From: an uncultured Oscillospiraceae bacterium
GTDB taxonomy: Bacteria; Bacillota; Clostridia; Oscillospirales; Oscillospiraceae
Direction: 5' to 3'
Length of the DNA: 64,000 nt
Assembly: GCA_947627285.1 (NCBI GenBank)
Contig: CANQVL010000003.1
Location: 62,001 to 126,000, forward strand
Positions 1-64,000 of the stretch are shown one piece after another. Position 1 is the first letter of the stretch. Every line of letters starts with the position of its first letter. The position numbers were made by a program, and so were the translations under genes. Under the pieces are notes generated by a model. It was not told the DNA's origin and did not search any database. It saw only the letters and a program-made list of their open reading frames with translations.

Positions 1-969
1 TGCGGCTATCTTGACAGGACCTTCGGCGTCAAATACGAAAACAAGAATATCTGCGTAACCTCCGGCGCGAAGCACGTGCTGTATATCGCCATGCGCGTCA
101 TGCTCAACCCCGGCGACGAGGTCATTCTCCCGGCGCCCTACTGGGTGACATATGAGGAGGCGATAAGGATGTGCGGGGCGAAGCCCGTGATCCTCAAAAC
201 CGACGAGACCACAAGGTTCAAGGTCTCCCCGGAGCAGCTTGCCGCCGCGGTCACGGACAGGACCAAGGCCGTGATCCTCACAAACCCCTCCAACCCCACG
301 GGAATGCTCTACTCCGAGGAGGAGCTTCGCGCCCTTGCAAAGGTCATCGTGGAAAACGACCTCTACCTCATCGACGACGAGATCTACGCCACGCTTGTCT
401 ACGAGGGCAAATTCGTCTCCGCCGCCGCCATCGACCCGGAGCTTTACAAGCGCACCGTGGTCGTCAACGGCGTATCCAAGACCTACGCCATGACCGGCTG
501 GAGGATAGGCTTTGCCGCGGGACCGGCGGAGATCATAAAGCTCATGGACACCTACCTCAGCCACTCCACAGGCAACGCCTGCAACATCGCCCAGTACGCC
601 GCGATCGAGGCTTACAGCGGCGACCAAACATGCGTGGAGGAGATGCGCAAGAAATTTGCCGAGAGGCGGGAGTATTTCGTCAGCCGGGTAAACGCCATTG
701 ATAAGGTGAGCTGCCTTCCCCCCGACGGGGCGTTCTACATATTCATGAACGTCTCCAAAACCTTCGGCTCCACAATATGCGGGGAGGAGATACGCGACTC
801 CTCGGACTTTGCCCAGGCGCTTTTGAAGCACGGCCTTGTCGCCACGGTCCCCGGCGCCGCCTTCGGGTCCAACGAGCACATCCGCTGGAGCTACGCCACG
901 AGCCTTGAGAACATCAAAAAGGGTCTTGACAGGCTGGAAAAATTCCTAAATAACGAGCCTTTGGCATAA
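1..969 (+). CDS. PLP-dependent class I/II aminotransferase (5' truncated by window edge)
   Basis: The frame is open from base 1, so the N-terminus lies outside the window. The fold-type I aminotransferase signature is clear: NPSNPTG, DDEIYATLVY, and the Schiff-base lysine in SKTYAMTGWRIG (Lys codon 478-480), with a C-terminal HIRWSYA in which the Arg would bind the substrate carboxylate. This pattern fits the aspartate/aromatic aminotransferase (AspC/PatA) group, which moves amino groups between amino acids and 2-oxoacids in the cytoplasm. Exact substrate cannot be told from sequence. It ends in front of a terminator and is not co-transcribed with fba. Confidence 0.9.
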   Translation, partial: CGYLDRTFGVKYENKNICVTSGAKHVLYIAMRVMLNPGDEVILPAPYWVTYEEAIRMCGAKPVILKTDETTRFKVSPEQLAAAVTDRTKAVILTNPSNPTGMLYSEEELRALAKVIVENDLYLIDDEIYATLVYEGKFVSAAAIDPELYKRTVVVNGVSKTYAMTGWRIGFAAGPAEIIKLMDTYLSHSTGNACNIAQYAAIEAYSGDQTCVEEMRKKFAERREYFVSRVNAIDKVSCLPPDGAFYIFMNVSKTFGSTICGEEIRDSSDFAQALLKHGLVATVPGAAFGSNEHIRWSYATSLENIKKGLDRLEKFLNNEPLA

Positions 970-977
970 GAAGTCAA

Positions 978-1016
978 AACGCGGTACGTTGAAAAAGCGT
1001 GCCGCGTTATTTTTTG
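978..1016 (+). terminator. Intrinsic terminator after the aminotransferase
   Basis: AACGCGGTACG (978-988) pairs with CGTGCCGCGTT (998-1008) with one G-U pair across a 9-nt loop, followed by a T run. Confidence 0.85.
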
Positions 1017-1028
1017 CTATTTTTATAC

Positions 1029-1056
1029 TTGAATTGGCGGACCGATATGGTATAAT
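1029..1056 (+). promoter_or_regulatory. Sigma-A promoter for fba
   Basis: TTGAAT (1029-1034), a 16-bp spacer and a perfect TATAAT (1051-1056). The start site would be near 1063, giving a leader of about 37 nt to the fba ATG. Confidence 0.8.
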
Positions 1057-1099
1057 GGAACAGTCGAAAACCCAATCTTTCTACCGAGGAGTGACATAT

Positions 1100-2068
1100 A
1101 TGCCTTTAGTAACCACCACCGAGATGTTTAAGAAGGCCTATGACGGCGGCTACGCCGTGGGCGCCTTCAACGTAAACAACATGGAGATCGTCCAGGGGAT
1201 CACCGAGGCCGCCCGGGAGCAGCACGCGCCGCTGATCCTCCAGGTCAGCAAGGGCGCCCGCGCCTATGCAAACCACACCTACCTTGTGAAGCTTGTGGAG
1301 GCGGCTGTCATCGAGTGCCCCGACATTCCCATCGCCCTGCACCTTGACCACGGTCCCGACTTTGAGACCTGCAAGTCCTGCATCGACGGCGGCTTCACCT
1401 CCGTGATGATCGACGCCAGCTCCAAGCCCTTCGCCGAGAACATCGAGATCACCCGCAAGGTCGTGGAGTACGCCCACGACCACGGCGTCGTCGTGGAGGC
1501 GGAGCTCGGCTCCCTCGCCGGCGTGGAGGACGAGGTCAACGTCTCCGCCGAGGATTCCAGCTACACCCGCCCCGAGGAGGTGGAGGAGTTTGTCTCAAAG
1601 ACCGGCTGTGACTCCCTCGCCATCGCCATCGGCACCAGCCACGGCGCTTACAAGTTCACCGCCGCCCAGTGCACCCGCAACGAGCAGGGCGTCCTCGTTC
1701 CGCCTCCCCTGAGGTTTGACATCCTTGAGGAGGTATCCCGCCGCCTGCCCGGATTCCCCATCGTGCTCCACGGCTCCTCCAGCGTTCCCCAGGAATTTGT
1801 GAAGATGATCAACGAAAACGGCGGCAAAATGCCCGACGCCGTGGGTATCCCTGAGGAGCAGCTCAGAAAGGCGGCTACACTGTCCGTGTGCAAGATAAAC
1901 ATCGACTCCGACCTCCGCCTTGCCATGACCGGCTCCATCCGCAAGTATTTTGCGGATCACCCCGACCACTTTGACCCCCGCCAGTACCTGACTCCCGCCC
2001 GCGCCAACATCAAGGCCATCGTCACCCACAAGCTCATCGACGTCCTTGGCTGTGCCGGCAAAGCATAA
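1100..2068 (+). CDS. fba: Class II fructose-1,6-bisphosphate aldolase
   Basis: Zinc-dependent aldolase that reversibly splits fructose-1,6-bisphosphate into DHAP and glyceraldehyde-3-phosphate in glycolysis/gluconeogenesis. The 322-residue protein shows family landmarks in order: AFNVNNME near the start, HLDHGPDFE (catalytic Asp and zinc His), VEAELGSLAGVED, GTSHGAYK (zinc His) and VLHGSSSVP (zinc His/phosphate loop). I chose ATG 1100 because GAGGAG lies just upstream (1086-1091) and the promoter at 1029-1056 would sit inside the longer open frame that begins at 989. Monocistronic: own promoter and a following hairpin. A related ketose-bisphosphate aldolase (tagatose type) is possible, but the length and motifs fit Fba. 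Confidence 0.93.
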   Translation: MPLVTTTEMFKKAYDGGYAVGAFNVNNMEIVQGITEAAREQHAPLILQVSKGARAYANHTYLVKLVEAAVIECPDIPIALHLDHGPDFETCKSCIDGGFTSVMIDASSKPFAENIEITRKVVEYAHDHGVVVEAELGSLAGVEDEVNVSAEDSSYTRPEEVEEFVSKTGCDSLAIAIGTSHGAYKFTAAQCTRNEQGVLVPPPLRFDILEEVSRRLPGFPIVLHGSSSVPQEFVKMINENGGKMPDAVGIPEEQLRKAATLSVCKINIDSDLRLAMTGSIRKYFADHPDHFDPRQYLTPARANIKAIVTHKLIDVLGCAGKA

Positions 2069-2076
2069 AAGCCATT

Positions 2077-2103
2077 AAGGAGGCGCGCCATGCTCGCCTC
2101 CTT
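2077..2103 (+). terminator. Hairpin after fba
   Basis: AAGGAGGCG (2077-2085) pairs with CGCCTCCTT (2095-2103), followed by a weak T-rich stretch. Probable intrinsic terminator. Confidence 0.6.
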
Positions 2104-2127
2104 TGAAATTTTCGGGGTGGTGACAAA

Positions 2128-4041
2128 ATGGAAGAAAAAGACCCCCGTTTAGAACCGGAGGATACCGGTTACACCGTGGAGGACATCATAAAGGATTACT
2201 ACTCGGACGCGGATAACGCTCCCGCGCCGGAATACGGGGACATTGAGCCCGAAGCTGCGCCGGTGCCTGGCACCGAGCCGGAGCCGGAAACCGAGCCCGA
2301 GCCCGAAGCGGAGCCTGAGCCCGAATTTGAGCCCGAATCAGGACCCGAGCCTGGTTGGACGGATTTTGAGCCGGAGCCGGAGGAGCCCGACGGCGAGCTG
2401 GAAAACGCCGGCGCCCAGGAGCCGGACGGCAAAAGCCGCAAGCGGAGGGTGAGGAAGCCCGACACGGAGCTCATCGGCGTCGCCGCCGTGTGCGTGCCTG
2501 CCGCCGCGCTGACGGCAAGCGCCCTCATCTTCCAAATGTCCGACATGGCGTGGAGCATACTTGTTATCGCCGGAATGCTCCTTTCCTGCCTTCCGCTCAT
2601 AGCCTGGAGCTGGGCGCACATCAAGGACCCGTCCCGCTCCCGCGCCCCCGCGGTGATGTTCGTCTCCGTGGTCATGTGCGTCGCGGCGGTGGAGCCAGCC
2701 GAGGCGGGTATCGCCGCGATAATATTTGACATACTGTTTTTGATCCTGGAAAGGGTGTCCGCGCGCTTGACGGGAAATGTGCTGGACAGGCTTGACGATA
2801 AGTGCGACGGGATAGACCCCAACCGGGATATGCGCCTTTCCCAGTGCCTTACCGAGCTGAGGGCGGGAAAAATCGGGGCCGTTTCGGAGCTTCGCCTTCT
2901 GGAAAAGTACATCTTCTTCGGCGCCGCCGCTGCCGCCGTCCTCTTTGCCCTTATCCCGGCGCTCTTTGACGGGTTCGACTTTTTAAAGTGGCTCGCCAGG
3001 GCTTCCGTTCTCGTTTCCGTGTGCGTATACAGCGGCGAGCTTGGGGCTCTTCTCGGGTGCTCCGTGGCGGTGGAGGACGCCTTTAGTAACGGTCTTTGGA
3101 TAGGCGGCACCGGCGTCATCGAGGCGGCGGCGGACATAGGCTCCGTGCTCTACAACAAGACCGGCGCCGTCACCGACGGGGTGTATACCGTGGCGGACAC
3201 CGACCCCGTGAGGATAAGCTCCGACCAGCTCCTCTATCTTGCCGCCTACGCCGGAGTTTACTCCGAGCACCCCATAAACAAGGCGGTCCGCGCCGCCAGC
3301 GGCGTTGTTCCCGACAGGTCCCTCATAACAAATCAGCGGGTGATTCCGGGCTACGGCAGCATGGTCCGCCTGGCAGACGGACAGCTTGTGGGCATCGGCA
3401 ACATCGACTTCATGGAGACGCTGGGCGTCAAGGGGAATATGTACGTCCCCGGCTGTACCTGCGCCTTCGTGTGCGTGGACAAGGTATGCGTCGGGCGGAT
3501 AGATTTTACCGACAGCGTACTGCCGGACAGCGTCAACGCCGCCGGCGACCTGCGGCGCGCGGGAGTGGCGAACGTGGCGATAATGACCGGCGACAACGCC
3601 CTCTCCGCCACAAATGTGGCGCGCAGGGTGGGCATCACCGAGATCTACTCCGACTGCCGCCCCAAGGACAAGCTGGAGCGCCTCCGGTACATCCAGGATA
3701 CTCAGGACCCCGGCGACCGCACGGCGTTTGTCAGCCGCGCCGGGTGCGACAGAGAGCTTTTGGAGCTCGCCAACGTCTCCGTCACGATCGGGGTGGGGGA
3801 GGACACCACCGCCCATTTCCCCGACGTCATAATAGCCGACGGCGGCGTATCGCGCCTATCCCGCCTCATAAGGGTGTCCGCAAGGGTCCGTAAGAACGCC
3901 GCTGTCACCTTCTTCGCCTCAGCCGCCGCAAGGCTCCTCACGGCGATTTTGGGGCTTACGGGCGTCTTGCCACTCTGGGGCTCCGTCCTCGTCATGTTCG
4001 CCCTTCACGGCTTTTCACTGTACAACACAAAAATCAAATAG
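2128..4041 (+). CDS. P-type ATPase-like membrane protein with degenerate catalytic motifs (predicted inactive)
   Basis: 637 residues. Residues ~45-95 are a Glu-Pro rich low-complexity tract. Hydrophobic pairs follow near 115-200 and 260-310, then P- and N-domain-like sequence, then two C-terminal hydrophobic segments. The architecture resembles a heavy-metal (P1B) ATPase: the N-domain His-Pro motif survives (SEHPINKAV, H381-P382), as does TGD (487-489). But the phosphorylation motif DKTGT reads NKTGA (Asn343 replaces the phosphorylated Asp), GDGxND reads SRAGCD, and no CPx/TPC transport motif precedes it. Ion pumping by the standard mechanism therefore looks impossible; a regulatory or nucleotide-sensing role is my inference. 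SD GGGGTGGTG precedes ATG 2128. It lies downstream of fba past a hairpin, so co-transcription is uncertain. Confidence 0.75.
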   Translation: MEEKDPRLEPEDTGYTVEDIIKDYYSDADNAPAPEYGDIEPEAAPVPGTEPEPETEPEPEAEPEPEFEPESGPEPGWTDFEPEPEEPDGELENAGAQEPDGKSRKRRVRKPDTELIGVAAVCVPAAALTASALIFQMSDMAWSILVIAGMLLSCLPLIAWSWAHIKDPSRSRAPAVMFVSVVMCVAAVEPAEAGIAAIIFDILFLILERVSARLTGNVLDRLDDKCDGIDPNRDMRLSQCLTELRAGKIGAVSELRLLEKYIFFGAAAAAVLFALIPALFDGFDFLKWLARASVLVSVCVYSGELGALLGCSVAVEDAFSNGLWIGGTGVIEAAADIGSVLYNKTGAVTDGVYTVADTDPVRISSDQLLYLAAYAGVYSEHPINKAVRAASGVVPDRSLITNQRVIPGYGSMVRLADGQLVGIGNIDFMETLGVKGNMYVPGCTCAFVCVDKVCVGRIDFTDSVLPDSVNAAGDLRRAGVANVAIMTGDNALSATNVARRVGITEIYSDCRPKDKLERLRYIQDTQDPGDRTAFVSRAGCDRELLELANVSVTIGVGEDTTAHFPDVIIADGGVSRLSRLIRVSARVRKNAAVTFFASAAARLLTAILGLTGVLPLWGSVLVMFALHGFSLYNTKIK

Positions 4042-4047
4042 CTCTAT

Positions 4048-4079
4048 GGCGGGAAAAATTTTCATTTTCCCGCCTTTTT
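4048..4079 (+). terminator. Intrinsic terminator
   Basis: GGCGGGAAAA (4048-4057) pairs with TTTTCCCGCC (4065-4074), followed by TTTTT. Confidence 0.9.
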
Positions 4080-4083
4080 ACTG

Positions 4084-4137
4084 TTGACATTCTCGAATAT
4101 CGAGATTATAATAAGCACACAAACTCGATTATCGAGA
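4084..4137 (+). promoter_or_regulatory. Promoter with two palindromic PadR-type operators
   Basis: Consensus promoter: TTGACA (4084-4089), 17-bp spacer, TATAAT (4107-4112). A perfect palindrome TCTCGAATATCGAGA (4091-4105) fills the spacer and a second, CTCGATTATCGAG (4124-4136), covers the expected start of transcription. The next gene encodes a PadR repressor, so these are very likely its autoregulatory operators; binding would block RNA polymerase directly. Confidence 0.85.
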
Positions 4138-4180
4138 AAACGGCGGGGGACGCTCCGCCGACGAAAGGGGAGGCGGTAAA

Positions 4181-4504
4181 ATGCCCAGGGCGAGGCTACA
4201 AACGCTTACTGAGCAGATGTTTTATACGCTCCTGTGCCTGGATACCGAGTGCTGCGGCATAGACATTCTGGACCGTGTGCCGGAGATGACCGGCGGGCGG
4301 GTGCGCGTGGGCTCCGGCACGCTTTACACGCTCCTTGAGCAGTTCCTTGAGGAGGGCTTTATCAGGGAGACACGTGTGGAGGGCAGACGGCGCAGTTATA
4401 TCCTCACAGCCTCCGGCAGGGATGTTCTGGAGAGGGAGTATCGGCGCATCATCCGCCAGGCGGAGGATTACAGAAGGATTTTCGGGAAGGAGGACGTAAA
4501 ATGA
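4181..4504 (+). CDS. PadR family transcriptional regulator
   Basis: 107-residue winged-helix protein of PadR subfamily-2 size (no large C-terminal domain). LYTLLEQFLEEGFI and the wing TRVEGRRRSYILTASG are typical of the family, followed by a C-terminal dimerisation helix. A GGGGAGG SD lies upstream of ATG 4181. Its stop overlaps the start of the next gene (ATGA, 4501-4504), so the regulator and the DUF2812 protein are translationally coupled. The two palindromes in its own promoter indicate autoregulation. Homologues respond to small ligands or membrane stress, but the ligand here is unknown. Confidence 0.92.
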   Translation: MPRARLQTLTEQMFYTLLCLDTECCGIDILDRVPEMTGGRVRVGSGTLYTLLEQFLEEGFIRETRVEGRRRSYILTASGRDVLEREYRRIIRQAEDYRRIFGKEDVK

Positions 4505-5886
4505 AGGACAAAAAGCGGCAGTATGAGATATATTCTTTCCTGGACTACGACGGCCTGGCGGACCACTTCGGAAGGATGTCGGAAAAGGGCTGGCTGTTCG
4601 AGGGCTCTGGGCCCTTCTATCGGATATACACGCGCGTGGAGCCAAAGCGCCGGAGCTTCTATATCTCCTATTTCCCCAAGGCGTCGGAATTTGACCCCGG
4701 TTTGGGCGAGGAACAGCAGGAGTTCGCGGATTTCTGCCGGCGCACCGGCTGGCGTCTTGCCGGCACAGCGGCGCAGATGCAGGTATTCTATAACGAAAGC
4801 GAAAACCCCGTGCCCATCGAGACTGACCCGGCGCTGGAGGTGGAGACGATCAACCGCGCCGCGTGGAAAAGCTATCTGCCCACGCACCTCTTCCTGCTGG
4901 CGGTGGCGGTTTTTGAGCTGCTGACCATGGGCTTGAGGCTGTTTACAGACGCGGTGGATTTCCTCTCACGGGCAAGCTCACTTTTTACCGTCACGACGGC
5001 ATTCATCCTTCTGGCGGTGAGCCTGGTGGAGCTGAGCTCATACTTCCTGTGGCTGCGAAGGGCGCGTAAGGCGGCGCGGGTGGGGGAGTGGACGCCCTCG
5101 GTGAGCCACCGGAGGTTCCAAAAGGCGTTCCTTGCCGTTTTGCTGGTGGATTTGGCGGTGTATCTAATTGATATGGCGGTCAGCGGCAACCGCCTCTTGC
5201 TCGCGGCAATGCTGCTGATGACGTCTCTTATTCTGGTGTCCGTCCTCGTGACCTTGGGCGTGAAGGCGCTTATGAAGCGCCTGGGCGTGCCCGGACGCGT
5301 AAACATGACCGTCACCTTTTTGACGGCGGTGGTGCTCAGCGTTGTGATCGTCAGCTTTTCCGTGTTCACCCTTGTGGGCTTCAGCGACAGGCTCCCGTGG
5401 CTCCGCGATTCCGGCGGCGTCCCGCTGGAGCTCTCGGAGCTCTGCGGCGGGGAGGAGGGGGATATGTACACCGTGACCCGCCGGGACGGATCTCTCCTCA
5501 TGACGCGCCTGGAGAGCTATCAGCGCCCCGACAGGTCAACCTGGCACAGCGACGAGACGCTGGAGTATACCGTGTACGCCTCGCGCTTTCCCGCGCTCAC
5601 GGACCTTGCGATACGCAAGCTTCTGGAGAAAAACATGAAGGACTCCCTGGAGGACGGTTACGTGTACATTGACCACTACGAGCCCGTGGACCCGTCGCCC
5701 TGGCACGCTCAAGGGGCCTACAGGCGGCTCATAAGCTGGATGAGCGACGGGGAAGAGGCGGAGTATATGACCTGCTGGTTCCTTGACTACGGCGGCACGG
5801 TGGTAAGCCTGAAGCTCGGCTCCGAGCCCACGCCGGAGCAGATGGACCTCATCGCCCAAAGGCTGGGGAACGTGAAAGGAGATTGA
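4501..5886 (+). CDS. DUF2812 domain membrane protein
   Basis: 461 residues. The first ~110 form a DUF2812-type domain (SFLDYDGLADHFGRMSEKGW, RRTGWRL, TDPALEVETI), followed by about four hydrophobic segments (residues ~125-290) and a C-terminal soluble domain of ~170 residues. DUF2812 genes commonly follow a small PadR regulator in Firmicutes, as here. Role unknown; a membrane sensor or stress-response component is inferred from context only. The start overlaps padR by 4 nt and the stop lies 1 nt before the next ATG. Confidence 0.82.
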   Translation: MKDKKRQYEIYSFLDYDGLADHFGRMSEKGWLFEGSGPFYRIYTRVEPKRRSFYISYFPKASEFDPGLGEEQQEFADFCRRTGWRLAGTAAQMQVFYNESENPVPIETDPALEVETINRAAWKSYLPTHLFLLAVAVFELLTMGLRLFTDAVDFLSRASSLFTVTTAFILLAVSLVELSSYFLWLRRARKAARVGEWTPSVSHRRFQKAFLAVLLVDLAVYLIDMAVSGNRLLLAAMLLMTSLILVSVLVTLGVKALMKRLGVPGRVNMTVTFLTAVVLSVVIVSFSVFTLVGFSDRLPWLRDSGGVPLELSELCGGEEGDMYTVTRRDGSLLMTRLESYQRPDRSTWHSDETLEYTVYASRFPALTDLAIRKLLEKNMKDSLEDGYVYIDHYEPVDPSPWHAQGAYRRLISWMSDGEEAEYMTCWFLDYGGTVVSLKLGSEPTPEQMDLIAQRLGNVKGD

Positions 5887-5887
5887 A

Positions 5888-6736
5888 ATGAAAAATATCC
5901 TAATACGCCCGGAGGCGTTCTCGCCATTTGACTATGACGGCATAGCGGAGCGCCTTGAGGAAATGGCGGCAAGGGGCTGGATGGTGGAGAAAACGTGCCC
6001 CATTTTTTGGACCTACCGGCGAACAGACCCGGCAAGGCTCGCCTTCCACGTCTCCTACCTGCCCGGCACCTCGCCCTACGACCCGTCAAGCTCGCCGGGG
6101 AGGGCGGAATACGCTGACCTGTGCGGACACACCGGCTGGCGTCACGCGGCGTCCTGGGGGAGCGCGGAGATATTTTATTCCGCCGGAAATGACAGTGCGC
6201 CCATTGACACAGATCCGGCGCTGAGGGTTTGGAGCGTTCACAACGCGGCGATGAAAAGCCTGCTGCCGTTTTGCGCGGTTGCTGTGCCCTGTATGGTTTT
6301 CTGCCTCCTCGCTGTCCTGCGGGGAGCCGTATCCGTCCCGCCGCTGACAGCCGCCCTCTGCGCCGCTGTTTTCGCGCAGACGGCAGTCTATTACACCCTT
6401 GAGACGCTTACGTACCTCACCTGGTATCGGCGCGCCGTGAAAGCGGCGGGAAAAGGGGAGTGGACCAGGTCGCCCTCTCTCAGCCGCCTCCTGCGCGTCC
6501 TGTCGGCGCTGTCGCTCACGGAGACATTGATATTCTCCCTCGCCCCGATAATCACCGCCGGCACTCTTACCCCCGCGCTTTGCGCGGCACTGATTGCCGT
6601 CCTCTTCGTTGGGACCGACCTTATGCGCGAGCGCCTATGCATAATAGGCACTTCACGCCCCCGCACCCGCGCCGCGACCGCCCTCGCAACCCTGACAATC
6701 TTCACCGCCGCCTCCCTTCTCCTGAATCTAATCTGA
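5888..6736 (+). CDS. DUF2812 domain membrane protein (second copy)
   Basis: 282 residues, a shorter paralogue of the preceding gene. The N-terminus repeats its pattern (FDYDGIAERLEEMAARGWMVEK, HTGWRHA, TDPALRVWSVHN) and is followed by four to five hydrophobic segments, but the long C-terminal extracytoplasmic-type domain is absent. SD AAAGGAG precedes ATG 5888. Third gene of the padR operon. Function unknown. Confidence 0.8.
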   Translation: MKNILIRPEAFSPFDYDGIAERLEEMAARGWMVEKTCPIFWTYRRTDPARLAFHVSYLPGTSPYDPSSSPGRAEYADLCGHTGWRHAASWGSAEIFYSAGNDSAPIDTDPALRVWSVHNAAMKSLLPFCAVAVPCMVFCLLAVLRGAVSVPPLTAALCAAVFAQTAVYYTLETLTYLTWYRRAVKAAGKGEWTRSPSLSRLLRVLSALSLTETLIFSLAPIITAGTLTPALCAALIAVLFVGTDLMRERLCIIGTSRPRTRAATALATLTIFTAASLLLNLI

Positions 6737-6772
6737 GAGCCGTCACTGCACAGTGAAACCCACAAATAAAAT

Positions 6773-6947
6773 ATTTTTCCGACGGCATGTACGTCGGAAA
6801 AATCACCTTATGTTTTGCAAGCGTGCGCCCCTTCGGGGCGTGCGCGCAGCAAAACAGCAGGAAAAATCCCTTGAATTCCGCAGAATTCAAGGGATTTTTC
6901 TGAACGTTTCCCCCTTATCTCAAAAGGGCGCAGCCCTTTTGAGATAA
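6773..6947. repeat. Cluster of consecutive perfect hairpins in a gene-free gap
   Basis: The gap 6737-6950 holds three perfect palindromes: ATTTTTCCGACG...CGTCGGAAAAAT (6773-6803), a 17-bp-arm hairpin around GAATTC CGCA GAATTC flanked by A and T runs (6862-6899), and a 15-bp-arm hairpin around AAAAGGGC GCA GCCCTTTT (6915-6947). A weaker GC-rich stem (CGCCCC/GGGGCG with flanking TTTTGC/GCAAAA) sits between the first two at about 6814-6855. The last would terminate the minus-strand gene ending at 6951; the middle one could terminate in both directions. Four stems in 175 bp exceeds what two convergent genes need. Confidence 0.8.
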
Positions 6948-6950
6948 TTC

Positions 6951-7673
6951 TTATGGCATATCCCTCGAGCAGAACACGCCATTCTGGAACAGGCGCTCGT
7001 CAATATACCGCGTAACGCACCACACGAATCTCTCGCGTGTATCGTCCTCATCGTAGGGACACTCGGAAAAATCTTTGGAGAACATGTTGAAATACATTCC
7101 CCATTCGGCCTTCTTCCGAACAATCTCCTCGTTTACGTCATAGAACGCGCCGACAACCGCCTCCAGCTCCTCGGTCTTCACATAATATTTGGGGTCATCG
7201 TCGAGCCATGCGTTCAAACGTCTGTCGTCTGTGGCGAAGGGCTGTCCGTACCGCCAGCCCTCCCGATAGTCAGGCCAACACCTGGGACCGTAACCTATAT
7301 CGTAGTTATCTACGAAATCGTCAAGCCACCCGTAGAATGACAGCACATAGACCTCCTGACCCTTTTTCAGCGTAAGCACAGGCCACCAGTCCCCCGGGTG
7401 CGCATAGTAATGCACATCGCACGGGAGAGCGACGGTCTTTACATAACGCAGGCCGTCGTCGGGGAGGGCATACATCTTGCTTAAATACTTAACGTAGTCT
7501 AAAAAATTCATCTCATCAAGCGGTACATTTTGGGAATATGGCTCTCCCAGCCCGTTGTCCACGAAATCAGCCAGGAGCGCGGGCTCGCTTTCCTCCTGCC
7601 GCGTCAGGAAAAAAACTCCTACGGCGCAGGCAATGACGACCAGGGCGCAGACGGGTATCCAAATCTTCTTCAT
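6951..7673 (-). CDS. Membrane-anchored protein of unknown function
   Basis: 240 residues starting MKKIWIPVCALVVIACAVGVFF, a single N-terminal hydrophobic helix (signal anchor or uncleaved signal), then an acidic, Trp/Tyr-rich soluble domain rich in Asp (e.g. DNYDIGYGPRCWPDY). Only two cysteines lie near C-terminal motif CPYDED and RFVWCVTRY. I recognise no family. The SD on the minus strand (GGAGGAGATACGG) supports ATG 7673. Separate from its neighbours: hairpins follow it and about 120 bp separates it from the next gene. Confidence 0.65.
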   Translation of the reverse strand: MKKIWIPVCALVVIACAVGVFFLTRQEESEPALLADFVDNGLGEPYSQNVPLDEMNFLDYVKYLSKMYALPDDGLRYVKTVALPCDVHYYAHPGDWWPVLTLKKGQEVYVLSFYGWLDDFVDNYDIGYGPRCWPDYREGWRYGQPFATDDRRLNAWLDDDPKYYVKTEELEAVVGAFYDVNEEIVRKKAEWGMYFNMFSKDFSECPYDEDDTRERFVWCVTRYIDERLFQNGVFCSRDMP

Positions 7674-7790
7674 GCCGTATCTCCTCCTTCGCTGTCGCGC
7701 TTTTTTACAATATTATAGCATTCGTGTGAAATTAACGCAAGCTTTTCACATAAATTCGCGCAATTCAGGGAGGAGAAAACAAGGGCCGAT

Positions 7791-8075
7791 TTAAGTATAC
7801 ACCGTTTCCTCCTTGTACAGCGTGTCCTCAACCACGTCCTTCAGCGTTGTCGGGGTGACGAGGCACCGGCAGAGGGTGTCCGCGAGGGCGGCGGCGCGGC
7901 TTTTGTCGCCGTAGATGTCGAGAAGCTCCCCCTCGTCTCCGCCGGACATCCTGACCGCCACGCCGAAGCGCGTATATGCCCGTCCCTCAACGGGGACCTC
8001 GCATTCCGTGACGTAGTAACCGATCTCCTGCCCCTTCAGGCGGGCGCTGTGGATATAAGTATATTTGACGTCCAT
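7791..8075 (-). CDS. Small conserved-type protein, resembles DUF6514 family
   Basis: 94 residues. A strong SD (AAGGAGGTATTATT) precedes the ATG on the minus strand, so the gene is likely real. The pattern of an N-terminal beta-rich part (YTRFGVAVRM) followed by a helix and C-terminal DVVEDTLYKEE resembles DUF6514 proteins of Clostridia, which have no known role. Assignment from memory of the family pattern, moderate confidence. It is divergent from hppA. Confidence 0.6.
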   Translation of the reverse strand: MDVKYTYIHSARLKGQEIGYYVTECEVPVEGRAYTRFGVAVRMSGGDEGELLDIYGDKSRAAALADTLCRCLVTPTTLKDVVEDTLYKEETVYT

Positions 8076-8273
8076 AATAATACCTCCTTGAATGTAAATG
8101 TATTTTTTACGATATTCACATTATCCTACATTCTGAGACTTTTTTCCATAAAATTCGTTCGCAAGGTTTAGACAATCATCGACAAATTTCCTTGCAAAAA
8201 CCGCGATTTTTCGATTTGCCGATACAAGACAGCGCCGTTTTCGGCATTTTGCTGTCCGTGGGAAAAATATTTC

Positions 8274-8302
8274 TTGCCAACGGTCCCTTAGGACGCTATA
8301 AT
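8274..8302 (+). promoter_or_regulatory. Promoter of hppA in the 262-bp divergent gap
   Basis: TTGCCA (8274-8279), 17-bp spacer, TATAAT (8297-8302); SD GGAGG at 8324-8328. The rest of the gap 8076-8337 holds the start region of the divergent small gene and nothing else I can support. Confidence 0.8.
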
Positions 8303-8337
8303 GGTTCTATTCACATTTTACATGGAGGTATTCAACT

Positions 8338-10482
8338 ATGACCGCATGGTATCTGGTGCTGTGCCTGGTCGTCCTCGGTATCGCCTACGTCTTCTTTAAC
8401 TACATGAGGATAAAGAGGATGAAGGAGGGGACGGCGGACATGGTGGAAATGGCCGGGATCATCCGTTCCGGCGCCAACACGTTCATGCTCACGGAGTACA
8501 AGAGCATCTGCCTTGTGCTGGCGGCTGTCGCTGTCATCTTCACGCTGTTTATCGAAAAGACCTCGGGCCTCTCCTTCCTGCTGGGCGGCGCCATGAGCTC
8601 CGTGGTGTGCGTTTTGGGAATGAAGAGCGCCACATACGCCAACGTGCGCACGGCAAACCGCGCCCGTGAGAGCCTGTCGATAGGGGAGACAGTCAAGGTC
8701 GCCCTGTGCGGCGGCTCCGTCTCCGGTCTCGCGGTGCAGACCTTCGGTATGCTGGGGCTCATCGTCATCATGCTCCTCCAGGGCGGCGTGGACCACACGA
8801 GCGTCAGCACCGGGCTCATTAAGCTGGGCTCAATGGCGTGCAATCCCACCGTCATGCGCATCTCCACGTACTCCCTGGGGTGCTCCATCGTCGCTATGTT
8901 CAACCGCGTCGCCGGCGGCAACTACACCAAGGCGGCGGACATCTCCTCCGACATCCTCGGCAAGATACGCCACGACCTTCCCGAGGACGACAGCCGCGTC
9001 CCCAACACCATCGCCGACTTCATCGGCGACAACGTGAACGACATCGCCGGCAACTGCTCCGACCTTCTTGAGAGCTTCGTCGCCACAATGTCCGCGTCCA
9101 TCATGATCGCCGTTACCCTCTACCAGACCCACGGCTCCAAGGACGCCATCACCGACGCCACCTTCAACGCCACGGTCATGTTCCCCATTATCCTCGCCGC
9201 CTGCGGGCTTATCGGGTGCCTTGTGGGGCTCATCATCGCCAACATAAAGAAGATGGGCGACAATCCCTCCCACGAGCTGGATATGTCCACCTGGATCTCT
9301 GCGGGACTCACCGTGATTCTGGGAGGCGCCGCGTCATACGTCATCTTCGCGAAGCTCGGCGCCGCCGGGAACCTCTATGAGGACTTCATCATCGGCTGGG
9401 CTTCCCCCTGGGTCAGCGCGGTCATGGGCATAATCTCCGGCGTCGCCATCGGCGTCATAACCGAGTATTACACCAGCACCGACCACAAGCCCACGAGAGA
9501 GCTTGCGGAGATATGCGAGGAGGGCGAGGCGTTCGTCGTCACAAAGGGCGACGCCATCGGCTCCCGCTCCTGCCTTCTGCCGGTGCTCATAATCGCCATA
9601 GCGCTGCTCATCTCCGGCAAGGTCTGCGGCACCTACGGCATAGCCATCTCCGCCCTCGGGATGCTGGCGTTCGTGGGCGCCACCGTCTCCATTGACGCCT
9701 TCGGCCCCATCGCCGACAACGCCGGCGGGCTTGCCGAGTCCTGCCACTTGGACCCCGACGTGAGGAAGATAACCGACAAGCTTGACGCCGTGGGTAACAC
9801 CACCGCCGCCATAGGCAAGGGCTTCGCCATCGGCTCCGCCGCCTTTGCCACCGTCTCCCTCATCGTGGCTTACGTTGGCAACTACACCGCCATCGGCTCC
9901 GAGCTCCAGCTCAACTTCGCCTCCTTCTTTGTGGTTGCCGGAGGTATCCTGGGCGGCGCGCTGGTGGAGTATTTCTCCGCCATGCTCACGGACAACACCA
10001 TCGACTCCGCCAAGATAATGGCTGACGAGGGCGACAAGATGATGTCCATTCCCGGCGTTTTGGAGGGAAAGGTGCGCCCCGACTACAACAAGATGATACG
10101 CCTCGCCGCTCAGGAGGCCATCCGCAAGATGGTCCTGCCCTCGGTCCTCGCCCTGCTCATACCGGTAGTGGGCGGGCTCCTCTTCGGCGTGCAATTCGTG
10201 GGAGGCATTCTCGTGGGCACCACCGTTGTGGCGATACCCCGCGCAATCTTCATGGGCAACTCCGGCGGCGCCTTCGACAACGCCAAGAAGTACATTGAGG
10301 GCGAAAACATCCCCGGACACGGCAAGGGCTCGCCCGCGCATAAGGCGGCAGTCACCGGCGACACCATCGGCGACACCCGCAAGGACGTGGTCGGCGTGGC
10401 TCTCGACATCTTCATAAAGCTCATGTCCACCGTCGCCAACACCCTCGCCCCCGTCCTCAAAAACATAGCCCTCATAAAGTGA
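8338..10482 (+). CDS. hppA: Membrane-bound K+-dependent-type pyrophosphatase (H+ or Na+ pump)
   Basis: 714 residues with about 16 hydrophobic segments. Couples hydrolysis of pyrophosphate to export of H+ or Na+ across the cytoplasmic membrane. Active-site blocks are visible: the acidic loop AADISSDILGK...LPEDDSRVPNTIADFIGDNVNDIAGNCSDL, VSIDAFGPIADNAGG, and the C-terminal GNSGGAFDNAKKYIE and GDTIGDTRKD. The GNTTAAIGKG motif carries Ala where K+-independent enzymes have Lys, so K+ dependence is predicted. The first acidic loop departs from the usual DVGADLVGKVE. Na+ versus H+ specificity cannot be settled here; an Mrp-type operon at 29-38 kb hints at sodium bioenergetics. Monocistronic, with its own promoter and terminator. 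Confidence 0.95.
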   Translation: MTAWYLVLCLVVLGIAYVFFNYMRIKRMKEGTADMVEMAGIIRSGANTFMLTEYKSICLVLAAVAVIFTLFIEKTSGLSFLLGGAMSSVVCVLGMKSATYANVRTANRARESLSIGETVKVALCGGSVSGLAVQTFGMLGLIVIMLLQGGVDHTSVSTGLIKLGSMACNPTVMRISTYSLGCSIVAMFNRVAGGNYTKAADISSDILGKIRHDLPEDDSRVPNTIADFIGDNVNDIAGNCSDLLESFVATMSASIMIAVTLYQTHGSKDAITDATFNATVMFPIILAACGLIGCLVGLIIANIKKMGDNPSHELDMSTWISAGLTVILGGAASYVIFAKLGAAGNLYEDFIIGWASPWVSAVMGIISGVAIGVITEYYTSTDHKPTRELAEICEEGEAFVVTKGDAIGSRSCLLPVLIIAIALLISGKVCGTYGIAISALGMLAFVGATVSIDAFGPIADNAGGLAESCHLDPDVRKITDKLDAVGNTTAAIGKGFAIGSAAFATVSLIVAYVGNYTAIGSELQLNFASFFVVAGGILGGALVEYFSAMLTDNTIDSAKIMADEGDKMMSIPGVLEGKVRPDYNKMIRLAAQEAIRKMVLPSVLALLIPVVGGLLFGVQFVGGILVGTTVVAIPRAIFMGNSGGAFDNAKKYIEGENIPGHGKGSPAHKAAVTGDTIGDTRKDVVGVALDIFIKLMSTVANTLAPVLKNIALIK

Positions 10483-10500
10483 TTCCGACCCCATAAACCA

Positions 10501-10529
10501 CCGCCCCCTGATTTGAGGGCGGATTTTTT
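10501..10529 (+). terminator. Intrinsic terminator after hppA
   Basis: CCGCCC (10501-10506) pairs with GGGCGG (10517-10522), followed by ATTTTTT. Confidence 0.85.
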
Positions 10530-10603
10530 GTAAAGCCAATTTACAAAAGCCTGTTTATGGCGTAACCTTTTGCCGTTTTACGCAACTAAGCTTATGTAAG
10601 AGG

Positions 10604-11122
10604 GTGGTAAATACGGAAGACTTCGACGCGATTTTTCGCGACTATTACTCCCGGGTCTACGGTTTTTTGCTGAAAATGTGCAATTACAGCATGGAGCTTG
10701 CCGAGGAGCTGGCGCAGGAGACCTTCTTTCAGGCGTATCTCTCCCTCGGGAGCTTCCGAGGAGGCTGTCAGCTCGGCACATGGCTCATTCAGATAGCGAA
10801 AAACCGCTTCTATATGTCCCTCAGAAGGCAAAAGCCAGAACAGGCGCCGCCGGAGGATACATACCCGCCGGCCAATGGCTCCGAAAACGGCATGGAGGAT
10901 AAAGTCATTCAACGGGAGCTGCTTTTACGGGCAAGGCAGATAATTGACGGCATGTCTCCGAATATGAGCGAGGTCATGCTGTACCGGATATATTCGGATC
11001 TGCCTTACGCGCAGATAGCCGCGCTGCTTAAAATATCGGAAGGCTCCGCGAAGGTCCTCTTTCATCGGGGAAAGGAGCTTTTGCGGAAAAAGCTAAAGGA
11101 GGAATACGGATATGAGATATGA
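10604..11122 (+). CDS. ECF-type RNA polymerase sigma factor
   Basis: 172 residues with sigma region 2 (DFDAIFRDYYSRVYGFLLKMC, AEELAQETFFQAYLSLGSFRG, LGTWLIQIAKNRF) and region 4 (LPYAQIAALLKISEGSAKVLFHRGKELLRKKL). No regions 1 or 3, as usual for ECF factors. GTG 10604 is the only plausible in-frame start at the N-terminus of region 2, but the AGAGG SD abuts it, so the start is uncertain. GTAACC at 10562-10567 could be an ECF-type -35 element and hints at autoregulation. The next gene overlaps it by 11 nt and encodes its likely anti-sigma factor. Confidence 0.92.
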   Translation: MVNTEDFDAIFRDYYSRVYGFLLKMCNYSMELAEELAQETFFQAYLSLGSFRGGCQLGTWLIQIAKNRFYMSLRRQKPEQAPPEDTYPPANGSENGMEDKVIQRELLLRARQIIDGMSPNMSEVMLYRIYSDLPYAQIAALLKISEGSAKVLFHRGKELLRKKLKEEYGYEI

Positions 11123-11771
11123 ATGTGACCTGATTCGTGACGTTGCCCCGCTTTACAAGGACGGCGCTCTCAGCGAAAACGGAGCCGCGGCTGTAAAGGA
11201 GCACCTGTCGGGGTGCAAGGACTGCCGGGCGTATTACGATTCCGTTTCAAATGAGCCCGCCCCCGTTTTGGAGGACAGCGCCGAGACTAAGCGGGCCGTC
11301 AGCCTGGGAAAGAGGATAACCGTATACCGTGCCTGGCAGCTGGGGACCTTTTTCACCGCCGCCGCAGCCCTCTTTACCATGATTTTCCCCTGGTTCGGTT
11401 ACCCCGGAATAACTGAGGTCAAGGGCATCTCGGTCCTGGGAAATCCTTTTGCCCTCACCGGCGTCGTGCTTTTCACTATCGCTGTGTGGTATAATTTCAA
11501 AACCTCGCGCCACCGCAGGATATGCGGCTTAACCGGCATTGGGCTGTGGTTATTTTTTGAGCTCTACTACTTTCTGACGATCCCAATGGGGTACTCCGCC
11601 GGCATATCCTGGGGACCCGTCAACATCGACATCCCGTGCTTTGAACGGTTCAGCATAATAGAAAGCCTTCAAAATGCCCTTCCCGCGTTCTATGCCGGCA
11701 TCGCGTCCACCGCCGCCGCTGGGGTCGTCTTTTGCCTTTTTGTCAAAAATACCGCGCTCGATATGACATGA
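11112..11771 (+). CDS. Zinc-finger (ZAS-type) membrane anti-sigma factor
   Basis: 219 residues. The N-terminal cytoplasmic domain has the H-x3-C-x2-C zinc signature of ZAS anti-sigma factors (KEHLSGCKDCRAYY, residues ~36-49), followed by about five hydrophobic segments from residue ~75 on. It overlaps the sigma gene by 11 nt, the standard arrangement of an ECF sigma factor and its membrane-bound inhibitor. In this family the anti-sigma holds the sigma factor at the membrane until a signal releases it. Signal unknown. Confidence 0.85.
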   Translation: MRYECDLIRDVAPLYKDGALSENGAAAVKEHLSGCKDCRAYYDSVSNEPAPVLEDSAETKRAVSLGKRITVYRAWQLGTFFTAAAALFTMIFPWFGYPGITEVKGISVLGNPFALTGVVLFTIAVWYNFKTSRHRRICGLTGIGLWLFFELYYFLTIPMGYSAGISWGPVNIDIPCFERFSIIESLQNALPAFYAGIASTAAAGVVFCLFVKNTALDMT

Positions 11772-11790
11772 CGTTTATTTAGCTATTTCA

Positions 11791-11819
11791 TTGACAACCG
11801 GGGGAAATGGGGATATAAT
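11791..11819 (+). promoter_or_regulatory. Consensus sigma-A promoter for the ATP-grasp/esterase operon
   Basis: TTGACA (11791-11796), 17-bp spacer, TATAAT (11814-11819): a perfect consensus promoter, so strong constitutive expression is expected. Confidence 0.88.
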
Positions 11820-11869
11820 ACACGTGAGCGATTTATTTCACTAAATCTACATATAAGGTGATGTCACAT

Positions 11870-13069
11870 ATGAACTTTGTATTTATTTCTCCCCAGTTCC
11901 CGCCCATATACTGGAGCTTCTGCGACAGGCTCAGGAGGAACGGCGTAAACGTTCTGGGAATAGGGGACAGCCCCTACGATTCGCTCTCCGACGGGCTCAA
12001 GGGCGCGCTCACCGAGTATTACCGGGTTGAGAACATGGAGGACTACGACCAGATGTACCGTGCCGTGGCGTTTTTCGCCTTCAAGTACGGTAAGATCAAC
12101 TGGATCGAGTCCAACAACGAATATTGGCTGGAGCAGGACGCCCGCCTGCGCACCGACTTCAACGTAACCACCGGCGTAAACACCGAGGAGGTCAAGTGCT
12201 TCAAGTCCAAGTGGGGAATGAAGGATTTTTACAAAAGGGCGGGCGTACCCACGGCGCGGTGCCACAGGATAACCACAAAAAAGGCGGCGCGCGACTTTAT
12301 CAAGCTTGTGGGCTATCCCGTCATAGTTAAGCCTGACAACGGCGTGGGCGCCAACGCCACCTACAAGCTGGAAAATGACGAGGATTTCAACGCCTTCTTT
12401 GACGAGCTCCCGCCGGTGCAGTACGTGATGGAGGAGTTCATCACCGGCGACATCTACTCCTACGACGCCATAACCGACTCAAAATGCGAGCCGCTGTTTG
12501 AATCCATGACCGCCTGGCCACCGTCCATCATGGACATAGTCAACGAGAAGTTGGACCTGGCCTATTACGTGGAGGCCGGAATGCCCGCCTCCCTCAAAAA
12601 GCTGGGCAGGGCGACGGCAAAGGAATTCGGCGCCCGCAGCCGCTTTATCCACCTGGAGTTTTTCAAGCTGAAGGTGGCTAAAGAGGGGCTCGGCAAGGTG
12701 GGCGACTTCGTGGGTCTCGAGGTTAATATGCGCCCCGCCGGGAGCTACACACCCGATATGATGAACTACGCCCACTCCACTGACGTCTATGAGATTTGGG
12801 CTGAGATGGTGGCTTACGACGAGCGCCGCCTCCCCGAGAGCGGCGATGACCACTTCTGCGTCACCGCTGACCGGAGGGATATGTATGAGTATGTACATAC
12901 CGTAGATGAGATCTATGAAAAATACGGCGAAAAAATCGTGAGATACGAGCGCCTTCCCGCGATCTGGGAGGACCAGATGGGCAACGAGACCTTTATCGCC
13001 CACGCCGGCAGCGCGAGAGAGGCGAAGGAATTTATCAAATTTGTCACCGCAAAGAAAAAATCAAAGTGA
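11870..13069 (+). CDS. ATP-grasp carboxylate-amine ligase family protein
   Basis: 399 residues. The N-terminal Rossmann-like part (FVFISPQFPP, NVLGIGDSPYD) leads into an ATP-grasp fold with GYPVIVKPDNGVGANATYKL (nucleotide loop and Lys), QYVMEEFITGDIYSYDAI and a Mg-binding FVGLEVNMRPAGSYTPDM. Such enzymes join a carboxylate to an amine or thiol through an acyl phosphate. Start chosen at ATG 11870, since AGGTGAT (11856-11862) is a near-perfect SD 7 nt upstream; a GTG at 11858 and an ATG at 11861 overlap the SD. Paired 14 nt upstream of an esterase gene. Substrate unknown. Confidence 0.85.
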   Translation: MNFVFISPQFPPIYWSFCDRLRRNGVNVLGIGDSPYDSLSDGLKGALTEYYRVENMEDYDQMYRAVAFFAFKYGKINWIESNNEYWLEQDARLRTDFNVTTGVNTEEVKCFKSKWGMKDFYKRAGVPTARCHRITTKKAARDFIKLVGYPVIVKPDNGVGANATYKLENDEDFNAFFDELPPVQYVMEEFITGDIYSYDAITDSKCEPLFESMTAWPPSIMDIVNEKLDLAYYVEAGMPASLKKLGRATAKEFGARSRFIHLEFFKLKVAKEGLGKVGDFVGLEVNMRPAGSYTPDMMNYAHSTDVYEIWAEMVAYDERRLPESGDDHFCVTADRRDMYEYVHTVDEIYEKYGEKIVRYERLPAIWEDQMGNETFIAHAGSAREAKEFIKFVTAKKKSK

Positions 13070-13083
13070 GGAAAGCTTGAGCC

Positions 13084-13824
13084 ATGGAAGTCAGGTATTT
13101 TAAGGAGTGGAGCCGGGAGCTGGACCGAGAGATGGAGTTCAAGGTCTACGGCAATAAGGGTAAGGTGTGCTTCGCGTTCCCGCCCCAGGACGGCAGATTC
13201 TTTGACTTTGAAAATTTCGGCATGGTGGAGAGCATCCGCCCCTGGATAGAGGACGGACGCATAATGCTGGTGACGCCCGACAGCGTGGACGCGGAGAGCT
13301 GGTCCGCCAAAAACGACAGCCCACGCCACCGCATTGAGATGCAGGAGCGTTATTTCCGCTATATAACCTTGGAGCTTGAGGGCAGGGTCCGTCAGCTGGG
13401 GGACACCCACGGCAAGGGAATGGTCACGGGCTGTTCCATGGGCGCCTTCCACTCCGGCATACTTTTCTTCCGCCGCCCGGACCTTTTCGACACCGTTGTA
13501 GCCCTCAGCGGCACATACAACGCCAACGACTTCATCCGAGACTACACCGACGACCTCATATACGACAACTCCCCGGTGTACTTTCTTGCCAATATGCCCT
13601 TTGACCACCCGTACATGGAGCTCTACCGCAATTCACAGCTCATCTTCTGCGTGGGGCAGGGCGCCTGGGAGGACGACCTGCTTGCCGGCACACGCGCGCT
13701 GGACGCCGTCTGCCGCCAAAAGGCGATTCCCGCCTGGTTCGACTACTGGGGCTTTGACGTCAACCACGACTGGTGCTGGTGGCAAAAACAGCTCCCGTAT
13801 TTTTTCGGCAAGCTGGAAATATAG
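13084..13824 (+). CDS. Esterase-like alpha/beta hydrolase
   Basis: 246 residues with the nucleophile elbow GCSMGA (Ser118) and a C-terminal catalytic His in DVNHDWCWW; the acid is probably one of the Asp residues in the preceding region. The pattern fits the esterase D / COG4947-type group of uncharacterised esterases. No signal peptide, so cytoplasmic. Second gene of a two-gene operon with the ATP-grasp ligase, which suggests the two act on the same small molecule (ligation and ester hydrolysis); that is inference. Confidence 0.8.
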   Translation: MEVRYFKEWSRELDREMEFKVYGNKGKVCFAFPPQDGRFFDFENFGMVESIRPWIEDGRIMLVTPDSVDAESWSAKNDSPRHRIEMQERYFRYITLELEGRVRQLGDTHGKGMVTGCSMGAFHSGILFFRRPDLFDTVVALSGTYNANDFIRDYTDDLIYDNSPVYFLANMPFDHPYMELYRNSQLIFCVGQGAWEDDLLAGTRALDAVCRQKAIPAWFDYWGFDVNHDWCWWQKQLPYFFGKLEI

Positions 13825-13826
13825 TC

Positions 13827-13888
13827 AAAAAAGGGCTGTGCCCTTTTTGCGTTCTGATACGCCCCGACCGATTATGTCGGGGCGTTTC
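13827..13888 (+). terminator. Two tandem intrinsic terminators
   Basis: GGGC TGT GCCC flanked by A6 and T5 (13827-13848) and ACGCCCCGAC...GTCGGGGCGT (13859-13885) followed by TTT. They separate the esterase gene from the convergent oxidoreductase gene. Confidence 0.88.
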
Positions 13889-13898
13889 TGTGAAGGCG

Positions 13899-15203
13899 TT
13901 ACGGTTTAAGATTCAGACCCTTTACAGCGGGTCCCGTGATTACCGAGCCGTCGTCGGCAAACCTTGAGCCGTGGCAGGGGCAGTCCCAGGTGTGCTCCCG
14001 GTTGTTGTATTTTAGCGCACAGCCAAGATGAGTACAGCGGGGGAGGGTTGGCGTTAAGAGATTTGCCGCGCTGTGGAGCGAATTATCCAGAAGCGGCATA
14101 GCGGGCATTTTCCTGTCGGAGGCGAAGACCCTGGCGTATGTGTTCTCGCGCCCCAGGATCGCGTCTGTGAGGATATCCGCCGCCACCATGGACGTCGTCA
14201 TACCCCAGGCGTTGAAGCCGGTGGCGACGAAAATATTGGAGCTGGCGGGGGAATATCTGCCGATGTACGGCACCTCGTCCAGGGTGAAGCAGTCCTGATT
14301 GACCCACCGGCATATCTCCCTTGCCTCGGGCGCGTGGTTTTTGAGAAACAGGGCGATTTTTGAAAAGTCGTCCTCCTCGTGTCCTGGGTCATGGTTGCCG
14401 CGGCCTATAAGGGTCACATTTCCAATGCTTCTGAAAAAGAAGCCCTTTTCCGCGTCCTCCACGGCTGTACAGCGCAGCGGGGGAATATTTTCCACAGCCA
14501 CAACGCTCTCGCGCTTTTGCCGCATTTTCATGAAGTACAGCCCCCGCCGGTCGATGAAGGGGAAGTGTGAGGCGATGATGATGTTCCTCGCCGTGACGCT
14601 CCCGGAGTCCGTTCGGGCGGACATATTTTTTACTGACAGGACAGGGGAGCGCTCATAAATTTTCAAACCCCTTGCCGCGCTCATCAAAAACTTCAGCGGA
14701 TGGAACTGCGCCATATCCGGGAACAGCACCCCGCCGGCGGAGCTTATGCCCAGGGGAGCCCCGGAGGTAAATTCCGCGTGGAAGCCCATGCTTTGCACAG
14801 CCGCCGCCTCACGCTCCATCTTTGCCTTGTTACGCGGGGAATACATGAGCGACGGGCGCATCTCAAAATCGCAGTCCACGCCCCACGCAAGCTCCGAAAG
14901 CTCCCGTACAGCCTTGAGGTTGGAGTCCAGGTATCCCTTCGCCATCTCCCTGCCGAACCGGGATATGAGGTCTGAATAAAGCACGCTGTGCTGCGCGGAG
15001 ATCACCGCCGTGGTGCCGGAGGTTATTCCCCGCCCCACCCGGTCCGCCTCCAGCACCACACAGTCGATTCCGGCGTCCGTCAGCCTTTTGGCGCAGAGTA
15101 TCCCCGCCATGCCGCCGCCTATTACAAGCGCGTCGGCGCTTATGTCGTTCATAAGCTTTGGATATACCGGCGCCTCAATGCCCTTTGTCCATATCGTTTC
15201 CAT
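13899..15203 (-). CDS. FAD-dependent oxidoreductase with C-terminal Rieske [2Fe-2S] domain
   Basis: 434 residues. The N-terminal DAO/FAD fold begins with VIGGGMAGILCAKRL (dinucleotide motif) and VVLEADRVGRGITSGTTAV. The last ~45 residues are a Rieske domain with the ligands CTHLGC and CPCHGS. The architecture matches B. subtilis YhfW-like proteins, whose substrate is unknown. ATG 15203 is preferred over an ATG 9 nt further out because AAGGGGTG lies about 8 nt upstream of it. A combined flavin and iron-sulphur centre implies one-electron transfer to or from a carrier. Divergent from ogt across 59 bp. Confidence 0.88.
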   Translation of the reverse strand: METIWTKGIEAPVYPKLMNDISADALVIGGGMAGILCAKRLTDAGIDCVVLEADRVGRGITSGTTAVISAQHSVLYSDLISRFGREMAKGYLDSNLKAVRELSELAWGVDCDFEMRPSLMYSPRNKAKMEREAAAVQSMGFHAEFTSGAPLGISSAGGVLFPDMAQFHPLKFLMSAARGLKIYERSPVLSVKNMSARTDSGSVTARNIIIASHFPFIDRRGLYFMKMRQKRESVVAVENIPPLRCTAVEDAEKGFFFRSIGNVTLIGRGNHDPGHEEDDFSKIALFLKNHAPEAREICRWVNQDCFTLDEVPYIGRYSPASSNIFVATGFNAWGMTTSMVAADILTDAILGRENTYARVFASDRKMPAMPLLDNSLHSAANLLTPTLPRCTHLGCALKYNNREHTWDCPCHGSRFADDGSVITGPAVKGLNLKP

Positions 15204-15214
15204 GAAAAACACCC

Positions 15215-15238
15215 CTTTTGCCTTATTATCGGCAAAAG
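15215..15238. promoter_or_regulatory. Palindrome between divergent oxidoreductase and ogt genes
   Basis: CTTTTGCC (15215-15222) and GGCAAAAG (15231-15238) form a perfect inverted repeat with an 8-nt centre in the 59-bp divergent gap. It may be an operator serving both genes; no promoter is obvious. Confidence 0.45.
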
Positions 15239-15262
15239 AGGCGAGAATTATCGGGGTGAAAA

Positions 15263-15727
15263 ATGATTTACAGATTCAGCGAACGCTTTGACTGGCTGGA
15301 GCTCACCTGCGCTGTCGAGGACGGCGCCGTTGTGTCCGTGTCCTTCGGGGCAGGGGAGGAGACCCCAAATCCTACGCGGGAGGCACAAGACCTTTGGAGC
15401 GCGGTCAGAGCGCAACTTGAGGAGTATGTGATGGGACGCAGACAGGCATTTGACCTGCCGCTCAGATACTCCGGAACACCGTTCCAAACGCGCGTATGGG
15501 ACGCCCTGCGCGGCATACCCTACGGTGAGACGCGCACCTACGGGGAGCTGGCGGAGTACATCGGAAGCCCAAAGGCCGCCCGCGCCGTGGGCGGAGCCTG
15601 CCACGCAAACCCAATCGCCGTGATAATTCCCTGCCACAGGGTCGTGGGCTCCTCCGGTTCCCTCACCGGCTTCGGCGGCGGAATTGAGGTCAAGGAACGC
15701 CTTTTAAGACTCGAGGGCGCGATATAA
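15263..15727 (+). CDS. ogt: Methylated-DNA--protein-cysteine methyltransferase
   Basis: 154 residues. Direct reversal of O6-alkylguanine in DNA by moving the alkyl group to its own cysteine. The active-site motif IPCHRVVGS and the helix-turn-helix GTPFQTRVWDALRGIPYGETRTYGELA with arginine finger are clear, followed by LTGFGGG. No N-terminal Ada regulatory domain, so an Ogt-type enzyme. SD GGGGTG (15251-15256) fits ATG 15263. Single gene with a terminator after it. Confidence 0.95.
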   Translation: MIYRFSERFDWLELTCAVEDGAVVSVSFGAGEETPNPTREAQDLWSAVRAQLEEYVMGRRQAFDLPLRYSGTPFQTRVWDALRGIPYGETRTYGELAEYIGSPKAARAVGGACHANPIAVIIPCHRVVGSSGSLTGFGGGIEVKERLLRLEGAI

Positions 15728-15735
15728 TGACATTA

Positions 15736-15763
15736 TTAAAGCCGGACAAATGTCCGGCTTTAA
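15736..15763. terminator. Bidirectional terminator
   Basis: TTAAAGCCGGACA (15736-15748) and TGTCCGGCTTTAA (15751-15763) form a perfect 13-bp stem; A and T runs on both sides serve the convergent genes. Confidence 0.9.
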
Positions 15764-15773
15764 ATTCGGCTCT

Positions 15774-17030
15774 TTATTCAATTTCCCCAGGCTTTAATAC
15801 CACCCATGCGTCGGGGAGGTAGCGGCCGGTGTGGTTGGGGCTTGAGGTCTTGGTGATCGTCTCGCCCAGATAGCACATAAGCGCGCTGGAGCCGCCGTCG
15901 TTGTGCATGGCGGTGTAGCAGTCGTACCGCAGCAGGACGTCGGCGCAGACGGACACCGTGGTGCCGGCGCTGTGGACCTGCCGCCCGTCAATGACCAGCA
16001 GAAGCGTATCCTTTGTGGAGGTCTGACCTATACAGCTTCGGGGCTGTATACCCATTCCGTAGGAGCCCTCGCCCACCTTTTTCTCGCCGTTGGCGATGAG
16101 TATGGGGTAGAACTGTATCCCGCAGCGGAGCATGGCTGTGTCCACCTTGTAGCCCACGCGAAGGTTGTCCTCGTAATCAAAGCCGGCTATCTGATAGGGA
16201 CTGCCGATAACGTCGTTTATCGTCTCCCCGTCGGAAAGGACGAGCCCGACAACCTTCTCGCCACGACCCTTTCCGTCGGGGTCATAGAAGGCGCTGGCGT
16301 TGATGGAGATGGGCGCGTCGTAGCTCTTGCAGTATTCCACCACGGTCTGCCCGCGGCTTTCGTATTTTGATACGCCGAGTATGGTCCTGGAGCTGTCCTT
16401 GCACAGGGCAAGCTTGCCGTTGTAGCTGAAGCCCCCGTCTGTGCCGTCGATGGTCATTATGAGGATCTCGTTGGGCATATCTATCGCCCACACCGGGTCG
16501 CCCGCGGTGGTCATGATACCGAGGCTCTCAATGTCCTTGACCTGAATGTTTTCAAGCTCCAGGTCGTCGGGGACCGTGGCGGCGTCGATCTGCGGGAACA
16601 TCTCCAAAAGGGCGGCAAGGTCCGCCGCGCGCTTCGTGTCCTCCGTGTCCGCGCCGGAGGGAGGAACAGGCGGCAGCGTGGTGGGATCCGAGGTTTGACC
16701 CGGGGGAAGGGTGCTCTCGGAGAGCATATTGTCCTCAAGCTGCCTGTCAATGTCGTCCATCACCCCGTCAATGACGCTCCGGGGTATAAACGCCGTCGCC
16801 AGCCACTGGTGGCTCAGGGTGGACATGGCGGTCTCGATGTACAGAGTCCTTAGACGGGCGATGAAGGGGATACTTGAATAAACCGCCGTAAAGTAACAGC
16901 CCACGAGCACCGCGAGAATGACAACAACGCAAATAAGCACACGCATACCCCGGCTCAAGCCGGTGCCACTTGTGCTGTGCGCTCCTGAGGAGCCGCCGAA
17001 CATTTTTGAGTTTTTATTTAAATCGTCCAT
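15774..17030 (-). CDS. Membrane-anchored phosphodiester glycosidase (NAGPA-like) domain protein
   Basis: 418 residues from ATG 17030; a TTG 36 nt further out (17066) would add 12 residues and no convincing SD decides between them. A transmembrane helix near residue 35 anchors it, then a Pro/Thr-rich linker (STLPPGQTSDPTTLPPVPPS) and a C-terminal NAGPA/DUF2233-type domain: TIDGTDGGFSYNGK, PISINASAFYDPDGKG, QPRSCIGQTSTKDTLLLVIDGR and MHNDGGSSALM, the last two being family hallmarks. Family members cleave sugar phosphodiesters or envelope polymers outside the cell. Convergent with ogt, divergent from tgt. Confidence 0.85.
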   Translation of the reverse strand: MDDLNKNSKMFGGSSGAHSTSGTGLSRGMRVLICVVVILAVLVGCYFTAVYSSIPFIARLRTLYIETAMSTLSHQWLATAFIPRSVIDGVMDDIDRQLEDNMLSESTLPPGQTSDPTTLPPVPPSGADTEDTKRAADLAALLEMFPQIDAATVPDDLELENIQVKDIESLGIMTTAGDPVWAIDMPNEILIMTIDGTDGGFSYNGKLALCKDSSRTILGVSKYESRGQTVVEYCKSYDAPISINASAFYDPDGKGRGEKVVGLVLSDGETINDVIGSPYQIAGFDYEDNLRVGYKVDTAMLRCGIQFYPILIANGEKKVGEGSYGMGIQPRSCIGQTSTKDTLLLVIDGRQVHSAGTTVSVCADVLLRYDCYTAMHNDGGSSALMCYLGETITKTSSPNHTGRYLPDAWVVLKPGEIE

Positions 17031-17115
17031 ATTCGCTATATTATCAAATTCCGACGTTTTTTTCAATACGGTAACCTCGATCCACGGTAAATTTTTTGTA
17101 AATTACGCGCCGAGG

Positions 17116-17144
17116 TTGATTATTTGCGGCACTTGGGCTATAAT
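17116..17144 (+). promoter_or_regulatory. Promoter of tgt
   Basis: TTGATT (17116-17121), 17-bp spacer, TATAAT (17139-17144); SD GGAGGAAG at 17164-17170. Confidence 0.8.
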
Positions 17145-17172
17145 GTACCAAAAATCGATTTGGGAGGAAGCT

Positions 17173-18303
17173 ATGTTTGAGATTCTCAAGACCGAGGGGC
17201 GGGCGCGCCGGGGCAGGTTCACAACGCCCCACGGCACCGTGGAGACGCCTGTCTTTATGAACGTGGGGACACAGGCGGCGATAAAGGGCGGACTTTCGGC
17301 GCGGGACCTTAAGGAGCTGGGCTGTCAGATTGAGCTTTCAAACACATATCACCTGCATCTGCGCCCCGGCGACGGGCTTATACATGATATGGGCGGGCTC
17401 CACCGGTTTATGAATTGGAACGATCCGATACTCACCGACTCCGGCGGCTTTCAGATTTTCTCTCTGGCAAAGCTGAGGAAGATAACGGAGGAGGGCACGG
17501 CCTTCAACTCCCACATAGACGGGCGGCGTGTATTCATGTCGCCGGAGGACTCGATAGGGATACAGTCAAACCTCGGCTCGGATATAGCCATGGCCTTTGA
17601 CGAGTGCATCGGACTGCCCGCGCCCTACGACTACGTGAAGGCCTCGGCAGACCGGACCCGCCGCTGGCTTGTCCGCTGTAAGGCGGAGATCGAACGCCTC
17701 AGGGAGCTTCCCGGCACACTGAATCCCGGGCAGATGCTTTTCGGCATAAACCAGGGCGCCACGTACATTGACATAAGGCGCGACAACATGGACGCCATCG
17801 CCGAGCTGGACCTGCCCGGCTACGCCATAGGCGGTCTCGCGGTGGGGGAGCCCACTCAGGAGATGTACGACACCATCGACGCCACCGAGGAGCACATGCC
17901 CAAGGACAAGCCCAGATACCTCATGGGCGTGGGCACGCCCTCAAACATCATCGAGGGCGTCTACAGGGGAATCGACTTCTTCGACTGCGTTATGCCGGCG
18001 CGCAACGGACGCCACGGTCACCTTTTCACCTGGAACGGCGTAATAAACATCAAAAACGAAAAATACGCCCGCAACCCGGACCCCATCGACTCTGAGTGCG
18101 GCTGTCCCGTCTGCCGGACATATTCAAGGAGCTACCTGCGCCATCTCTTTGCCTCGGGCGAGATACTGGGGCTGCGCCTCGCCGTCGCCCACAACCTCTA
18201 TTTTTACAACAAGCTCATGGAAAAAATACGCCATAGCCTCGACGAGGGGACCTTCAACGAGCTCCGCGACCGCTATTCCGTCGCGCTCGGAGCAAGAATA
18301 TAG
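17173..18303 (+). CDS. tgt: Queuine tRNA-ribosyltransferase (tRNA-guanine transglycosylase)
   Basis: 376 residues. Exchanges guanine 34 for preQ1 in tRNAs with a GUN anticodon, an early step in queuosine synthesis. Motifs in order: TPVFMNVGTQAAIKG, LTDSGGFQIFSL (catalytic Asp), GGLAVGEP, FDCVMPARNGRHG (second catalytic Asp) and the zinc site CGCPVCRTYSRSYLRHLF. The open frame extends 255 nt further upstream, but the promoter lies within that stretch and a strong SD precedes ATG 17173. In many bacteria tgt is followed by yajC and secDF; here yajC follows under its own promoter. Confidence 0.96.
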   Translation: MFEILKTEGRARRGRFTTPHGTVETPVFMNVGTQAAIKGGLSARDLKELGCQIELSNTYHLHLRPGDGLIHDMGGLHRFMNWNDPILTDSGGFQIFSLAKLRKITEEGTAFNSHIDGRRVFMSPEDSIGIQSNLGSDIAMAFDECIGLPAPYDYVKASADRTRRWLVRCKAEIERLRELPGTLNPGQMLFGINQGATYIDIRRDNMDAIAELDLPGYAIGGLAVGEPTQEMYDTIDATEEHMPKDKPRYLMGVGTPSNIIEGVYRGIDFFDCVMPARNGRHGHLFTWNGVINIKNEKYARNPDPIDSECGCPVCRTYSRSYLRHLFASGEILGLRLAVAHNLYFYNKLMEKIRHSLDEGTFNELRDRYSVALGARI

Positions 18304-18322
18304 CGCAAAAGGCAAATTCTTC

Positions 18323-18351
18323 TTGCAATTGCGGAGGAATGAGGTTATAAT
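18323..18351 (+). promoter_or_regulatory. Promoter of yajC
   Basis: TTGCAA (18323-18328), 17-bp spacer, TATAAT (18346-18351). SD GGAGG at 18375-18379 precedes ATG 18386. Confidence 0.75.
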
Positions 18352-18385
18352 ACTAAAAAGTCCATTTTCAAACGGAGGTTAACCA

Positions 18386-18814
18386 ATGAACAAAAAGATC
18401 ATAAGGCGCATAGCCATCGTCGCTGTGTGCGTAACGCTTCTCCTCACAGCCCTCACCGGCTGTATGACCGCGCCCGCTGACGGCACCGGGGACGACGCCT
18501 CTGCCGCCGCTGCCGGAGGACTGGGCATAGGCACGATGGTCGTCTATCTCGTGGTGATCATCGCGGTATTCTACTTCTTCATGATCCGCCCCGAGAAGAA
18601 GCGGAAAAAGAAGAACGAGGAGATGCGCAACTCCCTCGCCGTGGGCGACAACGTCACCACCATCGGCGGCATGGTTGGCAAGATAGTCAACGTCTCCGGC
18701 GACTTCATCACCTTTGAGACCGGCGAGGACCGGGTACGTATCAAGATAGCCAAGTGGGGCATCTCCTCCACCGGCAAGGACGCCGAGGAGCCCGACGACA
18801 AGGCTGCAAACTGA
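18386..18814 (+). CDS. yajC: Preprotein translocase subunit YajC with a lipoprotein-type leader
   Basis: 142 residues, longer than the usual 85-110. The core is typical: a transmembrane helix (MVVYLVVIIAVFYFFMIRP) followed by RPEKKRKKKNEEMRNSLAVGDNVTTIGGMVGKIV and an acidic tail. It is preceded by an extra basic-hydrophobic leader ending in LTGC (Cys26), which reads as a lipobox, then an Ala/Gly/Asp-rich linker. If processed, this YajC would carry a lipid anchor outside as well as its helix. YajC is an accessory factor of SecDF in protein export. secDF is not in the window. Confidence 0.9.
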   Translation: MNKKIIRRIAIVAVCVTLLLTALTGCMTAPADGTGDDASAAAAGGLGIGTMVVYLVVIIAVFYFFMIRPEKKRKKKNEEMRNSLAVGDNVTTIGGMVGKIVNVSGDFITFETGEDRVRIKIAKWGISSTGKDAEEPDDKAAN

Positions 18815-18834
18815 GCGAAAGAAGTAATTATTTT

Positions 18835-18886
18835 CCCTCCATGAGAATATGCCTTATCAAGGCTTGTTCTCAAGGAGGGATTTTTC
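18835..18886 (+). terminator. Terminator-like hairpin that contains the next gene's SD
   Basis: Three nested arms pair: CCCTCC (18835-18840) with GGAGGG (18874-18879), GAGAA (18843-18847) with TTCTC (18867-18871), and GCCTT (18851-18855) with AAGGC (18859-18863), followed by ATTTTT. The right outer arm is the SD (AAGGAGGG) of the gene starting at 18887. The structure can act as a terminator and, in read-through RNA, hide the ribosome-binding site. Confidence 0.8.
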
Positions 18887-19291
18887 ATGCCGAAAAACGT
18901 ATCAAAAAACGACCTCAAAAGAGTCGCCGCCGGAGCGTTCCTGGGGGCGGCGGTGACATTGGCGCTCGCTATGGCGATGACGATGTTTATGGCGCTGTTC
19001 GTCGCCTCGGGCAGGGTAGGGGAGAGCGCGGGAAAGGCGGTGGTCATAGTCTCCGCCTTCATAGCCTCGGCGCTTGGCGCGCTGACAGCCAGGATAAAGA
19101 ACCGGGGCGCGGCGCTGATGTCAGGGATAATGTCGGCGCTAATTGTCATTTTGGTGAGATTGCTCGTAATGCTCATATCGGAAAACAGCACGGCCTTTGA
19201 CGGTGTCGATATGGCGGTAATGCTCAGCATATTGTGTGGCGGCGTCATCATGGGCGCAACAGGTGCCGCGAGGCGCCGCCGCAGAAGGTAA
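18887..19291 (+). CDS. TIGR04086-type small membrane protein
   Basis: 134 residues with four hydrophobic segments and a short Arg-rich C-terminus (ARRRRRR). Pattern and position directly after yajC match the TIGR04086 family of Firmicutes, which has no established function but often sits between yajC and secD. The SD AAGGAGGG is perfect but buried in the preceding hairpin, so expression is probably conditional. Confidence 0.72.
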   Translation: MPKNVSKNDLKRVAAGAFLGAAVTLALAMAMTMFMALFVASGRVGESAGKAVVIVSAFIASALGALTARIKNRGAALMSGIMSALIVILVRLLVMLISENSTAFDGVDMAVMLSILCGGVIMGATGAARRRRRR

Positions 19292-19310
19292 ATATCGGCA
19301 ATTTGACGAG

Positions 19311-19339
19311 CCCTGTGATTACAATTTGTAATCACAGGG
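19311..19339. terminator. Perfect 13-bp palindrome in the gap before spoIIM
   Basis: CCCTGTGATTACA (19311-19323) and TGTAATCACAGGG (19327-19339). No T run follows, so it is a weak terminator candidate. The arm TGTGATTACAA recurs at 19377-19387, which could mean a protein-binding site instead. The 334-bp gap 19292-19625 otherwise holds the half-sites listed next and AT-rich sequence. Confidence 0.6.
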
Positions 19340-19342
19340 CGT

Positions 19343-19482
19343 AGTTTACATAAATATTGGCTGATAACCTATATGTTGTGATTACAAAAGGCTGGTTCGT
19401 CTAAATATAGCATAAATATGGGGCTTTTACGGTGCTGAATCGGCGTCAGGTTTACGCGGTTAACATAATACTGTTAACATAA
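19343..19482 (-). repeat. XerD half-site-like repeats upstream of spoIIM-xerD
   Basis: On the minus strand: TTATGTAAACT at 19343-19353 (exact match to the XerD arm of B. subtilis dif), TTATGTTAACC at 19458-19468 and TTATGTTAACA at 19472-19482. The last two lie within an 11-bp direct repeat GTTAACATAAT (+ strand 19459-19469 and 19473-19483). A further partial copy, GTTTACG, lies at 19450. The TTATG end of each copy faces the downstream genes, as in the larger array at 27969-28102. Confidence 0.75.
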
Positions 19483-19625
19483 TTTATGTGCACAATTCAC
19501 AAAATTTCGATTTTCTATTGATTATTTATTCCAGTTGTATTATTATATAAGAGCTTTCGGATTTTGGAAAATCACACGTATTATTTTAAATCCCCCGGCA
19601 TAGTCTTATGCGGGTGAGATTTGAA

Positions 19626-20240
19626 ATGAACAAAAGAAAGCTTGTGTCAGGTCCCGGTCCACGGGCGTGGCTTCCGGCGTTTGTGCTGTTGGCTGTATCC
19701 TTCCTGCTCGGTTCCGCGGCTGGCTTTGTCATGTCCTCCGGCTTTGCCGGCGGGGACTCCGCCGGCGCGTTTTTGAAGGGGTATCTTTTATCCCTTGAGG
19801 GCGCGGTGAAGTCGTCGGGTACGGCGCGCCTTTTTTGGGAGACCGGCGCCTATCATGTCGCCGTATTCCTTCTGGGCTTTACGGTCTTCGGAGCCGCCGC
19901 CATTCCCGCTGTATCCGCGCTGAGGGGCTTTACGCTGACCTTCGCCATGGCGACGCTTGTCAGGCTCTATTCCTTCAGCGGCGCGGTCGCGGGGCTTGTG
20001 CTTTTAGGACTTACGGCGGTTGTCTCGGTGCCGGTCTTTTTTGTCCTGGCTGTGGACGCCATGTGGTGCTCGGCTCAGCTTGCCAGGACCGGGCTTACCG
20101 GCGCGCCGCCGGCGGGACCCGGTGTTTATTCAAAAGCGTATTTCATTAAATTCCTGTCAGCGGCGGTTTTGCTGATCCTCATATCCGCGGGGGAGAGGGC
20201 CCTTATACTTTCGGGGCTTCTTGAGCTTCCGGTTTTTTGA
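19626..20240 (+). CDS. spoIIM: Stage II sporulation protein M-like membrane protein
   Basis: 204 residues with about five hydrophobic segments and the SpoIIM/DUF95-type pattern (AFVLLAVSFLLGSAAGFVMS, then a loop and FLLGFTVFGAAAIPAVSALRGF). In sporulation SpoIIM works with SpoIID and SpoIIP in the engulfment machine at the septum. Placement directly before xerD matches the B. subtilis region spoIIM...ripX(xerD), which supports the call. ATG 19626 is preferred: GGTGAG at 19612-19617 is a good SD, whereas the ATG at 19608 has none. Confidence 0.78.
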   Translation: MNKRKLVSGPGPRAWLPAFVLLAVSFLLGSAAGFVMSSGFAGGDSAGAFLKGYLLSLEGAVKSSGTARLFWETGAYHVAVFLLGFTVFGAAAIPAVSALRGFTLTFAMATLVRLYSFSGAVAGLVLLGLTAVVSVPVFFVLAVDAMWCSAQLARTGLTGAPPAGPGVYSKAYFIKFLSAAVLLILISAGERALILSGLLELPVF

Positions 20241-20265
20241 TCCAAACACGAAGGAAGGTGGCCAT

Positions 20266-21156
20266 GTGCCCGAAGAAAACTATATAAACGGCTTTGAAAC
20301 GTATCTCCGCAATGAAAGGCACGTGTCGTCCAACACCCTCCTCTCGTATATGAGGGATGTCCACCAATTCGCGGATTATCTCACGCGTTATTTAAGGCTC
20401 AGCCTCACTGATGTGAATCAGGACACCGTCAGGGGATATATAGCCTGGCTCCGGAGCGAGGGGAAGTCCAACGCCACCATCGCCAGGTGCCTCGCCTCCA
20501 TCAAGTGCCTTTACACGTATCTTGTCCGTCAGGGATCTGTGGACGAGAATCCCGTTTTTGATATATCCGTGGAGAGAGCGGAAAAAAAGCTGCCGCAGAT
20601 ACTCACCAGCGCCGAGGTTGAGCTCTTGCTCGACCAGCCCAAGTGCACCGACATGAAGGGCTACCGCGACAGGGCAATGCTGGAGCTGCTTTACGCCACA
20701 GGCATACGGGTGAGCGAGCTCATCAGCCTTGACGTTGACGACGTAAAGCTCTCCGCCGGTATCATCAAGTGCTCAACCCACGGCAAGGAGCGCTATATCC
20801 CCATGTACACCACCGCCATACGCGCTGTCTCCGACTATATCAACCTTGTCCGGGGTCAGATGGTGGCGTCGCCCACAGAGCAGGCGCTGTTTGTCAACGT
20901 AAACGGACAGCGCATGACCCGCCAGGGCTTTTGGAAGGTTCTGAAGCACTATCAGGAGACAGCCAAGATAGATAAGGACATAACTCCGCACACCCTCCGC
21001 CACTCCTTCGCGGCGCACCTTCTGGAAAACGGCGCCGATTTGCGCTCCATCCAGGAGATGCTGGGTCATGCGGACATCTCCTCCACCCAGGTCTACGCGC
21101 AGCTTGTCAAGAAGCAGCTGAAGGACGTATACAACAAGGCCCACCCACGGGCATAA
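20266..21156 (+). CDS. xerD: Tyrosine recombinase XerD
   Basis: 296 residues, the standard XerD length. Catalytic residues: R148 (ATGIRVSEL), HTLRHSFAAHL (HxxR), H268 (LGHADISS) and nucleophile Y277 (QVYAQL). R148 is at the same position as in E. coli XerD. XerD with XerC resolves chromosome dimers at dif, and in B. subtilis it also unloads SMC near the terminus. Start set at GTG 20266 with SD GGAAGGTG 5-6 nt upstream; a TTG further out (20221) lies inside spoIIM. The neighbouring XerD half-site-like repeats (19343-19482) suggest it may bind its own upstream region. Confidence 0.93.
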   Translation: MPEENYINGFETYLRNERHVSSNTLLSYMRDVHQFADYLTRYLRLSLTDVNQDTVRGYIAWLRSEGKSNATIARCLASIKCLYTYLVRQGSVDENPVFDISVERAEKKLPQILTSAEVELLLDQPKCTDMKGYRDRAMLELLYATGIRVSELISLDVDDVKLSAGIIKCSTHGKERYIPMYTTAIRAVSDYINLVRGQMVASPTEQALFVNVNGQRMTRQGFWKVLKHYQETAKIDKDITPHTLRHSFAAHLLENGADLRSIQEMLGHADISSTQVYAQLVKKQLKDVYNKAHPRA

Positions 21157-21173
21157 CTCCTTAATAAAATAAG

Positions 21174-21205
21174 AAACCGCCCCGACAGAAATGCCGGAGC
21201 GGTTT
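21174..21205 (+). terminator. Terminator after xerD
   Basis: AAACCGCCCCG pairs imperfectly with CCGGAGCGGTTT, followed by CGTTT; lies between convergent genes. Confidence 0.75.
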
Positions 21206-21238
21206 CGTTTGACTGCCCGAAAATTATAACATTAGTCA

Positions 21239-22336
21239 TTAGTCGGATACTCCCATCATCTCCGACGCGAATCCAAAGTCCTCCGTCAAAAGACGTTCCG
21301 CCTCGTCAAGGGCGGCGGCAATATCATCATCTGTCTTTGCCGCCTCGAGGTACTCCCTGTCGGTCCACCACAGCGGCTTCACACAGCGGAACAGGGGAAG
21401 GGCCAGCTCACGCTCGGCGTCTGAGAAGCGGTACTCCCGACCGGCGACTGAGAGGGCGTACTTTATGCACCGGACCGCGTCGTCGTTTTCACGCCGCGCA
21501 AGCTCGCCGGGAGTCAGATCCTCCGTGCTCTCGTCGGCGTCGCCGTAAGTGAAGGGAGCCTCCCGCATGATGAGGTTCATAAGCGTGTCGCGCCCCGCGA
21601 TATTGAAGTCTATGACGCCGCGGAAGGCGCCAGCCTCGTCCAAAAGGATATTGGATCTGTTGATGTCCGACTGGAAGATGGAGGTGGGTATCTCACCGTA
21701 GCGGCTGCGTACATACGCCAGGTTGTCCTCCCAGCGCTCCCATATCCCCAGTGCCCGCTTTTTGAAACGCTCAGGCAGGGCCTTTGCCGCCTTCAGCCAG
21801 TCGTGGGCGACCTCCAGGACCTCGGGCTCCGCGTCATTTTTGTCAAAGACGTCAAATAAGGCGTAGGCGGAGGGGAGAGGGGAGAAGTCAAAGCGTTTTG
21901 CGGCAACCCGAGCGTCCATAAGTACCGCGTCGTCGTAGTAGGTGTACCGCCCGTCCGGGAGGGCGATGGGCGCCTCTGCGCTGTCAGCCGGCGTATAGCG
22001 GGCAAATTCCTCCGCCCAGACGGCGCACCGCCGGCCCTCGTAGTCTGCCTGGGGGAAATTCCCGTCGATGTCACGCAATATCTCCGGGCAGTAGTACCCC
22101 AGCGCCCGATATGCCCGCGCAAGCCGCTCCCACATCGCAAGATGCTCCGGGTCCGTAAACCCGTTGGCGGCGAGCTTCACCACCAGCCTGTTTCCCTCCA
22201 CTCCGGGCAGAGCCCCGTCGGGAAACTCGCCGATCAGCGTCCGGCGGAAGTCCGCGTCCCCGTGGCAGGAGTCCCGGCTTTCGATTTTAACAGGCTCGAC
22301 CGGGCTAAATAGGCGGAAGATGTCCTTATTGTCCAT
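21239..22336 (-). CDS. Aminoglycoside-phosphotransferase-family kinase-like protein
   Basis: 365 residues with an APH/choline-kinase-type C-lobe: IFQSDINRSNILLDE stands for the catalytic loop (usual HGDxxxxN, here QSDINRSN with the Asp and Asn kept) and GVIDFNIAGRD for the Mg-binding DFG-like motif. Such proteins phosphorylate small molecules. Replacement of the loop His is common in the superfamily. Lies 7 nt after nadC, so probably co-transcribed with nadB-nadC; a role in NAD salvage or vitamin phosphorylation is speculative. Confidence 0.75.
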   Translation of the reverse strand: MDNKDIFRLFSPVEPVKIESRDSCHGDADFRRTLIGEFPDGALPGVEGNRLVVKLAANGFTDPEHLAMWERLARAYRALGYYCPEILRDIDGNFPQADYEGRRCAVWAEEFARYTPADSAEAPIALPDGRYTYYDDAVLMDARVAAKRFDFSPLPSAYALFDVFDKNDAEPEVLEVAHDWLKAAKALPERFKKRALGIWERWEDNLAYVRSRYGEIPTSIFQSDINRSNILLDEAGAFRGVIDFNIAGRDTLMNLIMREAPFTYGDADESTEDLTPGELARRENDDAVRCIKYALSVAGREYRFSDAERELALPLFRCVKPLWWTDREYLEAAKTDDDIAAALDEAERLLTEDFGFASEMMGVSD

Positions 22337-22343
22337 TTTTCCG

Positions 22344-23177
22344 TTATTTTGAAAACTTGAGGCTTATGTCCAGCGCCGTGACAGAGTGGGTGAGGGCGCC
22401 GATGGAGATGTAGTTGACGCCTGTTTCGGCGACGGCGCGCAGGTCCCGCTCGCCCATGTTGCCGCTGGCCTCGGTGATGGCGCGCCCGCCTATGAGTTTG
22501 ACGCACTCCGCCATCATCTCGTTGGTCATGTTGTCCAGCATGATAATGTCCGCGCCGGCGTCAAGCGATTGGCGCACCTGGTCCACCGTCTCCGCCTCGA
22601 TCTCCACGCGGAGTGTGTGGGGAGCGTTGCGGCGCACCGCCGAGATCGCCTGGGCGATGCCGCCCGCCGCGACGATGTGGTTGTCCTTGATGAGCACGCC
22701 GTCGGCGAGGTTGAACCTGTGGTTGTTGCCGCCGCCCGCCTTCACCGCGTACTTTTCCAGGACACGCAGACCGGGCGTCATCTTTCGGGTGTCCACGATT
22801 ACCGCCCCGGTGCCCTCCACGGCCTTCACAGCGCGTCTCGTGGCAGTGGCGACGCCGGACATGTGCTGGACCAGGTTCAGCGCCACGCGCTCACCGTAGA
22901 GCACGGAGCGCGAGGGGCCGGTTATATCGGCGATGCCGTCCCCCTTTTTCACCTCGTCCCCGTCCCTTACCAGGGGAGTGACGGCGACCCTTTCGTCCAC
23001 CAGGTGGAACACTCTTGTGAGCACCTCCATGCCGCAGAAAACGCCGTCCTGCTTTGCCCGGAAGGTGCCGGAGGATACGGCGTCCTCGGGAATACAGCTC
23101 TGTGTGGTGATGTCGCCGGTGCCCAGGTCCTCGGCAAGGGCGTCAAGAATAAGCCTGTCAAGTCCTATGAAATCCAT
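22344..23177 (-). CDS. nadC: Nicotinate-nucleotide pyrophosphorylase (carboxylating)
   Basis: 277 residues. Converts quinolinate and PRPP to nicotinate mononucleotide, CO2 and PPi in de novo NAD synthesis. Landmarks: EDLGTGDITT near the N-terminus, DTRKMTPGLR (PRPP/quinolinate site), HRFNLADGVLIKDNHI and EIEAETVDQVRQSLDAGADIIMLDN. Eleven nt separate it from nadB. nadA is not in the window. Confidence 0.96.
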   Translation of the reverse strand: MDFIGLDRLILDALAEDLGTGDITTQSCIPEDAVSSGTFRAKQDGVFCGMEVLTRVFHLVDERVAVTPLVRDGDEVKKGDGIADITGPSRSVLYGERVALNLVQHMSGVATATRRAVKAVEGTGAVIVDTRKMTPGLRVLEKYAVKAGGGNNHRFNLADGVLIKDNHIVAAGGIAQAISAVRRNAPHTLRVEIEAETVDQVRQSLDAGADIIMLDNMTNEMMAECVKLIGGRAITEASGNMGERDLRAVAETGVNYISIGALTHSVTALDISLKFSK

Positions 23178-23188
23178 GTTTTCTCCTC

Positions 23189-24730
23189 TCAGCTTTCGCG
23201 GTAGTGGGCGCCGATGCTCTCACGGCGCGCCAGGGCGGATTCGATTATTGCCACGGATATGATGGCGAGGCTCAGGTCCTCGTCATACTTTTTTGAGCCT
23301 GAGAAGCCGGCTGAAAGCGCTCCGAGTATCTCCTTCATCTGAGCCAGCGCCGATTCAAGCCCCTCCCTTGTGCGGACCACAAAGCAGTTTTCGCTCATTA
23401 TGCGCTGCATTTTGTGCCGAAGCTCCATGAAGTCGATGTCAAGCTCTGGTCTTACGGGAAGGGCGGGCATAAGCTCCTTGGAGCTTGAAAGGGCAGGGGA
23501 GAATGTGGAGTTTATGTCCTCCGCCGCGCGGCGGCCGAATACCAGGCACTCCAGCATAGAGTTAGAGGCGAGGCGGTTGGCGCCGTGTACGCCCGTGGAT
23601 GCCGTCTCCCCGCAGGCGTAGAGCCCCGGGACGCAGGTGCGGGCGTAGAGGTCCGTCTTTACGCCGCCCATCATGTAGTGGTGAACGGGGCAGACGGGGA
23701 TGAAATCGTGGGCAATATTTATGCCCCGGCGCAGGCACTCGTTATAGATGGTGGGGAAGCGGTGCGCCAGTTCCTCCTCGGGCTGGGAGGTGATGTCGAT
23801 GAAGACGTGGCTCTCGCCGGTACGCCTCATCTCGTTATAAATGCCCCTGGCGACAATATCCCGCGGAGCCAGCTCCGCCAGCTCGTGCTTGCCCACCATG
23901 AAGCGGACGCCCTCGGAATTCTTGAGAAGCCCGCCCTCGCCGCGAACCGATTCGGAGATTAGGAACGCCCTGCCCTCCGGGTCCTGTGACCATAGCCCGG
24001 TGGGGTGGAACTGGATAAACTCCATGCCCCGCAGCTCCGCGCCGGCGCGTATGGCGGCGGCAAGACCGTCTCCCGTGGCGACAGCAGGATTTGTGCTGGT
24101 CGAGAAAACCTGCCCTATGCCGCCGGTACACAGCACAAGATGGCGTGTGGCGACTGTCTCATAAACGCCGTCGTCGTCCTTGACGATGAGCCCCGCGACG
24201 CCCTTACCGTCGGTGAGGATGTCCACAAAAAAGGTGTTGTCCCGGAAGATTATATTGTCCCGCTGGGAGGCGATGTACGCCAGCGTCTTCACCGTCTCGC
24301 GCCCGGTGGCGTCTCCGCCGGCGTGGAGGATGCGGTTCTTGTGGTGCCCGCCCTCACGTGTCCTGTCCAGCTCGCCGTATTCGTTGAGGTCGAAGGGCAC
24401 GTTCATTTTGATGAGCGTGCGTATGTCCATCGGTCCCTCGTCCACAAGAACGTGTACCGCCGCCTCGTCGCAAAGCCCCGCCCCGGCAACGATCGTATCC
24501 TTGAAGTGCAGCTCCGGGTCGTCGTCCGGCGCCGTGACAACGGCGATCCCGCCCTGGGCGAGCCAGGAGTTGGAGATGTCAATGGTCTCCTTGGCAAAGA
24601 CACAGCACTTGAGGGAAGGGGAGAGGTTCAGCGCGCAATAAAGCCCCGCGATCCCCGCGCCGACAATGACCACGTCATAATTTGAGTGCCTCTCGGGAAC
24701 CACCGAGCCGTCAATGGCATAGCGAAGCAT
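23189..24730 (-). CDS. nadB: L-aspartate oxidase
   Basis: 513 residues. FAD enzyme of the succinate dehydrogenase/fumarate reductase family that oxidises aspartate to iminoaspartate for quinolinate synthesis. Motifs: VIVGAGIAGLYCALNL (FAD), SWLAQGGIAVV, HTGG-like HAGGDATGRE, GMEFIQFHPTGL and PVHHYMMGGVKTD, and the C-terminal helical domain. SD AGAGGG supports the ATG at 24730. First gene of nadB-nadC-kinase, with an inverted repeat over its promoter. Confidence 0.95.
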   Translation of the reverse strand: MLRYAIDGSVVPERHSNYDVVIVGAGIAGLYCALNLSPSLKCCVFAKETIDISNSWLAQGGIAVVTAPDDDPELHFKDTIVAGAGLCDEAAVHVLVDEGPMDIRTLIKMNVPFDLNEYGELDRTREGGHHKNRILHAGGDATGRETVKTLAYIASQRDNIIFRDNTFFVDILTDGKGVAGLIVKDDDGVYETVATRHLVLCTGGIGQVFSTSTNPAVATGDGLAAAIRAGAELRGMEFIQFHPTGLWSQDPEGRAFLISESVRGEGGLLKNSEGVRFMVGKHELAELAPRDIVARGIYNEMRRTGESHVFIDITSQPEEELAHRFPTIYNECLRRGINIAHDFIPVCPVHHYMMGGVKTDLYARTCVPGLYACGETASTGVHGANRLASNSMLECLVFGRRAAEDINSTFSPALSSSKELMPALPVRPELDIDFMELRHKMQRIMSENCFVVRTREGLESALAQMKEILGALSAGFSGSKKYDEDLSLAIISVAIIESALARRESIGAHYRES

Positions 24731-24771
24731 ATCATGACCCTCTTTCGTACAGCAGAAGAATAGTAAACTGT

Positions 24772-24813
24772 ATTATATCAACATTACGTCAAGTTGGCAA
24801 CGGCAACTTGACG
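24772..24813 (-). promoter_or_regulatory. nadB promoter overlapped by a perfect inverted repeat
   Basis: On the minus strand TTGCCA (24795-24800), 17-bp spacer, TATAAT (24772-24777). CGTCAAGTTG (24787-24796) and CAACTTGACG (24804-24813) form a 10-bp inverted repeat with a 7-nt centre that covers the -35. Likely operator, possibly for an NAD-responsive repressor of the NiaR or NadR type; identity is inference. Confidence 0.65.
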
Positions 24814-24864
24814 AATTTTCCCGTTTTTATTACGTGATTTTCACTGCCTGAGCCGACGCGCGCA

Positions 24865-25380
24865 TCAATTTCCCATTGTGTCAGCAGCAGCGTTTACCGG
24901 TGAGCTTTCAGCAAAAAGCTTTTCCGCGATCTGCCGGACCTGCCAGATTGGAATATCATATAACGCGTCTGTACTCTTATTCAGCTTATTCTTAAAACCG
25001 TTTATTATCCTGTAAGCCGCCTTAGTGTGCCCGTTTGCGCCGCCTGAGCTGTCGGCTTCACGGATAAACTGGGGTATTAAATTACGCCGGACGGAGTAAA
25101 TAAGCTCCACAAGCTTCGCGCGATATTCAAGCTCATCAGAAGGGAGCGCTCCAAACTCTTTAAGATCCCTTGCGTGCTGTGCCTCATGCTTCAGAAGGGA
25201 AACGCTGAAATCCTCGCTGGTAAGATCATAGGAGGACTTCACACAGTTGATAACTCCGTTATCATCGGTCCATCCGCCGGTACTGATTTTGCCGAAGGAA
25301 AGGTACTCCATCGCGCCGTGAAGATCGCCTTTGAGTATCAAACCGCAGTATACGGTTTCGTCGTATCCCATACCCTTCAT
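24865..25380 (-). CDS. Small zincin-like protein coupled to a tyrosine recombinase
   Basis: 171 residues, family not recognised. LLKHEAQHARDL carries an HExxH zinc-protease motif (H65-E66-x-x-H69), and DELEYRAKLVEL about 15 residues later could give the glutamate ligand of a gluzincin. No signal peptide or membrane segment, so a cytoplasmic metalloprotease is suggested. Its ATG overlaps the stop of the recombinase gene (ATGA, 25377-25380), implying coupled translation. The N-terminal third has two Cys (C12, C46) and the C-terminus is low in motifs. Confidence 0.65.
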   Translation of the reverse strand: MKGMGYDETVYCGLILKGDLHGAMEYLSFGKISTGGWTDDNGVINCVKSSYDLTSEDFSVSLLKHEAQHARDLKEFGALPSDELEYRAKLVELIYSVRRNLIPQFIREADSSGGANGHTKAAYRIINGFKNKLNKSTDALYDIPIWQVRQIAEKLFAESSPVNAAADTMGN

Positions 25381-26423
25381 TCCTCGCCGCCGTCCTCAGG
25401 GGTATCTTCATTCCTGTTAGTGGATTTTGACGGCTTTTTGTGACCGGACAGGGGAGAGAGCATGGCGGCTTCGCGCAGGCCCTCGTTTTCCACATGGGTG
25501 TAGATCTCCGTGGTGTTCAGGTGCTCATGGCCCAGAAGCTCCTGGAGCGTGCGGACATCAACGCCGGAGTGGAGCATGAGCGTCGCCGCCGTGTGGCGGA
25601 GCTTGTGGGCTGAGTATTTCGTCTCGTCGATCCCGGCCTCTCCCAGGTGCTTCTTCACCAGCGCATGGACGGTGGACTTTGATATCCTCTCTCTGCGCGA
25701 GGAGAGGAAAAGAGCGTTTTTATTTAGGGGCGCAACGGTTTTGCGCACCTGGAGATAGTCGTTTATCGCCTCGGCGACGGCGTCGTTGATGTATACCACA
25801 CGCTCCTTGTTGCCCTTGCCCAGCACCCTCAGATGGTCGGCGCGCACATCGCTGAGATTTAGCCCCACAAGCTCCGAAATACGAAGCCCGCAGTTGAGGA
25901 AGATCGTCAGGATACAGTAATCTCTCTCCCTGTTTTTTCCGTCAACACTGTCCAGGAGCCGCTCGGACTCGGAAAGGCTCAGATACCTGGGCAGGGATTT
26001 CATGATTTTCGGCGAGTCCAGGTCCTGTATTGGATTTGACTCAATTTGATGTGTCTTCAGCGTGAGATATTTATAAAAGGAGCGTATGGTAGATACCTTG
26101 CGCGCCCGGGAAGCGGAGCTTAGCCCAAACTCCGGGTCGCTGGCGTTCCGATTTTTCACCCGTTCCCGGGACATATAGCCCAGATAGTCGTAGACGTCGG
26201 ATAAGTTAACCGACTTTACAAATTCCAGGTCCACATCGGCTATGGAGATACTGTCAAGGGGAGTGTCTCTGGGCAAGCTGTTTTTTATAAGCTTCATGTA
26301 CCTGAAAAAGGTCCGCAGGTCAAGATAGTATTCGTCCACGGTTTTGCGTGAATGTCCGACGATATTCTCGTGGTAATTGAGAAAGCTCCTGATGATCTCA
26401 GGCGCCTCGGTCCGGTAGTCCAT
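25377..26423 (-). CDS. XerC/XerD-type tyrosine recombinase
   Basis: 348 residues from ATG 26423, which has the SD AAGGAG 8 nt upstream; the open frame continues to 26636 but would run through the promoter. N-terminal SAM-like domain (SFLNYHENIVGHSRKTVDEYYLDLRTFFRYM), and catalytic residues in CGLRISELVGL (Arg), HKLRHTAATLML (HxxR), LGHEHLNTTEIYTHV (His, Tyr). Longer than classical XerC (about 300) through an extended core-binding domain and a charged C-terminal tail, a form common in Clostridia. With xerD in the window, this may be the XerC partner. Confidence 0.85.
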   Translation of the reverse strand: MDYRTEAPEIIRSFLNYHENIVGHSRKTVDEYYLDLRTFFRYMKLIKNSLPRDTPLDSISIADVDLEFVKSVNLSDVYDYLGYMSRERVKNRNASDPEFGLSSASRARKVSTIRSFYKYLTLKTHQIESNPIQDLDSPKIMKSLPRYLSLSESERLLDSVDGKNRERDYCILTIFLNCGLRISELVGLNLSDVRADHLRVLGKGNKERVVYINDAVAEAINDYLQVRKTVAPLNKNALFLSSRRERISKSTVHALVKKHLGEAGIDETKYSAHKLRHTAATLMLHSGVDVRTLQELLGHEHLNTTEIYTHVENEGLREAAMLSPLSGHKKPSKSTNRNEDTPEDGGEE

Positions 26424-26472
26424 TTTATGATCTCCTTTGTAAGCCGGGGAAGTGGCTGAAAGCCCAAAAACC

Positions 26473-26535
26473 ATTATATCACACCGCTCCGGAAAAGTCC
26501 ACACATAATTGAACAAAATAAAAATTTTGTTCAAT
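26473..26535 (-). promoter_or_regulatory. radA-recombinase intergenic palindrome and promoter
   Basis: A perfect inverted repeat, ATTGAACAAAAT (26508-26519) and ATTTTGTTCAAT (26524-26535), lies between radA and the recombinase gene; a TATAAT on the minus strand at 26473-26478 follows it. The AT-rich stem could end radA transcription or act as an operator; the -35 (TGGACT, 26496-26501) is weak. Confidence 0.55.
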
Positions 26536-26584
26536 GTGGGGGAGGGAAAAACGAGTGGAAAAGGCCATATTCGTTTTTTGGACC

Positions 26585-27952
26585 CTATTTTGCCAGGATG
26601 AGCTCCATGGCGTCTCTTATGCTTGACGCCTCCCAAAGCCTGAGACCCGCGGGCGCGGTGAGCTTTCCCTTGTGCTGTTTCGGTATGATTGCGCTTTTGA
26701 AGCCGTGGCGGGAAATTTCTGAAAGCCTCTGTTCAAGCTGTGTAACCTGGCGCAGCTCACCGGTCAAGCCGACCTCGCCGATCGCCACTAAATCGTCAGG
26801 TATCGGTATGTCCCGATAGCTTGACGCCATTGCCAGCGTTGCCGCCAGATCCGCCGCCGGCTCATTTATGTAAAGTCCGCCTATCACGTTCACATAGCTG
26901 TCGGCTCCGCCGACTCTCAGCCCGCCGCGCTTTTCCAGAACGGCCATCAAGAGCATCGCCCGGTTGTAGTCAAGCCCGTTTGACGTGCGCCTCGGGACGT
27001 TGAAGCTGGACGGCGTCAAAAGCGCCTGGATCTCCGCCAGAACCGGTCTGGAGCCCTCCATGATACAGGCAACGCACGTGCCCGGCGTATTTTTGGGCCT
27101 TCCGGAGAGTAGCAGCTCCGAGGGATTCGGCACCTCCACAAGCCCGCGCTGAGCCATCTCAAATACGCCGATCTCATTGGTTGAGCCAAATCTGTTTTTC
27201 GCGGCACGCAATATACGGTAGTTGGCTGACTGCTCACCCTCAAAATACAGTACACAGTCCACCATATGCTCCAATACCTTGGGTCCCGCGATGGCGCCCT
27301 CCTTGTTGACGTGGCCTATCACAAATACGGTAATCCCGGAGCTTTTGGCAAGCTGCATGAGCGTCATGGTGCAATCCTTGACCTGTCCCACGCTTCCGGG
27401 AGCGCTTGTGAGGTCGGGCGAATACAATGTCTGGATGGAGTCGATTATCAGGATCTCCGGCGCTGATTCGTCCACCGCCTCAAGAATATCGGTGATATTT
27501 GTCTCGGACAGCACCAGCAAATTCGGGCTGTTCACGCCCAGCCGCTGCGCGCGCATTTTAAGTTGACGCTCCGATTCCTCGCCGGTCACATATAAAATGC
27601 GGTATCTTTCGCCGATATGCTGGCAGATCTGAAGCAAAAGCGTGGATTTTCCTATACCCGGCGCGCCGCCAACAAGCACAAGCGAGCCCCTGACGCCCCC
27701 ACCGCCGAGCACCCTGTCCAGCTCGCCGAGCCCGGTGTCAAACCGAAGCTCCTCAGTGACATCCACCTCCTTCAGCGTCACTGGGGCCTTTTTCGGCAGT
27801 CTCCCGGAGCTTACGGTGGGCTTTCGGCTGTCCTTCTTTTCCACCGCCTGCTCAACAAGAGAGTTCCACGCCCCGCATGCGGCGCACTGTCCGCTCCACT
27901 TGGGAAACTCGTTTCCGCACTCGGTACAGAAATAGGTGGTTTTAGCCTTCAT
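26585..27952 (-). CDS. radA: DNA repair protein RadA
   Basis: 455 residues. RecA-like ATPase that promotes branch migration in recombination and repair. Domains: N-terminal zinc finger (CTECG...CAACG), Walker A GGAPGIGKST, Walker B ILIIDSIQT, the RadA-specific KNRFG motif, and a C-terminal Lon-protease-like domain. SD GGAGG lies 12 nt from the ATG. Its upstream region (27969-28102) consists almost wholly of XerD half-site-like repeats. Confidence 0.96.
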   Translation of the reverse strand: MKAKTTYFCTECGNEFPKWSGQCAACGAWNSLVEQAVEKKDSRKPTVSSGRLPKKAPVTLKEVDVTEELRFDTGLGELDRVLGGGGVRGSLVLVGGAPGIGKSTLLLQICQHIGERYRILYVTGEESERQLKMRAQRLGVNSPNLLVLSETNITDILEAVDESAPEILIIDSIQTLYSPDLTSAPGSVGQVKDCTMTLMQLAKSSGITVFVIGHVNKEGAIAGPKVLEHMVDCVLYFEGEQSANYRILRAAKNRFGSTNEIGVFEMAQRGLVEVPNPSELLLSGRPKNTPGTCVACIMEGSRPVLAEIQALLTPSSFNVPRRTSNGLDYNRAMLLMAVLEKRGGLRVGGADSYVNVIGGLYINEPAADLAATLAMASSYRDIPIPDDLVAIGEVGLTGELRQVTQLEQRLSEISRHGFKSAIIPKQHKGKLTAPAGLRLWEASSIRDAMELILAK

Positions 27953-27968
27953 TCTTTAGTGCCTCCAG

Positions 27969-28102
27969 TTATGTAAACTTGTATATTATGTAAATTCATA
28001 AGATTATGTAAACTTTATGATATTACGTAAACCAAACCGTTATGTAAACTTATGTATAATGTTATGTTAACTTATCGTGAAATCCAAAGATTATGTTAAC
28101 TT
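27969..28102 (+). repeat. Tandem array of seven XerD half-site-like repeats
   Basis: 11-mers on the + strand begin at 27969 TTATGTAAACT, 27986 TTATGTAAATT, 28004 TTATGTAAACT, 28023 TTACGTAAACC, 28040 TTATGTAAACT, 28062 TTATGTTAACT and 28091 TTATGTTAACT. Start-to-start spacings are 17, 18, 19, 17, 22 and 29 bp. TTATGTAAACT is the XerD-binding arm of Firmicutes dif. The first two copies are separated by exactly 6 bp (TGTATA), the length of a dif centre, but lie in direct rather than inverted order. The array fills the gap between the cwlD stop and the radA start; the last copy overlaps the cwlD stop codon. Confidence 0.9.
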
Positions 28103-28806
28103 ATACTTTCAAGGTATCCTCCGACGATCATCGCCGCCAGCTTGAGCTGATACCTTGGGTCCTCAAGCCTTTTTGCCTCCACCGCGTTGGATACAAATCC
28201 GCACTCCACAAGTACCGCGGGGCATGTGACATGGTTCATTATATAGATGCCCTCCCCTATCAGCGCGGCGTTTCTTTTGTCCTCCCCTGCCGCCTGACGC
28301 AGAAGCCCCTGAAGGCTCTCCGCAAGCTCCCGGCTGCCCGGGGTTGGAGCGTACAGCACCTGACAGCCGTGGGGTCCGGCGGTGGTATATTTATTCTGGT
28401 GGATGCTTATGAGCACCGCGTTTTCCGTGGAATTAATGAACTGCGTCCTGTTCTTTGTGTCCCAGACCTTTTTTGCGCGTATGGTAGACGCGTCCTCGGG
28501 ATATTGAAGCTCCTCGCTGTCCCTTGTCATCTCCGCCGTGACTCCGAACAGCGCCGCCAGCGTCCGGCACCTTTCGGCGATCTCCATATTTATGGCGCTT
28601 TCGCTTGTACCGGTGACAGATACGGCTCCGCCGTCCGCCCCGCCGTGTCCGGGGTCAAGGACAAGCGTCGCTATGTTCCTGCCCGGTACGCGCACCCTCG
28701 CCGCCGTTCCGGGGCGCAGGCTAAGACAAATATTCACCGCCGCTCCAGCCACAAGACAAACCGCGGCGGCGGCACAGACGAGGCGTATGGCAAAGGCTTT
28801 ATTCAT
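28096..28806 (-). CDS. cwlD: N-acetylmuramoyl-L-alanine amidase, CwlD-like
   Basis: 236 residues: an N-terminal membrane helix or signal (residues ~8-28) and an Amidase_3 domain with zinc ligands in LVLDPGHGGADGG (His), ESAINMEIAERC (Glu) and SIHQN (His), and catalytic Glu in VLVECGFVSN. CwlD cleaves the amide bond of cortex peptidoglycan to begin muramic-delta-lactam formation in spores. The 236-residue length matches CwlD of B. subtilis (about 237). Confidence 0.85.
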   Translation of the reverse strand: MNKAFAIRLVCAAAAVCLVAGAAVNICLSLRPGTAARVRVPGRNIATLVLDPGHGGADGGAVSVTGTSESAINMEIAERCRTLAALFGVTAEMTRDSEELQYPEDASTIRAKKVWDTKNRTQFINSTENAVLISIHQNKYTTAGPHGCQVLYAPTPGSRELAESLQGLLRQAAGEDKRNAALIGEGIYIMNHVTCPAVLVECGFVSNAVEAKRLEDPRYQLKLAAMIVGGYLESIS

Positions 28807-28934
28807 GCTTTCAGCTCCCCTTTCACGCTTCCAGAGTATTCGTCAAAAGGGCGCTCTATACTGATTATAACACAGACTTTGAAAAAATCACTAATTTTTA
28901 TTTATTTCAGCCTGATTTTCATTGATTCTGAATG

Positions 28935-28963
28935 TTTACAATTGTGCCGGTTTTTACTAAAAT
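28935..28963 (+). promoter_or_regulatory. Promoter of the Mrp/Mbh-like operon
   Basis: TTTACA (28935-28940), 17-bp spacer, TAAAAT (28958-28963). SD GGGAGG (28979-28984) before ATG 28992. No other feature seen in the 185-bp gap from the cwlD start (28806). Confidence 0.7.
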
Positions 28964-28991
28964 ATCACTGTATACATTGGGAGGCGAGTAG

Positions 28992-29453
28992 ATGTTTATC
29001 TTGTTTTTCGCGGTTTGGGTCCTTTTGAACGGGAAGCTCAACTGGGAGGTGGCGATATTCGGGGCGGTGATCTCCGCTCTGCTCTACCTTTTCTGCTGCC
29101 GCTTCATGCACTACAGCCCAAAGCGCGACCTATATAATTTCAAGCGGCTCCCAAAGCTCTTTGCTTTCTTCCTGACGGTCGTAGGCGAGATATTCCGCTC
29201 CGCCTTCGCCCTTCTCCCTTACGTCTACTCGCGCAGGGAGCCTGACCCAGTTGTAGCCAGGTTCAAAACTGAGAGGGTAAGGACCGAGACGGGCAGGGTG
29301 CTTTTGGCAAACGCCATCACCATGACTCCGGGCACCATAACCGGAAGCCTCAAGGACGGGGAATACCTGGTCCACTGCCTGGACAGGAGCATGGCGGAGG
29401 GGCTCGACGAAAGCGTTTTTGTGGAAAAGCTTGAAAGATGGGAGGAAGGCTGA
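28992..29453 (+). CDS. mrpE: Mrp-type antiporter subunit E (MnhE)
   Basis: 153 residues with two N-terminal hydrophobic helices and a C-terminal MnhE domain (TGRVLLANAITMTPGTITGSLKDGEYLVHCLD), the family hallmark. Subunit E is needed for assembly of Mrp Na+(K+)/H+ antiporters and has counterparts (MbhA) in membrane-bound hydrogenases. First gene of a tightly packed operon; its stop overlaps the next start (TGATG). Confidence 0.92.
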   Translation: MFILFFAVWVLLNGKLNWEVAIFGAVISALLYLFCCRFMHYSPKRDLYNFKRLPKLFAFFLTVVGEIFRSAFALLPYVYSRREPDPVVARFKTERVRTETGRVLLANAITMTPGTITGSLKDGEYLVHCLDRSMAEGLDESVFVEKLERWEEG

Positions 29454-29836
29454 TGGACCCTTTGACAGCTTTGGCGCCCAGGGTGCTCACCGGCGCCATG
29501 GTGGTGCTTGCCGCCTGCGCACTTGTTATGCTGTTCCGAACCTTCGTGGGACCGCGTATGTCCGACAGAATAGTTGGTGTTAACATGGTCGGCACGCAGT
29601 CCATATGCCTCATCGCGTGCCTTGTGCTGAGGCTTCGCGAGGATTGGCTTGTGGACATCGCCATAGTCTACGCCATGTTCTCGTTTTTGGCGGTGGCGGT
29701 GCTTACAAAGATGGACATAGGAGTTTACAGGCAGTGGCGCGCAGACCAGCTAAAGAGCCGCAGGCGCAGCCGGGAGAACAGCGAGGCCGTCCGAAGCGCC
29801 CACGTCGAACGCCGCCACAGGAGGAACGGGACATGA
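29453..29836 (+). CDS. mrpF: Mrp-type antiporter subunit F (MnhF)
   Basis: 127 residues with three helices and the family core LFRTFVGPRMSDRIVGVNMVGT. The C-terminal tail is unusually long and rich in Arg and Ser. SD GGAGGAAGG supports ATG 29453. Stop overlaps mrpG (ATGA). Confidence 0.9.
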   Translation: MDPLTALAPRVLTGAMVVLAACALVMLFRTFVGPRMSDRIVGVNMVGTQSICLIACLVLRLREDWLVDIAIVYAMFSFLAVAVLTKMDIGVYRQWRADQLKSRRRSRENSEAVRSAHVERRHRRNGT

Positions 29837-30234
29837 CAATGCACTGGATAAGATTCGTACTCGGCACTCTCTGCCTCGCCTTCGGGCTTTTCTTCATCGT
29901 AAGCTCCGTGGTGGGCAATTTCAAATTCAAATTCGTGTTGAACCGTATGCACTCAGCTGCACTGGGCGACACCCTGGGGCTTTTGGGAATTGTTTTGGGC
30001 ACCTGCTTTTATCACGGATTCAACGCCACCACCGTAAAGCTCCTTGTCATCGTGGCGCTGGTGTGGATAACAAGCCCCGTGGCAAGTCACCTCATTATGC
30101 TCATGGAGCTTTCAAACGGAAAATACACCGCCGCCAACCGGGAGCCCGACGACGAGCAGGGGCTGGAGCGCAGCAGCGTGGAGATCAACCGCCACGCCCT
30201 TGAGGAGAGCAAAAAGGAGGAAGAGGGAAAATGA
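29833..30234 (+). CDS. mrpG: Mrp-type antiporter subunit G (MnhG)
   Basis: 133 residues, three helices, with the family pattern GLFFIVSSVVGNFKF...RMHSAALGDTLGLLGIVLG and SPVASHLIM. Charged C-terminal tail. Overlaps both neighbours by 4 nt. Confidence 0.9.
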   Translation: MTMHWIRFVLGTLCLAFGLFFIVSSVVGNFKFKFVLNRMHSAALGDTLGLLGIVLGTCFYHGFNATTVKLLVIVALVWITSPVASHLIMLMELSNGKYTAANREPDDEQGLERSSVEINRHALEESKKEEEGK

Positions 30235-30512
30235 CACTGCTTGAAGGCATACTTCTCGCGTTTCTTTTGATCTGCGCCATATCCGTGAGCGTCACCAGGA
30301 ACCTGCTGGCGTCCATCATTATCTTCATGTGCTTTTCGCTCATAATGTCGGTGATATGGCTGACGCTGGAGGCGCCGGACCTGTCCATAACCGAGGCCGC
30401 CGTTGGCGCCGGGGTCACAAGCCTTTTGTTCTTCGCCACTCTCAAAAAGATCCACGCGATAAAGGCGGAGGACGACAAAAAGCGGGAGGACGACAGCGGC
30501 GATGAGAAGTGA
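30231..30512 (+). CDS. DUF4040 / MbhD-like subunit (MrpA C-terminal module)
   Basis: 93 residues, two to three helices, core LLASIIIFMCFSLIMSVIWLTLEAPDLSITEAAVGAGVTSLLF. This is the DUF4040 (MbhD) module that in classical Mrp forms part of the MrpA C-terminus and relates to NuoJ. Here it is a separate gene, the arrangement seen in Mbh/Mbx complexes of anaerobes. Overlaps the next gene by 11 nt. Confidence 0.85.
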   Translation: MTLLEGILLAFLLICAISVSVTRNLLASIIIFMCFSLIMSVIWLTLEAPDLSITEAAVGAGVTSLLFFATLKKIHAIKAEDDKKREDDSGDEK

Positions 30513-31470
30513 CGGCTTCATATCAAAGCTCAAATGCTTTGTTGAAAACGGGACCTTCCGGGAGGAGAACTACACCCTCTCCCCTTCCGGCTCCCAAAAA
30601 ATAGACACCGACAACCCCGAGAACCGCTGGCTAAGCTCTGTACAGCACTCCGAAAAGCCCGTTGCCGCCCGGTTCGTCGCATGGTTTTCCCACAAGGGCG
30701 TGGAGGTGTTCAACAGCCTCTACCGGGTGGCATCGGTGCTAATATGCTTCACCCTCATCGGCGTTCTGCTGGCTGTCGTCTCCTTTCTCCCCGCCTTCGG
30801 AGGATCCGACAACCCGGCGGTGAACGAGGTGGAGGCGAGGTACGTGTCCAAGTCGATAGAGGAGACTGGCACCACCAACGCCGTGGCTGGCATGATCTCC
30901 GCCTACCGCGGCTTTGACACTCTCGGCGAGGCGCACGTACTATTTGTGGCGGCGTGCAGCGTCATCGTCCTTTTGCGGGTGGACCCCTCCGAACGCAGGC
31001 GCGGCAGGCTCATAAATCCCGACCTTGTCGGCGAGGACATGGATTTTGAGCCCAACGGCGACCTCATCCTCCGCAACGCGGCGAAGCTCCTGGTCCCCCT
31101 GGCGTTCATCTTCGGGCTCTATGTGATACTGAACGGCACCTCCTCTCCCGGAGGCGGCTTTTCCGGCGGCGCGCTGATGGGTGCCGGGCTTATACTCAGC
31201 TCAGTCGCCTTTGGCTTTAAGCGCACCGAGAGATTTTTCGGGGACGAGATGTACCACCTTATAAAAACCGTATGCCTCACCGTCTACGCCCTTTTGATGG
31301 CATACTTCATCTACATGGGCGCCAACGGGCTTTATGACCACGTCTGGCTTGGGAATCCCGGCGGGATCGTGAGCGGCGGGCTCATATTGCCGATAAACAT
31401 CGCCGTGGGCTTTGAGGTGGCGTGCACCATGTACTGCTTCTACGCTCTATTCAGGAAGGGAGGACTTTGA
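30502..31470 (+). CDS. MbhE-like plus MnhB fusion subunit
   Basis: 322 residues in three parts: a soluble N-terminus of ~70 residues without helices, an MbhE-like module (helix at ~75-100, then ETGTTNAVAGMISAYRGFDTLGEAHVLF, ~125-155), and a MnhB domain (LILRNAAKLLVPLAFIFGLYVILNGTSSPGGGFSGGALMGAG onward). In archaeal Mbh these modules are separate genes (mbhE, mbhF); in bacterial Mrp the first belongs to MrpA. The soluble N-terminal extension is not part of either that I recognise. Confidence 0.85.
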   Translation: MRSDGFISKLKCFVENGTFREENYTLSPSGSQKIDTDNPENRWLSSVQHSEKPVAARFVAWFSHKGVEVFNSLYRVASVLICFTLIGVLLAVVSFLPAFGGSDNPAVNEVEARYVSKSIEETGTTNAVAGMISAYRGFDTLGEAHVLFVAACSVIVLLRVDPSERRRGRLINPDLVGEDMDFEPNGDLILRNAAKLLVPLAFIFGLYVILNGTSSPGGGFSGGALMGAGLILSSVAFGFKRTERFFGDEMYHLIKTVCLTVYALLMAYFIYMGANGLYDHVWLGNPGGIVSGGLILPINIAVGFEVACTMYCFYALFRKGGL

Positions 31471-31471
31471 T

Positions 31472-31855
31472 ATGCCGGAGTTTTTCGGAAACCTTTTCAC
31501 AAACTACTATGAGACAGCCGCGATGATACTTTTCGGCATAGGCTTCACCACCCTCCTCATGCACCGGAACATGATAAAAAAGATTGTCGGCTTCAACTTT
31601 ATGGACTCCGCCATATATCTCTTCCTCGCCTCCAAGGGCTACATCCGAGGAAGACTCGCGCCCATAATCGTAAACGGCGACACCGACCCTTCAAAGTACG
31701 TAAACCCCATACCCACAGGTCTTGTGCTGACGGGCATAGTCGTCTCCGTATCCGTGACGGCGTTCATGCTCGCCCTCACCTGCCGCCTCTATGACAGGTT
31801 CCACACGCTGGACATCGACGAGATAACGTATCTTGCCCGAAAGGAGCGGGGCTGA
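31472..31855 (+). CDS. mrpC: Mrp-type antiporter subunit C (MnhC/NuoK-like)
   Basis: 127 residues, three helices, NuoK fold: FGIGFTTLLMHRNMIKKIVGFNFMDSAIYLF and PTGLVLTGIVVSVSVTAFMLAL. ATG 31472 has SD GGGAGG upstream. Stop overlaps the next ATG by one base. Confidence 0.9.
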   Translation: MPEFFGNLFTNYYETAAMILFGIGFTTLLMHRNMIKKIVGFNFMDSAIYLFLASKGYIRGRLAPIIVNGDTDPSKYVNPIPTGLVLTGIVVSVSVTAFMLALTCRLYDRFHTLDIDEITYLARKERG

Positions 31856-33354
31856 TGGAGCTTGTTCAGAATTTTCCGTTCATAACCATCGTTTTCAGCC
31901 TCACCTGCGGCGTGTTCTGCGCCGTGCTGAAAGGAAGGACAGCGCGGAACCTGTGCCTTGCGTGGCTTACTCTCACGACACTTATGAGCTTTTCCGTGCT
32001 TCTGTACACGCTGAGGAGCGACGGGTATTACATCTACCGCATGGGCAAGTGGAACGCCCCCTGGGGCAACGAGATACGTGTCGGCGTGCTTGAGGCGCTG
32101 ATGGCAACGGTCTTCTCCGGCGTCATGGTGCTGTCGCTTTTGGGCGGTATGCACCACATATTCGTGGACTGCGAGAGCGAGAAGACAAACCTTTATTTTA
32201 CAATGTGCTCGCTCCTTATGAGCTCCCTCTTTGCCCTCATCTACACCAACGACCTTTTCACCGCTTACGTGTTCGTGGAGATCAACACCATCGCCTCCTG
32301 CGCGCTGGTGATGCTGAAAAACTCCTCTAAGACGCTGGTGGCTACCACCCGTTACCTCATAATGAGCCTTTTGGGTTCCGGTCTTTTCCTCCTGGGCATC
32401 GTGATACTCTACGGCATCACCGGCGAGCTTTTGATGGAGAGCATAAGCGAAAGGGTCGGCGAGCTTTTCGCCTCCGGCGAATATTCCCTGCCGCTCACCG
32501 TGATAATCGGGCTTTTCTCGGTTGGGCTCGCCGTGAAAAGCGCCCTTTTCCCCTTCCACTCCTGGCTCCCCGACGCCCACGGCAGCGCCACCCCCTCCTC
32601 CAGCGCCATACTCTCCGGTCTTGTGCTGAAGGGCTACATCATCGTGCTCATAAAGATATTCTACCGTGTCTTCGGTCTGCGCGTCATCGTCTCCGAGCGG
32701 GTGAGCCAGTTCCTCTTCCTCTTTGGCGTCCTCGCCATGATATTCGGCTCTGTCGGCGCACTGCGTGAGCGGGACCTTAAGCGTATGCTTGCCTACTCCT
32801 CCGTTTCGCAGGTGGGCTACATCTACCTGGGCATAGGTCTCCACTCGCGCCTTGGCATAACAGCGGCGTGCGTCCAGATTCTTGCCCACGCCATAACTAA
32901 GCCAATGCTATTTATCTCCGCCGGCGGCTTTATGGACGTGTCAGGCGGGCACAAGAGCATGTCCGCCATCAAGGGCGCGGGGCTCCGCGACCCCCTGGGC
33001 GGCGCCGCCTTCACCGTGGGCGCCCTGTCAATGATAGGCATACCCTTTTTTGCCGGCTTTGTCACAAAGCTGGAGCTCACCCAGGCGGCGCTGGAGTCGG
33101 GCACGGCGACTATGGCGATTGCCCTTGCCGCCATCGCCGTCAGCACGCTTTTGAATGCCCTTTACTACGTCCCCATTATCTTCAACCTGTTCACCCGCCC
33201 GGAAAAAAGCGAGTATTCCGACATCCGCCTTCACTGCCGGCCGGACTACGCCATTTCCCTTGTAACCTTCATCGCGCTGAATCTGGGCTTCGGAGCCTTT
33301 TCCGACAGTCTGGTGGGCGCCGTGCGGCGTGGGCTTGAGCTTTTCGGAATGTGA
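31855..33354 (+). CDS. Antiporter-like subunit 1 (MrpD/NuoN type)
   Basis: 499 residues, about 14 helices, proton_antipo_M domain. The conserved channel residues are present: Glu142 in AYVFVEINTIASC and the helix-7 lysine in GLAVKSALFPFHSWLPDAHGSA, plus a further Lys in LSGLVLKGYIIVLI. First of four homologous subunits in a row, expected to form one ion channel of a multi-subunit membrane complex. Confidence 0.88.
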   Translation: MELVQNFPFITIVFSLTCGVFCAVLKGRTARNLCLAWLTLTTLMSFSVLLYTLRSDGYYIYRMGKWNAPWGNEIRVGVLEALMATVFSGVMVLSLLGGMHHIFVDCESEKTNLYFTMCSLLMSSLFALIYTNDLFTAYVFVEINTIASCALVMLKNSSKTLVATTRYLIMSLLGSGLFLLGIVILYGITGELLMESISERVGELFASGEYSLPLTVIIGLFSVGLAVKSALFPFHSWLPDAHGSATPSSSAILSGLVLKGYIIVLIKIFYRVFGLRVIVSERVSQFLFLFGVLAMIFGSVGALRERDLKRMLAYSSVSQVGYIYLGIGLHSRLGITAACVQILAHAITKPMLFISAGGFMDVSGGHKSMSAIKGAGLRDPLGGAAFTVGALSMIGIPFFAGFVTKLELTQAALESGTATMAIALAAIAVSTLLNALYYVPIIFNLFTRPEKSEYSDIRLHCRPDYAISLVTFIALNLGFGAFSDSLVGAVRRGLELFGM

Positions 33355-33366
33355 GGAGGCTCTTAC

Positions 33367-34842
33367 ATGGACATTGATTACATCCTCCTCATACCCGCCC
33401 TACTCCCCTTTGCCGCCGCCCTGACAATGAACGCAAAACCGCTGAAAAGCACCGGTCCGCGCCGCTTTTTCCTGGTGTCCGTGCTGGTCCTTGAGCTCAT
33501 ATTCACCGCCGTCAGCGCCTTTGCCGCCAGGGGTACGGTTACCTTATTCGCGCTTGACGAAAGCCTGTCCGTAAGCTTCCGTATAGACGGTCTGGGAAGG
33601 GTATTCTCCCTCCTTGTGGCGGTCATGTGGCTCCTCTCCGGGCTTTTCTCCCAGGAATATATGGCTCATGAGGAAAACACCGGCAGGTACTATGTCTTCC
33701 TGCTCCTCTCCCAGGGGGCGCTTATGCTCCTCACATATGCCGCCAATTACCTCACCATGTACCTGGGCTTTGAGCTCATGACCCTGCTCTCCGCTCCCCT
33801 GGCGCTTCACACTCAGACCGACGCGGCAAGGCACGGGGGCTTCAAGTACCTCTTTTATTCCGTATTCGGAGCCTGCCTGGGGCTCTTTGGCTTCTTCGTG
33901 CTCCACACCTACGGCCTTTCCACCGACTTCACCCCCGGCGGCGTCCTTGACCCGGCGAGGACCGCGGGCCACGAGGGGCTTATCACCGCCGCCGCTTTTC
34001 TCTCCGTAGTTGGCTTTGGCGCCAAGGCGGGCATGTTCCCCCTCCACGCCTGGCTGCCTGCCGCGCACCCCGAGGCTCCTGCCGGGGCGTCAGCTCTGCT
34101 GTCCGGCATCATCACAAAGGCGGGGGTTCTCAGCGTAATACGCGTTGTCTATTACCAGTTCGGCGCGGATTTCCTGCGCGGCACCTGGGCGCAGTATACC
34201 TGGCTGGCGCTCACGCTCACCACCGTATTCCTGGGGTCCATGCTGGCGTATAAGGAAAAGCTTTTCAAAAAGCGCCTGGCGTATTCCACAGTGAGTCAGG
34301 TGTCCTATATCCTTTTCGGGCTTGCGCTTTTGGAGCCCACGGCGTTTACGGGCGCCGTCCTCCATGTGGTCGTCCACTCCGCCATCAAAAACTGCCTCTT
34401 TTTCACCGCCGGAGCCGTTATACTCAAAACCGGCAAAAAGGACGTGCGGGAGCTTCGCGGCATTGGCAAGGAAATGCCTGTGACCATGTGGTGCTTTACC
34501 CTCTGCTCCCTGGGGCTTGTGGGCATACCTCCCCTGGGCGGCTTTGTAAGCAAGTGGTATCTCGCCCAGGGCTCCCTCGCCTCCGGTATCCCCGTCTTCT
34601 CATGGCTCGGACCGGTGACGCTTCTTGTGAGCGCCCTTCTCACGGCGGGGTACCTCTTCCCTGTCACCGTCTCCGCCTTCCTTCCGGGATCGGATTTTGA
34701 CTACTCCGCCATTCAAAGGCGTGAGCCTACCCGGTGGATAACGTTCCCCCTGCTTATACTCACAGCATTGACCCTCATCACAGGTCTGTTTCCCGGTATC
34801 ATAACAAGCGTCGCCTCGACCGTCGCCAGGACGCTTTGCTGA
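33367..34842 (+). CDS. Antiporter-like subunit 2 (MrpD/NuoM type)
   Basis: 491 residues, about 14 helices. Channel residues: Glu136 in YLGFELMTLLSAPL, Lys in GFGAKAGMFPLHAWLPAAHPEAP and Lys in LLSGIITKAGVLSVI. Twelve nt after subunit 1, SD GGAGG. Second of four paralogues. Confidence 0.88.
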   Translation: MDIDYILLIPALLPFAAALTMNAKPLKSTGPRRFFLVSVLVLELIFTAVSAFAARGTVTLFALDESLSVSFRIDGLGRVFSLLVAVMWLLSGLFSQEYMAHEENTGRYYVFLLLSQGALMLLTYAANYLTMYLGFELMTLLSAPLALHTQTDAARHGGFKYLFYSVFGACLGLFGFFVLHTYGLSTDFTPGGVLDPARTAGHEGLITAAAFLSVVGFGAKAGMFPLHAWLPAAHPEAPAGASALLSGIITKAGVLSVIRVVYYQFGADFLRGTWAQYTWLALTLTTVFLGSMLAYKEKLFKKRLAYSTVSQVSYILFGLALLEPTAFTGAVLHVVVHSAIKNCLFFTAGAVILKTGKKDVRELRGIGKEMPVTMWCFTLCSLGLVGIPPLGGFVSKWYLAQGSLASGIPVFSWLGPVTLLVSALLTAGYLFPVTVSAFLPGSDFDYSAIQRREPTRWITFPLLILTALTLITGLFPGIITSVASTVARTLC

Positions 34843-34855
34843 AGGGAGGCTCAGT

Positions 34856-36325
34856 ATGAAATTCCTTATGTTAATATCCGTACTCCTTCCGATCCTCTCC
34901 GGCGTGACGCTTCCATTGTGGAAATTCAAAGTACGCCGAACCAGGGAGATATATGTTCTCACCTGCGTCTGCGCCGCGTCCATTCTTGTCCTTGCCCTGC
35001 TCCTGAAGCGTCCTGAGGGCTCCCTGAGGCTTTTCCCGCTCACATCGACGTTGGATATTGCCCTGCGCCTTGATGGGCTCTCAGGCGTGTTTTCCGGGCT
35101 TGTGGCGTTCCTCTGGCCTTTGTCGTCCCTCTACGCCCTGGAGTATATAAAGCACGAGGGCGGCGACGACAGATTCTTCGCCTTTTACACCATGACCTAC
35201 GGCGTGACGCTGGGTATCGCCATGAGCGGCAATCTTTTGACGCTCTATCTTTTCTACGAGCTCCTGACGCTTGTCACCCTCCCCCTTGTCATGCACACCC
35301 GTGATAAACGGTCCGTAAGAGCCGGTATGAAGTATCTGGGCTTCTCCATCGGGGGCGCCGCCTGCGCCTTTGTAGGTATGATGGTGCTCTATCGCCTGGG
35401 TGACACCTCCCTGAGCTTTGTCTACGGCGGCTTCGTATCGGGCAGCGCCTCCGAAAGGACGCTGATACTCACCGCCTACCTTCTCTGCTTCTTCGGCTTC
35501 GGAGTGAAGGCGGCGGTGTTCCCCTTCCACTCCTGGCTCCCCTCCGCCGGCGTTGCGCCGACTCCCGTAACGGCGCTCCTACACGCCGTGGCGGTGGTCA
35601 AGGCAGGCGCCTTCGCAATAATGCGGGTGACCTTCTACTGCTTCGGAACGGCTGTGCTTCGCGGCACCTGGGCGCAGGATATTGCCATGAGCTTTGCCGT
35701 GTTCACCATTGTGTTCGGCTCAGCGATGGCGCTGAGGGAGCAGCATTTGAAGCGGCGCCTTGCCTATTCCACAGTCAGCAATTTAAGCTATATCGTCTTC
35801 GGCGTCACGCTCATGACGCCGGCGGGTCTTACCGGCGCGCTGTCCCACATGATTTTCCACGGCGTAATGAAGATAACGCTTTTCTTCTGCGCCGGCGCCA
35901 TAATGTATATGACCCACAGGGAGTTTGTGCCGGAGCTCACGGGGCTTGGAAGGTTCATGCCCGTGACCTTCGCCGCCTTCACCCTGGGCTCAGCGGCGCT
36001 TGTGGGCGTCCCGCTTCTTCCGGGCTTTTTGAGCAAATGGCGCCTCGCGACAGCCGCGCTTGAGGCGGGAGGCGTCCTTCCGCTATTGGGCGTGGCGGCG
36101 CTTCTTGTCTCCGCCATACTCACCGCCGCGTACCTCTTTACCCCAGTTGTAAACGCCTTCTTCCCCCCTGCCGGCGAGGGCTCCCACGGGCTGGAGCAGG
36201 CGCGGGACCCCAATCTTTACATGAAGCTCCCGCTTTTTATCCTTATGGCGTCCATGCTTGCGCTGGGCGTCGGCTCAAAGGGGCTTCTGTCGCTTCTCTC
36301 CCGTGTTGCCGCGGGACAGCTCTAA
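34856..36325 (+). CDS. Antiporter-like subunit 3 (MrpD/NuoM type)
   Basis: 489 residues. Channel residues: Glu135 in LYLFYELLTLVTLPL, Lys in GFGVKAAVFPFHSWLPSAGVAPTP and Lys in HAVAVVKAGAFAIM. The SAGVAPTPVTALLHAV sequence differs from the AHP(E/V)AP version in subunits 2 and 4 and is closer to NuoL/MrpA. Third of four paralogues; SD GGGAGG precedes ATG 34856. Confidence 0.88.
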   Translation: MKFLMLISVLLPILSGVTLPLWKFKVRRTREIYVLTCVCAASILVLALLLKRPEGSLRLFPLTSTLDIALRLDGLSGVFSGLVAFLWPLSSLYALEYIKHEGGDDRFFAFYTMTYGVTLGIAMSGNLLTLYLFYELLTLVTLPLVMHTRDKRSVRAGMKYLGFSIGGAACAFVGMMVLYRLGDTSLSFVYGGFVSGSASERTLILTAYLLCFFGFGVKAAVFPFHSWLPSAGVAPTPVTALLHAVAVVKAGAFAIMRVTFYCFGTAVLRGTWAQDIAMSFAVFTIVFGSAMALREQHLKRRLAYSTVSNLSYIVFGVTLMTPAGLTGALSHMIFHGVMKITLFFCAGAIMYMTHREFVPELTGLGRFMPVTFAAFTLGSAALVGVPLLPGFLSKWRLATAALEAGGVLPLLGVAALLVSAILTAAYLFTPVVNAFFPPAGEGSHGLEQARDPNLYMKLPLFILMASMLALGVGSKGLLSLLSRVAAGQL

Positions 36326-36338
36326 GGAGGCGCGGTAA

Positions 36339-38312
36339 ATGAAAGATTACATCCTCCTTGTTCCGGTTCTCCTGCCCTTTTTCTCCGCCTTACCAATATA
36401 CATCGTGGGTAGAAGGTCTAAGAGGACGCGCGACATACTCGCCGAAACAGCTGGCTGTGCGGAGTTTGCCGTGTGTGCCCTTCTCCTTGCCCTTGCCCTC
36501 GGCGGTAATGAGCTCACCCTCGCGGTCCCCAACGTGTGCGGACGCGGCATATACCTGAAGCTTGACTGCTTCCGCGCCATTTACGCCCTGATCGCCGCCC
36601 TCATGTGGATGATGACCACCATTTTCTCGCGGGAGTACCTCGCCCATTACAGGAACCGGAACAGGTATTACCTTTTCACACTCCTCACCTGCGGCGCAAC
36701 CGTGGGAGTGCTCCTCTCCAACGACCTTTTCACCACCTTCATCTTCTTTGAGATAATGTCCTTCACAAGCTACGTGATGGTCGTCCAGGACGAAAAGCCC
36801 GGAGCCATGCGCGCGGGAGAGACATATATCGCCGTTGCGGTCATAGGCGGCATGGTGATGCTCATGGGTCTTTTACTGCTGGAAAACCGCCTGGGGACGC
36901 TGTATTTTGACGAGCTCCACACGGAGGCCGCAGCTATGGCCGACGTCTCTGAGCTGTACCTCCCCGGCGCGCTGATCCTATTCGGCTTCGGCGCCAAGGC
37001 GGGTATGTTTCCCCTGCATATATGGCTCCCAAAGGCGCACCCCGTGGCCCCCGCCCCCGCCTCCGCGCTGTTGTCGGGGATACTCACAAAGACCGGAGTA
37101 TTTGGTATCATAGTCCTCACAAGCGGCGTCTTTCTCCATGACGCCCTCTGGGGCAATATCATTCTCGCCCTGGGCGTCGTCACAATGGTCCTGGGCGCGG
37201 TCCTGGCGGTGTTCTCCGTTGACCTGAAGCGCACCCTGGCCTGCTCATCCATGTCCCAGATAGGCTTTATCCTGATAGGCGTAGGAATGCAGGCGCTCCT
37301 GGGACACCACAACACCCTTGCCCTCTGGGGAACCGGACTTCACATGGTAAACCACTCCATGCTGAAGCTTGTCCTCTTTATGTGCGCCGGCGTCGTCTAT
37401 ATGAACCTCCACAAGCTGGACCTCAACGACATACGCGGCTGGGGCAGAAACAAGCCGTTCCTCAATTTCTGCTTCCTTATGGGAGCTCTGGGAATTACCG
37501 GCGTACCCCTTTGGAACGGCTACGTCAGTAAGGCACTGCTCCACGAGTCCATCGTAGAGTATATTGCGCTCGCCCCGTCCCCCGGGGTTTACCGCGCCGT
37601 GGAGTGGCTCTTCCTCATCTCCGGCGGCCTGACGGCGGCTTATATGGCAAAGCTCTATATTGCCATCTTCGTTGAAAAGCCCGTAAAGCCATTTGAGGAG
37701 CCCAAAAAGCGGTATATCAGCCCGATGTCCGCGCTCGCCATCGGCATACCGGCCCTGTGCCTGCCCGTGATGGGTATGCTCCCCTCGCCCTTGATGGAGA
37801 ACATCGCAAGGCTCATGCAGGGCTTCATGGATTGGGGATCCCCGGACGCGACAGTAAAATGGTTCTCCCTTACAAACCTCCGGGGCGCCGCTATATCTCT
37901 TGCCATTGGCGCCGCCGTGTATTTCCTCGTCGTCAGGACTCTCCTCATGCGCAGGGGCGAAAGCGGAGTAAAATATTATGTAAACCGCTGGCCAGCCCGC
38001 CTCGACATGGAGGAGATTCTGTACCGCCCGCTGATTCAAAGGCTCCTCCCCTTCCTCGGCGCGCTGGTGTGCCGCGTGCTTGACAACCTCACAGATTGGA
38101 CCGTGGCGCTTTTGAACATTACAGTCCTTCGCCGCAGGCCCATACCGCCCCGCAGTGACGCGGACTTTGAGCCCGGGGATTTTACCCCCCAGATCAAGCG
38201 CAGCTACACCCTCCAGCGTATCTCCGGCAGTATATCCTACTCCCTCCTCCTCTTCGGCGCCGGCTTCTGCGCCGCGATGGTGTACCTGATAATCATACTC
38301 ATATCGAAATGA
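36339..38312 (+). CDS. Antiporter-like subunit 4 with C-terminal extension (MrpD/NuoL type)
   Basis: 657 residues; the first ~480 are the antiporter core with Glu138 (FIFFEIMSFTSYV), Lys in GFGAKAGMFPLHIWLPKAHPVAP and Lys in LLSGILTKTGVFGII. The extra ~170 residues hold two or three helices and a charged loop, similar to the NuoL lateral-helix region or the longer MbhH/HyfB-type subunits. Last gene of the operon; a terminator follows. Confidence 0.88.
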   Translation: MKDYILLVPVLLPFFSALPIYIVGRRSKRTRDILAETAGCAEFAVCALLLALALGGNELTLAVPNVCGRGIYLKLDCFRAIYALIAALMWMMTTIFSREYLAHYRNRNRYYLFTLLTCGATVGVLLSNDLFTTFIFFEIMSFTSYVMVVQDEKPGAMRAGETYIAVAVIGGMVMLMGLLLLENRLGTLYFDELHTEAAAMADVSELYLPGALILFGFGAKAGMFPLHIWLPKAHPVAPAPASALLSGILTKTGVFGIIVLTSGVFLHDALWGNIILALGVVTMVLGAVLAVFSVDLKRTLACSSMSQIGFILIGVGMQALLGHHNTLALWGTGLHMVNHSMLKLVLFMCAGVVYMNLHKLDLNDIRGWGRNKPFLNFCFLMGALGITGVPLWNGYVSKALLHESIVEYIALAPSPGVYRAVEWLFLISGGLTAAYMAKLYIAIFVEKPVKPFEEPKKRYISPMSALAIGIPALCLPVMGMLPSPLMENIARLMQGFMDWGSPDATVKWFSLTNLRGAAISLAIGAAVYFLVVRTLLMRRGESGVKYYVNRWPARLDMEEILYRPLIQRLLPFLGALVCRVLDNLTDWTVALLNITVLRRRPIPPRSDADFEPGDFTPQIKRSYTLQRISGSISYSLLLFGAGFCAAMVYLIIILISK

Positions 38313-38317
38313 CAGTA

Positions 38318-38341
38318 CGGGACAGCCTTTCGGCTGTCCCG
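38318..38341. terminator. Bidirectional terminator between convergent operons
   Basis: CGGGACAGCC (38318-38327) pairs with GGCTGTCCCG (38332-38341) over a TTTC loop. Confidence 0.88.
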
Positions 38342-38361
38342 CGTATTATTTATTTCTCTGT

Positions 38362-38820
38362 CTAAGCCCGCACGGGGACCTTTACAACTATCTTGATGAC
38401 TGCCTCCGGTTTTCCCGCAGAGCACCGTGGCTTGTGGGCGTCCTCAGGAGCAAGGATGACATACTCACCCTTGCTCAGGAGCACACCGCCTGATACCTCA
38501 GGCTCCTCATAAAAGGTAATGTCCTCGCCCGCGTCGTAGCATGTCTTTTGGATCAGCCCTGAGCGACTTATAACGCCTATAAGCTCCTCTCCTTCAACAA
38601 GATACTGGACATCATAATATTTCTCATGTGACTCAAAGCTCAGTTCAGCGGCGGGCTTTGTGGTGTAATGCTGTACGCTTGCCCGCACTCCGCCGGCAAG
38701 CTCAATCCAACCCTCCGGCAGCTCCGCCAACCCCGGTCTACTTAAAAAATCCATCGCCGTCCGAAACCCCGGCAGACTTATGTCATATATTTTTTCATTT
38801 CCAAGCTTAACGCTTAGCAT
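38362..38820 (-). CDS. YhcH/YjgK/YiaL family (DUF386) cupin-like protein
   Basis: 152 residues. The family pattern is clear: SFESHEKYYDVQYLVEGEELIGV, DITFYEE and the metal-site end ILAPEDAHKPRC. Members are cupin-like, sit in sialic-acid, L-xylulose or ascorbate gene clusters (NanQ/YhcH, YiaL) and the E. coli homologue NanQ acts as a sugar anomerase. Twelve nt after the HUMPS-like gene, last gene of the 11-gene operon. Suggests a sugar-acid-like intermediate in the pathway. Confidence 0.87.
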   Translation of the reverse strand: MLSVKLGNEKIYDISLPGFRTAMDFLSRPGLAELPEGWIELAGGVRASVQHYTTKPAAELSFESHEKYYDVQYLVEGEELIGVISRSGLIQKTCYDAGEDITFYEEPEVSGGVLLSKGEYVILAPEDAHKPRCSAGKPEAVIKIVVKVPVRA

Positions 38821-38832
38821 GTGCGCACCTCC

Positions 38833-39498
38833 TCATTGATAGGTATCAAATGTGTTGTGGATGGTATCTATCCATCTCTTACATTCTTCCTTATTCGGGT
38901 TGCGGAGCACCCAGCCAAAGGTTATCCAATCAGCGCCCCCTCTGATCGCGCTTTTTACCTCGTCCAGGTCGTCGCTGGTTATGCCCAGCCTAAAATTATG
39001 CCCGCCGCTCAGAATGCCGGAAATGTTGTCGACTCTTGTGTCCCTTCCCTGCGCGTCCTTCAATACGCTGTAATGGCGGCTGAAAACGTGCTCCGCCCCC
39101 AATGAAGTGATCTCCTGTGCCAGACGCGGCATATCGTTTGGATGGACAGACAGGTCAAAAATCGGCTTGATACAGGCATCAGCGCAAAATTCAACTGCTC
39201 GGCGAACCGCCTGAGAGGAATACCCGGCTGAAAGGAGGACATAATCCGCACCCTCTGCTGCCGCTTGTCTGGCGCAGAGCTCGGCATAGGGAGATTTATA
39301 GTCAGCAACAAGGACCACTCCGGGACCAACAGCGCGTCTGAGCGTTCCAATTGCACTGTGACCGAACCTGTAAAGTAGAGGCGTACCCACTTCAAGCCAT
39401 TCCGCGCCCGCGTCCAACGACATAAAGGCTATCTTCTTCGCAAGCTCCATGTCCTCTACATCAATAGCAGCTTGTACCCAGACCTTCTTTTTCGTCAT
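38833..39498 (-). CDS. OMPDC/HUMPS-superfamily (hexulose-6-phosphate synthase-like) protein
   Basis: 221 residues, (beta/alpha)8 barrel of the orotidine-phosphate decarboxylase suprafamily. LEVGTPLLYRFG matches the EIGTPLI motif of hexulose-phosphate synthase and 3-keto-gulonate-6-phosphate decarboxylase. The catalytic DxKxxD motif reads DYKSPY, so the second Asp is missing. Either the chemistry differs or the enzyme is altered. The length and the GGADWITFGWVL phosphate-binding-like end still suggest a phosphorylated substrate. Tenth gene of the operon. Confidence 0.75.
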   Translation of the reverse strand: MTKKKVWVQAAIDVEDMELAKKIAFMSLDAGAEWLEVGTPLLYRFGHSAIGTLRRAVGPGVVLVADYKSPYAELCARQAAAEGADYVLLSAGYSSQAVRRAVEFCADACIKPIFDLSVHPNDMPRLAQEITSLGAEHVFSRHYSVLKDAQGRDTRVDNISGILSGGHNFRLGITSDDLDEVKSAIRGGADWITFGWVLRNPNKEECKRWIDTIHNTFDTYQ

Positions 39499-39513
39499 AT
39501 ATATTCCCCCTTC

Positions 39514-40551
39514 TCAGCCTTGCGCCGTCTGTTCCTGCTGCAGAGCAGCGCCGGTACACGGATGATGGCACGCTGAAAAATGACCGTCTCCCATGTCCCG
39601 AAGCTCAGGCATTGTTTGCCGGCAAACATCTGTCGCATATTTACAACGCGGGTGGAAGGGGCAGCCAGACGGTGCATTGATTGGGCTTGGGACCTCCCCC
39701 TGAAGGACCTCACGCCTGCGGGACCTCTCAACATCATAGTCCGTAATGGGGACTGCCGAGAGCAGCGCCCTTGTGTATGGATGTACAGGGCTTGTGTAAA
39801 GCTTCTCCGCATCCATCACCTCTACCAGATGTCCCAGGTACATGACCCCGATCGTGTCCGCGATATGGCGCACGACAGCCAGGTCGTGGGCTATAAACAG
39901 ATATGTCAATCCCAGTTTTTTCTGCAATTCCTTAAAGAGGTTTATGATCTGCGCCTGAATGGATACATCCAAGGCGGATACCGGCTCATCGCAAACCACG
40001 AGTTTTGGCTCACATGCCAACGCCCGGGCAATGCCAAGGCGCTGCCTCTGTCCACCGCTCATCTCATGAGGATACCTGCCGGACATGGCGGGGGCCAGCT
40101 CAACAAGTCCCAAAAGCTCGTTCACCCTCGCCCGGATCTGTTCCTTGCTGTGCCTTTTACCGTCGCAGACAATCGCCTCCTTCAAAATAGAATAGACTGA
40201 CTGCCTCGGGTCGAGCGAGCCGTATGGGTCTTGAAAAATCAGCTGTATTTCCCGGCGGAAGGAGTTAAACTGTTTGTCAGGCAGACCTGTTATATCGGTC
40301 CCCATGTAAAAAATTTTTCCGCCTGTCGCGCGATAGACACGCAGGATACATTTTCCCACAGTTGTTTTCCCGCAGCCGGACTCGCCGACAAGCCCAAAGG
40401 TCTTTCCTTCCTCGATGGTAAAGCTTACATTGTCGACAGCCCTTACTACTGCATGCTTTTTTGACGCGATCCCGCTGCCTGCGGGAAAGCTCATGTGCAG
40501 TCCTTCGACCTGCAGCAGCGGAGTGCTGTTTTTTACGCTCAAATCAGTCAT
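39514..40551 (-). CDS. Peptide/nickel-type ABC transporter ATPase (DppF/OppF-like)
   Basis: 345 residues with Walker A GESGCGKTT, signature MSGGQRQR, Walker B LVVCDEPVSALD, and the C-terminal oligopeptide-transporter domain with cysteines (CPFHPRCKYATDVC). One of two ATPases of a Dpp/Opp-type importer. Overlaps the preceding ATPase gene by 8 nt. Confidence 0.93.
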   Translation of the reverse strand: MTDLSVKNSTPLLQVEGLHMSFPAGSGIASKKHAVVRAVDNVSFTIEEGKTFGLVGESGCGKTTVGKCILRVYRATGGKIFYMGTDITGLPDKQFNSFRREIQLIFQDPYGSLDPRQSVYSILKEAIVCDGKRHSKEQIRARVNELLGLVELAPAMSGRYPHEMSGGQRQRLGIARALACEPKLVVCDEPVSALDVSIQAQIINLFKELQKKLGLTYLFIAHDLAVVRHIADTIGVMYLGHLVEVMDAEKLYTSPVHPYTRALLSAVPITDYDVERSRRREVLQGEVPSPINAPSGCPFHPRCKYATDVCRQTMPELRDMGDGHFSACHHPCTGAALQQEQTAQG

Positions 40552-41548
40552 TTTCGCTCACCTCCGTCAGCAGATGGCACGCCGCAAAATGCTCGCGCTC
40601 ACCAGCCGGAGCAAGCACCGGCTGCTTCAGCTTATCACATGTTCCTTCAAGAGCGCAGCGGCACCTTGGCAGGAATGCACACCTCCAGTCAAGCTCTGCC
40701 AGATTTGGCGGCGAGCCCTTTATCGGTACCAGGTCCACATCCTTTTGAGCGTCAAGCCGCGGAACTGACCGCAGCAGCCCTGCCGTATAAGGATGCTTCG
40801 GCTCAGTCAGCAGATCCCTGGTCGTCCCTGATTCCACTATCTTCCCTGCGTACATGACATATATCCTGTCAGCGTACCTGGTAACAAGTCCAAGGTTATG
40901 GGTCACGATGATCAGGGACGTTCCGCGTTCCTTTACCAGCGACAGCAAAAGCTCCATGACCTGTGCCTGGGTGGTGACATCCAGCGCCGTAGTGGGTTCG
41001 TCCGCAATTATAAGCTTTGCGTTGCAGGCAGCCGCAATGGCGATCATTACCCGCTGACGCATCCCTCCGCTCATTTCAAACGGATAGCTTTTCATACGCC
41101 TCTCGGGATCGGGTATCCCAACACTTTCAAGGGCCTTTATGCCACTATTCCACGCATCTTTCCGGCGCGCTCCTGTGTGTGTCCGAATAACCTCGGAGAG
41201 CTGGCTGCCTACTGTGAGGACCGGGTTGAGCGAGGTCATGGGCTCCTGGAAGATCATAGCTATCTTTGCGCCGCGTATTGACATCATTTTACGTGATTTG
41301 CGGGGATATTTTAGAAGATCCTCGCCCTCAAAGATCACCTCTCCGCCAAGTATCCTGCCAGGCGGAGACTGGACGAGTTGGACAACGGACATCTGTGTTA
41401 CGGATTTTCCGCAGCCTGATTCTCCAACGATGGCTACCACCTCACCGGCACCGACATGAAACGACACGTCGTTAACCGCACGGACCTCACCGTCGGAGGT
41501 GAAAAAGGAAGTCCTCAGGTTCCTGACATCAAGCAATTTTTCCATCAC
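40544..41548 (-). CDS. Peptide/nickel-type ABC transporter ATPase (DppD/OppD-like)
   Basis: 334 residues: Walker A GESGCGKSV, signature MSGGMRQR, Walker B LIIADEPTTALD, and C-terminal CAFLPRCRCALEGTC. Overlaps the permease gene by 4 nt. Partner of the following ATPase in energising import. Confidence 0.93.
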   Translation of the reverse strand: MMEKLLDVRNLRTSFFTSDGEVRAVNDVSFHVGAGEVVAIVGESGCGKSVTQMSVVQLVQSPPGRILGGEVIFEGEDLLKYPRKSRKMMSIRGAKIAMIFQEPMTSLNPVLTVGSQLSEVIRTHTGARRKDAWNSGIKALESVGIPDPERRMKSYPFEMSGGMRQRVMIAIAAACNAKLIIADEPTTALDVTTQAQVMELLLSLVKERGTSLIIVTHNLGLVTRYADRIYVMYAGKIVESGTTRDLLTEPKHPYTAGLLRSVPRLDAQKDVDLVPIKGSPPNLAELDWRCAFLPRCRCALEGTCDKLKQPVLAPAGEREHFAACHLLTEVSEND

Positions 41549-42408
41549 AGCTTCCCCCTCAGTCTGGGATCAAGCGAATCCCTGAGCCCGTCGCCGACGA
41601 CGTTGAAGGCTATCACGACAAGTATTACCATCACACCCGGTACAAAGCAAAGCCATGGGTTCAGGAGAAGGTAGTCATATCCCTCCGATACCATATTGCC
41701 CCATGTCGCCTGCGGAGCTTTGATACCGATCCCAAGGTAACTCAACGTAGCTTCCATCATAATTGCCGTGCCAAGGTTCATGGTATAGAGTACGATCAGG
41801 GACGGAAAGCAGTTGGGAAATAGATGCTTAAAAAGGATCCGCCTGTTCTTTTGACCGATTATCTGTGCTGCAACAATATAATCGTTTTCCCTCAAGCCCG
41901 CCACAAGACCGTTTACCATTCGGACGTAGGTGGGTATAAGCGTAAAGCCAATGGCTACAACAATACTGGGTACGCCTCCGCCAAGAATAAACGCAATGAC
42001 CATTGCAAAGACGAGCGCAGGGATACTGAGCACCATGTCCACAAGGCGCATGATGACGGTATTGATCACCCCGCCGAAATAGCCGGCTATCAGTCCGATC
42101 GTTATGCCGATGATTGCCGCCAGCGTACCGGAGAGCACACTGGTGAGAAGCGATACCTGTGCTCCTGAAATAAGCCTGCTCATCACATCGCGTCCCAAAG
42201 CGTCGGTTCCGAACGGGTGGGCAAGGGAAGGTCCCTGAAGTGTATTGGATGTATCGATGGCTGTTGGCTCATATGGCGTCAGCCAGCTTCCAAAAATGGA
42301 AATGACAAAGAACGCCGCGAGGATACCTACGCAAAGCTTGACCAGAATGCCGCGTCCAAAAAAGACATTGAGAGCTTCCGGTCTTCTCCTTTTAGCTTTA
42401 TTTGCCAT
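41545..42408 (-). CDS. Peptide-type ABC transporter permease (DppC-like)
   Basis: 287 residues, six helices, N-terminal DppC-specific hydrophobic segment followed by LAHPFGTDALGRDVMSRLI and the EAA loop around ENDYIVAAQIIGQ. Overlaps the ATPase gene downstream by 4 nt. Confidence 0.92.
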   Translation of the reverse strand: MANKAKRRRPEALNVFFGRGILVKLCVGILAAFFVISIFGSWLTPYEPTAIDTSNTLQGPSLAHPFGTDALGRDVMSRLISGAQVSLLTSVLSGTLAAIIGITIGLIAGYFGGVINTVIMRLVDMVLSIPALVFAMVIAFILGGGVPSIVVAIGFTLIPTYVRMVNGLVAGLRENDYIVAAQIIGQKNRRILFKHLFPNCFPSLIVLYTMNLGTAIMMEATLSYLGIGIKAPQATWGNMVSEGYDYLLLNPWLCFVPGVMVILVVIAFNVVGDGLRDSLDPRLRGKL

Positions 42409-42414
42409 AATCCG

Positions 42415-43380
42415 TTACCTCCAGCTCTTCCTTATCCTCGGGTCAAGGAAGCCATACGCAATATCCACCATAAAGTTTGCCAGCACCGTTACGATGGAAA
42501 TAACCAGTACACATGCCTCTACAATGAAGTAATCCCGGCTGTTGATGCCGCGTACCAGCAGATTTCCCAGACCGGAAATGTTGAATACGCTCTCCACGAT
42601 GATGGATCCACCCACCAGGACGCGCATCTGCATACCGATAAGGGTCACAACAGGGATCAAGGCGTTTTTAAGCGTGTGCTTTGTGATAACGCTTCTCTCC
42701 GCTATACCGTTTGCCCTGGCAGTCCGAACATAGTCCTGCTGTATCACCTCGAGGACATTTGAACGCGTCTGCCTTGCCAGTACCGCGAAGGCTGAGAGGC
42801 TTATACATATGACAGGCCATATAGCGTGGCTGACAAAGCCGCTAAAGCTTTCCGACGGAGAGACGTATCCCTGAAGCGGGATCAGGTGCAGCTCACGCGA
42901 AAGCACATAAACGCCCATTATAGCGATCCAGAACTGCGGTACGCCAAGGCAGAAATTTGCGAAAAACGCCAACGAATTGTCCAGGAGTGTCCCGCGCTTC
43001 ACAGCGCTCACAACTCCGGCAAAAACTCCGGTCAGCACACCTATAAAAAGTGCCGGTATGCTCAGTGAGAGCGTGATCGGCAGCCTGGTTTTCAAAAGGT
43101 CGGTTATCCGTTCGCGGGTGAGTATCGATCTGCCGAAGTCACCCTTGAGTATATTCCTCACCCAATTGATGTACTGTACCGCCTGCGGCTTGTCCAGCCC
43201 GAATTCCTCCTTGGTTTGAGCTATTTTTTCCTCTGTTGCCGCCTCACCAAGAGCCAGCTTGACTGGGTCGCCAGGGAGAAGATGGATAATGGAAAAAGCA
43301 AAAATAGAAACAAGGATCAGTGTGAGAAGCGAAACGAGGATACGTTTTAGAAAATAGCCAAACATGGTCTGTCCATCCAC
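42415..43380 (-). CDS. Peptide-type ABC transporter permease (DppB-like)
   Basis: 321 residues, six helices; MFGYFLKRILVSLLTLILVSIFAFSIIHLLPGDPVKLALG is the classical DppB start and the EAA loop lies in QQDYVRTARANGIAE. Two candidate ATGs (43380 and 43365) flank the ideal distance from GGAGGTG; 43380 kept. Six nt before dppC. Confidence 0.92.
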   Translation of the reverse strand: MDGQTMFGYFLKRILVSLLTLILVSIFAFSIIHLLPGDPVKLALGEAATEEKIAQTKEEFGLDKPQAVQYINWVRNILKGDFGRSILTRERITDLLKTRLPITLSLSIPALFIGVLTGVFAGVVSAVKRGTLLDNSLAFFANFCLGVPQFWIAIMGVYVLSRELHLIPLQGYVSPSESFSGFVSHAIWPVICISLSAFAVLARQTRSNVLEVIQQDYVRTARANGIAERSVITKHTLKNALIPVVTLIGMQMRVLVGGSIIVESVFNISGLGNLLVRGINSRDYFIVEACVLVISIVTVLANFMVDIAYGFLDPRIRKSWR

Positions 43381-43459
43381 CTCCGATCATAAATTGCTCA
43401 ACGCGGCGGGACCGCCGATTTACGCAGGCGGTCCCGGTAAATTTTTTCCGCAAGATAAA

Positions 43460-44458
43460 TTATCTGTTCTTTTCCAGCATGGTCATGACCTTTGCCATGC
43501 GGTATGACTTGGCGGCGAACAGGAAGTCCTCGTCAAAGAATTTCCTTTCCAGCTCCAGCCATGTTCCGTCAGTCAGACCAAAGGCGTCGATGTATGCCGC
43601 CTTCGGGACCGTACCGTCAAGGACCTTTGCCGCCTCGGGAAGCGCGTCCATGTTCCTGTCAAGAACAAGGCTGTTCCTGTCCCTCGCGACCTGCCTTCCT
43701 GCCTCGACCATTCCGTAGGTCGCCGCAGCGATCATGAAGTGTACGCCAACCATTTGGTAGCCCAGCTTTGCAAGCGCGTCAAGGTCCAAATCTGGCCTGC
43801 CCTCTTTTGAGCTCAAATCGGGATACCACTTAGGACCTGTGACCTGCTCCGCCAGCTTCCTCAATACCTCCATTCGCTGGTCAAGGTCGCGGATCCTGTT
43901 AAGAGAGAGCACCATAGTCGCGTCAGCGCCGGCCTCACGGTACATACAGCACCTTTCCACCACCTCATCAAAGTCTTTGGTGATGTCCACGTCGGTTCTG
44001 GAGATAAGGATCGCGTCTGTCCCCTCAAGCCCAAGGACGGCAGCGCGCATCCGTGCCGTTCCCTCCTTTTTTGTGCAGACGCCAGCCTTGCTGTCACGCA
44101 GACTGAGATAAGGCTCGCTCTCGTCGGTGATGATGAGGCCGCCGATACCGCAGCGTGCCAACCTGTTTGCGGTGTTGTAAGCATTCAACGGCCTTCCAAA
44201 GCCGCCTTCAGCGTCCACGATCACCGGAATCTTCGCGAACATGCACAGCTTTTCGCACAGCCATACCAGATCATCGACCGTCAGCAATCCCATGTCCGGG
44301 TTCCCGTTCATTGCCATTGACAACTCTCCGCTGCTGATGACCGCGGCCTTGAAGCCGCACAGCTCGGCGCACCGGGTGGAGGCCACATCATAGGTTTCCG
44401 GCAGTATGATCATTTCACCGGTTTTCAAAAGGTCCTTCATAGTTTTTTGCATCGCCAT
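43460..44458 (-). CDS. PEP mutase / isocitrate lyase family enzyme (copy 1)
   Basis: 332 residues from ATG 44458 (SD AAGGAGGAG 8 nt upstream; the open frame extends to 44494). Barrel landmarks of the ICL/PEPM superfamily: IPVIVDAEGGFGRPLNAYNTANRL (metal-binding Asp) and TDAILISRTDVDI. The ICL catalytic KKCGH loop is absent, and the usual IED reads ITD. Family members split or form C-C and P-C bonds of 2-oxo acids (methylisocitrate lyase, oxaloacetase, alkylmalate lyase, PEP mutase); this one cannot be assigned. Paralogue of the preceding gene, 2 nt away. Confidence 0.85.
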   Translation of the reverse strand: MAMQKTMKDLLKTGEMIILPETYDVASTRCAELCGFKAAVISSGELSMAMNGNPDMGLLTVDDLVWLCEKLCMFAKIPVIVDAEGGFGRPLNAYNTANRLARCGIGGLIITDESEPYLSLRDSKAGVCTKKEGTARMRAAVLGLEGTDAILISRTDVDITKDFDEVVERCCMYREAGADATMVLSLNRIRDLDQRMEVLRKLAEQVTGPKWYPDLSSKEGRPDLDLDALAKLGYQMVGVHFMIAAATYGMVEAGRQVARDRNSLVLDRNMDALPEAAKVLDGTVPKAAYIDAFGLTDGTWLELERKFFDEDFLFAAKSYRMAKVMTMLEKNR

Positions 44459-44460
44459 GA

Positions 44461-45477
44461 TCACTCCTCCTTCCTTGAGATCCCCGCGACCCAATCTCCG
44501 ACCATTTCATTCAATGCCGCTACTCTGTATGCGGTGGACTCAGCCATATTTTCCTTACCCCAGATCTTTTCCTCCAGGTCCCACCATTTTCCGCCCTTTT
44601 TCAGCTCCGACGCATCCTTCCCGGCAATAATATCCCTTGCCTCCGGGAAACGGTCACCAAGCTTTTTTATGGCGAGGTTATTTTTGTTCTTCATAACGTC
44701 AAGACCCGCTTCGATCATAAACAGCATTGCAGATTCCAGCAGGTAATGTATCCCAACCAGCTTAAAATTAAGCCCGGACAGTACGTCGAGGTCCACATCA
44801 GGTACGCCGAAATGGTGTGAGAGGTCAGGATAAAATTTAGGACCCGGCACCTGCTGGTGGAGCTTTCTTAGAAACTCATGCTTTTCCTCCTGGCTGCCGG
44901 TGAGGTTATTAAGCGTCAGGATCAGTACAAGGTCAGCTCCCGCCTCATGCAGCAGGTTACAGCGCTCCACAGTCTCGTTGAAGTCCTTGAAGACATCAAG
45001 GTCGGTCCTGGCGATAACAATGCCGCCGGTGCCCGCTACGCCCTCTGCAGCGGCACGTATTTTGGCTGTGGCTACCTTGATGGGCGTGTGCCTCAACCCA
45101 ACCTGGGTGGCGGAGCTCGGACAGTCAGTTATCTCATCTGTAATGAGCACCCCTCCGGCGCCTCCAAGATGTGTGAGCCGGTGGGCGGTATAATATGTGT
45201 TCAGCGGGCTTCCAAAGCCGTCCTCAGCGTCAATACAAACGGGGATAGTGGATGCTCTGGATATACGTTCGCTGATCCATACCTCCTCGTCTGTGGACAG
45301 GACGCCCAGGTCCGGAATTCCCGTATAGGCGCAGCAAAACTCGCTGCTGCTGAGAAGTGTTGCCTTGAAACCGCACATCTCTGCGGTGCGCTGGGACCTG
45401 AAATCATATACCTCCGGAAGGATCAGTATCTCATCGCCCGCTATCAGTTCTTTCATTGTCTTTTTCTTTTCAGTCAT
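44461..45477 (-). CDS. PEP mutase / isocitrate lyase family enzyme (copy 2)
   Basis: 338 residues. Same organisation as copy 1: ILPEVYDFRSQRTAEMCGFKA, IPVCIDAEDGFGSPLNTYYTAHRL (metal site), VLITDEITD, GGIVIARTDLDVFKDFNETVERC. It also lacks a KKCGH loop and has ITD for IED. C-terminal EKIWGKENMAESTAYRVAALNEMV aligns with the end of copy 1. The pair may form a hetero-oligomer or act in sequence. Start supported by its fit after an SD-like AGGATAAC and by the 94-nt gap from the upstream gene. Confidence 0.85.
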   Translation of the reverse strand: MTEKKKTMKELIAGDEILILPEVYDFRSQRTAEMCGFKATLLSSSEFCCAYTGIPDLGVLSTDEEVWISERISRASTIPVCIDAEDGFGSPLNTYYTAHRLTHLGGAGGVLITDEITDCPSSATQVGLRHTPIKVATAKIRAAAEGVAGTGGIVIARTDLDVFKDFNETVERCNLLHEAGADLVLILTLNNLTGSQEEKHEFLRKLHQQVPGPKFYPDLSHHFGVPDVDLDVLSGLNFKLVGIHYLLESAMLFMIEAGLDVMKNKNNLAIKKLGDRFPEARDIIAGKDASELKKGGKWWDLEEKIWGKENMAESTAYRVAALNEMVGDWVAGISRKEE

Positions 45478-45536
45478 ATCTCTGTTATCCTTTCAGGCAC
45501 TAAATTCGTCCGTGTTCAGGCGTATTATCCTCCCTG

Positions 45537-45563
45537 CTCCGGCGGGCAGCCTGCCAGCCGGAG
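45537..45563 (-). other. Intercistronic stem-loop after the solute-binding protein gene
   Basis: CTCCGGC-GGCAG pairs with CTGCC-GCCGGAG with single bulges in a 94-nt gap. No T run follows on the minus strand, so an mRNA 3'-stabilising hairpin is more likely than a terminator, fitting higher expression of the binding-protein gene. Confidence 0.6.
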
Positions 45564-45571
45564 TGAAGATT

Positions 45572-47212
45572 TTATTTTTCCTTCCACGCGGTATTCAACG
45601 TGCATGAATAGAAGCATGCTTCGTTAATGCCGTCGTCATGGAGCTTCGGGCTCTTTACAAATACCATCGGGACCTCCGCAACGGGCTTGTACATGCAGTA
45701 GGTGTCAACCATATCGACCTGTGCCTGGCTCAGGAGTCTGAGCTGCTCCTCATCGTTTGTAGCGGAGATCGCGCCACGGAGGTTCTGGTCCACGGAGTCG
45801 GGCCGGATCATTGAGGAGAGTCCAAGGACTGTTCCGGAAAGCCCCTGGCAGAACATGCTGGCAAGCTGCGTGGGGATACACGGACTGCTCCCTGACGGAT
45901 GGAGAAGCATACCGCTCTTCCAGCCGGTCAGCTCAATGACATATGACGCCATCTCAAGTGTGTTTATCTCCACGTTGATACCCACTTCCGCGAGCTGCTC
46001 CTTGATTATTGTTACCGCGTCTTTTGTCGCGGTGGTGGCAAGAGTTGTTATCGTCGTGTCAAAGCCGTTCGGATAACCCGCCTCCGCCAGAAGCTCCTTT
46101 GCCTTTGCCGGGTCGTAGGGATACCCCTTCACCTCGCTGCTCTCATAGTAATCGCCTACGCAGAACTGGTTACGGGCATTGGCATAGCCATAGTAAACCG
46201 TTTTGGCTATTGTTTCGGTGTCTATGGCGTAGCTCACTGCCTGCCTGACACGAATATCATAGAAGGGGTCGTCCTCGTTAGTACTGTTATAGCAGAGGAT
46301 CGGGACCATATTGTATATCGAGCCCAATGCAACGGTATATCCCTTTTCCTCCATTCCGGACAGGACTGAGAAATCAGCGTTGTACCAAACATCTACCTCG
46401 CTGGATTCAAGCGCGGCCTGGGCAACAAGCCCTGTCTGGTATACGGAAATCGTCACCCCGTCAAGGTATACGTCGCCGTTCCAGTAATTTTCGTTTCTCT
46501 TATAAACGTGCTTTATATCCCTCTGCCACTCTGTTTGGACAAATGGTCCGGTGCCCACGGGCGATGTTTCCATGGCCTCCTCGCCCAGGGTGTCGTATGC
46601 CTCCTTGGAATACATATACCCGCACTCTCTCGCAAGTCCGTATAGAAGCGTTGAGTTCCACTGGGAAAGGTTAAGGCGGATGGTGAGGTCATCGATCACA
46701 TCCACAGACTCAAGCTCACCGATGAGGTTAGTCGCCTTCTGGCTCCGCTCCCTGGTGGTGTCAAGGTTCCACTTTGCCACCTCGGCTGTAAGCTTTGAAC
46801 CGTCAGAGAAAAACACGTTGTCCTTGAGCTTAATTGTGTATGTCTTTGCCTCGGCATCCGACTCATAGCTGTCTGCCAGCCAACATACCACCGCGCCGTC
46901 GGAATTCAGGGAGAATAATCCCTCGATCATCGGCCAGCAGCATATAAAATCCGCGGTGTTACCGGCAATGGTCCATGCCGCGATGCCCGTGGCATCTGCG
47001 GTTATGGCGATGTTAAGCGTGCCTCCACGCTTTTCATCATCCACACTGTTACCGTTTTCACCCTGTCCCTGATTGTTTCCCTGACCGTTTCCCTGTACTT
47101 CTGAGCCGTTGTTTCCGTTGTTTCCGTTGTTTTCATTCTGTTCGTTCCTGGAGCAGGCGACAAGGGAGAGTGCCATTACAAGCGCGAGTATCAAGCAAAT
47201 TACTTTTTTCAT
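45572..47212 (-). CDS. Lipoprotein solute-binding protein of a peptide-type ABC transporter (SBP_bac_5)
   Basis: 546 residues from ATG 47212 (SD GGAGG). Lipoprotein signal ending LSLVAC, then an Asn/Gly/Gln-rich linker of ~45 residues (e.g. NNGNNGSEVQGNGQGNN), then the family-5 binding domain: DEKRGGTLNIAITADATG, ETSPVGTGPFVQTEW, YDIRVRQAVSYAIDTETIA, YDPAKAKELLAEAGYPNGFDT. It captures the substrate outside the cell for the DppBCDF-type importer downstream. Binding specificity (peptide or another small molecule) is not readable from sequence. Confidence 0.92.
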   Translation of the reverse strand: MKKVICLILALVMALSLVACSRNEQNENNGNNGNNGSEVQGNGQGNNQGQGENGNSVDDEKRGGTLNIAITADATGIAAWTIAGNTADFICCWPMIEGLFSLNSDGAVVCWLADSYESDAEAKTYTIKLKDNVFFSDGSKLTAEVAKWNLDTTRERSQKATNLIGELESVDVIDDLTIRLNLSQWNSTLLYGLARECGYMYSKEAYDTLGEEAMETSPVGTGPFVQTEWQRDIKHVYKRNENYWNGDVYLDGVTISVYQTGLVAQAALESSEVDVWYNADFSVLSGMEEKGYTVALGSIYNMVPILCYNSTNEDDPFYDIRVRQAVSYAIDTETIAKTVYYGYANARNQFCVGDYYESSEVKGYPYDPAKAKELLAEAGYPNGFDTTITTLATTATKDAVTIIKEQLAEVGINVEINTLEMASYVIELTGWKSGMLLHPSGSSPCIPTQLASMFCQGLSGTVLGLSSMIRPDSVDQNLRGAISATNDEEQLRLLSQAQVDMVDTYCMYKPVAEVPMVFVKSPKLHDDGINEACFYSCTLNTAWKEK

Positions 47213-47246
47213 ATTAACCTCCTGTTTTTGTTCTGTCTGTTTGGTC

Positions 47247-47269
47247 CCCTGCCTGTGTCCTCGGCAGGG
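47247..47269 (-). other. Leader stem-loop of the solute-binding protein gene
   Basis: CCCTGCC (47247-47253) and GGCAGGG (47263-47269) in the 208-nt gap between the cyclase and binding-protein genes. Apart from this stem I see no promoter or regulatory motif in the gap 47213-47420. Confidence 0.45.
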
Positions 47270-47420
47270 CATTTATACTGTGCAGTCCATAGCCGTACCC
47301 CGGCTCACCCCCCTCCTGACCTGAAAGCGTTCCACATGTCCGTTCGTACAAAGAAGCATATTTACTGCGCCGTAACTGCCGGTGTGATTACAAGCCTTAA
47401 GTATTATTCCCGATCGTGTT

Positions 47421-48101
47421 TCAGAACCCCTCTATCCCCTCTATCGCGTAAACACGAACAGGGCAGGAATCAAGGCCCTTTATGGGCAGCGGGGCAAAGG
47501 AGATGAAAAAGGTCTCCTTTTCAAGCTTGTCCAGGTTTTTCAGGACCTCAAGGAATGTGATATTCTCCGCCATGCAGATGTCGTGGAAGGGCTTTACGTC
47601 CTCGTTGCTGTTTTCGATGGACACCCCGTCGCCAAACCCTACGGACTTGACGCGGTGCTCCACCATCCATTTTGCTGTCTCTTCGTTAACAAAAAGCCTC
47701 TTATCCTCCGGTGTGTTGGTCTTGTCCGTAAACGGAGGCAGCTTATAGGGCGAATCAAGTATGACCACGTCCCCCGGTCTCACCTTGTCTCCCAGCGCGC
47801 GGTCAAGGATCTGCGCCGTAATGTGGCTGTTCGGCTCCGCTTCCTCAATCACGGCGTAAATTCCCCGGCCAATAAAGCTTGTCAGAGGCAGCGAGGCAAC
47901 GTCCGGCCAGGTGTCGTCGTGGTGATACGGGCATTCGCAGTGGGTCCCCAGGTGACTTGTCAGGTCCATGATCGTGTGGAAGTCGGGGATTGGTCCCCCA
48001 GTGTTGAAGCGATACATATGGCAGCGGCGCGTCTCCGTTGCCGGGTCCAGCGGCTTTGTCAGGTCGATCACCCTCAGCCCTCCAAGTTCATATACGCTCA
48101 T
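47421..48101 (-). CDS. Cyclase family protein (kynurenine formamidase-like metal hydrolase)
   Basis: 226 residues. The cyclase/arylformamidase metal-binding motif appears as SHLGTHCECPYHH, with TSFIGRGIYAVI after it and GDVVILDSPYK in the C-terminal half. Family enzymes hydrolyse amide or ester bonds of small molecules (kynurenine formamidase, isatin hydrolase) using Mn or Zn. The operon has no other kynurenine-pathway gene, so tryptophan breakdown is not implied. SD AAGGAGGAG supports the ATG at 48101. Second gene of the operon. Confidence 0.85.
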   Translation of the reverse strand: MSVYELGGLRVIDLTKPLDPATETRRCHMYRFNTGGPIPDFHTIMDLTSHLGTHCECPYHHDDTWPDVASLPLTSFIGRGIYAVIEEAEPNSHITAQILDRALGDKVRPGDVVILDSPYKLPPFTDKTNTPEDKRLFVNEETAKWMVEHRVKSVGFGDGVSIENSNEDVKPFHDICMAENITFLEVLKNLDKLEKETFFISFAPLPIKGLDSCPVRVYAIEGIEGF

Positions 48102-48127
48102 TTCTCCTCCTTATCATTCCGTAAATT

Positions 48128-49042
48128 TTATGGCCGCCGCTCCATCGCGTGGATGAGACGGACGATCATCTCGTGGCACGGGGCGGGTACCCCCAGGCGC
48201 TTTGCCGTATCAACCACCGCTCCGCTTATGGAATCCACCTCGGTCCTCCGCCCGTTTTTGATGTCGGCGTATATCGAGGTGTAGCCGCCTCCGGAGCCCT
48301 TGCAAACATTCTCTACCGACTCTATTGCCTCCGGGACATCAAAGCGTGCACCTCCCTCGGCGTTTGCCACCTCCACAGCCTCACGGCACAGAGCGTGCAT
48401 TGCTGCACGAGCGTCTGGGTCGTCATAAATATACCCCAGCGGCACCTGGAGCACCGCCGTCAGAGCACTTGCCGACGCGTTGGTGAAGAGCTTCATCCAT
48501 ATCTGCTTTTTAACATCGTCGCACACAGAGCACTCAATGCCGCACCTTGTAAATTCCTCCGCAATCTCCCCAAGGCCTTGTCCTCCGCTGCCGGATGACC
48601 CGATGGACGTGTGCCCGGAGCCTCCGTGGAATGTGTATCCGTCGCCCAGAACCGACGCGTTGTGCTGCGTCGTCCCGATGATTACATGTTCCGGGTCCGT
48701 AAAGCGAAGCAGCTTCTCCTCATGACCTGCGCCGTTTTGCAGTGTCATCAAATATGTGTCCTTTCCCAAAAGGCGGCGATTGCTCTCGAGCGCGGACAGA
48801 GTGTACATGGATTTTACGAAAACAATGACAAGGTCCATTTTCCCAAGTGCGGCAGTATCCGTCACAGCTTGTGGAAAAAAGTGCCCCTCGCTTCCGTCCT
48901 TCTCCCTCACAGCCACGCCGTCGGACCGTATCCTGTTTACCCTGCCCTCGTCAACATCAACCAGCCAAACCTGATTCCTGCGGGAAAGGTATGCGCCAAA
49001 CAGCATCCCCATAGCGCCGGCGCCAAGAATAGAAATTTTCAT
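48128..49042 (-). CDS. Ketopantoate reductase-like (PanE/ApbA) oxidoreductase
   Basis: 304 residues from ATG 49042, preceded by GGAAAGAG (a TTG 18 nt further out would overlap the SD). N-terminal Rossmann motif KISILGAGAMGMLFGAYLSRR, VIVFVKSMYT, NGAGHEEKL and the C-terminal catalytic region VKKQIWMKLFTNASASAL. Classical PanE reduces 2-dehydropantoate with NADPH. Since it heads a catabolic-looking operon with a binding-protein transporter, it may act on another 2-oxo acid. First gene of the LacI-controlled operon. Confidence 0.87.
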   Translation of the reverse strand: MKISILGAGAMGMLFGAYLSRRNQVWLVDVDEGRVNRIRSDGVAVREKDGSEGHFFPQAVTDTAALGKMDLVIVFVKSMYTLSALESNRRLLGKDTYLMTLQNGAGHEEKLLRFTDPEHVIIGTTQHNASVLGDGYTFHGGSGHTSIGSSGSGGQGLGEIAEEFTRCGIECSVCDDVKKQIWMKLFTNASASALTAVLQVPLGYIYDDPDARAAMHALCREAVEVANAEGGARFDVPEAIESVENVCKGSGGGYTSIYADIKNGRRTEVDSISGAVVDTAKRLGVPAPCHEMIVRLIHAMERRP

Positions 49043-49124
49043 GTTATTGTCTCTTTCCAATCGTGTGATTTATTCTTCCGCTGCGGACCGTGGCGCCGCA
49101 GTTCCAATAGGTTCAGCAATATGC

Positions 49125-49138
49125 TGAAATCGATTGCA
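49125..49138. promoter_or_regulatory. LacI-family operator O2 (in the operon leader)
   Basis: TGAAATCGATTGCA, a near-perfect 14-bp palindrome with a central CG, the standard LacI/CcpA operator shape. The same site occurs in inverted orientation at 49321-49334. It overlaps a hairpin TTCAGCA-ATA-TGCTGAA (49112-49128). Confidence 0.8.
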
Positions 49139-49284
49139 TTTTTAAAAGTACAAATTCCCTCCTCTCACAGCGCCGCAAATAACCGGTTTGGGCAATAATG
49201 ACCAAATATGCGATTTTTCCCAAAAACTCGTTGGGTCAATTGACAGTTGGAGAAAATTTAACCGCCAATTGTTTTGATATTTCT

Positions 49285-49312
49285 ATTGTAACACAATATT
49301 TTCAAATGTCAA
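49285..49312 (-). promoter_or_regulatory. Promoter of the minus-strand catabolic operon
   Basis: On the minus strand TTGACA (49307-49312), 16-bp spacer, TACAAT (49285-49290). Operator O1 lies 8 bp upstream of the -35 and O2 about 150 bp downstream, giving a leader of ~235 nt to the first gene. Confidence 0.82.
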
Positions 49313-49320
49313 CACATTTT

Positions 49321-49334
49321 TGCAATCGATTTCA
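49321..49334. promoter_or_regulatory. LacI-family operator O1 (between divergent promoters)
   Basis: TGCAATCGATTTCA, the exact reverse complement of O2 (49125-49138). It lies between the divergent promoters of the operon and of the lacI-family gene, 196 bp from O2, a distance that permits DNA looping. The 403-bp gap 49043-49445 contains these operators, both promoters and nothing else I can support. Confidence 0.8.
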
Positions 49335-49365
49335 GATTTTATTTTTCTTTTGTTATTACTACGCC

Positions 49366-49393
49366 TTGACATTTTTAATAAAACATGTAAAAT
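49366..49393 (+). promoter_or_regulatory. Promoter of the LacI-family regulator gene
   Basis: TTGACA (49366-49371), 16-bp spacer, TAAAAT (49388-49393); O1 is 31 bp upstream of the -35. Confidence 0.8.
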
Positions 49394-49445
49394 AAATATG
49401 TACATTTATATCAAACTTGGATTTATCCACTTAGGGGCTGATCGC

Positions 49446-50444
49446 TTGTCGCAGAAAGTCACGATCTATGACATCGCCAAAATCGCCAACGTCTCCCCCA
49501 GTACTGTGTCCCGTGTCGTCAATAACCAGCCGAATGTTAAAAAGTCCACTCGTGCACGGATCATAAAGCTTTTGGAGGAATACAGCTATATTCCTGACGA
49601 GACGGCGCGGAGCCTTGTCACTCAATCATCGCGAATGGTGGGGATTCTCATATCGGACATCCGCACCACTCACCACACCGACGGCGTATTTTACCTCCAG
49701 CGTGAGCTTTCAAAGCACGGCTATTCCTGCCTCATCTACAACACCGGATCGGGTGACGAGGAGCAGCTTCAATACATACAGGTGCTCCAGCAGAAAAAGG
49801 TTGACGCGGCTGTGCTTATGGGTTCCGTCTACCAGACCGAGAATGTCAAGCGCGCACTGAAGAAGTACCTTACCGACATTCCCGTTTTCATATGCAACGG
49901 TGTTATCGACCTGCCCAACGTTTTCAGCATTGTAGCTGACGAGCGCGGGGGTGTCTCGGAATGTGTCAGGCTTCTTTCGGACAAGGGCAGGAAAAACACG
50001 GCGTTTATCGTGAACCACTACACCCCCAGCAACCTTTTAAAGCGCGAGGGCTACGAGGAGGGCGTTGCGCGCTGGTGTTCCGGTAATGAGCCTCTGGTCA
50101 TTGAAACCGGTACGGGCATACCTTTGATATATCAGGCGACCCAGGAGCTCATGCGAAGTCACCCCGACACCAACGGAATGATCTTTTCCGAGGATATGCT
50201 TGCCGTTATCGGCATACGCGCGTTGAAGGAAATGGGTCTGCGCGTACCTGAGGACGTGGCTGTCATCGGCATAAACAATTCAAGCTACACTGAGATGTGC
50301 ACCCCCACACTCACCTCCCTTGACAACATGTTGTACGATCTGAGCATGACCGTGGCAAAGGATGTATACAGCGTCCTGCAGGGTGAGCATATAAGCCGCA
50401 AGGTCATGATCTATTCGGAAATCGTAGAACGCCAATCCACCTGA
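49446..50444 (+). CDS. LacI family transcriptional regulator
   Basis: 332 residues. N-terminal HTH KVTIYDIAKIANVSPSTVSRVVNNQPNVKKSTRARI with hinge helix, then a periplasmic-binding-protein-like effector domain (MVGILISDIRTTHHTDG...MIFSEDMLAVIGIRALKEMG...VAVIGINNSSYTEMCTPTLTSL). TTG 49446 is chosen because the HTH begins three codons later and AGGGG lies 8 nt upstream; further upstream the frame would run through its own promoter. It almost certainly controls the divergent 11-gene operon through the two matching operators. Effector unknown. Confidence 0.92.
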   Translation: MSQKVTIYDIAKIANVSPSTVSRVVNNQPNVKKSTRARIIKLLEEYSYIPDETARSLVTQSSRMVGILISDIRTTHHTDGVFYLQRELSKHGYSCLIYNTGSGDEEQLQYIQVLQQKKVDAAVLMGSVYQTENVKRALKKYLTDIPVFICNGVIDLPNVFSIVADERGGVSECVRLLSDKGRKNTAFIVNHYTPSNLLKREGYEEGVARWCSGNEPLVIETGTGIPLIYQATQELMRSHPDTNGMIFSEDMLAVIGIRALKEMGLRVPEDVAVIGINNSSYTEMCTPTLTSLDNMLYDLSMTVAKDVYSVLQGEHISRKVMIYSEIVERQST

Positions 50445-50475
50445 CCGCGCGAAAGTCTGAATTTACATTAAAAAT

Positions 50476-50511
50476 CGGGAAGGCCCAAGCTTTGGGGCCT
50501 CCCGTTTCCTT
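50476..50511. terminator. Bidirectional terminator between lacI-family gene and cotJC
   Basis: CGGGAAGGCCC pairs with GGGCCTCCCG (one mismatch) followed by TTTCCTTT; serves convergent genes. Confidence 0.85.
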
Positions 50512-51107
50512 TATTTGTCGAACGACGGATTCATGTAGTAGACGTTTTTCTGGTCAAGCTTTTGCAGGGTATTGCCCAGAGCTTCGCCAAAGCGCTGGAA
50601 GTGGACTACCTCGCGCTCGCGGAGGAATTTCATGACGTTGTTCACGTCGGGGTCGTCGGAGAGCCTGAGGATGTTGTCATAGGTGGTGCGGGCCTTCTGC
50701 TCCGCGCCCATATCCTCCGTGAGGTCGGTGATGACGTCGCCCTTGACGCCGATGGTGGCGGCGGTCCAGGGTGTCCCCGAGGCGAACTGAGGGTAGATAC
50801 CGGCGGTGTGGTCCACAAAGTAGGTATCAAAGCCAGCCTTCTTTATCTCCTCGGGCGTCATATCGCGGGTGAGCTGATGGACGACGGCGGCGACCATCTC
50901 AAAGTGCCCCAGCTCCTCAACGCCGATGTCGGTAAGGAGCCCACGAAGCTCGGGATAGGGCATGGAGTAGCGCTGGCTCAGGTATCTGAGCGACGCGGCG
51001 AGCTCGCCGTCTGGTCCGCCGTACTGACTGATTATGAATTTTGCCAGCGCGGGGTTTGTGTTGCGTATCTTTACGGGGTACTGGAGACTTTTTGTATACG
51101 AAAACAT
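50511..51107 (-). CDS. cotJC: Spore coat protein CotJC (manganese catalase family)
   Basis: 198 residues from ATG 51107, which follows the cotJAB stop by 2 nt and has AAAGGATGG upstream. Ferritin-like four-helix protein with the manganese-catalase pattern: SQYGGPDGELAASLRYLSQRY, TDIGVEELGHFEMVAAVVHQL (Glu and His metal ligands) and REREVVHFQRFGEAL. In B. subtilis CotJC is deposited in the spore coat with CotJA and CotJB and may protect against peroxide. Operon partner of the CotJA-CotJB fusion. Confidence 0.92.
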   Translation of the reverse strand: MFSYTKSLQYPVKIRNTNPALAKFIISQYGGPDGELAASLRYLSQRYSMPYPELRGLLTDIGVEELGHFEMVAAVVHQLTRDMTPEEIKKAGFDTYFVDHTAGIYPQFASGTPWTAATIGVKGDVITDLTEDMGAEQKARTTYDNILRLSDDPDVNNVMKFLREREVVHFQRFGEALGNTLQKLDQKNVYYMNPSFDK

Positions 51108-51109
51108 AC

Positions 51110-51571
51110 TTATTTGCCCATCCTTTCGCTGTATTCCCAGGGCCACGGGCCGTCGGGCCAGGTGTATTTTTCACAGTCCTCCACCTGGTCGAAGGTAAGC
51201 GGGCCGTAGAGCTTCACGTATCTCGCCATGCCCTCGCGCTTCAGGGCGAGAGTGTCCCTCAGCGCCTTGAACGCCTCCTTGTCGTCGGGGTGGGTATCAA
51301 GGTAGAGCTGGAGCTCCTTCGCCATGAAGGCAAGAGCCATGAGCTCTCCGAGGGGAGTTCCGGCGTAGGGGTTGGTCTTGTTGACCATGTTCATAAAGGG
51401 AAGGTCAAGTCCGGGGAACAGGGTCCCGCGAGTAAGCGCCTCCTGAGGAGCGTACATGGGCGGGTTCTCGCCCTGGGGCGGTACCCAGGAGGTGGCAAGT
51501 GGCGCGCACATTGGCAGCATACCGCACTTGTAGCCGCAATCAGAGCCCGTATCGGGCTTCATATTTTCCAA
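51110..51571 (-). CDS. CotJA-CotJB fusion spore coat protein
   Basis: 153 residues from TTG 51571 (GGAGGA 8 nt upstream); ATG 51586 without an SD would add 5 residues. The first half is CotJA-like (LATSWVPPQ, EALTRGTLFPGLDLPF). The second half is CotJB-like (MAKELQLYLDTHPDDKEAF, YVKLYGPLT, YTWPDGPWPWE). In the classical operon these are two genes; here one uninterrupted frame encodes both. CotJB partners with CotJC in the coat, so the fusion probably fixes the stoichiometry. Immediately upstream of cotJC. Confidence 0.85.
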   Translation of the reverse strand: MENMKPDTGSDCGYKCGMLPMCAPLATSWVPPQGENPPMYAPQEALTRGTLFPGLDLPFMNMVNKTNPYAGTPLGELMALAFMAKELQLYLDTHPDDKEAFKALRDTLALKREGMARYVKLYGPLTFDQVEDCEKYTWPDGPWPWEYSERMGK

Positions 51572-51644
51572 TTTATTGTCCTCCATATTTTTTTGGACGC
51601 CCGGCGTCCGATACATACTATGACAGAGAACGGCGGAATGACAA

Positions 51645-51676
51645 AAGCCGGACAGGGTCTTTCACCTGTCCGGCTT
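51645..51676. terminator. Bidirectional-type terminator
   Basis: AAGCCGGACAGG (51645-51656) and CCTGTCCGGCTT (51665-51676), a perfect 12-bp stem downstream of the GltD-like gene and upstream of cotJ. Confidence 0.88.
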
Positions 51677-51694
51677 GCGTAATATAATACTGTT

Positions 51695-52969
51695 TCAGTC
51701 CTCAGCCCTGTTGGTCACAGGCAGGTCCTCAAGCTTTTTGGGCTCCCTGCCCTCCCGCTTTTGGGTGAGGTATCGGTCCATCTCCTCCGCCACTATCTTG
51801 GCGCTGCGCGCCGCCTCAACCACCGTCTTGGCGCCCAGGGACACGTCCCCCGCGGCGAAGATACCCTCGCGGGTGGTGCGCCCGTGCTCGTCCGTGGCAA
51901 GAAGTCCGCGCTCGTTCATCTGCAGTCCCGTGGTGGTGTTTACTATGCGGCTCTGGGCGCCCTGGCTTATGGCGACGATAACATTGTCGCAGGGGAAAAG
52001 CATGGGGTCGGAAACAGCCGTCACGCTCCCGGCATCATCAAAGGTCCTCTGGCGGTACACCACGCCGTCGTCGCGTATTTCCACCGTCTCAATGCCGTAC
52101 ATCATGTCCACCCCGTCGGCAATGGCGTAGTCCAGCTCCCTCTCGCTGGCCGCCGCCTTTGGCTCGCGGCAGAAAACGTGTACATGGCGAGAGCCCTTGC
52201 GCAGCGCCGTGCGCGCCACGTCCATGGCGGAGTTGCCCGCGCCGATGACTACAAGCCTCTCGCCGATTATAAATACGTCCGGGTCCACCAGATAGTCGAT
52301 GGCGTAGTGGACGTGCCCCAGACTCTCGCCGGGAACATTGAGCTTATTAGCCTTCCAAACGCCTGTGCCGATGAATATCGCCTCGTAGCCGTCCCTTTGA
52401 AGGTCGTCCACCGTGAGGGCAAGCCCGATGGCGGCGTTGGGCCTTATCTTTATTCCCAGCCGCAAAAGCTGCTTCTTGTACCGCTCTATCACCGTCTTTG
52501 GCAAGCGGAAATCGGGTATTCCGTAGCGCAGAACGCCGCCAATTTTGTATTTGCTCTCAAAGATGGTGATGTCGTACCCCTTCTGAGCGAGCTTTACGGC
52601 GATGGTGAGCCCTGCGGGACCCGAGCCGATGATCGCCACCCTCTGCCCCACCCTTGGCGCGCGCTTCAGCTCCGGGTCGTCAAGATAGGCGTCGGATATG
52701 TAGTTTTCAATGCTGGAGATCTGCACCGGCGCGCCCTTCCTGCCCAGGACGCAGTGTCCCTCGCACTGGTTCTCGTGGTTGCATACCAGCGAGCAGAACA
52801 CGGAGAGCGGGTTGTTCTCAAAGAGCATCTCCCCGGCTTCCTTCTTGTGACCCGTTCGGAAGAGCTCTATCATCTCCGGGATATTGGTGTTGATGGGACA
52901 ACCTGTCCGGCACATGGGGTTTTTGCAGTGTAGGCACCTGCGCGCCTCGTTTACGACATGAACAGCCAT
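51695..52969 (-). CDS. GltD-like NAD(P)-linked flavoprotein oxidoreductase
   Basis: 424 residues. N-terminal iron-sulphur domain with two cysteine clusters (CLHCKNPMCRTGCP and CSLVCNHENQCEGHC), then FAD motif VAIIGSGPAGLTIAVKLAQKG, a second dinucleotide fold VVIGAGNSAMDVARTAL and C-terminal GIFAAGDVSLGAKTVVEAARSAK. This is the glutamate synthase small-subunit family, which passes electrons from NADPH to a partner. No large subunit lies next to it, so glutamate synthesis is not certain; NfnB- or SudA-like roles are alternatives. Last gene of the murD-ligA strand, 42 nt after the SLH protein gene. Confidence 0.88.
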   Translation of the reverse strand: MAVHVVNEARRCLHCKNPMCRTGCPINTNIPEMIELFRTGHKKEAGEMLFENNPLSVFCSLVCNHENQCEGHCVLGRKGAPVQISSIENYISDAYLDDPELKRAPRVGQRVAIIGSGPAGLTIAVKLAQKGYDITIFESKYKIGGVLRYGIPDFRLPKTVIERYKKQLLRLGIKIRPNAAIGLALTVDDLQRDGYEAIFIGTGVWKANKLNVPGESLGHVHYAIDYLVDPDVFIIGERLVVIGAGNSAMDVARTALRKGSRHVHVFCREPKAAASERELDYAIADGVDMMYGIETVEIRDDGVVYRQRTFDDAGSVTAVSDPMLFPCDNVIVAISQGAQSRIVNTTTGLQMNERGLLATDEHGRTTREGIFAAGDVSLGAKTVVEAARSAKIVAEEMDRYLTQKREGREPKKLEDLPVTNRAED

Positions 52970-53011
52970 TTAAACTCCTCCTCTAAAATTTTATCTGAAA
53001 CCTCAGAAATT

Positions 53012-55327
53012 TCAGAATATCGCCTTGCAAAGAAGGACCGCCATCTCAGCCCTTGTCAAAGTGGCCTTTGGATTGAGCATATTGTCAATTCCGTTGACAA
53101 GCCCATACGCGGCAAGCGACGTCACGGGAGCAAGCGCGTAGTCCGATATATCGCCGGCGTCGGAAAAGCCCGCAAGCGTTGTCTCGTCCCCCGTGGGAAG
53201 CTCCAGGCGCATCATATCAAGAAGCTTATATATGAGCGTGAACGCGTCCTGCCTGGTCAGACTGCCATCAGGATCGAATAAACCGTCGCCGCTGCCGGAG
53301 GTGAGCCCCACAGCCTGCGACCAGTTCACGGCGTCATAATACCATATCCCCGCGGGAACGTCGGTATATTGGCACGCGCCGTCCACCGTGGGCATACCCA
53401 GCGCGTTCCACACCATCATGACGAACCCGCCGCGTGTCATCTGCCCCTCGGGGTCGTAAAGCCCGTCGCTGTTACCGGTCACCACGCCCAGGGCGTAAAG
53501 CCTGTTTATGCTCTCCTCCGCCCAGCTGCCCACGGCGTCCTCAAAGCCCACAGGCGCCTCAAAGGTGACGGGATATGTCAGCGTCTGCCCCCCGGCGGAG
53601 ACTGTAAGCTCCCCCTCGGTGACCTCGCCCTTGCGAAAGGTTATGACGCCCTCCGTCACCTCTCCAAGACCCATTGTCAGCTCGTATTCAACGGCGTCCC
53701 TGCCTATGCTCACGGGCCTTGTGAGGTACAGGGCGGATATGTCAAGCTCAAAAACAGCCCCGTCCTCAAGGTCGCTGAGCACCGGTCTCTCACCCGTCTC
53801 GGCATCGGTCACGGTCAGGGAATCCACCGTGTCCGTGATGTGTACAGTCGCCGTGCCCGTGATCCCCGTAGAGGGCGAACGGAGGCTCAGCCTGTCCACT
53901 CCCGGCTCTGCGCCGGCGAAATATGCCCCGTCCTCATATGTCCCCAGCTCGCCCGTCACCACAATGTCCTCCGGCACAGGCGCGGGATTGCCGGAGCTGT
54001 CGGTGCAGGTGAACTCAAGCGCTATTGGCGAGCCCGTCAGGACAAACGCCCCGTCGTTTTCTATACCAAGCCTCGCGGGAACGCCGTCAGGCTCCCTTCG
54101 GGATACGAAAAGTATGTAGGTTGATGAGTCCCGTGGCTTCCCGTCTGAGGGGCGGTTCACCACTGTGCAGGTATCGTCTCCGGGAAGCTTCACCATCATC
54201 GCCGAGGAGCCGCCGCCGTCAAGGTTCACAACGGTCTTACAGCCCTTCGCGATAAGGTCGGCGGAGATCTCCTCCAAAAGCGCCCCGTTAGAATGTGTGC
54301 TGCTCCTCCCGTCCACCACATAGGCGACCACGGAGCCGTCGCCTTTGATTCCAATGGCGGTCCGTGGGTGAGATTTTATAAGGTCCTGATCCCAGCCCTC
54401 GGGGTCCGTCATCTCCCCGTTTTCAACAATCATATCGCCGCAACCCGTGCCCCAGACGGCATTGGAAAGCCTTTCGTCGGAGCACACCGTCGTCAGCGTC
54501 ACCCGGTCCCCCGCGCTGAAATCCTTATATGTATCGGGATACCGCCCGTTTGCCTGGGCTGTCAGCACCATATGCCCCTCCTCCAGGGGATAGTCCGTGC
54601 CGGAGGGTATCACCTTTTCGACCTGAAGCTCCACGGTGCCGGAGACCGTGATCTCACCCGAAATAATCCGGAAGATAACCGCCCAGCCGGGGAGATTGGT
54701 GTTTGTGGACTCACTGTGAAAGGCACTGTTATACAGAAATAACCCACCCGCGTTGGTGCGTACCTTGTTGTAATGGTCAACGGTGACACTCTTGCCCTGA
54801 TTATCTATGAACTCCCCTGTATCATAGTCAAAATATCTGCCGCCGCCTTTGTTGTCCAGGGTCATGGTCACCTCGGGCTTTACGGAACAGAAAGCGCCTG
54901 AGTCGGTAAACGCCAGCATGTTCTCACCGTTCATATCGGATAAATACCTGCCGTCCTGGATAACTCCGCCCAGCGGCAGGCTCATGGAGCTGTAAAAGAA
55001 GTCGGCGTTGACGGCGCCCAGGACGTTGAGCCCCGTGCTTTCGGCGTAGGCCACCATCTCCTCTATGGTCATGGCGGAATATATCATGTCCTCCGCCATT
55101 ACGATGGGATATACGTCCCCTCCGGCGGTGGTCTCAAGGGTATAGCCCTCCACCCGCTTGCCGCCGGAATTAAAGGAGATCACGTTGCCGAAGCTGAGCC
55201 CTCCGGCAAGCTCCACCGTGTTTTCGTATATTGGCGCGCCTGTCCCGCCCTCAGCGGCGAAGGCCGGAGCGGCGGCGCAAAGTGTGAATATCAGCGCCAT
55301 GACGGCGCAAAGGGTTCTCTTTTTCAT
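53012..55327 (-). CDS. Secreted phosphodiester glycosidase with three SLH domains
   Basis: 771 residues. Signal peptide (MKKRTLCAVMALIFTLCAAAPAFA, cleavage near 24), NAGPA domain (~45-400) with NADFFYSSMSLPLGGVIQDG, HPRTAIGIKGDGSVVAYVVDGR and VVNLDGGGSSAMMVKLPG, then Ig-like or beta-rich linker (~420-600), and three C-terminal SLH repeats (~605-771) each with the pattern W..ES.N.LY..G...G...G.F.P that bind pyruvylated cell-wall polymer. It is thus held on the cell surface. It starts 15 nt after ligA. Second NAGPA protein in the window. Confidence 0.9.
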   Translation of the reverse strand: MKKRTLCAVMALIFTLCAAAPAFAAEGGTGAPIYENTVELAGGLSFGNVISFNSGGKRVEGYTLETTAGGDVYPIVMAEDMIYSAMTIEEMVAYAESTGLNVLGAVNADFFYSSMSLPLGGVIQDGRYLSDMNGENMLAFTDSGAFCSVKPEVTMTLDNKGGGRYFDYDTGEFIDNQGKSVTVDHYNKVRTNAGGLFLYNSAFHSESTNTNLPGWAVIFRIISGEITVSGTVELQVEKVIPSGTDYPLEEGHMVLTAQANGRYPDTYKDFSAGDRVTLTTVCSDERLSNAVWGTGCGDMIVENGEMTDPEGWDQDLIKSHPRTAIGIKGDGSVVAYVVDGRSSTHSNGALLEEISADLIAKGCKTVVNLDGGGSSAMMVKLPGDDTCTVVNRPSDGKPRDSSTYILFVSRREPDGVPARLGIENDGAFVLTGSPIALEFTCTDSSGNPAPVPEDIVVTGELGTYEDGAYFAGAEPGVDRLSLRSPSTGITGTATVHITDTVDSLTVTDAETGERPVLSDLEDGAVFELDISALYLTRPVSIGRDAVEYELTMGLGEVTEGVITFRKGEVTEGELTVSAGGQTLTYPVTFEAPVGFEDAVGSWAEESINRLYALGVVTGNSDGLYDPEGQMTRGGFVMMVWNALGMPTVDGACQYTDVPAGIWYYDAVNWSQAVGLTSGSGDGLFDPDGSLTRQDAFTLIYKLLDMMRLELPTGDETTLAGFSDAGDISDYALAPVTSLAAYGLVNGIDNMLNPKATLTRAEMAVLLCKAIF

Positions 55328-55342
55328 AGCGATACCTCATTG

Positions 55343-57328
<1,986 letters not shown>

Positions 57329-57982
57329 TCAGCCAAGGCTCGCGTACATATTGGGCACAGCGCCCACGATGACCGTCTCCGCCACGTTCACCTCTGTGTT
57401 CACCGTATCAGTCCCGCGCTCGCGGCCCAGCATCACCTCAAGGGTGACCTCCACGTCCATTATTATCCTGTGTCTCGTCTGGTTTATCCCCGCCGAGGTG
57501 AAATCGTTGCGGAAGCTTGTTACAACATTTGTCACCGACAGTATGTCAAGCCTCAGCCTGGGTCCCCTCCCGGAGAGCAGTGTCCCTCCCAGAAGGTTCC
57601 CGATGGGTATTGACACCCGCGTCATATCCTCGTCGGCAAATCGCCGGACGATACTGCTCGTCACCTTCGCCTGGAGCGCGTTGATTTTGGCTGAGTTGGC
57701 TATCAGCGCCGTCACCGCCCCGGTTCCGTCCCGTTCAAGCGTCACAAGGCTCCCGTACTCCAGCTCCCCCTGGTCCGTGAGCTCCGCCACCACTCCGTTC
57801 ACCGCCAGGGTGATGTCGTCCGTGGCTGTCGCCAGCGCAAGCTCCGTTATCTCCGGCGTGAGCCTTAACGTCATGAGCGTTCCGGCGATAAGCAGGCCCG
57901 CGCCCAGGAGCACAAGCCCCATCCCCGCCCTTCTCCGGCGAAGATTCCAAATACATCTCCTCAGTATCCTCCTCCTGCGCAT
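57329..57982 (-). CDS. yunB: Sporulation protein YunB
   Basis: 217 residues: Arg-rich N-terminus, one membrane helix (GLVLLGAGLLIAGTLMTLRL) and the YunB domain (TELALATATDDITLAVNGVVAE, VSIPIGNLLGGTLLSGRGPRLRLDI, VTSFRNDFTSAGINQTRHRIIMDVEV). YunB is sigma-E controlled in B. subtilis and needed for normal spore formation. Thirteen nt before ligA. GTG or ATG alternatives exist but the ATG at 57982 has usable SD context. Confidence 0.9.
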   Translation of the reverse strand: MRRRRILRRCIWNLRRRRAGMGLVLLGAGLLIAGTLMTLRLTPEITELALATATDDITLAVNGVVAELTDQGELEYGSLVTLERDGTGAVTALIANSAKINALQAKVTSSIVRRFADEDMTRVSIPIGNLLGGTLLSGRGPRLRLDILSVTNVVTSFRNDFTSAGINQTRHRIIMDVEVTLEVMLGRERGTDTVNTEVNVAETVIVGAVPNMYASLG

Positions 57983-58027
57983 ACTCTCCGCCTCCCGGAG
58001 AATTATATGCGGGGAAAAACGATAAAA

Positions 58028-59260
58028 TCAGCCCAAAAGCCTCTCAAGCGCGGCAAGCACTCCCAGCCTTCCCGCCTCATAGGTTATCCCGCCTTGGAGA
58101 TACGCAGTGTACGGCTCCCTCATTGGTCCGTCGCAGGAGAGCTCGATTGACGCGCCCTGCACAAACGTCCCCGCCGCCATTATCACCTTGTCCTCGTACC
58201 CCGGCATGTCCCATGCCTCCGGCGTCACGAAGGAGTCCACCGGCGAGCCCGCCTGTATCCCCCCGCAGAAGCGCTCCAGCAGCTCCGGCCTTCCGAAGTC
58301 GATTGACTCGATAATGTCGCTGCGCGGCTCGTCAAACGCGGGTCTCGACTTAAAGCCCAAAAGCTCTGTCATCCTTGCGGCAAATACCGCCGTCTTCAAT
58401 GCCTGTGCCGTCACGTGCGGCGCGGTGAAAAGTCCCTGGTAAAAAAGCCTTGAACCGTAAGGCGAGCAGCCGCACTCCCCTCCTATACCCGGCACCGTCA
58501 GCCTCATTGCGGCGGCGTCAACAAGCTCCGCGCGCCCCGCCACATATCCGCCCGTGGGCGCAAGACCGCCTCCGGGGTTTTTGATAAGCGACCCCGCGAT
58601 AAGGTCCGCCCCCACCTGGCAGGGCTCCCGCGTGTCCGTAAATTCCCCGTAGCAGTTGTCCACCACCACAGCGCAATCCGGGTTCACCCCATGTATCGCT
58701 TCACATATTTTCCCTATGTCCTCAACGCTCAGCGCCGGCCTTGTCGCATAGCCGGAGGATCGCTGTATCTCCGCGACCCTCACTCGCCCGTCGCCGGCGG
58801 CTTTGCGTATGGCGTCCAGATCCGGCTTCCCGTCGTGGAGGAGGTCCACCTGCTTATAGCTTATACCGTATTTCCTCATGCTTCCCGGGTAGTCCCCCGT
58901 AAGCCCGATGGCGGTCTGGAGCGTGTCATAGGGCGCGCCCGTGACGGCGAGGATCGCGTCCCCCGGCGCAAGCGCCGCCCACAGCGCGCAGGCTATGGCG
59001 TGGGTGCCGTTGACAAAGCTCTGCCTCACCAGCGCCTTCTCCGCCCCGAAAACATCGGCCCAAATGAGCTCCAGCGTATCCCGCCCCATATCGTCATACC
59101 CGTACCCAGTGGTGCCGGCAAACATGGGCGCGGACACCCTGTGTTTTTTGAACGCCTCAAGCACCCTTTTCGTGTTTTCAAAGGACACCGCGTCGATCCT
59201 GTCAAAAATCCTCCGGCAGTCCTCCTCGGCGCGGAGCGACAGCCCGTTCAAATCAGTCAT
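58028..59260 (-). CDS. Aluminium-resistance / methionine gamma-lyase-like PLP enzyme (YnbB family)
   Basis: 410 residues, fold-type I PLP protein of the MGL/'aluminum resistance' family: SAPMFAGTTGYGYDDMGRDTLE, FVNGTHAIACALWAALAPGD, VVDNCYGEF (PLP Asp region), GSLIKNPGGGLAPTGGYVAG (PLP lysine) and GGECGCSPYGSRLFYQG. The physiological reaction of this family is not settled. Name comes from early aluminium-tolerance work and from weak likeness to cystathionine gamma-lyase type enzymes. Fifteen nt after murD. Confidence 0.9.
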   Translation of the reverse strand: MTDLNGLSLRAEEDCRRIFDRIDAVSFENTKRVLEAFKKHRVSAPMFAGTTGYGYDDMGRDTLELIWADVFGAEKALVRQSFVNGTHAIACALWAALAPGDAILAVTGAPYDTLQTAIGLTGDYPGSMRKYGISYKQVDLLHDGKPDLDAIRKAAGDGRVRVAEIQRSSGYATRPALSVEDIGKICEAIHGVNPDCAVVVDNCYGEFTDTREPCQVGADLIAGSLIKNPGGGLAPTGGYVAGRAELVDAAAMRLTVPGIGGECGCSPYGSRLFYQGLFTAPHVTAQALKTAVFAARMTELLGFKSRPAFDEPRSDIIESIDFGRPELLERFCGGIQAGSPVDSFVTPEAWDMPGYEDKVIMAAGTFVQGASIELSCDGPMREPYTAYLQGGITYEAGRLGVLAALERLLG

Positions 59261-59274
59261 AATTCAACCCCATT

Positions 59275-60645
59275 TCATTCAAGCCCGTTTACGATCTCCT
59301 TGAAAAGGTTCCCTCTCTCGGTAAAATTTTTGAACCTGTCAAAGGACGTGCAGGCGGGGGAAAGTATGACCACGTCCCCCTCCTTTGCCTCGCCCGCGGC
59401 GGCGAGCACGGCGTCCTTGAAGTCGTCTCTTTTGATTATGGGTCCCGTGTACCCCGCGTCCAGCGCCGCCTTTTCTATCTTGTCCGCCGTGAGCCCCGTG
59501 AGCACCAGCGCCTTTACGTGCTCCTTTATGTCCTCGCCCAGTGTGTCAAAGGGCACGCCCTTGTCCTTGCCCCCGGCGATGAGTATGACCTTCTGCTTAA
59601 AGGACCTGAGCCCCGCCCGCGTCCTTGAGGGGCTTGAGGCTATGGAGTCGTTGTAAAATCTCACCCCGCGAAGCTCCCGCACAAGCTCTATCCTGTGCTC
59701 CACGCCCCTGAAGGTCTCGGCGACCTTCACCATTGAGGCGGTCTTCACGCTCCCGTAGAGCAGTGCGAAGGCGCCCAGGTAGTTTTCCACGTTGTGGTCG
59801 CCGGGAATAAAAATCTTATCCGCCGGCATTATCTCCTCCGCCTTGCCGCCTAAGGAGCACCAAAGCTTCCCGCTTTCCAGAAACGCGCCGTTTTCCACAA
59901 TGTCCCGTCGTGAGAAGAATCTGACGCCCTCCCCCGCCGAGCGGGCGAAGCCCCTTGTGATCTCATTGTCCGCGTTCAGCGCCACCACCGACGGCTGAGG
60001 CGAATTTCGGAATATGTTCCGCTTCGCCTCCACATACTCCTCCATGCTCTTGTGCTTGTCAAGGTGGTTGGGCGCCACATTTGTCACCAGCGCCATGTGG
60101 GGCGATTTTTTCATTGTCATGAGCTGGAAGGACGAAAGCTCCAGCACCGCAACGTCCTCCGGCGACATCTCCCCCGCCTTGTCAAGAAGCGGCGTTCCGA
60201 TGTTCCCGCCCACGTGGACCCTTCGCCCGTCGGCCTTCAATATCTCGGAGATGACGGTAGTCGTGGTGGTCTTCCCGTCGGAGCCGGTGACGGCGATTAT
60301 TTTGCAGGGGCAGACCTCAAAAAACGCCTCCATCTCGCTTGTGAGTATGGCGCCGTTCTCCACCGCCCTCGCTATCCCCGGCTCGTGGGGCATGATCCCC
60401 GGCGAGCGGAATATCACGTCCGCCTCTATGTCCTGAAGATAGTCCTCCCCGGTCACAAGCCTGCATCCGGCGTTCAGCAGGTCGTCAACAATGTCCCCCA
60501 GCTTATCCGGAGCCGCCGCGTCCCGGACCGTCAGGTCAATCCCCGCCTCCAGCAGGAGCCTCACCAACGGCCTGTTGCTTACCCCCAGCCCCAGCACGGT
60601 CACCCGCTTGCCCCGGAGCCCGTCGATATATTGAGAAAGCGTCAT
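59275..60645 (-). CDS. murD: UDP-N-acetylmuramoyl-L-alanine--D-glutamate ligase
   Basis: 456 residues from ATG 60645 (GAGG 6 nt upstream; a GTG 12 nt further out would lie on the SD). Adds D-glutamate to UDP-MurNAc-L-Ala in peptidoglycan precursor synthesis. Motifs: VTVLGLGVSNRPLVRLLLEAG (UDP domain), GSDGKTTTTTV (ATP P-loop), NVAPNHLDKHKSMEEY and a C-terminal GGKDKGVPF and SPACTSFDRFKNFTERGNLF. Head of the murD-ynbB-like-yunB-ligA gene string. Confidence 0.96.
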   Translation of the reverse strand: MTLSQYIDGLRGKRVTVLGLGVSNRPLVRLLLEAGIDLTVRDAAAPDKLGDIVDDLLNAGCRLVTGEDYLQDIEADVIFRSPGIMPHEPGIARAVENGAILTSEMEAFFEVCPCKIIAVTGSDGKTTTTTVISEILKADGRRVHVGGNIGTPLLDKAGEMSPEDVAVLELSSFQLMTMKKSPHMALVTNVAPNHLDKHKSMEEYVEAKRNIFRNSPQPSVVALNADNEITRGFARSAGEGVRFFSRRDIVENGAFLESGKLWCSLGGKAEEIMPADKIFIPGDHNVENYLGAFALLYGSVKTASMVKVAETFRGVEHRIELVRELRGVRFYNDSIASSPSRTRAGLRSFKQKVILIAGGKDKGVPFDTLGEDIKEHVKALVLTGLTADKIEKAALDAGYTGPIIKRDDFKDAVLAAAGEAKEGDVVILSPACTSFDRFKNFTERGNLFKEIVNGLE

Positions 60646-60765
60646 AGCAAACCTCACAAAGAAAAAGTTATTACTATTATACTACTACCCGCCGGTTTTT
60701 GCAAACACAATATGCCGCCGGACGCGAGAAGATATTGGAAAAATTGAGGTCCCAAAATTCACGCC

Positions 60766-60794
60766 TTGACAATCGCGGAAAAATGTAATACCAT
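60766..60794 (+). promoter_or_regulatory. Promoter of rnpB
   Basis: TTGACA (60766-60771), 17-bp spacer, TACCAT (60789-60794), placing the start near 60801, exactly at the P1 stem of the RNA. Confidence 0.75.
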
Positions 60795-60800
60795 ACTGAC

Positions 60801-61147
60801 GGTGACCGGGCCGGACAGCCGCGGGCGCGAAAGCGCGTGAGGAAAGTCCGGGCTCCACAGGGCAAGGATAACGGGTAACACCCGCCAGGGGCGACCCTCG
60901 GACAAGTGCAACAGAAATAGACTGCCAGGGCGCGCCGCTTTTTTGTCGCGTCCAGGTGATGATGGAAAGGTGAGGTAAGAGCTCACCCGGAGTATGGAGA
61001 CATGCTTCCGCTGTAAACTCTATCCGGAGCAACTACGGGGACACAAGGGCTGCCCGTCCGTCCCCCAAACGGCTTGAACCGTCGGGCAACCGCCGGTCTA
61101 GATTAATGGCTGTCCACGACAGAACCCGGCTTACAGGCCCGGTCACC
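60801..61147 (+). ncRNA. rnpB: RNase P RNA (class A-like)
   Basis: The catalytic RNA that trims the 5' end of tRNA precursors. The two ends pair perfectly: GGTGACCGGGCC (60801-60812) with GGCCCGGTCACC (61136-61147) as stem P1. The universally conserved GAGGAAAGTCCGGGCTCC block lies at 60838-60855, the P4 partner ACAGAA appears at 60910-60915 and 61119-61124 (ACAGAACCCGGCTTACAGG), and a long GC hairpin with a CTTTTTTG-type loop sits near 60930-60955. The RNA is ~347 nt, in range. A strong terminator follows. Confidence 0.96.
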
Positions 61148-61184
61148 TTATACAAAAAGCGCCCGAGGGCGCTTTTTGTATAAG
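61148..61184 (+). terminator. Terminator of rnpB
   Basis: A perfect palindrome: CTTATACAAAAAGCGCCC (61147-61164) with its exact complement at 61167-61184 and a 2-nt loop; the inner GC stem flanked by A5 and T5 is a bidirectional terminator. Confidence 0.92.
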
Positions 61185-61254
61185 CGGAAACGCGCGCCAA
61201 AAAGCATCTATACGCAACGCAAAATGACACGGATGGAGCTTCGGTAATGAAAAG

Positions 61255-61815
61255 TTAAAGACCGCTCATGTAATCCTCGAGTGCTTCCTCAAGATGGATT
61301 GGTGAGAGGGAGCTGTGAGTGAAAAGCTCCGCGGCGGCTTCGGCAACGGAGTGGTCATTGGTAAAAATCTTGGATTCCGCAGACTCCTTCCACCCGTGCT
61401 TGCTCCGCTCAAAAGCCTTGACCGCATAACAGAAGGGCTGCGGCTCTGTGACGGCGTACCGCCAGTAGGCACCCTCTGCATAGCGCTTTTCTGAAAGCTG
61501 AAGTAATTGATACAAGTCGTCCATCAGCATAATGCCCGCCGCCTGAAGTGTCGGATGCAGTGTCTCCACCATGCCGCTGATGAGGTCAAACGCTTTTTCA
61601 GTCGGGACGAACTCCCCTGACACCAGCTGTGCCGGCGAAATATTCATTCCCTTTGCCAGGAGCTCGATGGTGTCCGCGTTGGGGTTGGCTTTTCCGGCGA
61701 GAAGATTTTGGAGTGTCGTATGACCGATCCCCAACTCCCGCGCAAACTCCGCTTGGTTCCTGTATTCGCTGAGCTTTCTTTTCGTTGTGGCAGATATATT
61801 TTTTTGAATTTTCAC
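61255..61815 (-). CDS. XRE-family helix-turn-helix transcriptional regulator
   Basis: 186 residues from GTG 61815 (GGAGGTG 7 nt upstream; an upstream GTG at 61833 would lie on the SD). HTH in residues ~15-65: NQAEFARELGIGHTTLQNLLAGKANPNADTIELLAKGMNI. The remaining ~120 residues are a helical C-terminal domain of unknown type, possibly a sensor. It follows the LuxCE operon with a hairpin between, so it may or may not be co-transcribed. Confidence 0.82.
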   Translation of the reverse strand: MKIQKNISATTKRKLSEYRNQAEFARELGIGHTTLQNLLAGKANPNADTIELLAKGMNISPAQLVSGEFVPTEKAFDLISGMVETLHPTLQAAGIMLMDDLYQLLQLSEKRYAEGAYWRYAVTEPQPFCYAVKAFERSKHGWKESAESKIFTNDHSVAEAAAELFTHSSLSPIHLEEALEDYMSGL

Positions 61816-61865
61816 TTTATGCCACCTCCTCACGCTAAATCATAAAAAACCGGCAAATATGTGTA

Positions 61866-61904
61866 AAGCCCATCATAACGGCAATTCACCGCTATGATGG
61901 GCTT
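61866..61904. terminator. Long hairpin between XRE regulator and LuxC-like gene
   Basis: AAGCCCATCATA-CGG pairs with CCG-TATGATGGGCTT over a 7-nt loop. Likely ends the luxE-luxC transcript. Between 61905 and 62015 I find no other supported element. Confidence 0.7.
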
Positions 61905-62015
61905 GACTTATTCGTTTTTTTCATATTCCGCGGCGCTGATTCCGCCGGCGGGCTTCCGACTGCTTCTTTCTGCGCCAATATCTGATATTTGCTTTAAGAA
62001 GCTGATGAGAAATAT

Positions 62016-63242
62016 TCAGCTTAATATAAGCGTTCTTGTAAGTCTCTCACACAGCTCATACCCGTCCCATATGAGGTCAAAATCCATTGCCTTCCCCACA
62101 GGGACAATGCGGTCGATACCCTTGACGCCTGTCTTCAGGAGAGGAATAAGCGTCTCCGGCTCTCCGATATATGCCACCGTTTGGCAGCGGGTGTCATTAA
62201 AGAGATCGCGCAAACTCATAATATCCGCGCAGTCATATTCAAAGAAAAAGCCGGAGTTGTCCTTGAAATCCATTAGACCGTCGTAAACCTCGCCAATTTT
62301 ACACCTGATAATCAGATTATCGGTCGACGGTTCTATTTTCACACCGCTGTACGCGGCGGCAAGCAGACAAGCGCTGGTCAATTTATTGACAGCCTGGATA
62401 GGCTGGAAGCGGTACTTCTCAGAAACCAGCTTGTGCAGCTCCGCCCAAAACAGGCTTTTTGCCTCGTCAATTTTATTGCCCGTCCAAATGACGATGCGGG
62501 GGCTTGTACAGGCGTTCTGGTCAGTGAAGTATGTGTCGTTGTAGAAATCCTCGGCAGTTTTGGACTTATTGCGTATAGACAAATAAGCATTACTGTTTAT
62601 GATTGCAACTGAAAAGCGGTCTGCAAATGTAATTTCGCCGGCTCTTGGTCTGAGGGGCGACTTGCGTATCTCCGCAATAGTTTCATCGCCGCCCCAGATG
62701 ATACGTACATCGGCAAGATTTGAGAGATAGTCATTGATCTCCCGCTCACGACCATAGCGGATGAGGCAGACGCGGTCCCGCATAGCTTTACCGCTGTCAG
62801 TCATGAGAGCTTTTTCTATCGCTTCGTTGATGATTTCCACCTGGGGAAAATCCTTGGATGGGATACGTACCACATTTGCATTGCCCGTAAGAAGTCCGGC
62901 GGCAAGGGAGTATGCATAATTCACCGGAACATTTGAAGGCGCGATGTGGAAAACCGCACCGCGTCCCAATCTGAAATTGCCGTCACTTCGTTCAAACCGC
63001 TCACGGAGCTTTGAAGTGGATCCTCTTCTTATCCAGAAGGCAAAGGTAATGACATCGGAATAAAGCTTTGAGCGGCTGTCAGCCATCAGCATCTTTGAAA
63101 CTTCGTTGAGAAAATCCAGTACATCGTCTGAAAAAGGCTCCTTTGCTGGAACGGCGCCCAAATTTCTCAAAACATCGTTGTCTCCAACAAAATAGCTGAT
63201 CCCCGCCGGAGCCTCAGTTAAATTTTGCCGCATAGGTATCAC
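62016..63242 (-). CDS. Acyl-CoA reductase, LuxC family
   Basis: 408 residues. Aldehyde-dehydrogenase-like fold of the LuxC family: RGAVFHIAPSNVPVNYAYSLAAGLLTGNANVVRIPSKDF (nucleotide site), VRIIWGGDETIAEIRK, and the acyl-thioester cysteine in YFTDQNACTSPRIVIW. LuxC reduces an acyl group bound to LuxE to the aldehyde with NADPH. Overlaps the LuxE-like gene by 29 nt, so they are translated together. No luciferase genes are nearby; the product is more likely an aldehyde intermediate in a lipid or natural-product pathway. Confidence 0.9.
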   Translation of the reverse strand: MIPMRQNLTEAPAGISYFVGDNDVLRNLGAVPAKEPFSDDVLDFLNEVSKMLMADSRSKLYSDVITFAFWIRRGSTSKLRERFERSDGNFRLGRGAVFHIAPSNVPVNYAYSLAAGLLTGNANVVRIPSKDFPQVEIINEAIEKALMTDSGKAMRDRVCLIRYGREREINDYLSNLADVRIIWGGDETIAEIRKSPLRPRAGEITFADRFSVAIINSNAYLSIRNKSKTAEDFYNDTYFTDQNACTSPRIVIWTGNKIDEAKSLFWAELHKLVSEKYRFQPIQAVNKLTSACLLAAAYSGVKIEPSTDNLIIRCKIGEVYDGLMDFKDNSGFFFEYDCADIMSLRDLFNDTRCQTVAYIGEPETLIPLLKTGVKGIDRIVPVGKAMDFDLIWDGYELCERLTRTLILS

Positions 63243-64000
63243 TGCACCCCCTTATCTCCGCATTCTTAAGCCGTCCAACAATCTCAAAATACTTTCCCTT
63301 TCTGCCACACGGACAGTCATCCTCTCCCAGCAAAACGCCCTCGTCCTCGGTAAGGATCGAGTGTCCAGGATAGGATTCAGGTATTGAGGACAAAACCTGT
63401 ATGATGCCCTTTTCCCCTACCCGGCATGGAGCAAAATCCAGCGGACGGCGCATAATAACATCTGAAAAAACGCTGGCGTGCATATGCCCGTACTCGCACT
63501 GCATGTAGATACAGCCTGTCTGTTCCACCATGCCGTAATAGTCGTGGATTTTGTCAAGCCCACACACATCTCGAAGATGCGTGCGAAACTCCTCCTGACT
63601 CACCGATTCGCTGACGAGCTTCTTCCAACCACCGCCATGGATAATTATGCCATTGGATAGATCAAAGGTAATTCCTTGATCTCCGAGGCGTATGAGCTCC
63701 TTATAAAAGTGCTGCCATATCATAAAGGTAAATCCAAAGAGAAGGATAGGACGATTTGCGTGTTCATCCAAAAATCCTCTGAGCGCCTCCGTGTCCAGCT
63801 CCATATCGTCATTGAGGGCATATATCCTTTTGGAGCCAAACATGGAAAATCCAAGTATACCTGCTCCGCGCGCTGAAAACATATTTCGATCCTTGACCAC
63901 CGATGGACAGTCGATTATGATCATCGGCATTCTGGATGAACCGGTGAAATCGGATACAATCTTTATCATTGCCTTTTGCTGGTTGAAAGAAGTGATCCGG
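63214..64000 (-). CDS. Acyl-protein synthetase, LuxE family (5' end outside window)
   Basis: The frame stays open to the window edge (about 262 codons visible; N-terminus missing). LuxE/AMP-ligase-like features: ITSFNQQKA upstream, SDFTGSSRMPMIIIDCP, ILLFGFTFMIWQHFYKELIR, SNGIIIHGGGWKKL, DYYGMVEQTGCIYMQCEYGH, and the end EDDCPCGRKGKYFEIVGRL typical of adenylating enzymes. LuxE activates a fatty acid as AMP ester and moves it to a cysteine before LuxC reduces it. Overlaps the LuxC gene by 29 nt. Confidence 0.88.
   Translation of the reverse strand, partial: RITSFNQQKAMIKIVSDFTGSSRMPMIIIDCPSVVKDRNMFSARGAGILGFSMFGSKRIYALNDDMELDTEALRGFLDEHANRPILLFGFTFMIWQHFYKELIRLGDQGITFDLSNGIIIHGGGWKKLVSESVSQEEFRTHLRDVCGLDKIHDYYGMVEQTGCIYMQCEYGHMHASVFSDVIMRRPLDFAPCRVGEKGIIQVLSSIPESYPGHSILTEDEGVLLGEDDCPCGRKGKYFEIVGRLKNAEIRGCSDTYAAKFN

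Follow-up and report, generated by a model that had tools for sequence, protein, structure and literature searches.

Polarised XerD-arm half-sites around a probable replication terminus in a genus of Oscillospiraceae

Unloading of SMC by XerD at the terminus of Bacillus subtilis was reportedly described by Karaboja et al. in 2021, and to our knowledge terminus marking and the removal of SMC there have been worked out in few species. In the Tus-Ter and RTP-Ter traps, polar sites lie in mirror orientation on either side of the terminus. The available parts of PMC12322038 and PMC8242196 cite XerD of B. subtilis as a sequence-specific SMC unloader near the terminus. The half-sites described here would share with that activity a putative action of XerD near the terminus and differ from it in forming tandem arrays with mirror polarity, a comparison made by the role of XerD and not by site layout. 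With Tus-Ter and RTP-Ter they share polar, mirror-oriented sites flanking the terminus, but the word here is an XerD arm and the likeness is one of site layout alone. As in dif, the site of XerCD, the XerD arm word occurs with its A/T/C variants near a GC-skew shift, whereas the array is many-copy, tandem and nearly unidirectional, with no inverted XerC arm 6-8 bp away. The XerS/difSL systems, as set out in the available parts of PMC2731167 and PMC3025954, are similar in that a recombination-type sequence adjoins the recombinase gene, as our element at xerD does; they differ in that the enzyme here is of the XerD type with a nearby XerC-like gene, and the half-sites are direct, not inverted.

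The window analysed is a stretch of 64,000 nucleotides (G000:C3:62001-126000) from a draft genome of 2.81 Mb in 95 contigs. An 11-mer scan of the window placed seven XerD-arm half-sites at 27969..28101 on the plus strand (starts at 27969, 27986, 28004, 28023, 28040, 28062 and 28091), and they fill the 143-bp intergenic gap between cwlD and radA (27953..28095). The successive copies have 0, 1, 0, 2, 0, 1 and 1 mismatches to TTATGTAAACT, their consensus is TTAYGTWAAY, and their start-to-start spacings are 17, 18, 19, 17, 22 and 29; the seven 11-mers, three of them exact, which a sequence-only reading of this DNA had listed with the same spacings, were all recovered in plus orientation. An extra, weaker copy with two mismatches overlaps the array at 28050. 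Each of the seven copies reads TTA..AA along the plus strand, and both neighbouring genes are on the minus strand, namely radA (sms; 26585..27952; TIGR00416, 610 bits, cut-off 403) and a gene for a cwlD-like amidase (28096..28806; Amidase_3; TIGR02883 at 156 bits, under the cut-off of 221.6). The last half-site shares bases with the cwlD stop codon, and the first stops, by eye, just short of the radA ribosome-binding site. The array's own 150 bp (25% GC) give seven matches, compared with none in 4767 of 5000 dinucleotide shuffles and a maximum of three, and the window as a whole has 19 matches with at most two mismatches against a shuffle mean of 6.5 and a shuffle maximum of 14 (100 shuffles). 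Chance or a simple tandem repeat was rejected as the origin of the array on account of the shuffles and the differing spacers. TTATGTWAACT has 14 copies in the genome (2.81 Mb) and its reversed control 0, TTAYGTWAAC has 39 copies genome-wide and its control 4, and several of the scattered single copies are intragenic. A half-site cluster is also found in a metH-like gene (by eye) of the window genome (L016:1771-1895), where it reads YVN in frame, and the metH-like gene of several genus members carries similar clusters. The N-terminal repeated VNIT/VDIT of a SpoIVFB-like protein (by eye) of G117 (L053:1191-1877) is the half-site in frame, and the array there seems to lengthen the coding sequence.

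RadA was found in 27 of the 34 genus genomes at E <= 1e-100. The main clade comprises 21 genomes with RadA at least 77% identical (the locus of G116 is split across two contigs), and all 21 of its cwlD-radA gaps contain between 2 and 7 half-sites, oriented in the main direction. The sequence-only reading had named absence from close relatives with the same radA-cwlD order as the outcome that would speak against it, and within the main clade the presence at 21 of 21 loci disposes of that objection. Five early-branching members (RadA 68-72%) have a gap of 33-50 bp with half-sites in none of the five, and at one further genus radA locus the contig ends. In total the 21 gaps contain 83 forward and 4 reversed half-sites, and 33 of 62 spacings measure 16-19 bp. 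The spacers are mostly unrelated between species and align, by eye, among close pairs only, so it is the half-site word that is kept. G000 and G115 look far apart, but the spacers of G117-G130 and of G114-G120 align by eye, and unusually fast spacer turnover is not claimed. Directly after radA lies the gene for a divergent XerC-like tyrosine recombinase, named XerL here (25377..26636, minus strand; TIGR02224, 229 bits, under the cut-off of 335). A relative of XerL is present in 19 of 26 other radA loci scanned, two of these 19 without an array. XerL was rejected as the cause of the arrays, being present also in G103 and G104, both of which have no array.

Three-copy arrays were seen in 2 of 101 sampled family genomes, both of this genus; the 99 sampled genomes that belong to other genera have none. 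Taken with their absence from the five early-branching members, this makes the arrays a lineage feature rather than a family rule and indicates that they are not needed for core Xer function. Two-copy clusters occur in at least 26 of the 34 genus genomes, with no reversed-pattern match among the matches listed. The scan of the genome_contigs collection returned at least 117 stretches, which among the matches listed carry mostly Lachnospiraceae or Oscillospiraceae titles, and in a Lachnospiraceae-type family sample two-copy clusters were present in 29 of 298 genomes and the reversed control in 4. Half-sites outnumber reversed controls in 13 of 15 array-bearing genomes searched and are fewer in L101 Paenibacillus and L139 Butyrivibrio; clusters L128, L132 and L141 are plain tandem repeats with near-identical spacers. 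Two Lachnospiraceae arrays (L092:5782-5835 and L113:3953-4006) lie at the radA 3' end, and radA thus adjoins arrays in two families. Lachnospiraceae arrays in three further loci from three genomes (L083:6126-6227, L137:4331-4432 and L148:2661-2762) have one spacing pattern (13, 21, 14, 21, 22; mirrored in L083) and diverged spacers. SepF was matched by three proteins of the flanking-protein tally given below, and it is a guess that these are the neighbours of the L083, L137 and L148 arrays. In Paenibacillus gorillae (L101:1728-1855), four tandem units adjoin a gene that is XerD-like by eye, and each unit has, by eye, inverted arms around a 6-bp centre, resembling four consecutive dif sites.

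A landing site for Xer-exploiting elements had been among the options offered earlier for the array. Some transposases bind tandem repeats at the ends of their elements, and the half-sites could on that ground be the ends or landing sites of mobile elements, as with IS21-type repeats or Xer-using integrative elements. Such an origin would place a transposase beside the repeats, but the neighbours here are cwlD and radA, two housekeeping genes between which the array is kept across 21 species, and the spacers are mostly unrelated. Around arrays elsewhere, 110 flanking proteins gave 139 Pfam families, mostly housekeeping, and no transposase family is among the 25 listed; this tally covers loci L075-L154 with L155-L191 left out, 9 loci having been dropped by eye (other taxa or plain tandem repeats) and 14 Oscillospiraceae-type loci set aside. 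From the conserved cwlD-radA position and the families listed, mobile-element ends are disfavoured and seem hardly credible to us.

The identity of the word with the XerD arm of dif, which had been proposed from the letters alone, is borne out by the dif table in the available part of PMC2731167, where XerD arms start with TTATGTTAA, TTATGTAAA or TTATGTCAA and vary among A, T and C as the copies of the array do. The array has the XerD arm TTATGTNAA of the XerCD dif site, and the earlier remark that an XerC arm is missing also stands, for no inverted XerC arm was seen 6-8 bp away at the array or at xerD. Where dif would be a single copy at the skew shift, the region here is near a skew change and its half-sites are many. 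In the window's own genome nothing lies within three mismatches of a Firmicutes dif. A stricter XerC-arm pattern matched none of the 34 genus genomes, and a relaxed pattern matched 28 of 34 with no common dif-like sequence, reversed controls matching too. One look-alike common to G106 and G107 was rejected, since it lies inside a long ORF that is glycosyltransferase-like by eye. Across the family the relaxed pattern matches 40 of 61 genomes, and reversed controls also score. Matches in other genera that look dif-like by eye were noted in G010, G092 and contig 29 of G084, and near-palindromic sequences of the form XerD arm - 6 bp - XerD arm occur in two other genera (G070:C1:326410-326437 and G003:C23:44879-44906). 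The inverted-arm scan of the window gave its top scores within the two half-site clusters and nothing convincing from xerD to radA, and with the patterns used the genus yielded no canonical dif.

In E. coli XerD, R220 and Q221 at the TRQ position presumably contact the arm. The XerD of the window (20221..21156, plus strand; TIGR02225, 340 bits, over the cut-off of 330) retains this TRQ motif in alignments to 1a0p and 5dcf. Its start is overlapped by a spoIIM-like gene (19608..20240, plus strand; TIGR02831 weak, 25.7 bits, cut-off 100.2), and upstream of spoIIM-xerD lies a three-copy cluster (19343-19482) on which the sequence-only reading was silent. The cluster consists of a tandem half-site pair with 14-bp spacing (19458..19482, minus strand), found in the window scan and in the genus and family alignments, and a distal half-site 115 bp from the pair (19343..19353, minus strand; window scan). 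Near the pair are a conserved flank (19491..19503, minus strand), which is TTTGTGAATTGTG here and approximately TTTGTNAATTATG in its family form (family alignment of 22 rows, genus alignment of 21 rows), and a putative sigma-A-like promoter before spoIIM-xerD, TTGATT-17-TATTAT by eye (19518..19546, plus strand), largely conserved in the genus alignment. Read antisense to xerD, the genus alignment, whose 21 loci were picked for holding the pair, gives approximately TTTGTGAATTATG, 8 variable bases, TTATGTWAAC, 4 bases and TTATGTWAAC, with the promoter-like sequence adjoining. For other genera we used the best 28 of 50 matching genomes and the loose half-site TTAYGTNAAN. The pair TTATGTNAAN-N4-TTATGTNAAN, at exactly 14 bp, stands upstream of xerD in 20 of these 28 loci, which is the conserved site adjoining a recombinase gene that characterises a gene-linked dif; at least one half-site is upstream of xerD in 25 of 28, and a third, distal site 112-115 bp further is present in 8 of 28. 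In L322 and L326 the pair is at most 170 bp from xerD. The xerD-linked element may be a candidate non-canonical dif (flank plus adjacent half-site) or an operator, and because it is without an inverted XerC arm it is not classed as dif.

The second of these possibilities extends to the array. XerD, alone or with XerL, could control transcription of spoIIM-xerD and radA-xerL, and autoregulation of both operons is a rival reading to be taken seriously: in the window, half-sites lie just upstream of both operons, and the family-widespread pair at xerD adjoins a conserved promoter-like sequence. However, there are clusters at unrelated genes too, those for GDPD and an M23 peptidase, and further ones at metH, spoIVFB, folD- and thrC-like genes (by eye), and G103 and G104 have XerL without an array. 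Operator arrays are, in our estimate, unlikely to account for the whole set, and the orientation of the clusters, considered below, also bears on them.

Several features place this region near the end of replication. In two one-contig genomes of the family (G098 and G078), the position of xerD is 1.227 of 2.19 Mb and 2.084 of 4.31 Mb. There the sampled GC skew of both genomes passes from mostly positive to mostly negative; the samples that break this pattern are those at 0.33 and 1.43 Mb (G098) and at 1.10, 2.23 and 4.00 Mb (G078). In the genus draft contigs a shift in GC skew and a switch in gene strand lie close to the array, in keeping with the earlier suggestion that it be sought near the GC-skew minimum. 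On the window contig the skew stays close to zero left of xerD instead of being positive and reaches about -0.09 to the right of radA, and in G129 the sign changes about 40 kb beyond xerD. In 7 of 8 contigs, plus-strand genes take up a larger share of gene length to the left of xerD than to its right, as a terminus predicts; the exception is G119, with 8 left-side genes, and the right side of G130 has only 4 genes. The terminus location that SMC unloading of the B. subtilis type calls for is thus seen in skew and gene strand within the genus drafts. According to the available part of PMC3025954, xerD genes are mostly near the origin, which makes an xerD at the terminus unusual. Because the pair is widespread upstream of xerD in the family and xerD is at the skew shift in both one-contig genomes, the window is probably the replication terminus.

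The half-sites are polarised about the xerD-radA interval, a feature also absent from the sequence-only reading. On five long genus contigs, the exact word TTATGT[ATC]AAC flips orientation between xerD and radA, with 9-21 sites per contig compared with 0-2 for five scrambled words. The sense of the polarity was set on these five, and eight contigs picked for length were used in all (G130 covers 60 of 124 kb and G122 100 of 127 kb). Within 100 kb, 14 of 14 sites left of xerD are minus, as are 24 of 24 just upstream of xerD, and the right side has 43 plus and 4 minus sites; taken separately, the three contigs added later gave 2/2 left, 9/9 upstream of xerD and 13/14 right. When the sites at xerD and radA are left out, 29 of 32 exact sites agree (up to 100 kb, 8 contigs). 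By cluster majority, 8 of 8 agree on the left and 11 of 13 on the right, the remaining two being evenly mixed, and when apparently shared sites are collapsed by position, by hand, with the two mixed ones excluded, about 14 loci are left and all agree. A prediction fixed beforehand was borne out on the three additional contigs by 4 of the 5 clusters away from xerD and radA, and the fifth was mixed; of these contigs, the xerD/radA orientation of G119 and the radA-array/xerD-pair orientation of G130 were visible before the prediction. A single plus-strand half-site of the window (37976..37986) falls within an ORF on the same strand (36339-38312, by eye antiporter-subunit-like), and a plus-oriented in-gene half-site +17 to +22 kb from xerD is present on 5 of 8 genus contigs. 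On the right side beyond 100 kb the agreement fails, with 3 plus and 6 minus sites, all on G115 and mainly in-gene copies (metH and spoIVFA by eye); the sole left site beyond 100 kb agrees. On other contigs, among the matches listed, clusters of G113 and G117 agree and two others do not (a G125 cluster by a threonine-synthase-like gene and the metH copies of G116, orientation being judged from radA). In two sampled one-contig genomes of other genera, sites are few and polarity is absent (4 of 8 and 4 of 6 in agreement).

Words with one mismatch are without polarity (59 versus 64, including TTATGTNAAT at 5 versus 0), as are two-mismatch words (877 versus 870 on the 8 contigs). Among 200 permuted words the mean is 4.1 sites and the largest 29, and the eight words with at least 12 sites are at most 0.67 one-sided. 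Clusters are sense to their genes in 10 cases and antisense in 10, with one between opposed genes, and transcription therefore does not explain the polarity. An RNA-level element or gene orientation behind it is disfavoured by this equal split and by the unpolarised one-mismatch words. The same equality speaks against the operator explanation, as the clusters obey the polarity instead of the direction of their genes. Regulation of radA, another option of the sequence-only reading, is weakened in its purely regulatory form because the half-sites elsewhere share one polarity with sense equal to antisense.

The protein that uses the word may also be considered. XerD probably binds the half-sites, and we hold this with good confidence from the sequence evidence. 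Some protein other than XerD that binds DNA, be it a regulator or a nucleoid protein with no relation to Xer, could use the word instead: the assignment to XerD comes from sequence likeness, and the distribution is patchy, taking in the main clade of the genus and 29 of the 298 Lachnospiraceae-type genomes mentioned above. We regard this as distinctly improbable, since the match to the XerD arm extends to the variants tolerated in the available part of the dif table, sites with G at position 7 are absent from the 8 contigs, and the half-sites are linked to xerD. A further possibility concerns the replication fork. XerD-bound half-sites could admit forks to the terminus and slow leaving ones as Tus-Ter and RTP-Ter do, and up to 100 kb the mirror-symmetric polarity about the terminus is indeed the layout of a trap. 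Stopping of forks would be a hypothetical activity of XerD, however, and the layout suits an SMC or FtsK signal equally, so a polar fork trap appears very improbable.

The best explanation, which we favour by a modest degree, is a terminus-flanking, direction-dependent set of XerD half-sites that would most probably serve SMC unloading or terminus marking. Of the three options raised by the sequence-only reading, the one with the most support is an array for terminus marking or SMC unloading, with XerD as its presumed binder. That the half-sites mark the terminus seems rather likely, and that SMC unloading specifically is the job of the array is tentative. Each half-site would hold one XerD subunit, and on either replication arm nearly all half-sites near the terminus turn their TTATG (cleavage-side) end toward it. 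The machines that travel in from the origin, namely SMC complexes, FtsK and replication forks, would with this polarity each meet the same face of bound XerD. Rather than recombine, XerD kept around the terminus could then signal SMC to unload or to stop, depending on direction, and the array near the terminus would strengthen the SMC-unloading effect. An FtsK signal or a polar fork trap would have an identical layout, and autoregulation at xerD may possibly be the older role. Among the papers listed by literature searches, including one with the word TTATGTAAAC, none describes such arrays in its title or the beginning of its abstract.

A more speculative and rather doubtful extension is that XerD is a direction-sensing terminus protein here, and that mirror-polarised half-sites and arrays, reaching roughly 100 kb to either side of xerD-radA, form a one-way barrier, a new kind of terminus trap that arose from an xerD-linked non-canonical dif of direct half-sites. 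If this is true, the barrier would act on machines that travel from origin to terminus, namely SMC, FtsK or the replication fork. The xerD-linked element offers a candidate dif for a genus in which two dif patterns gave nothing convincing, and the tandem polarised half-sites predict a direction-dependent action of XerD at the terminus.
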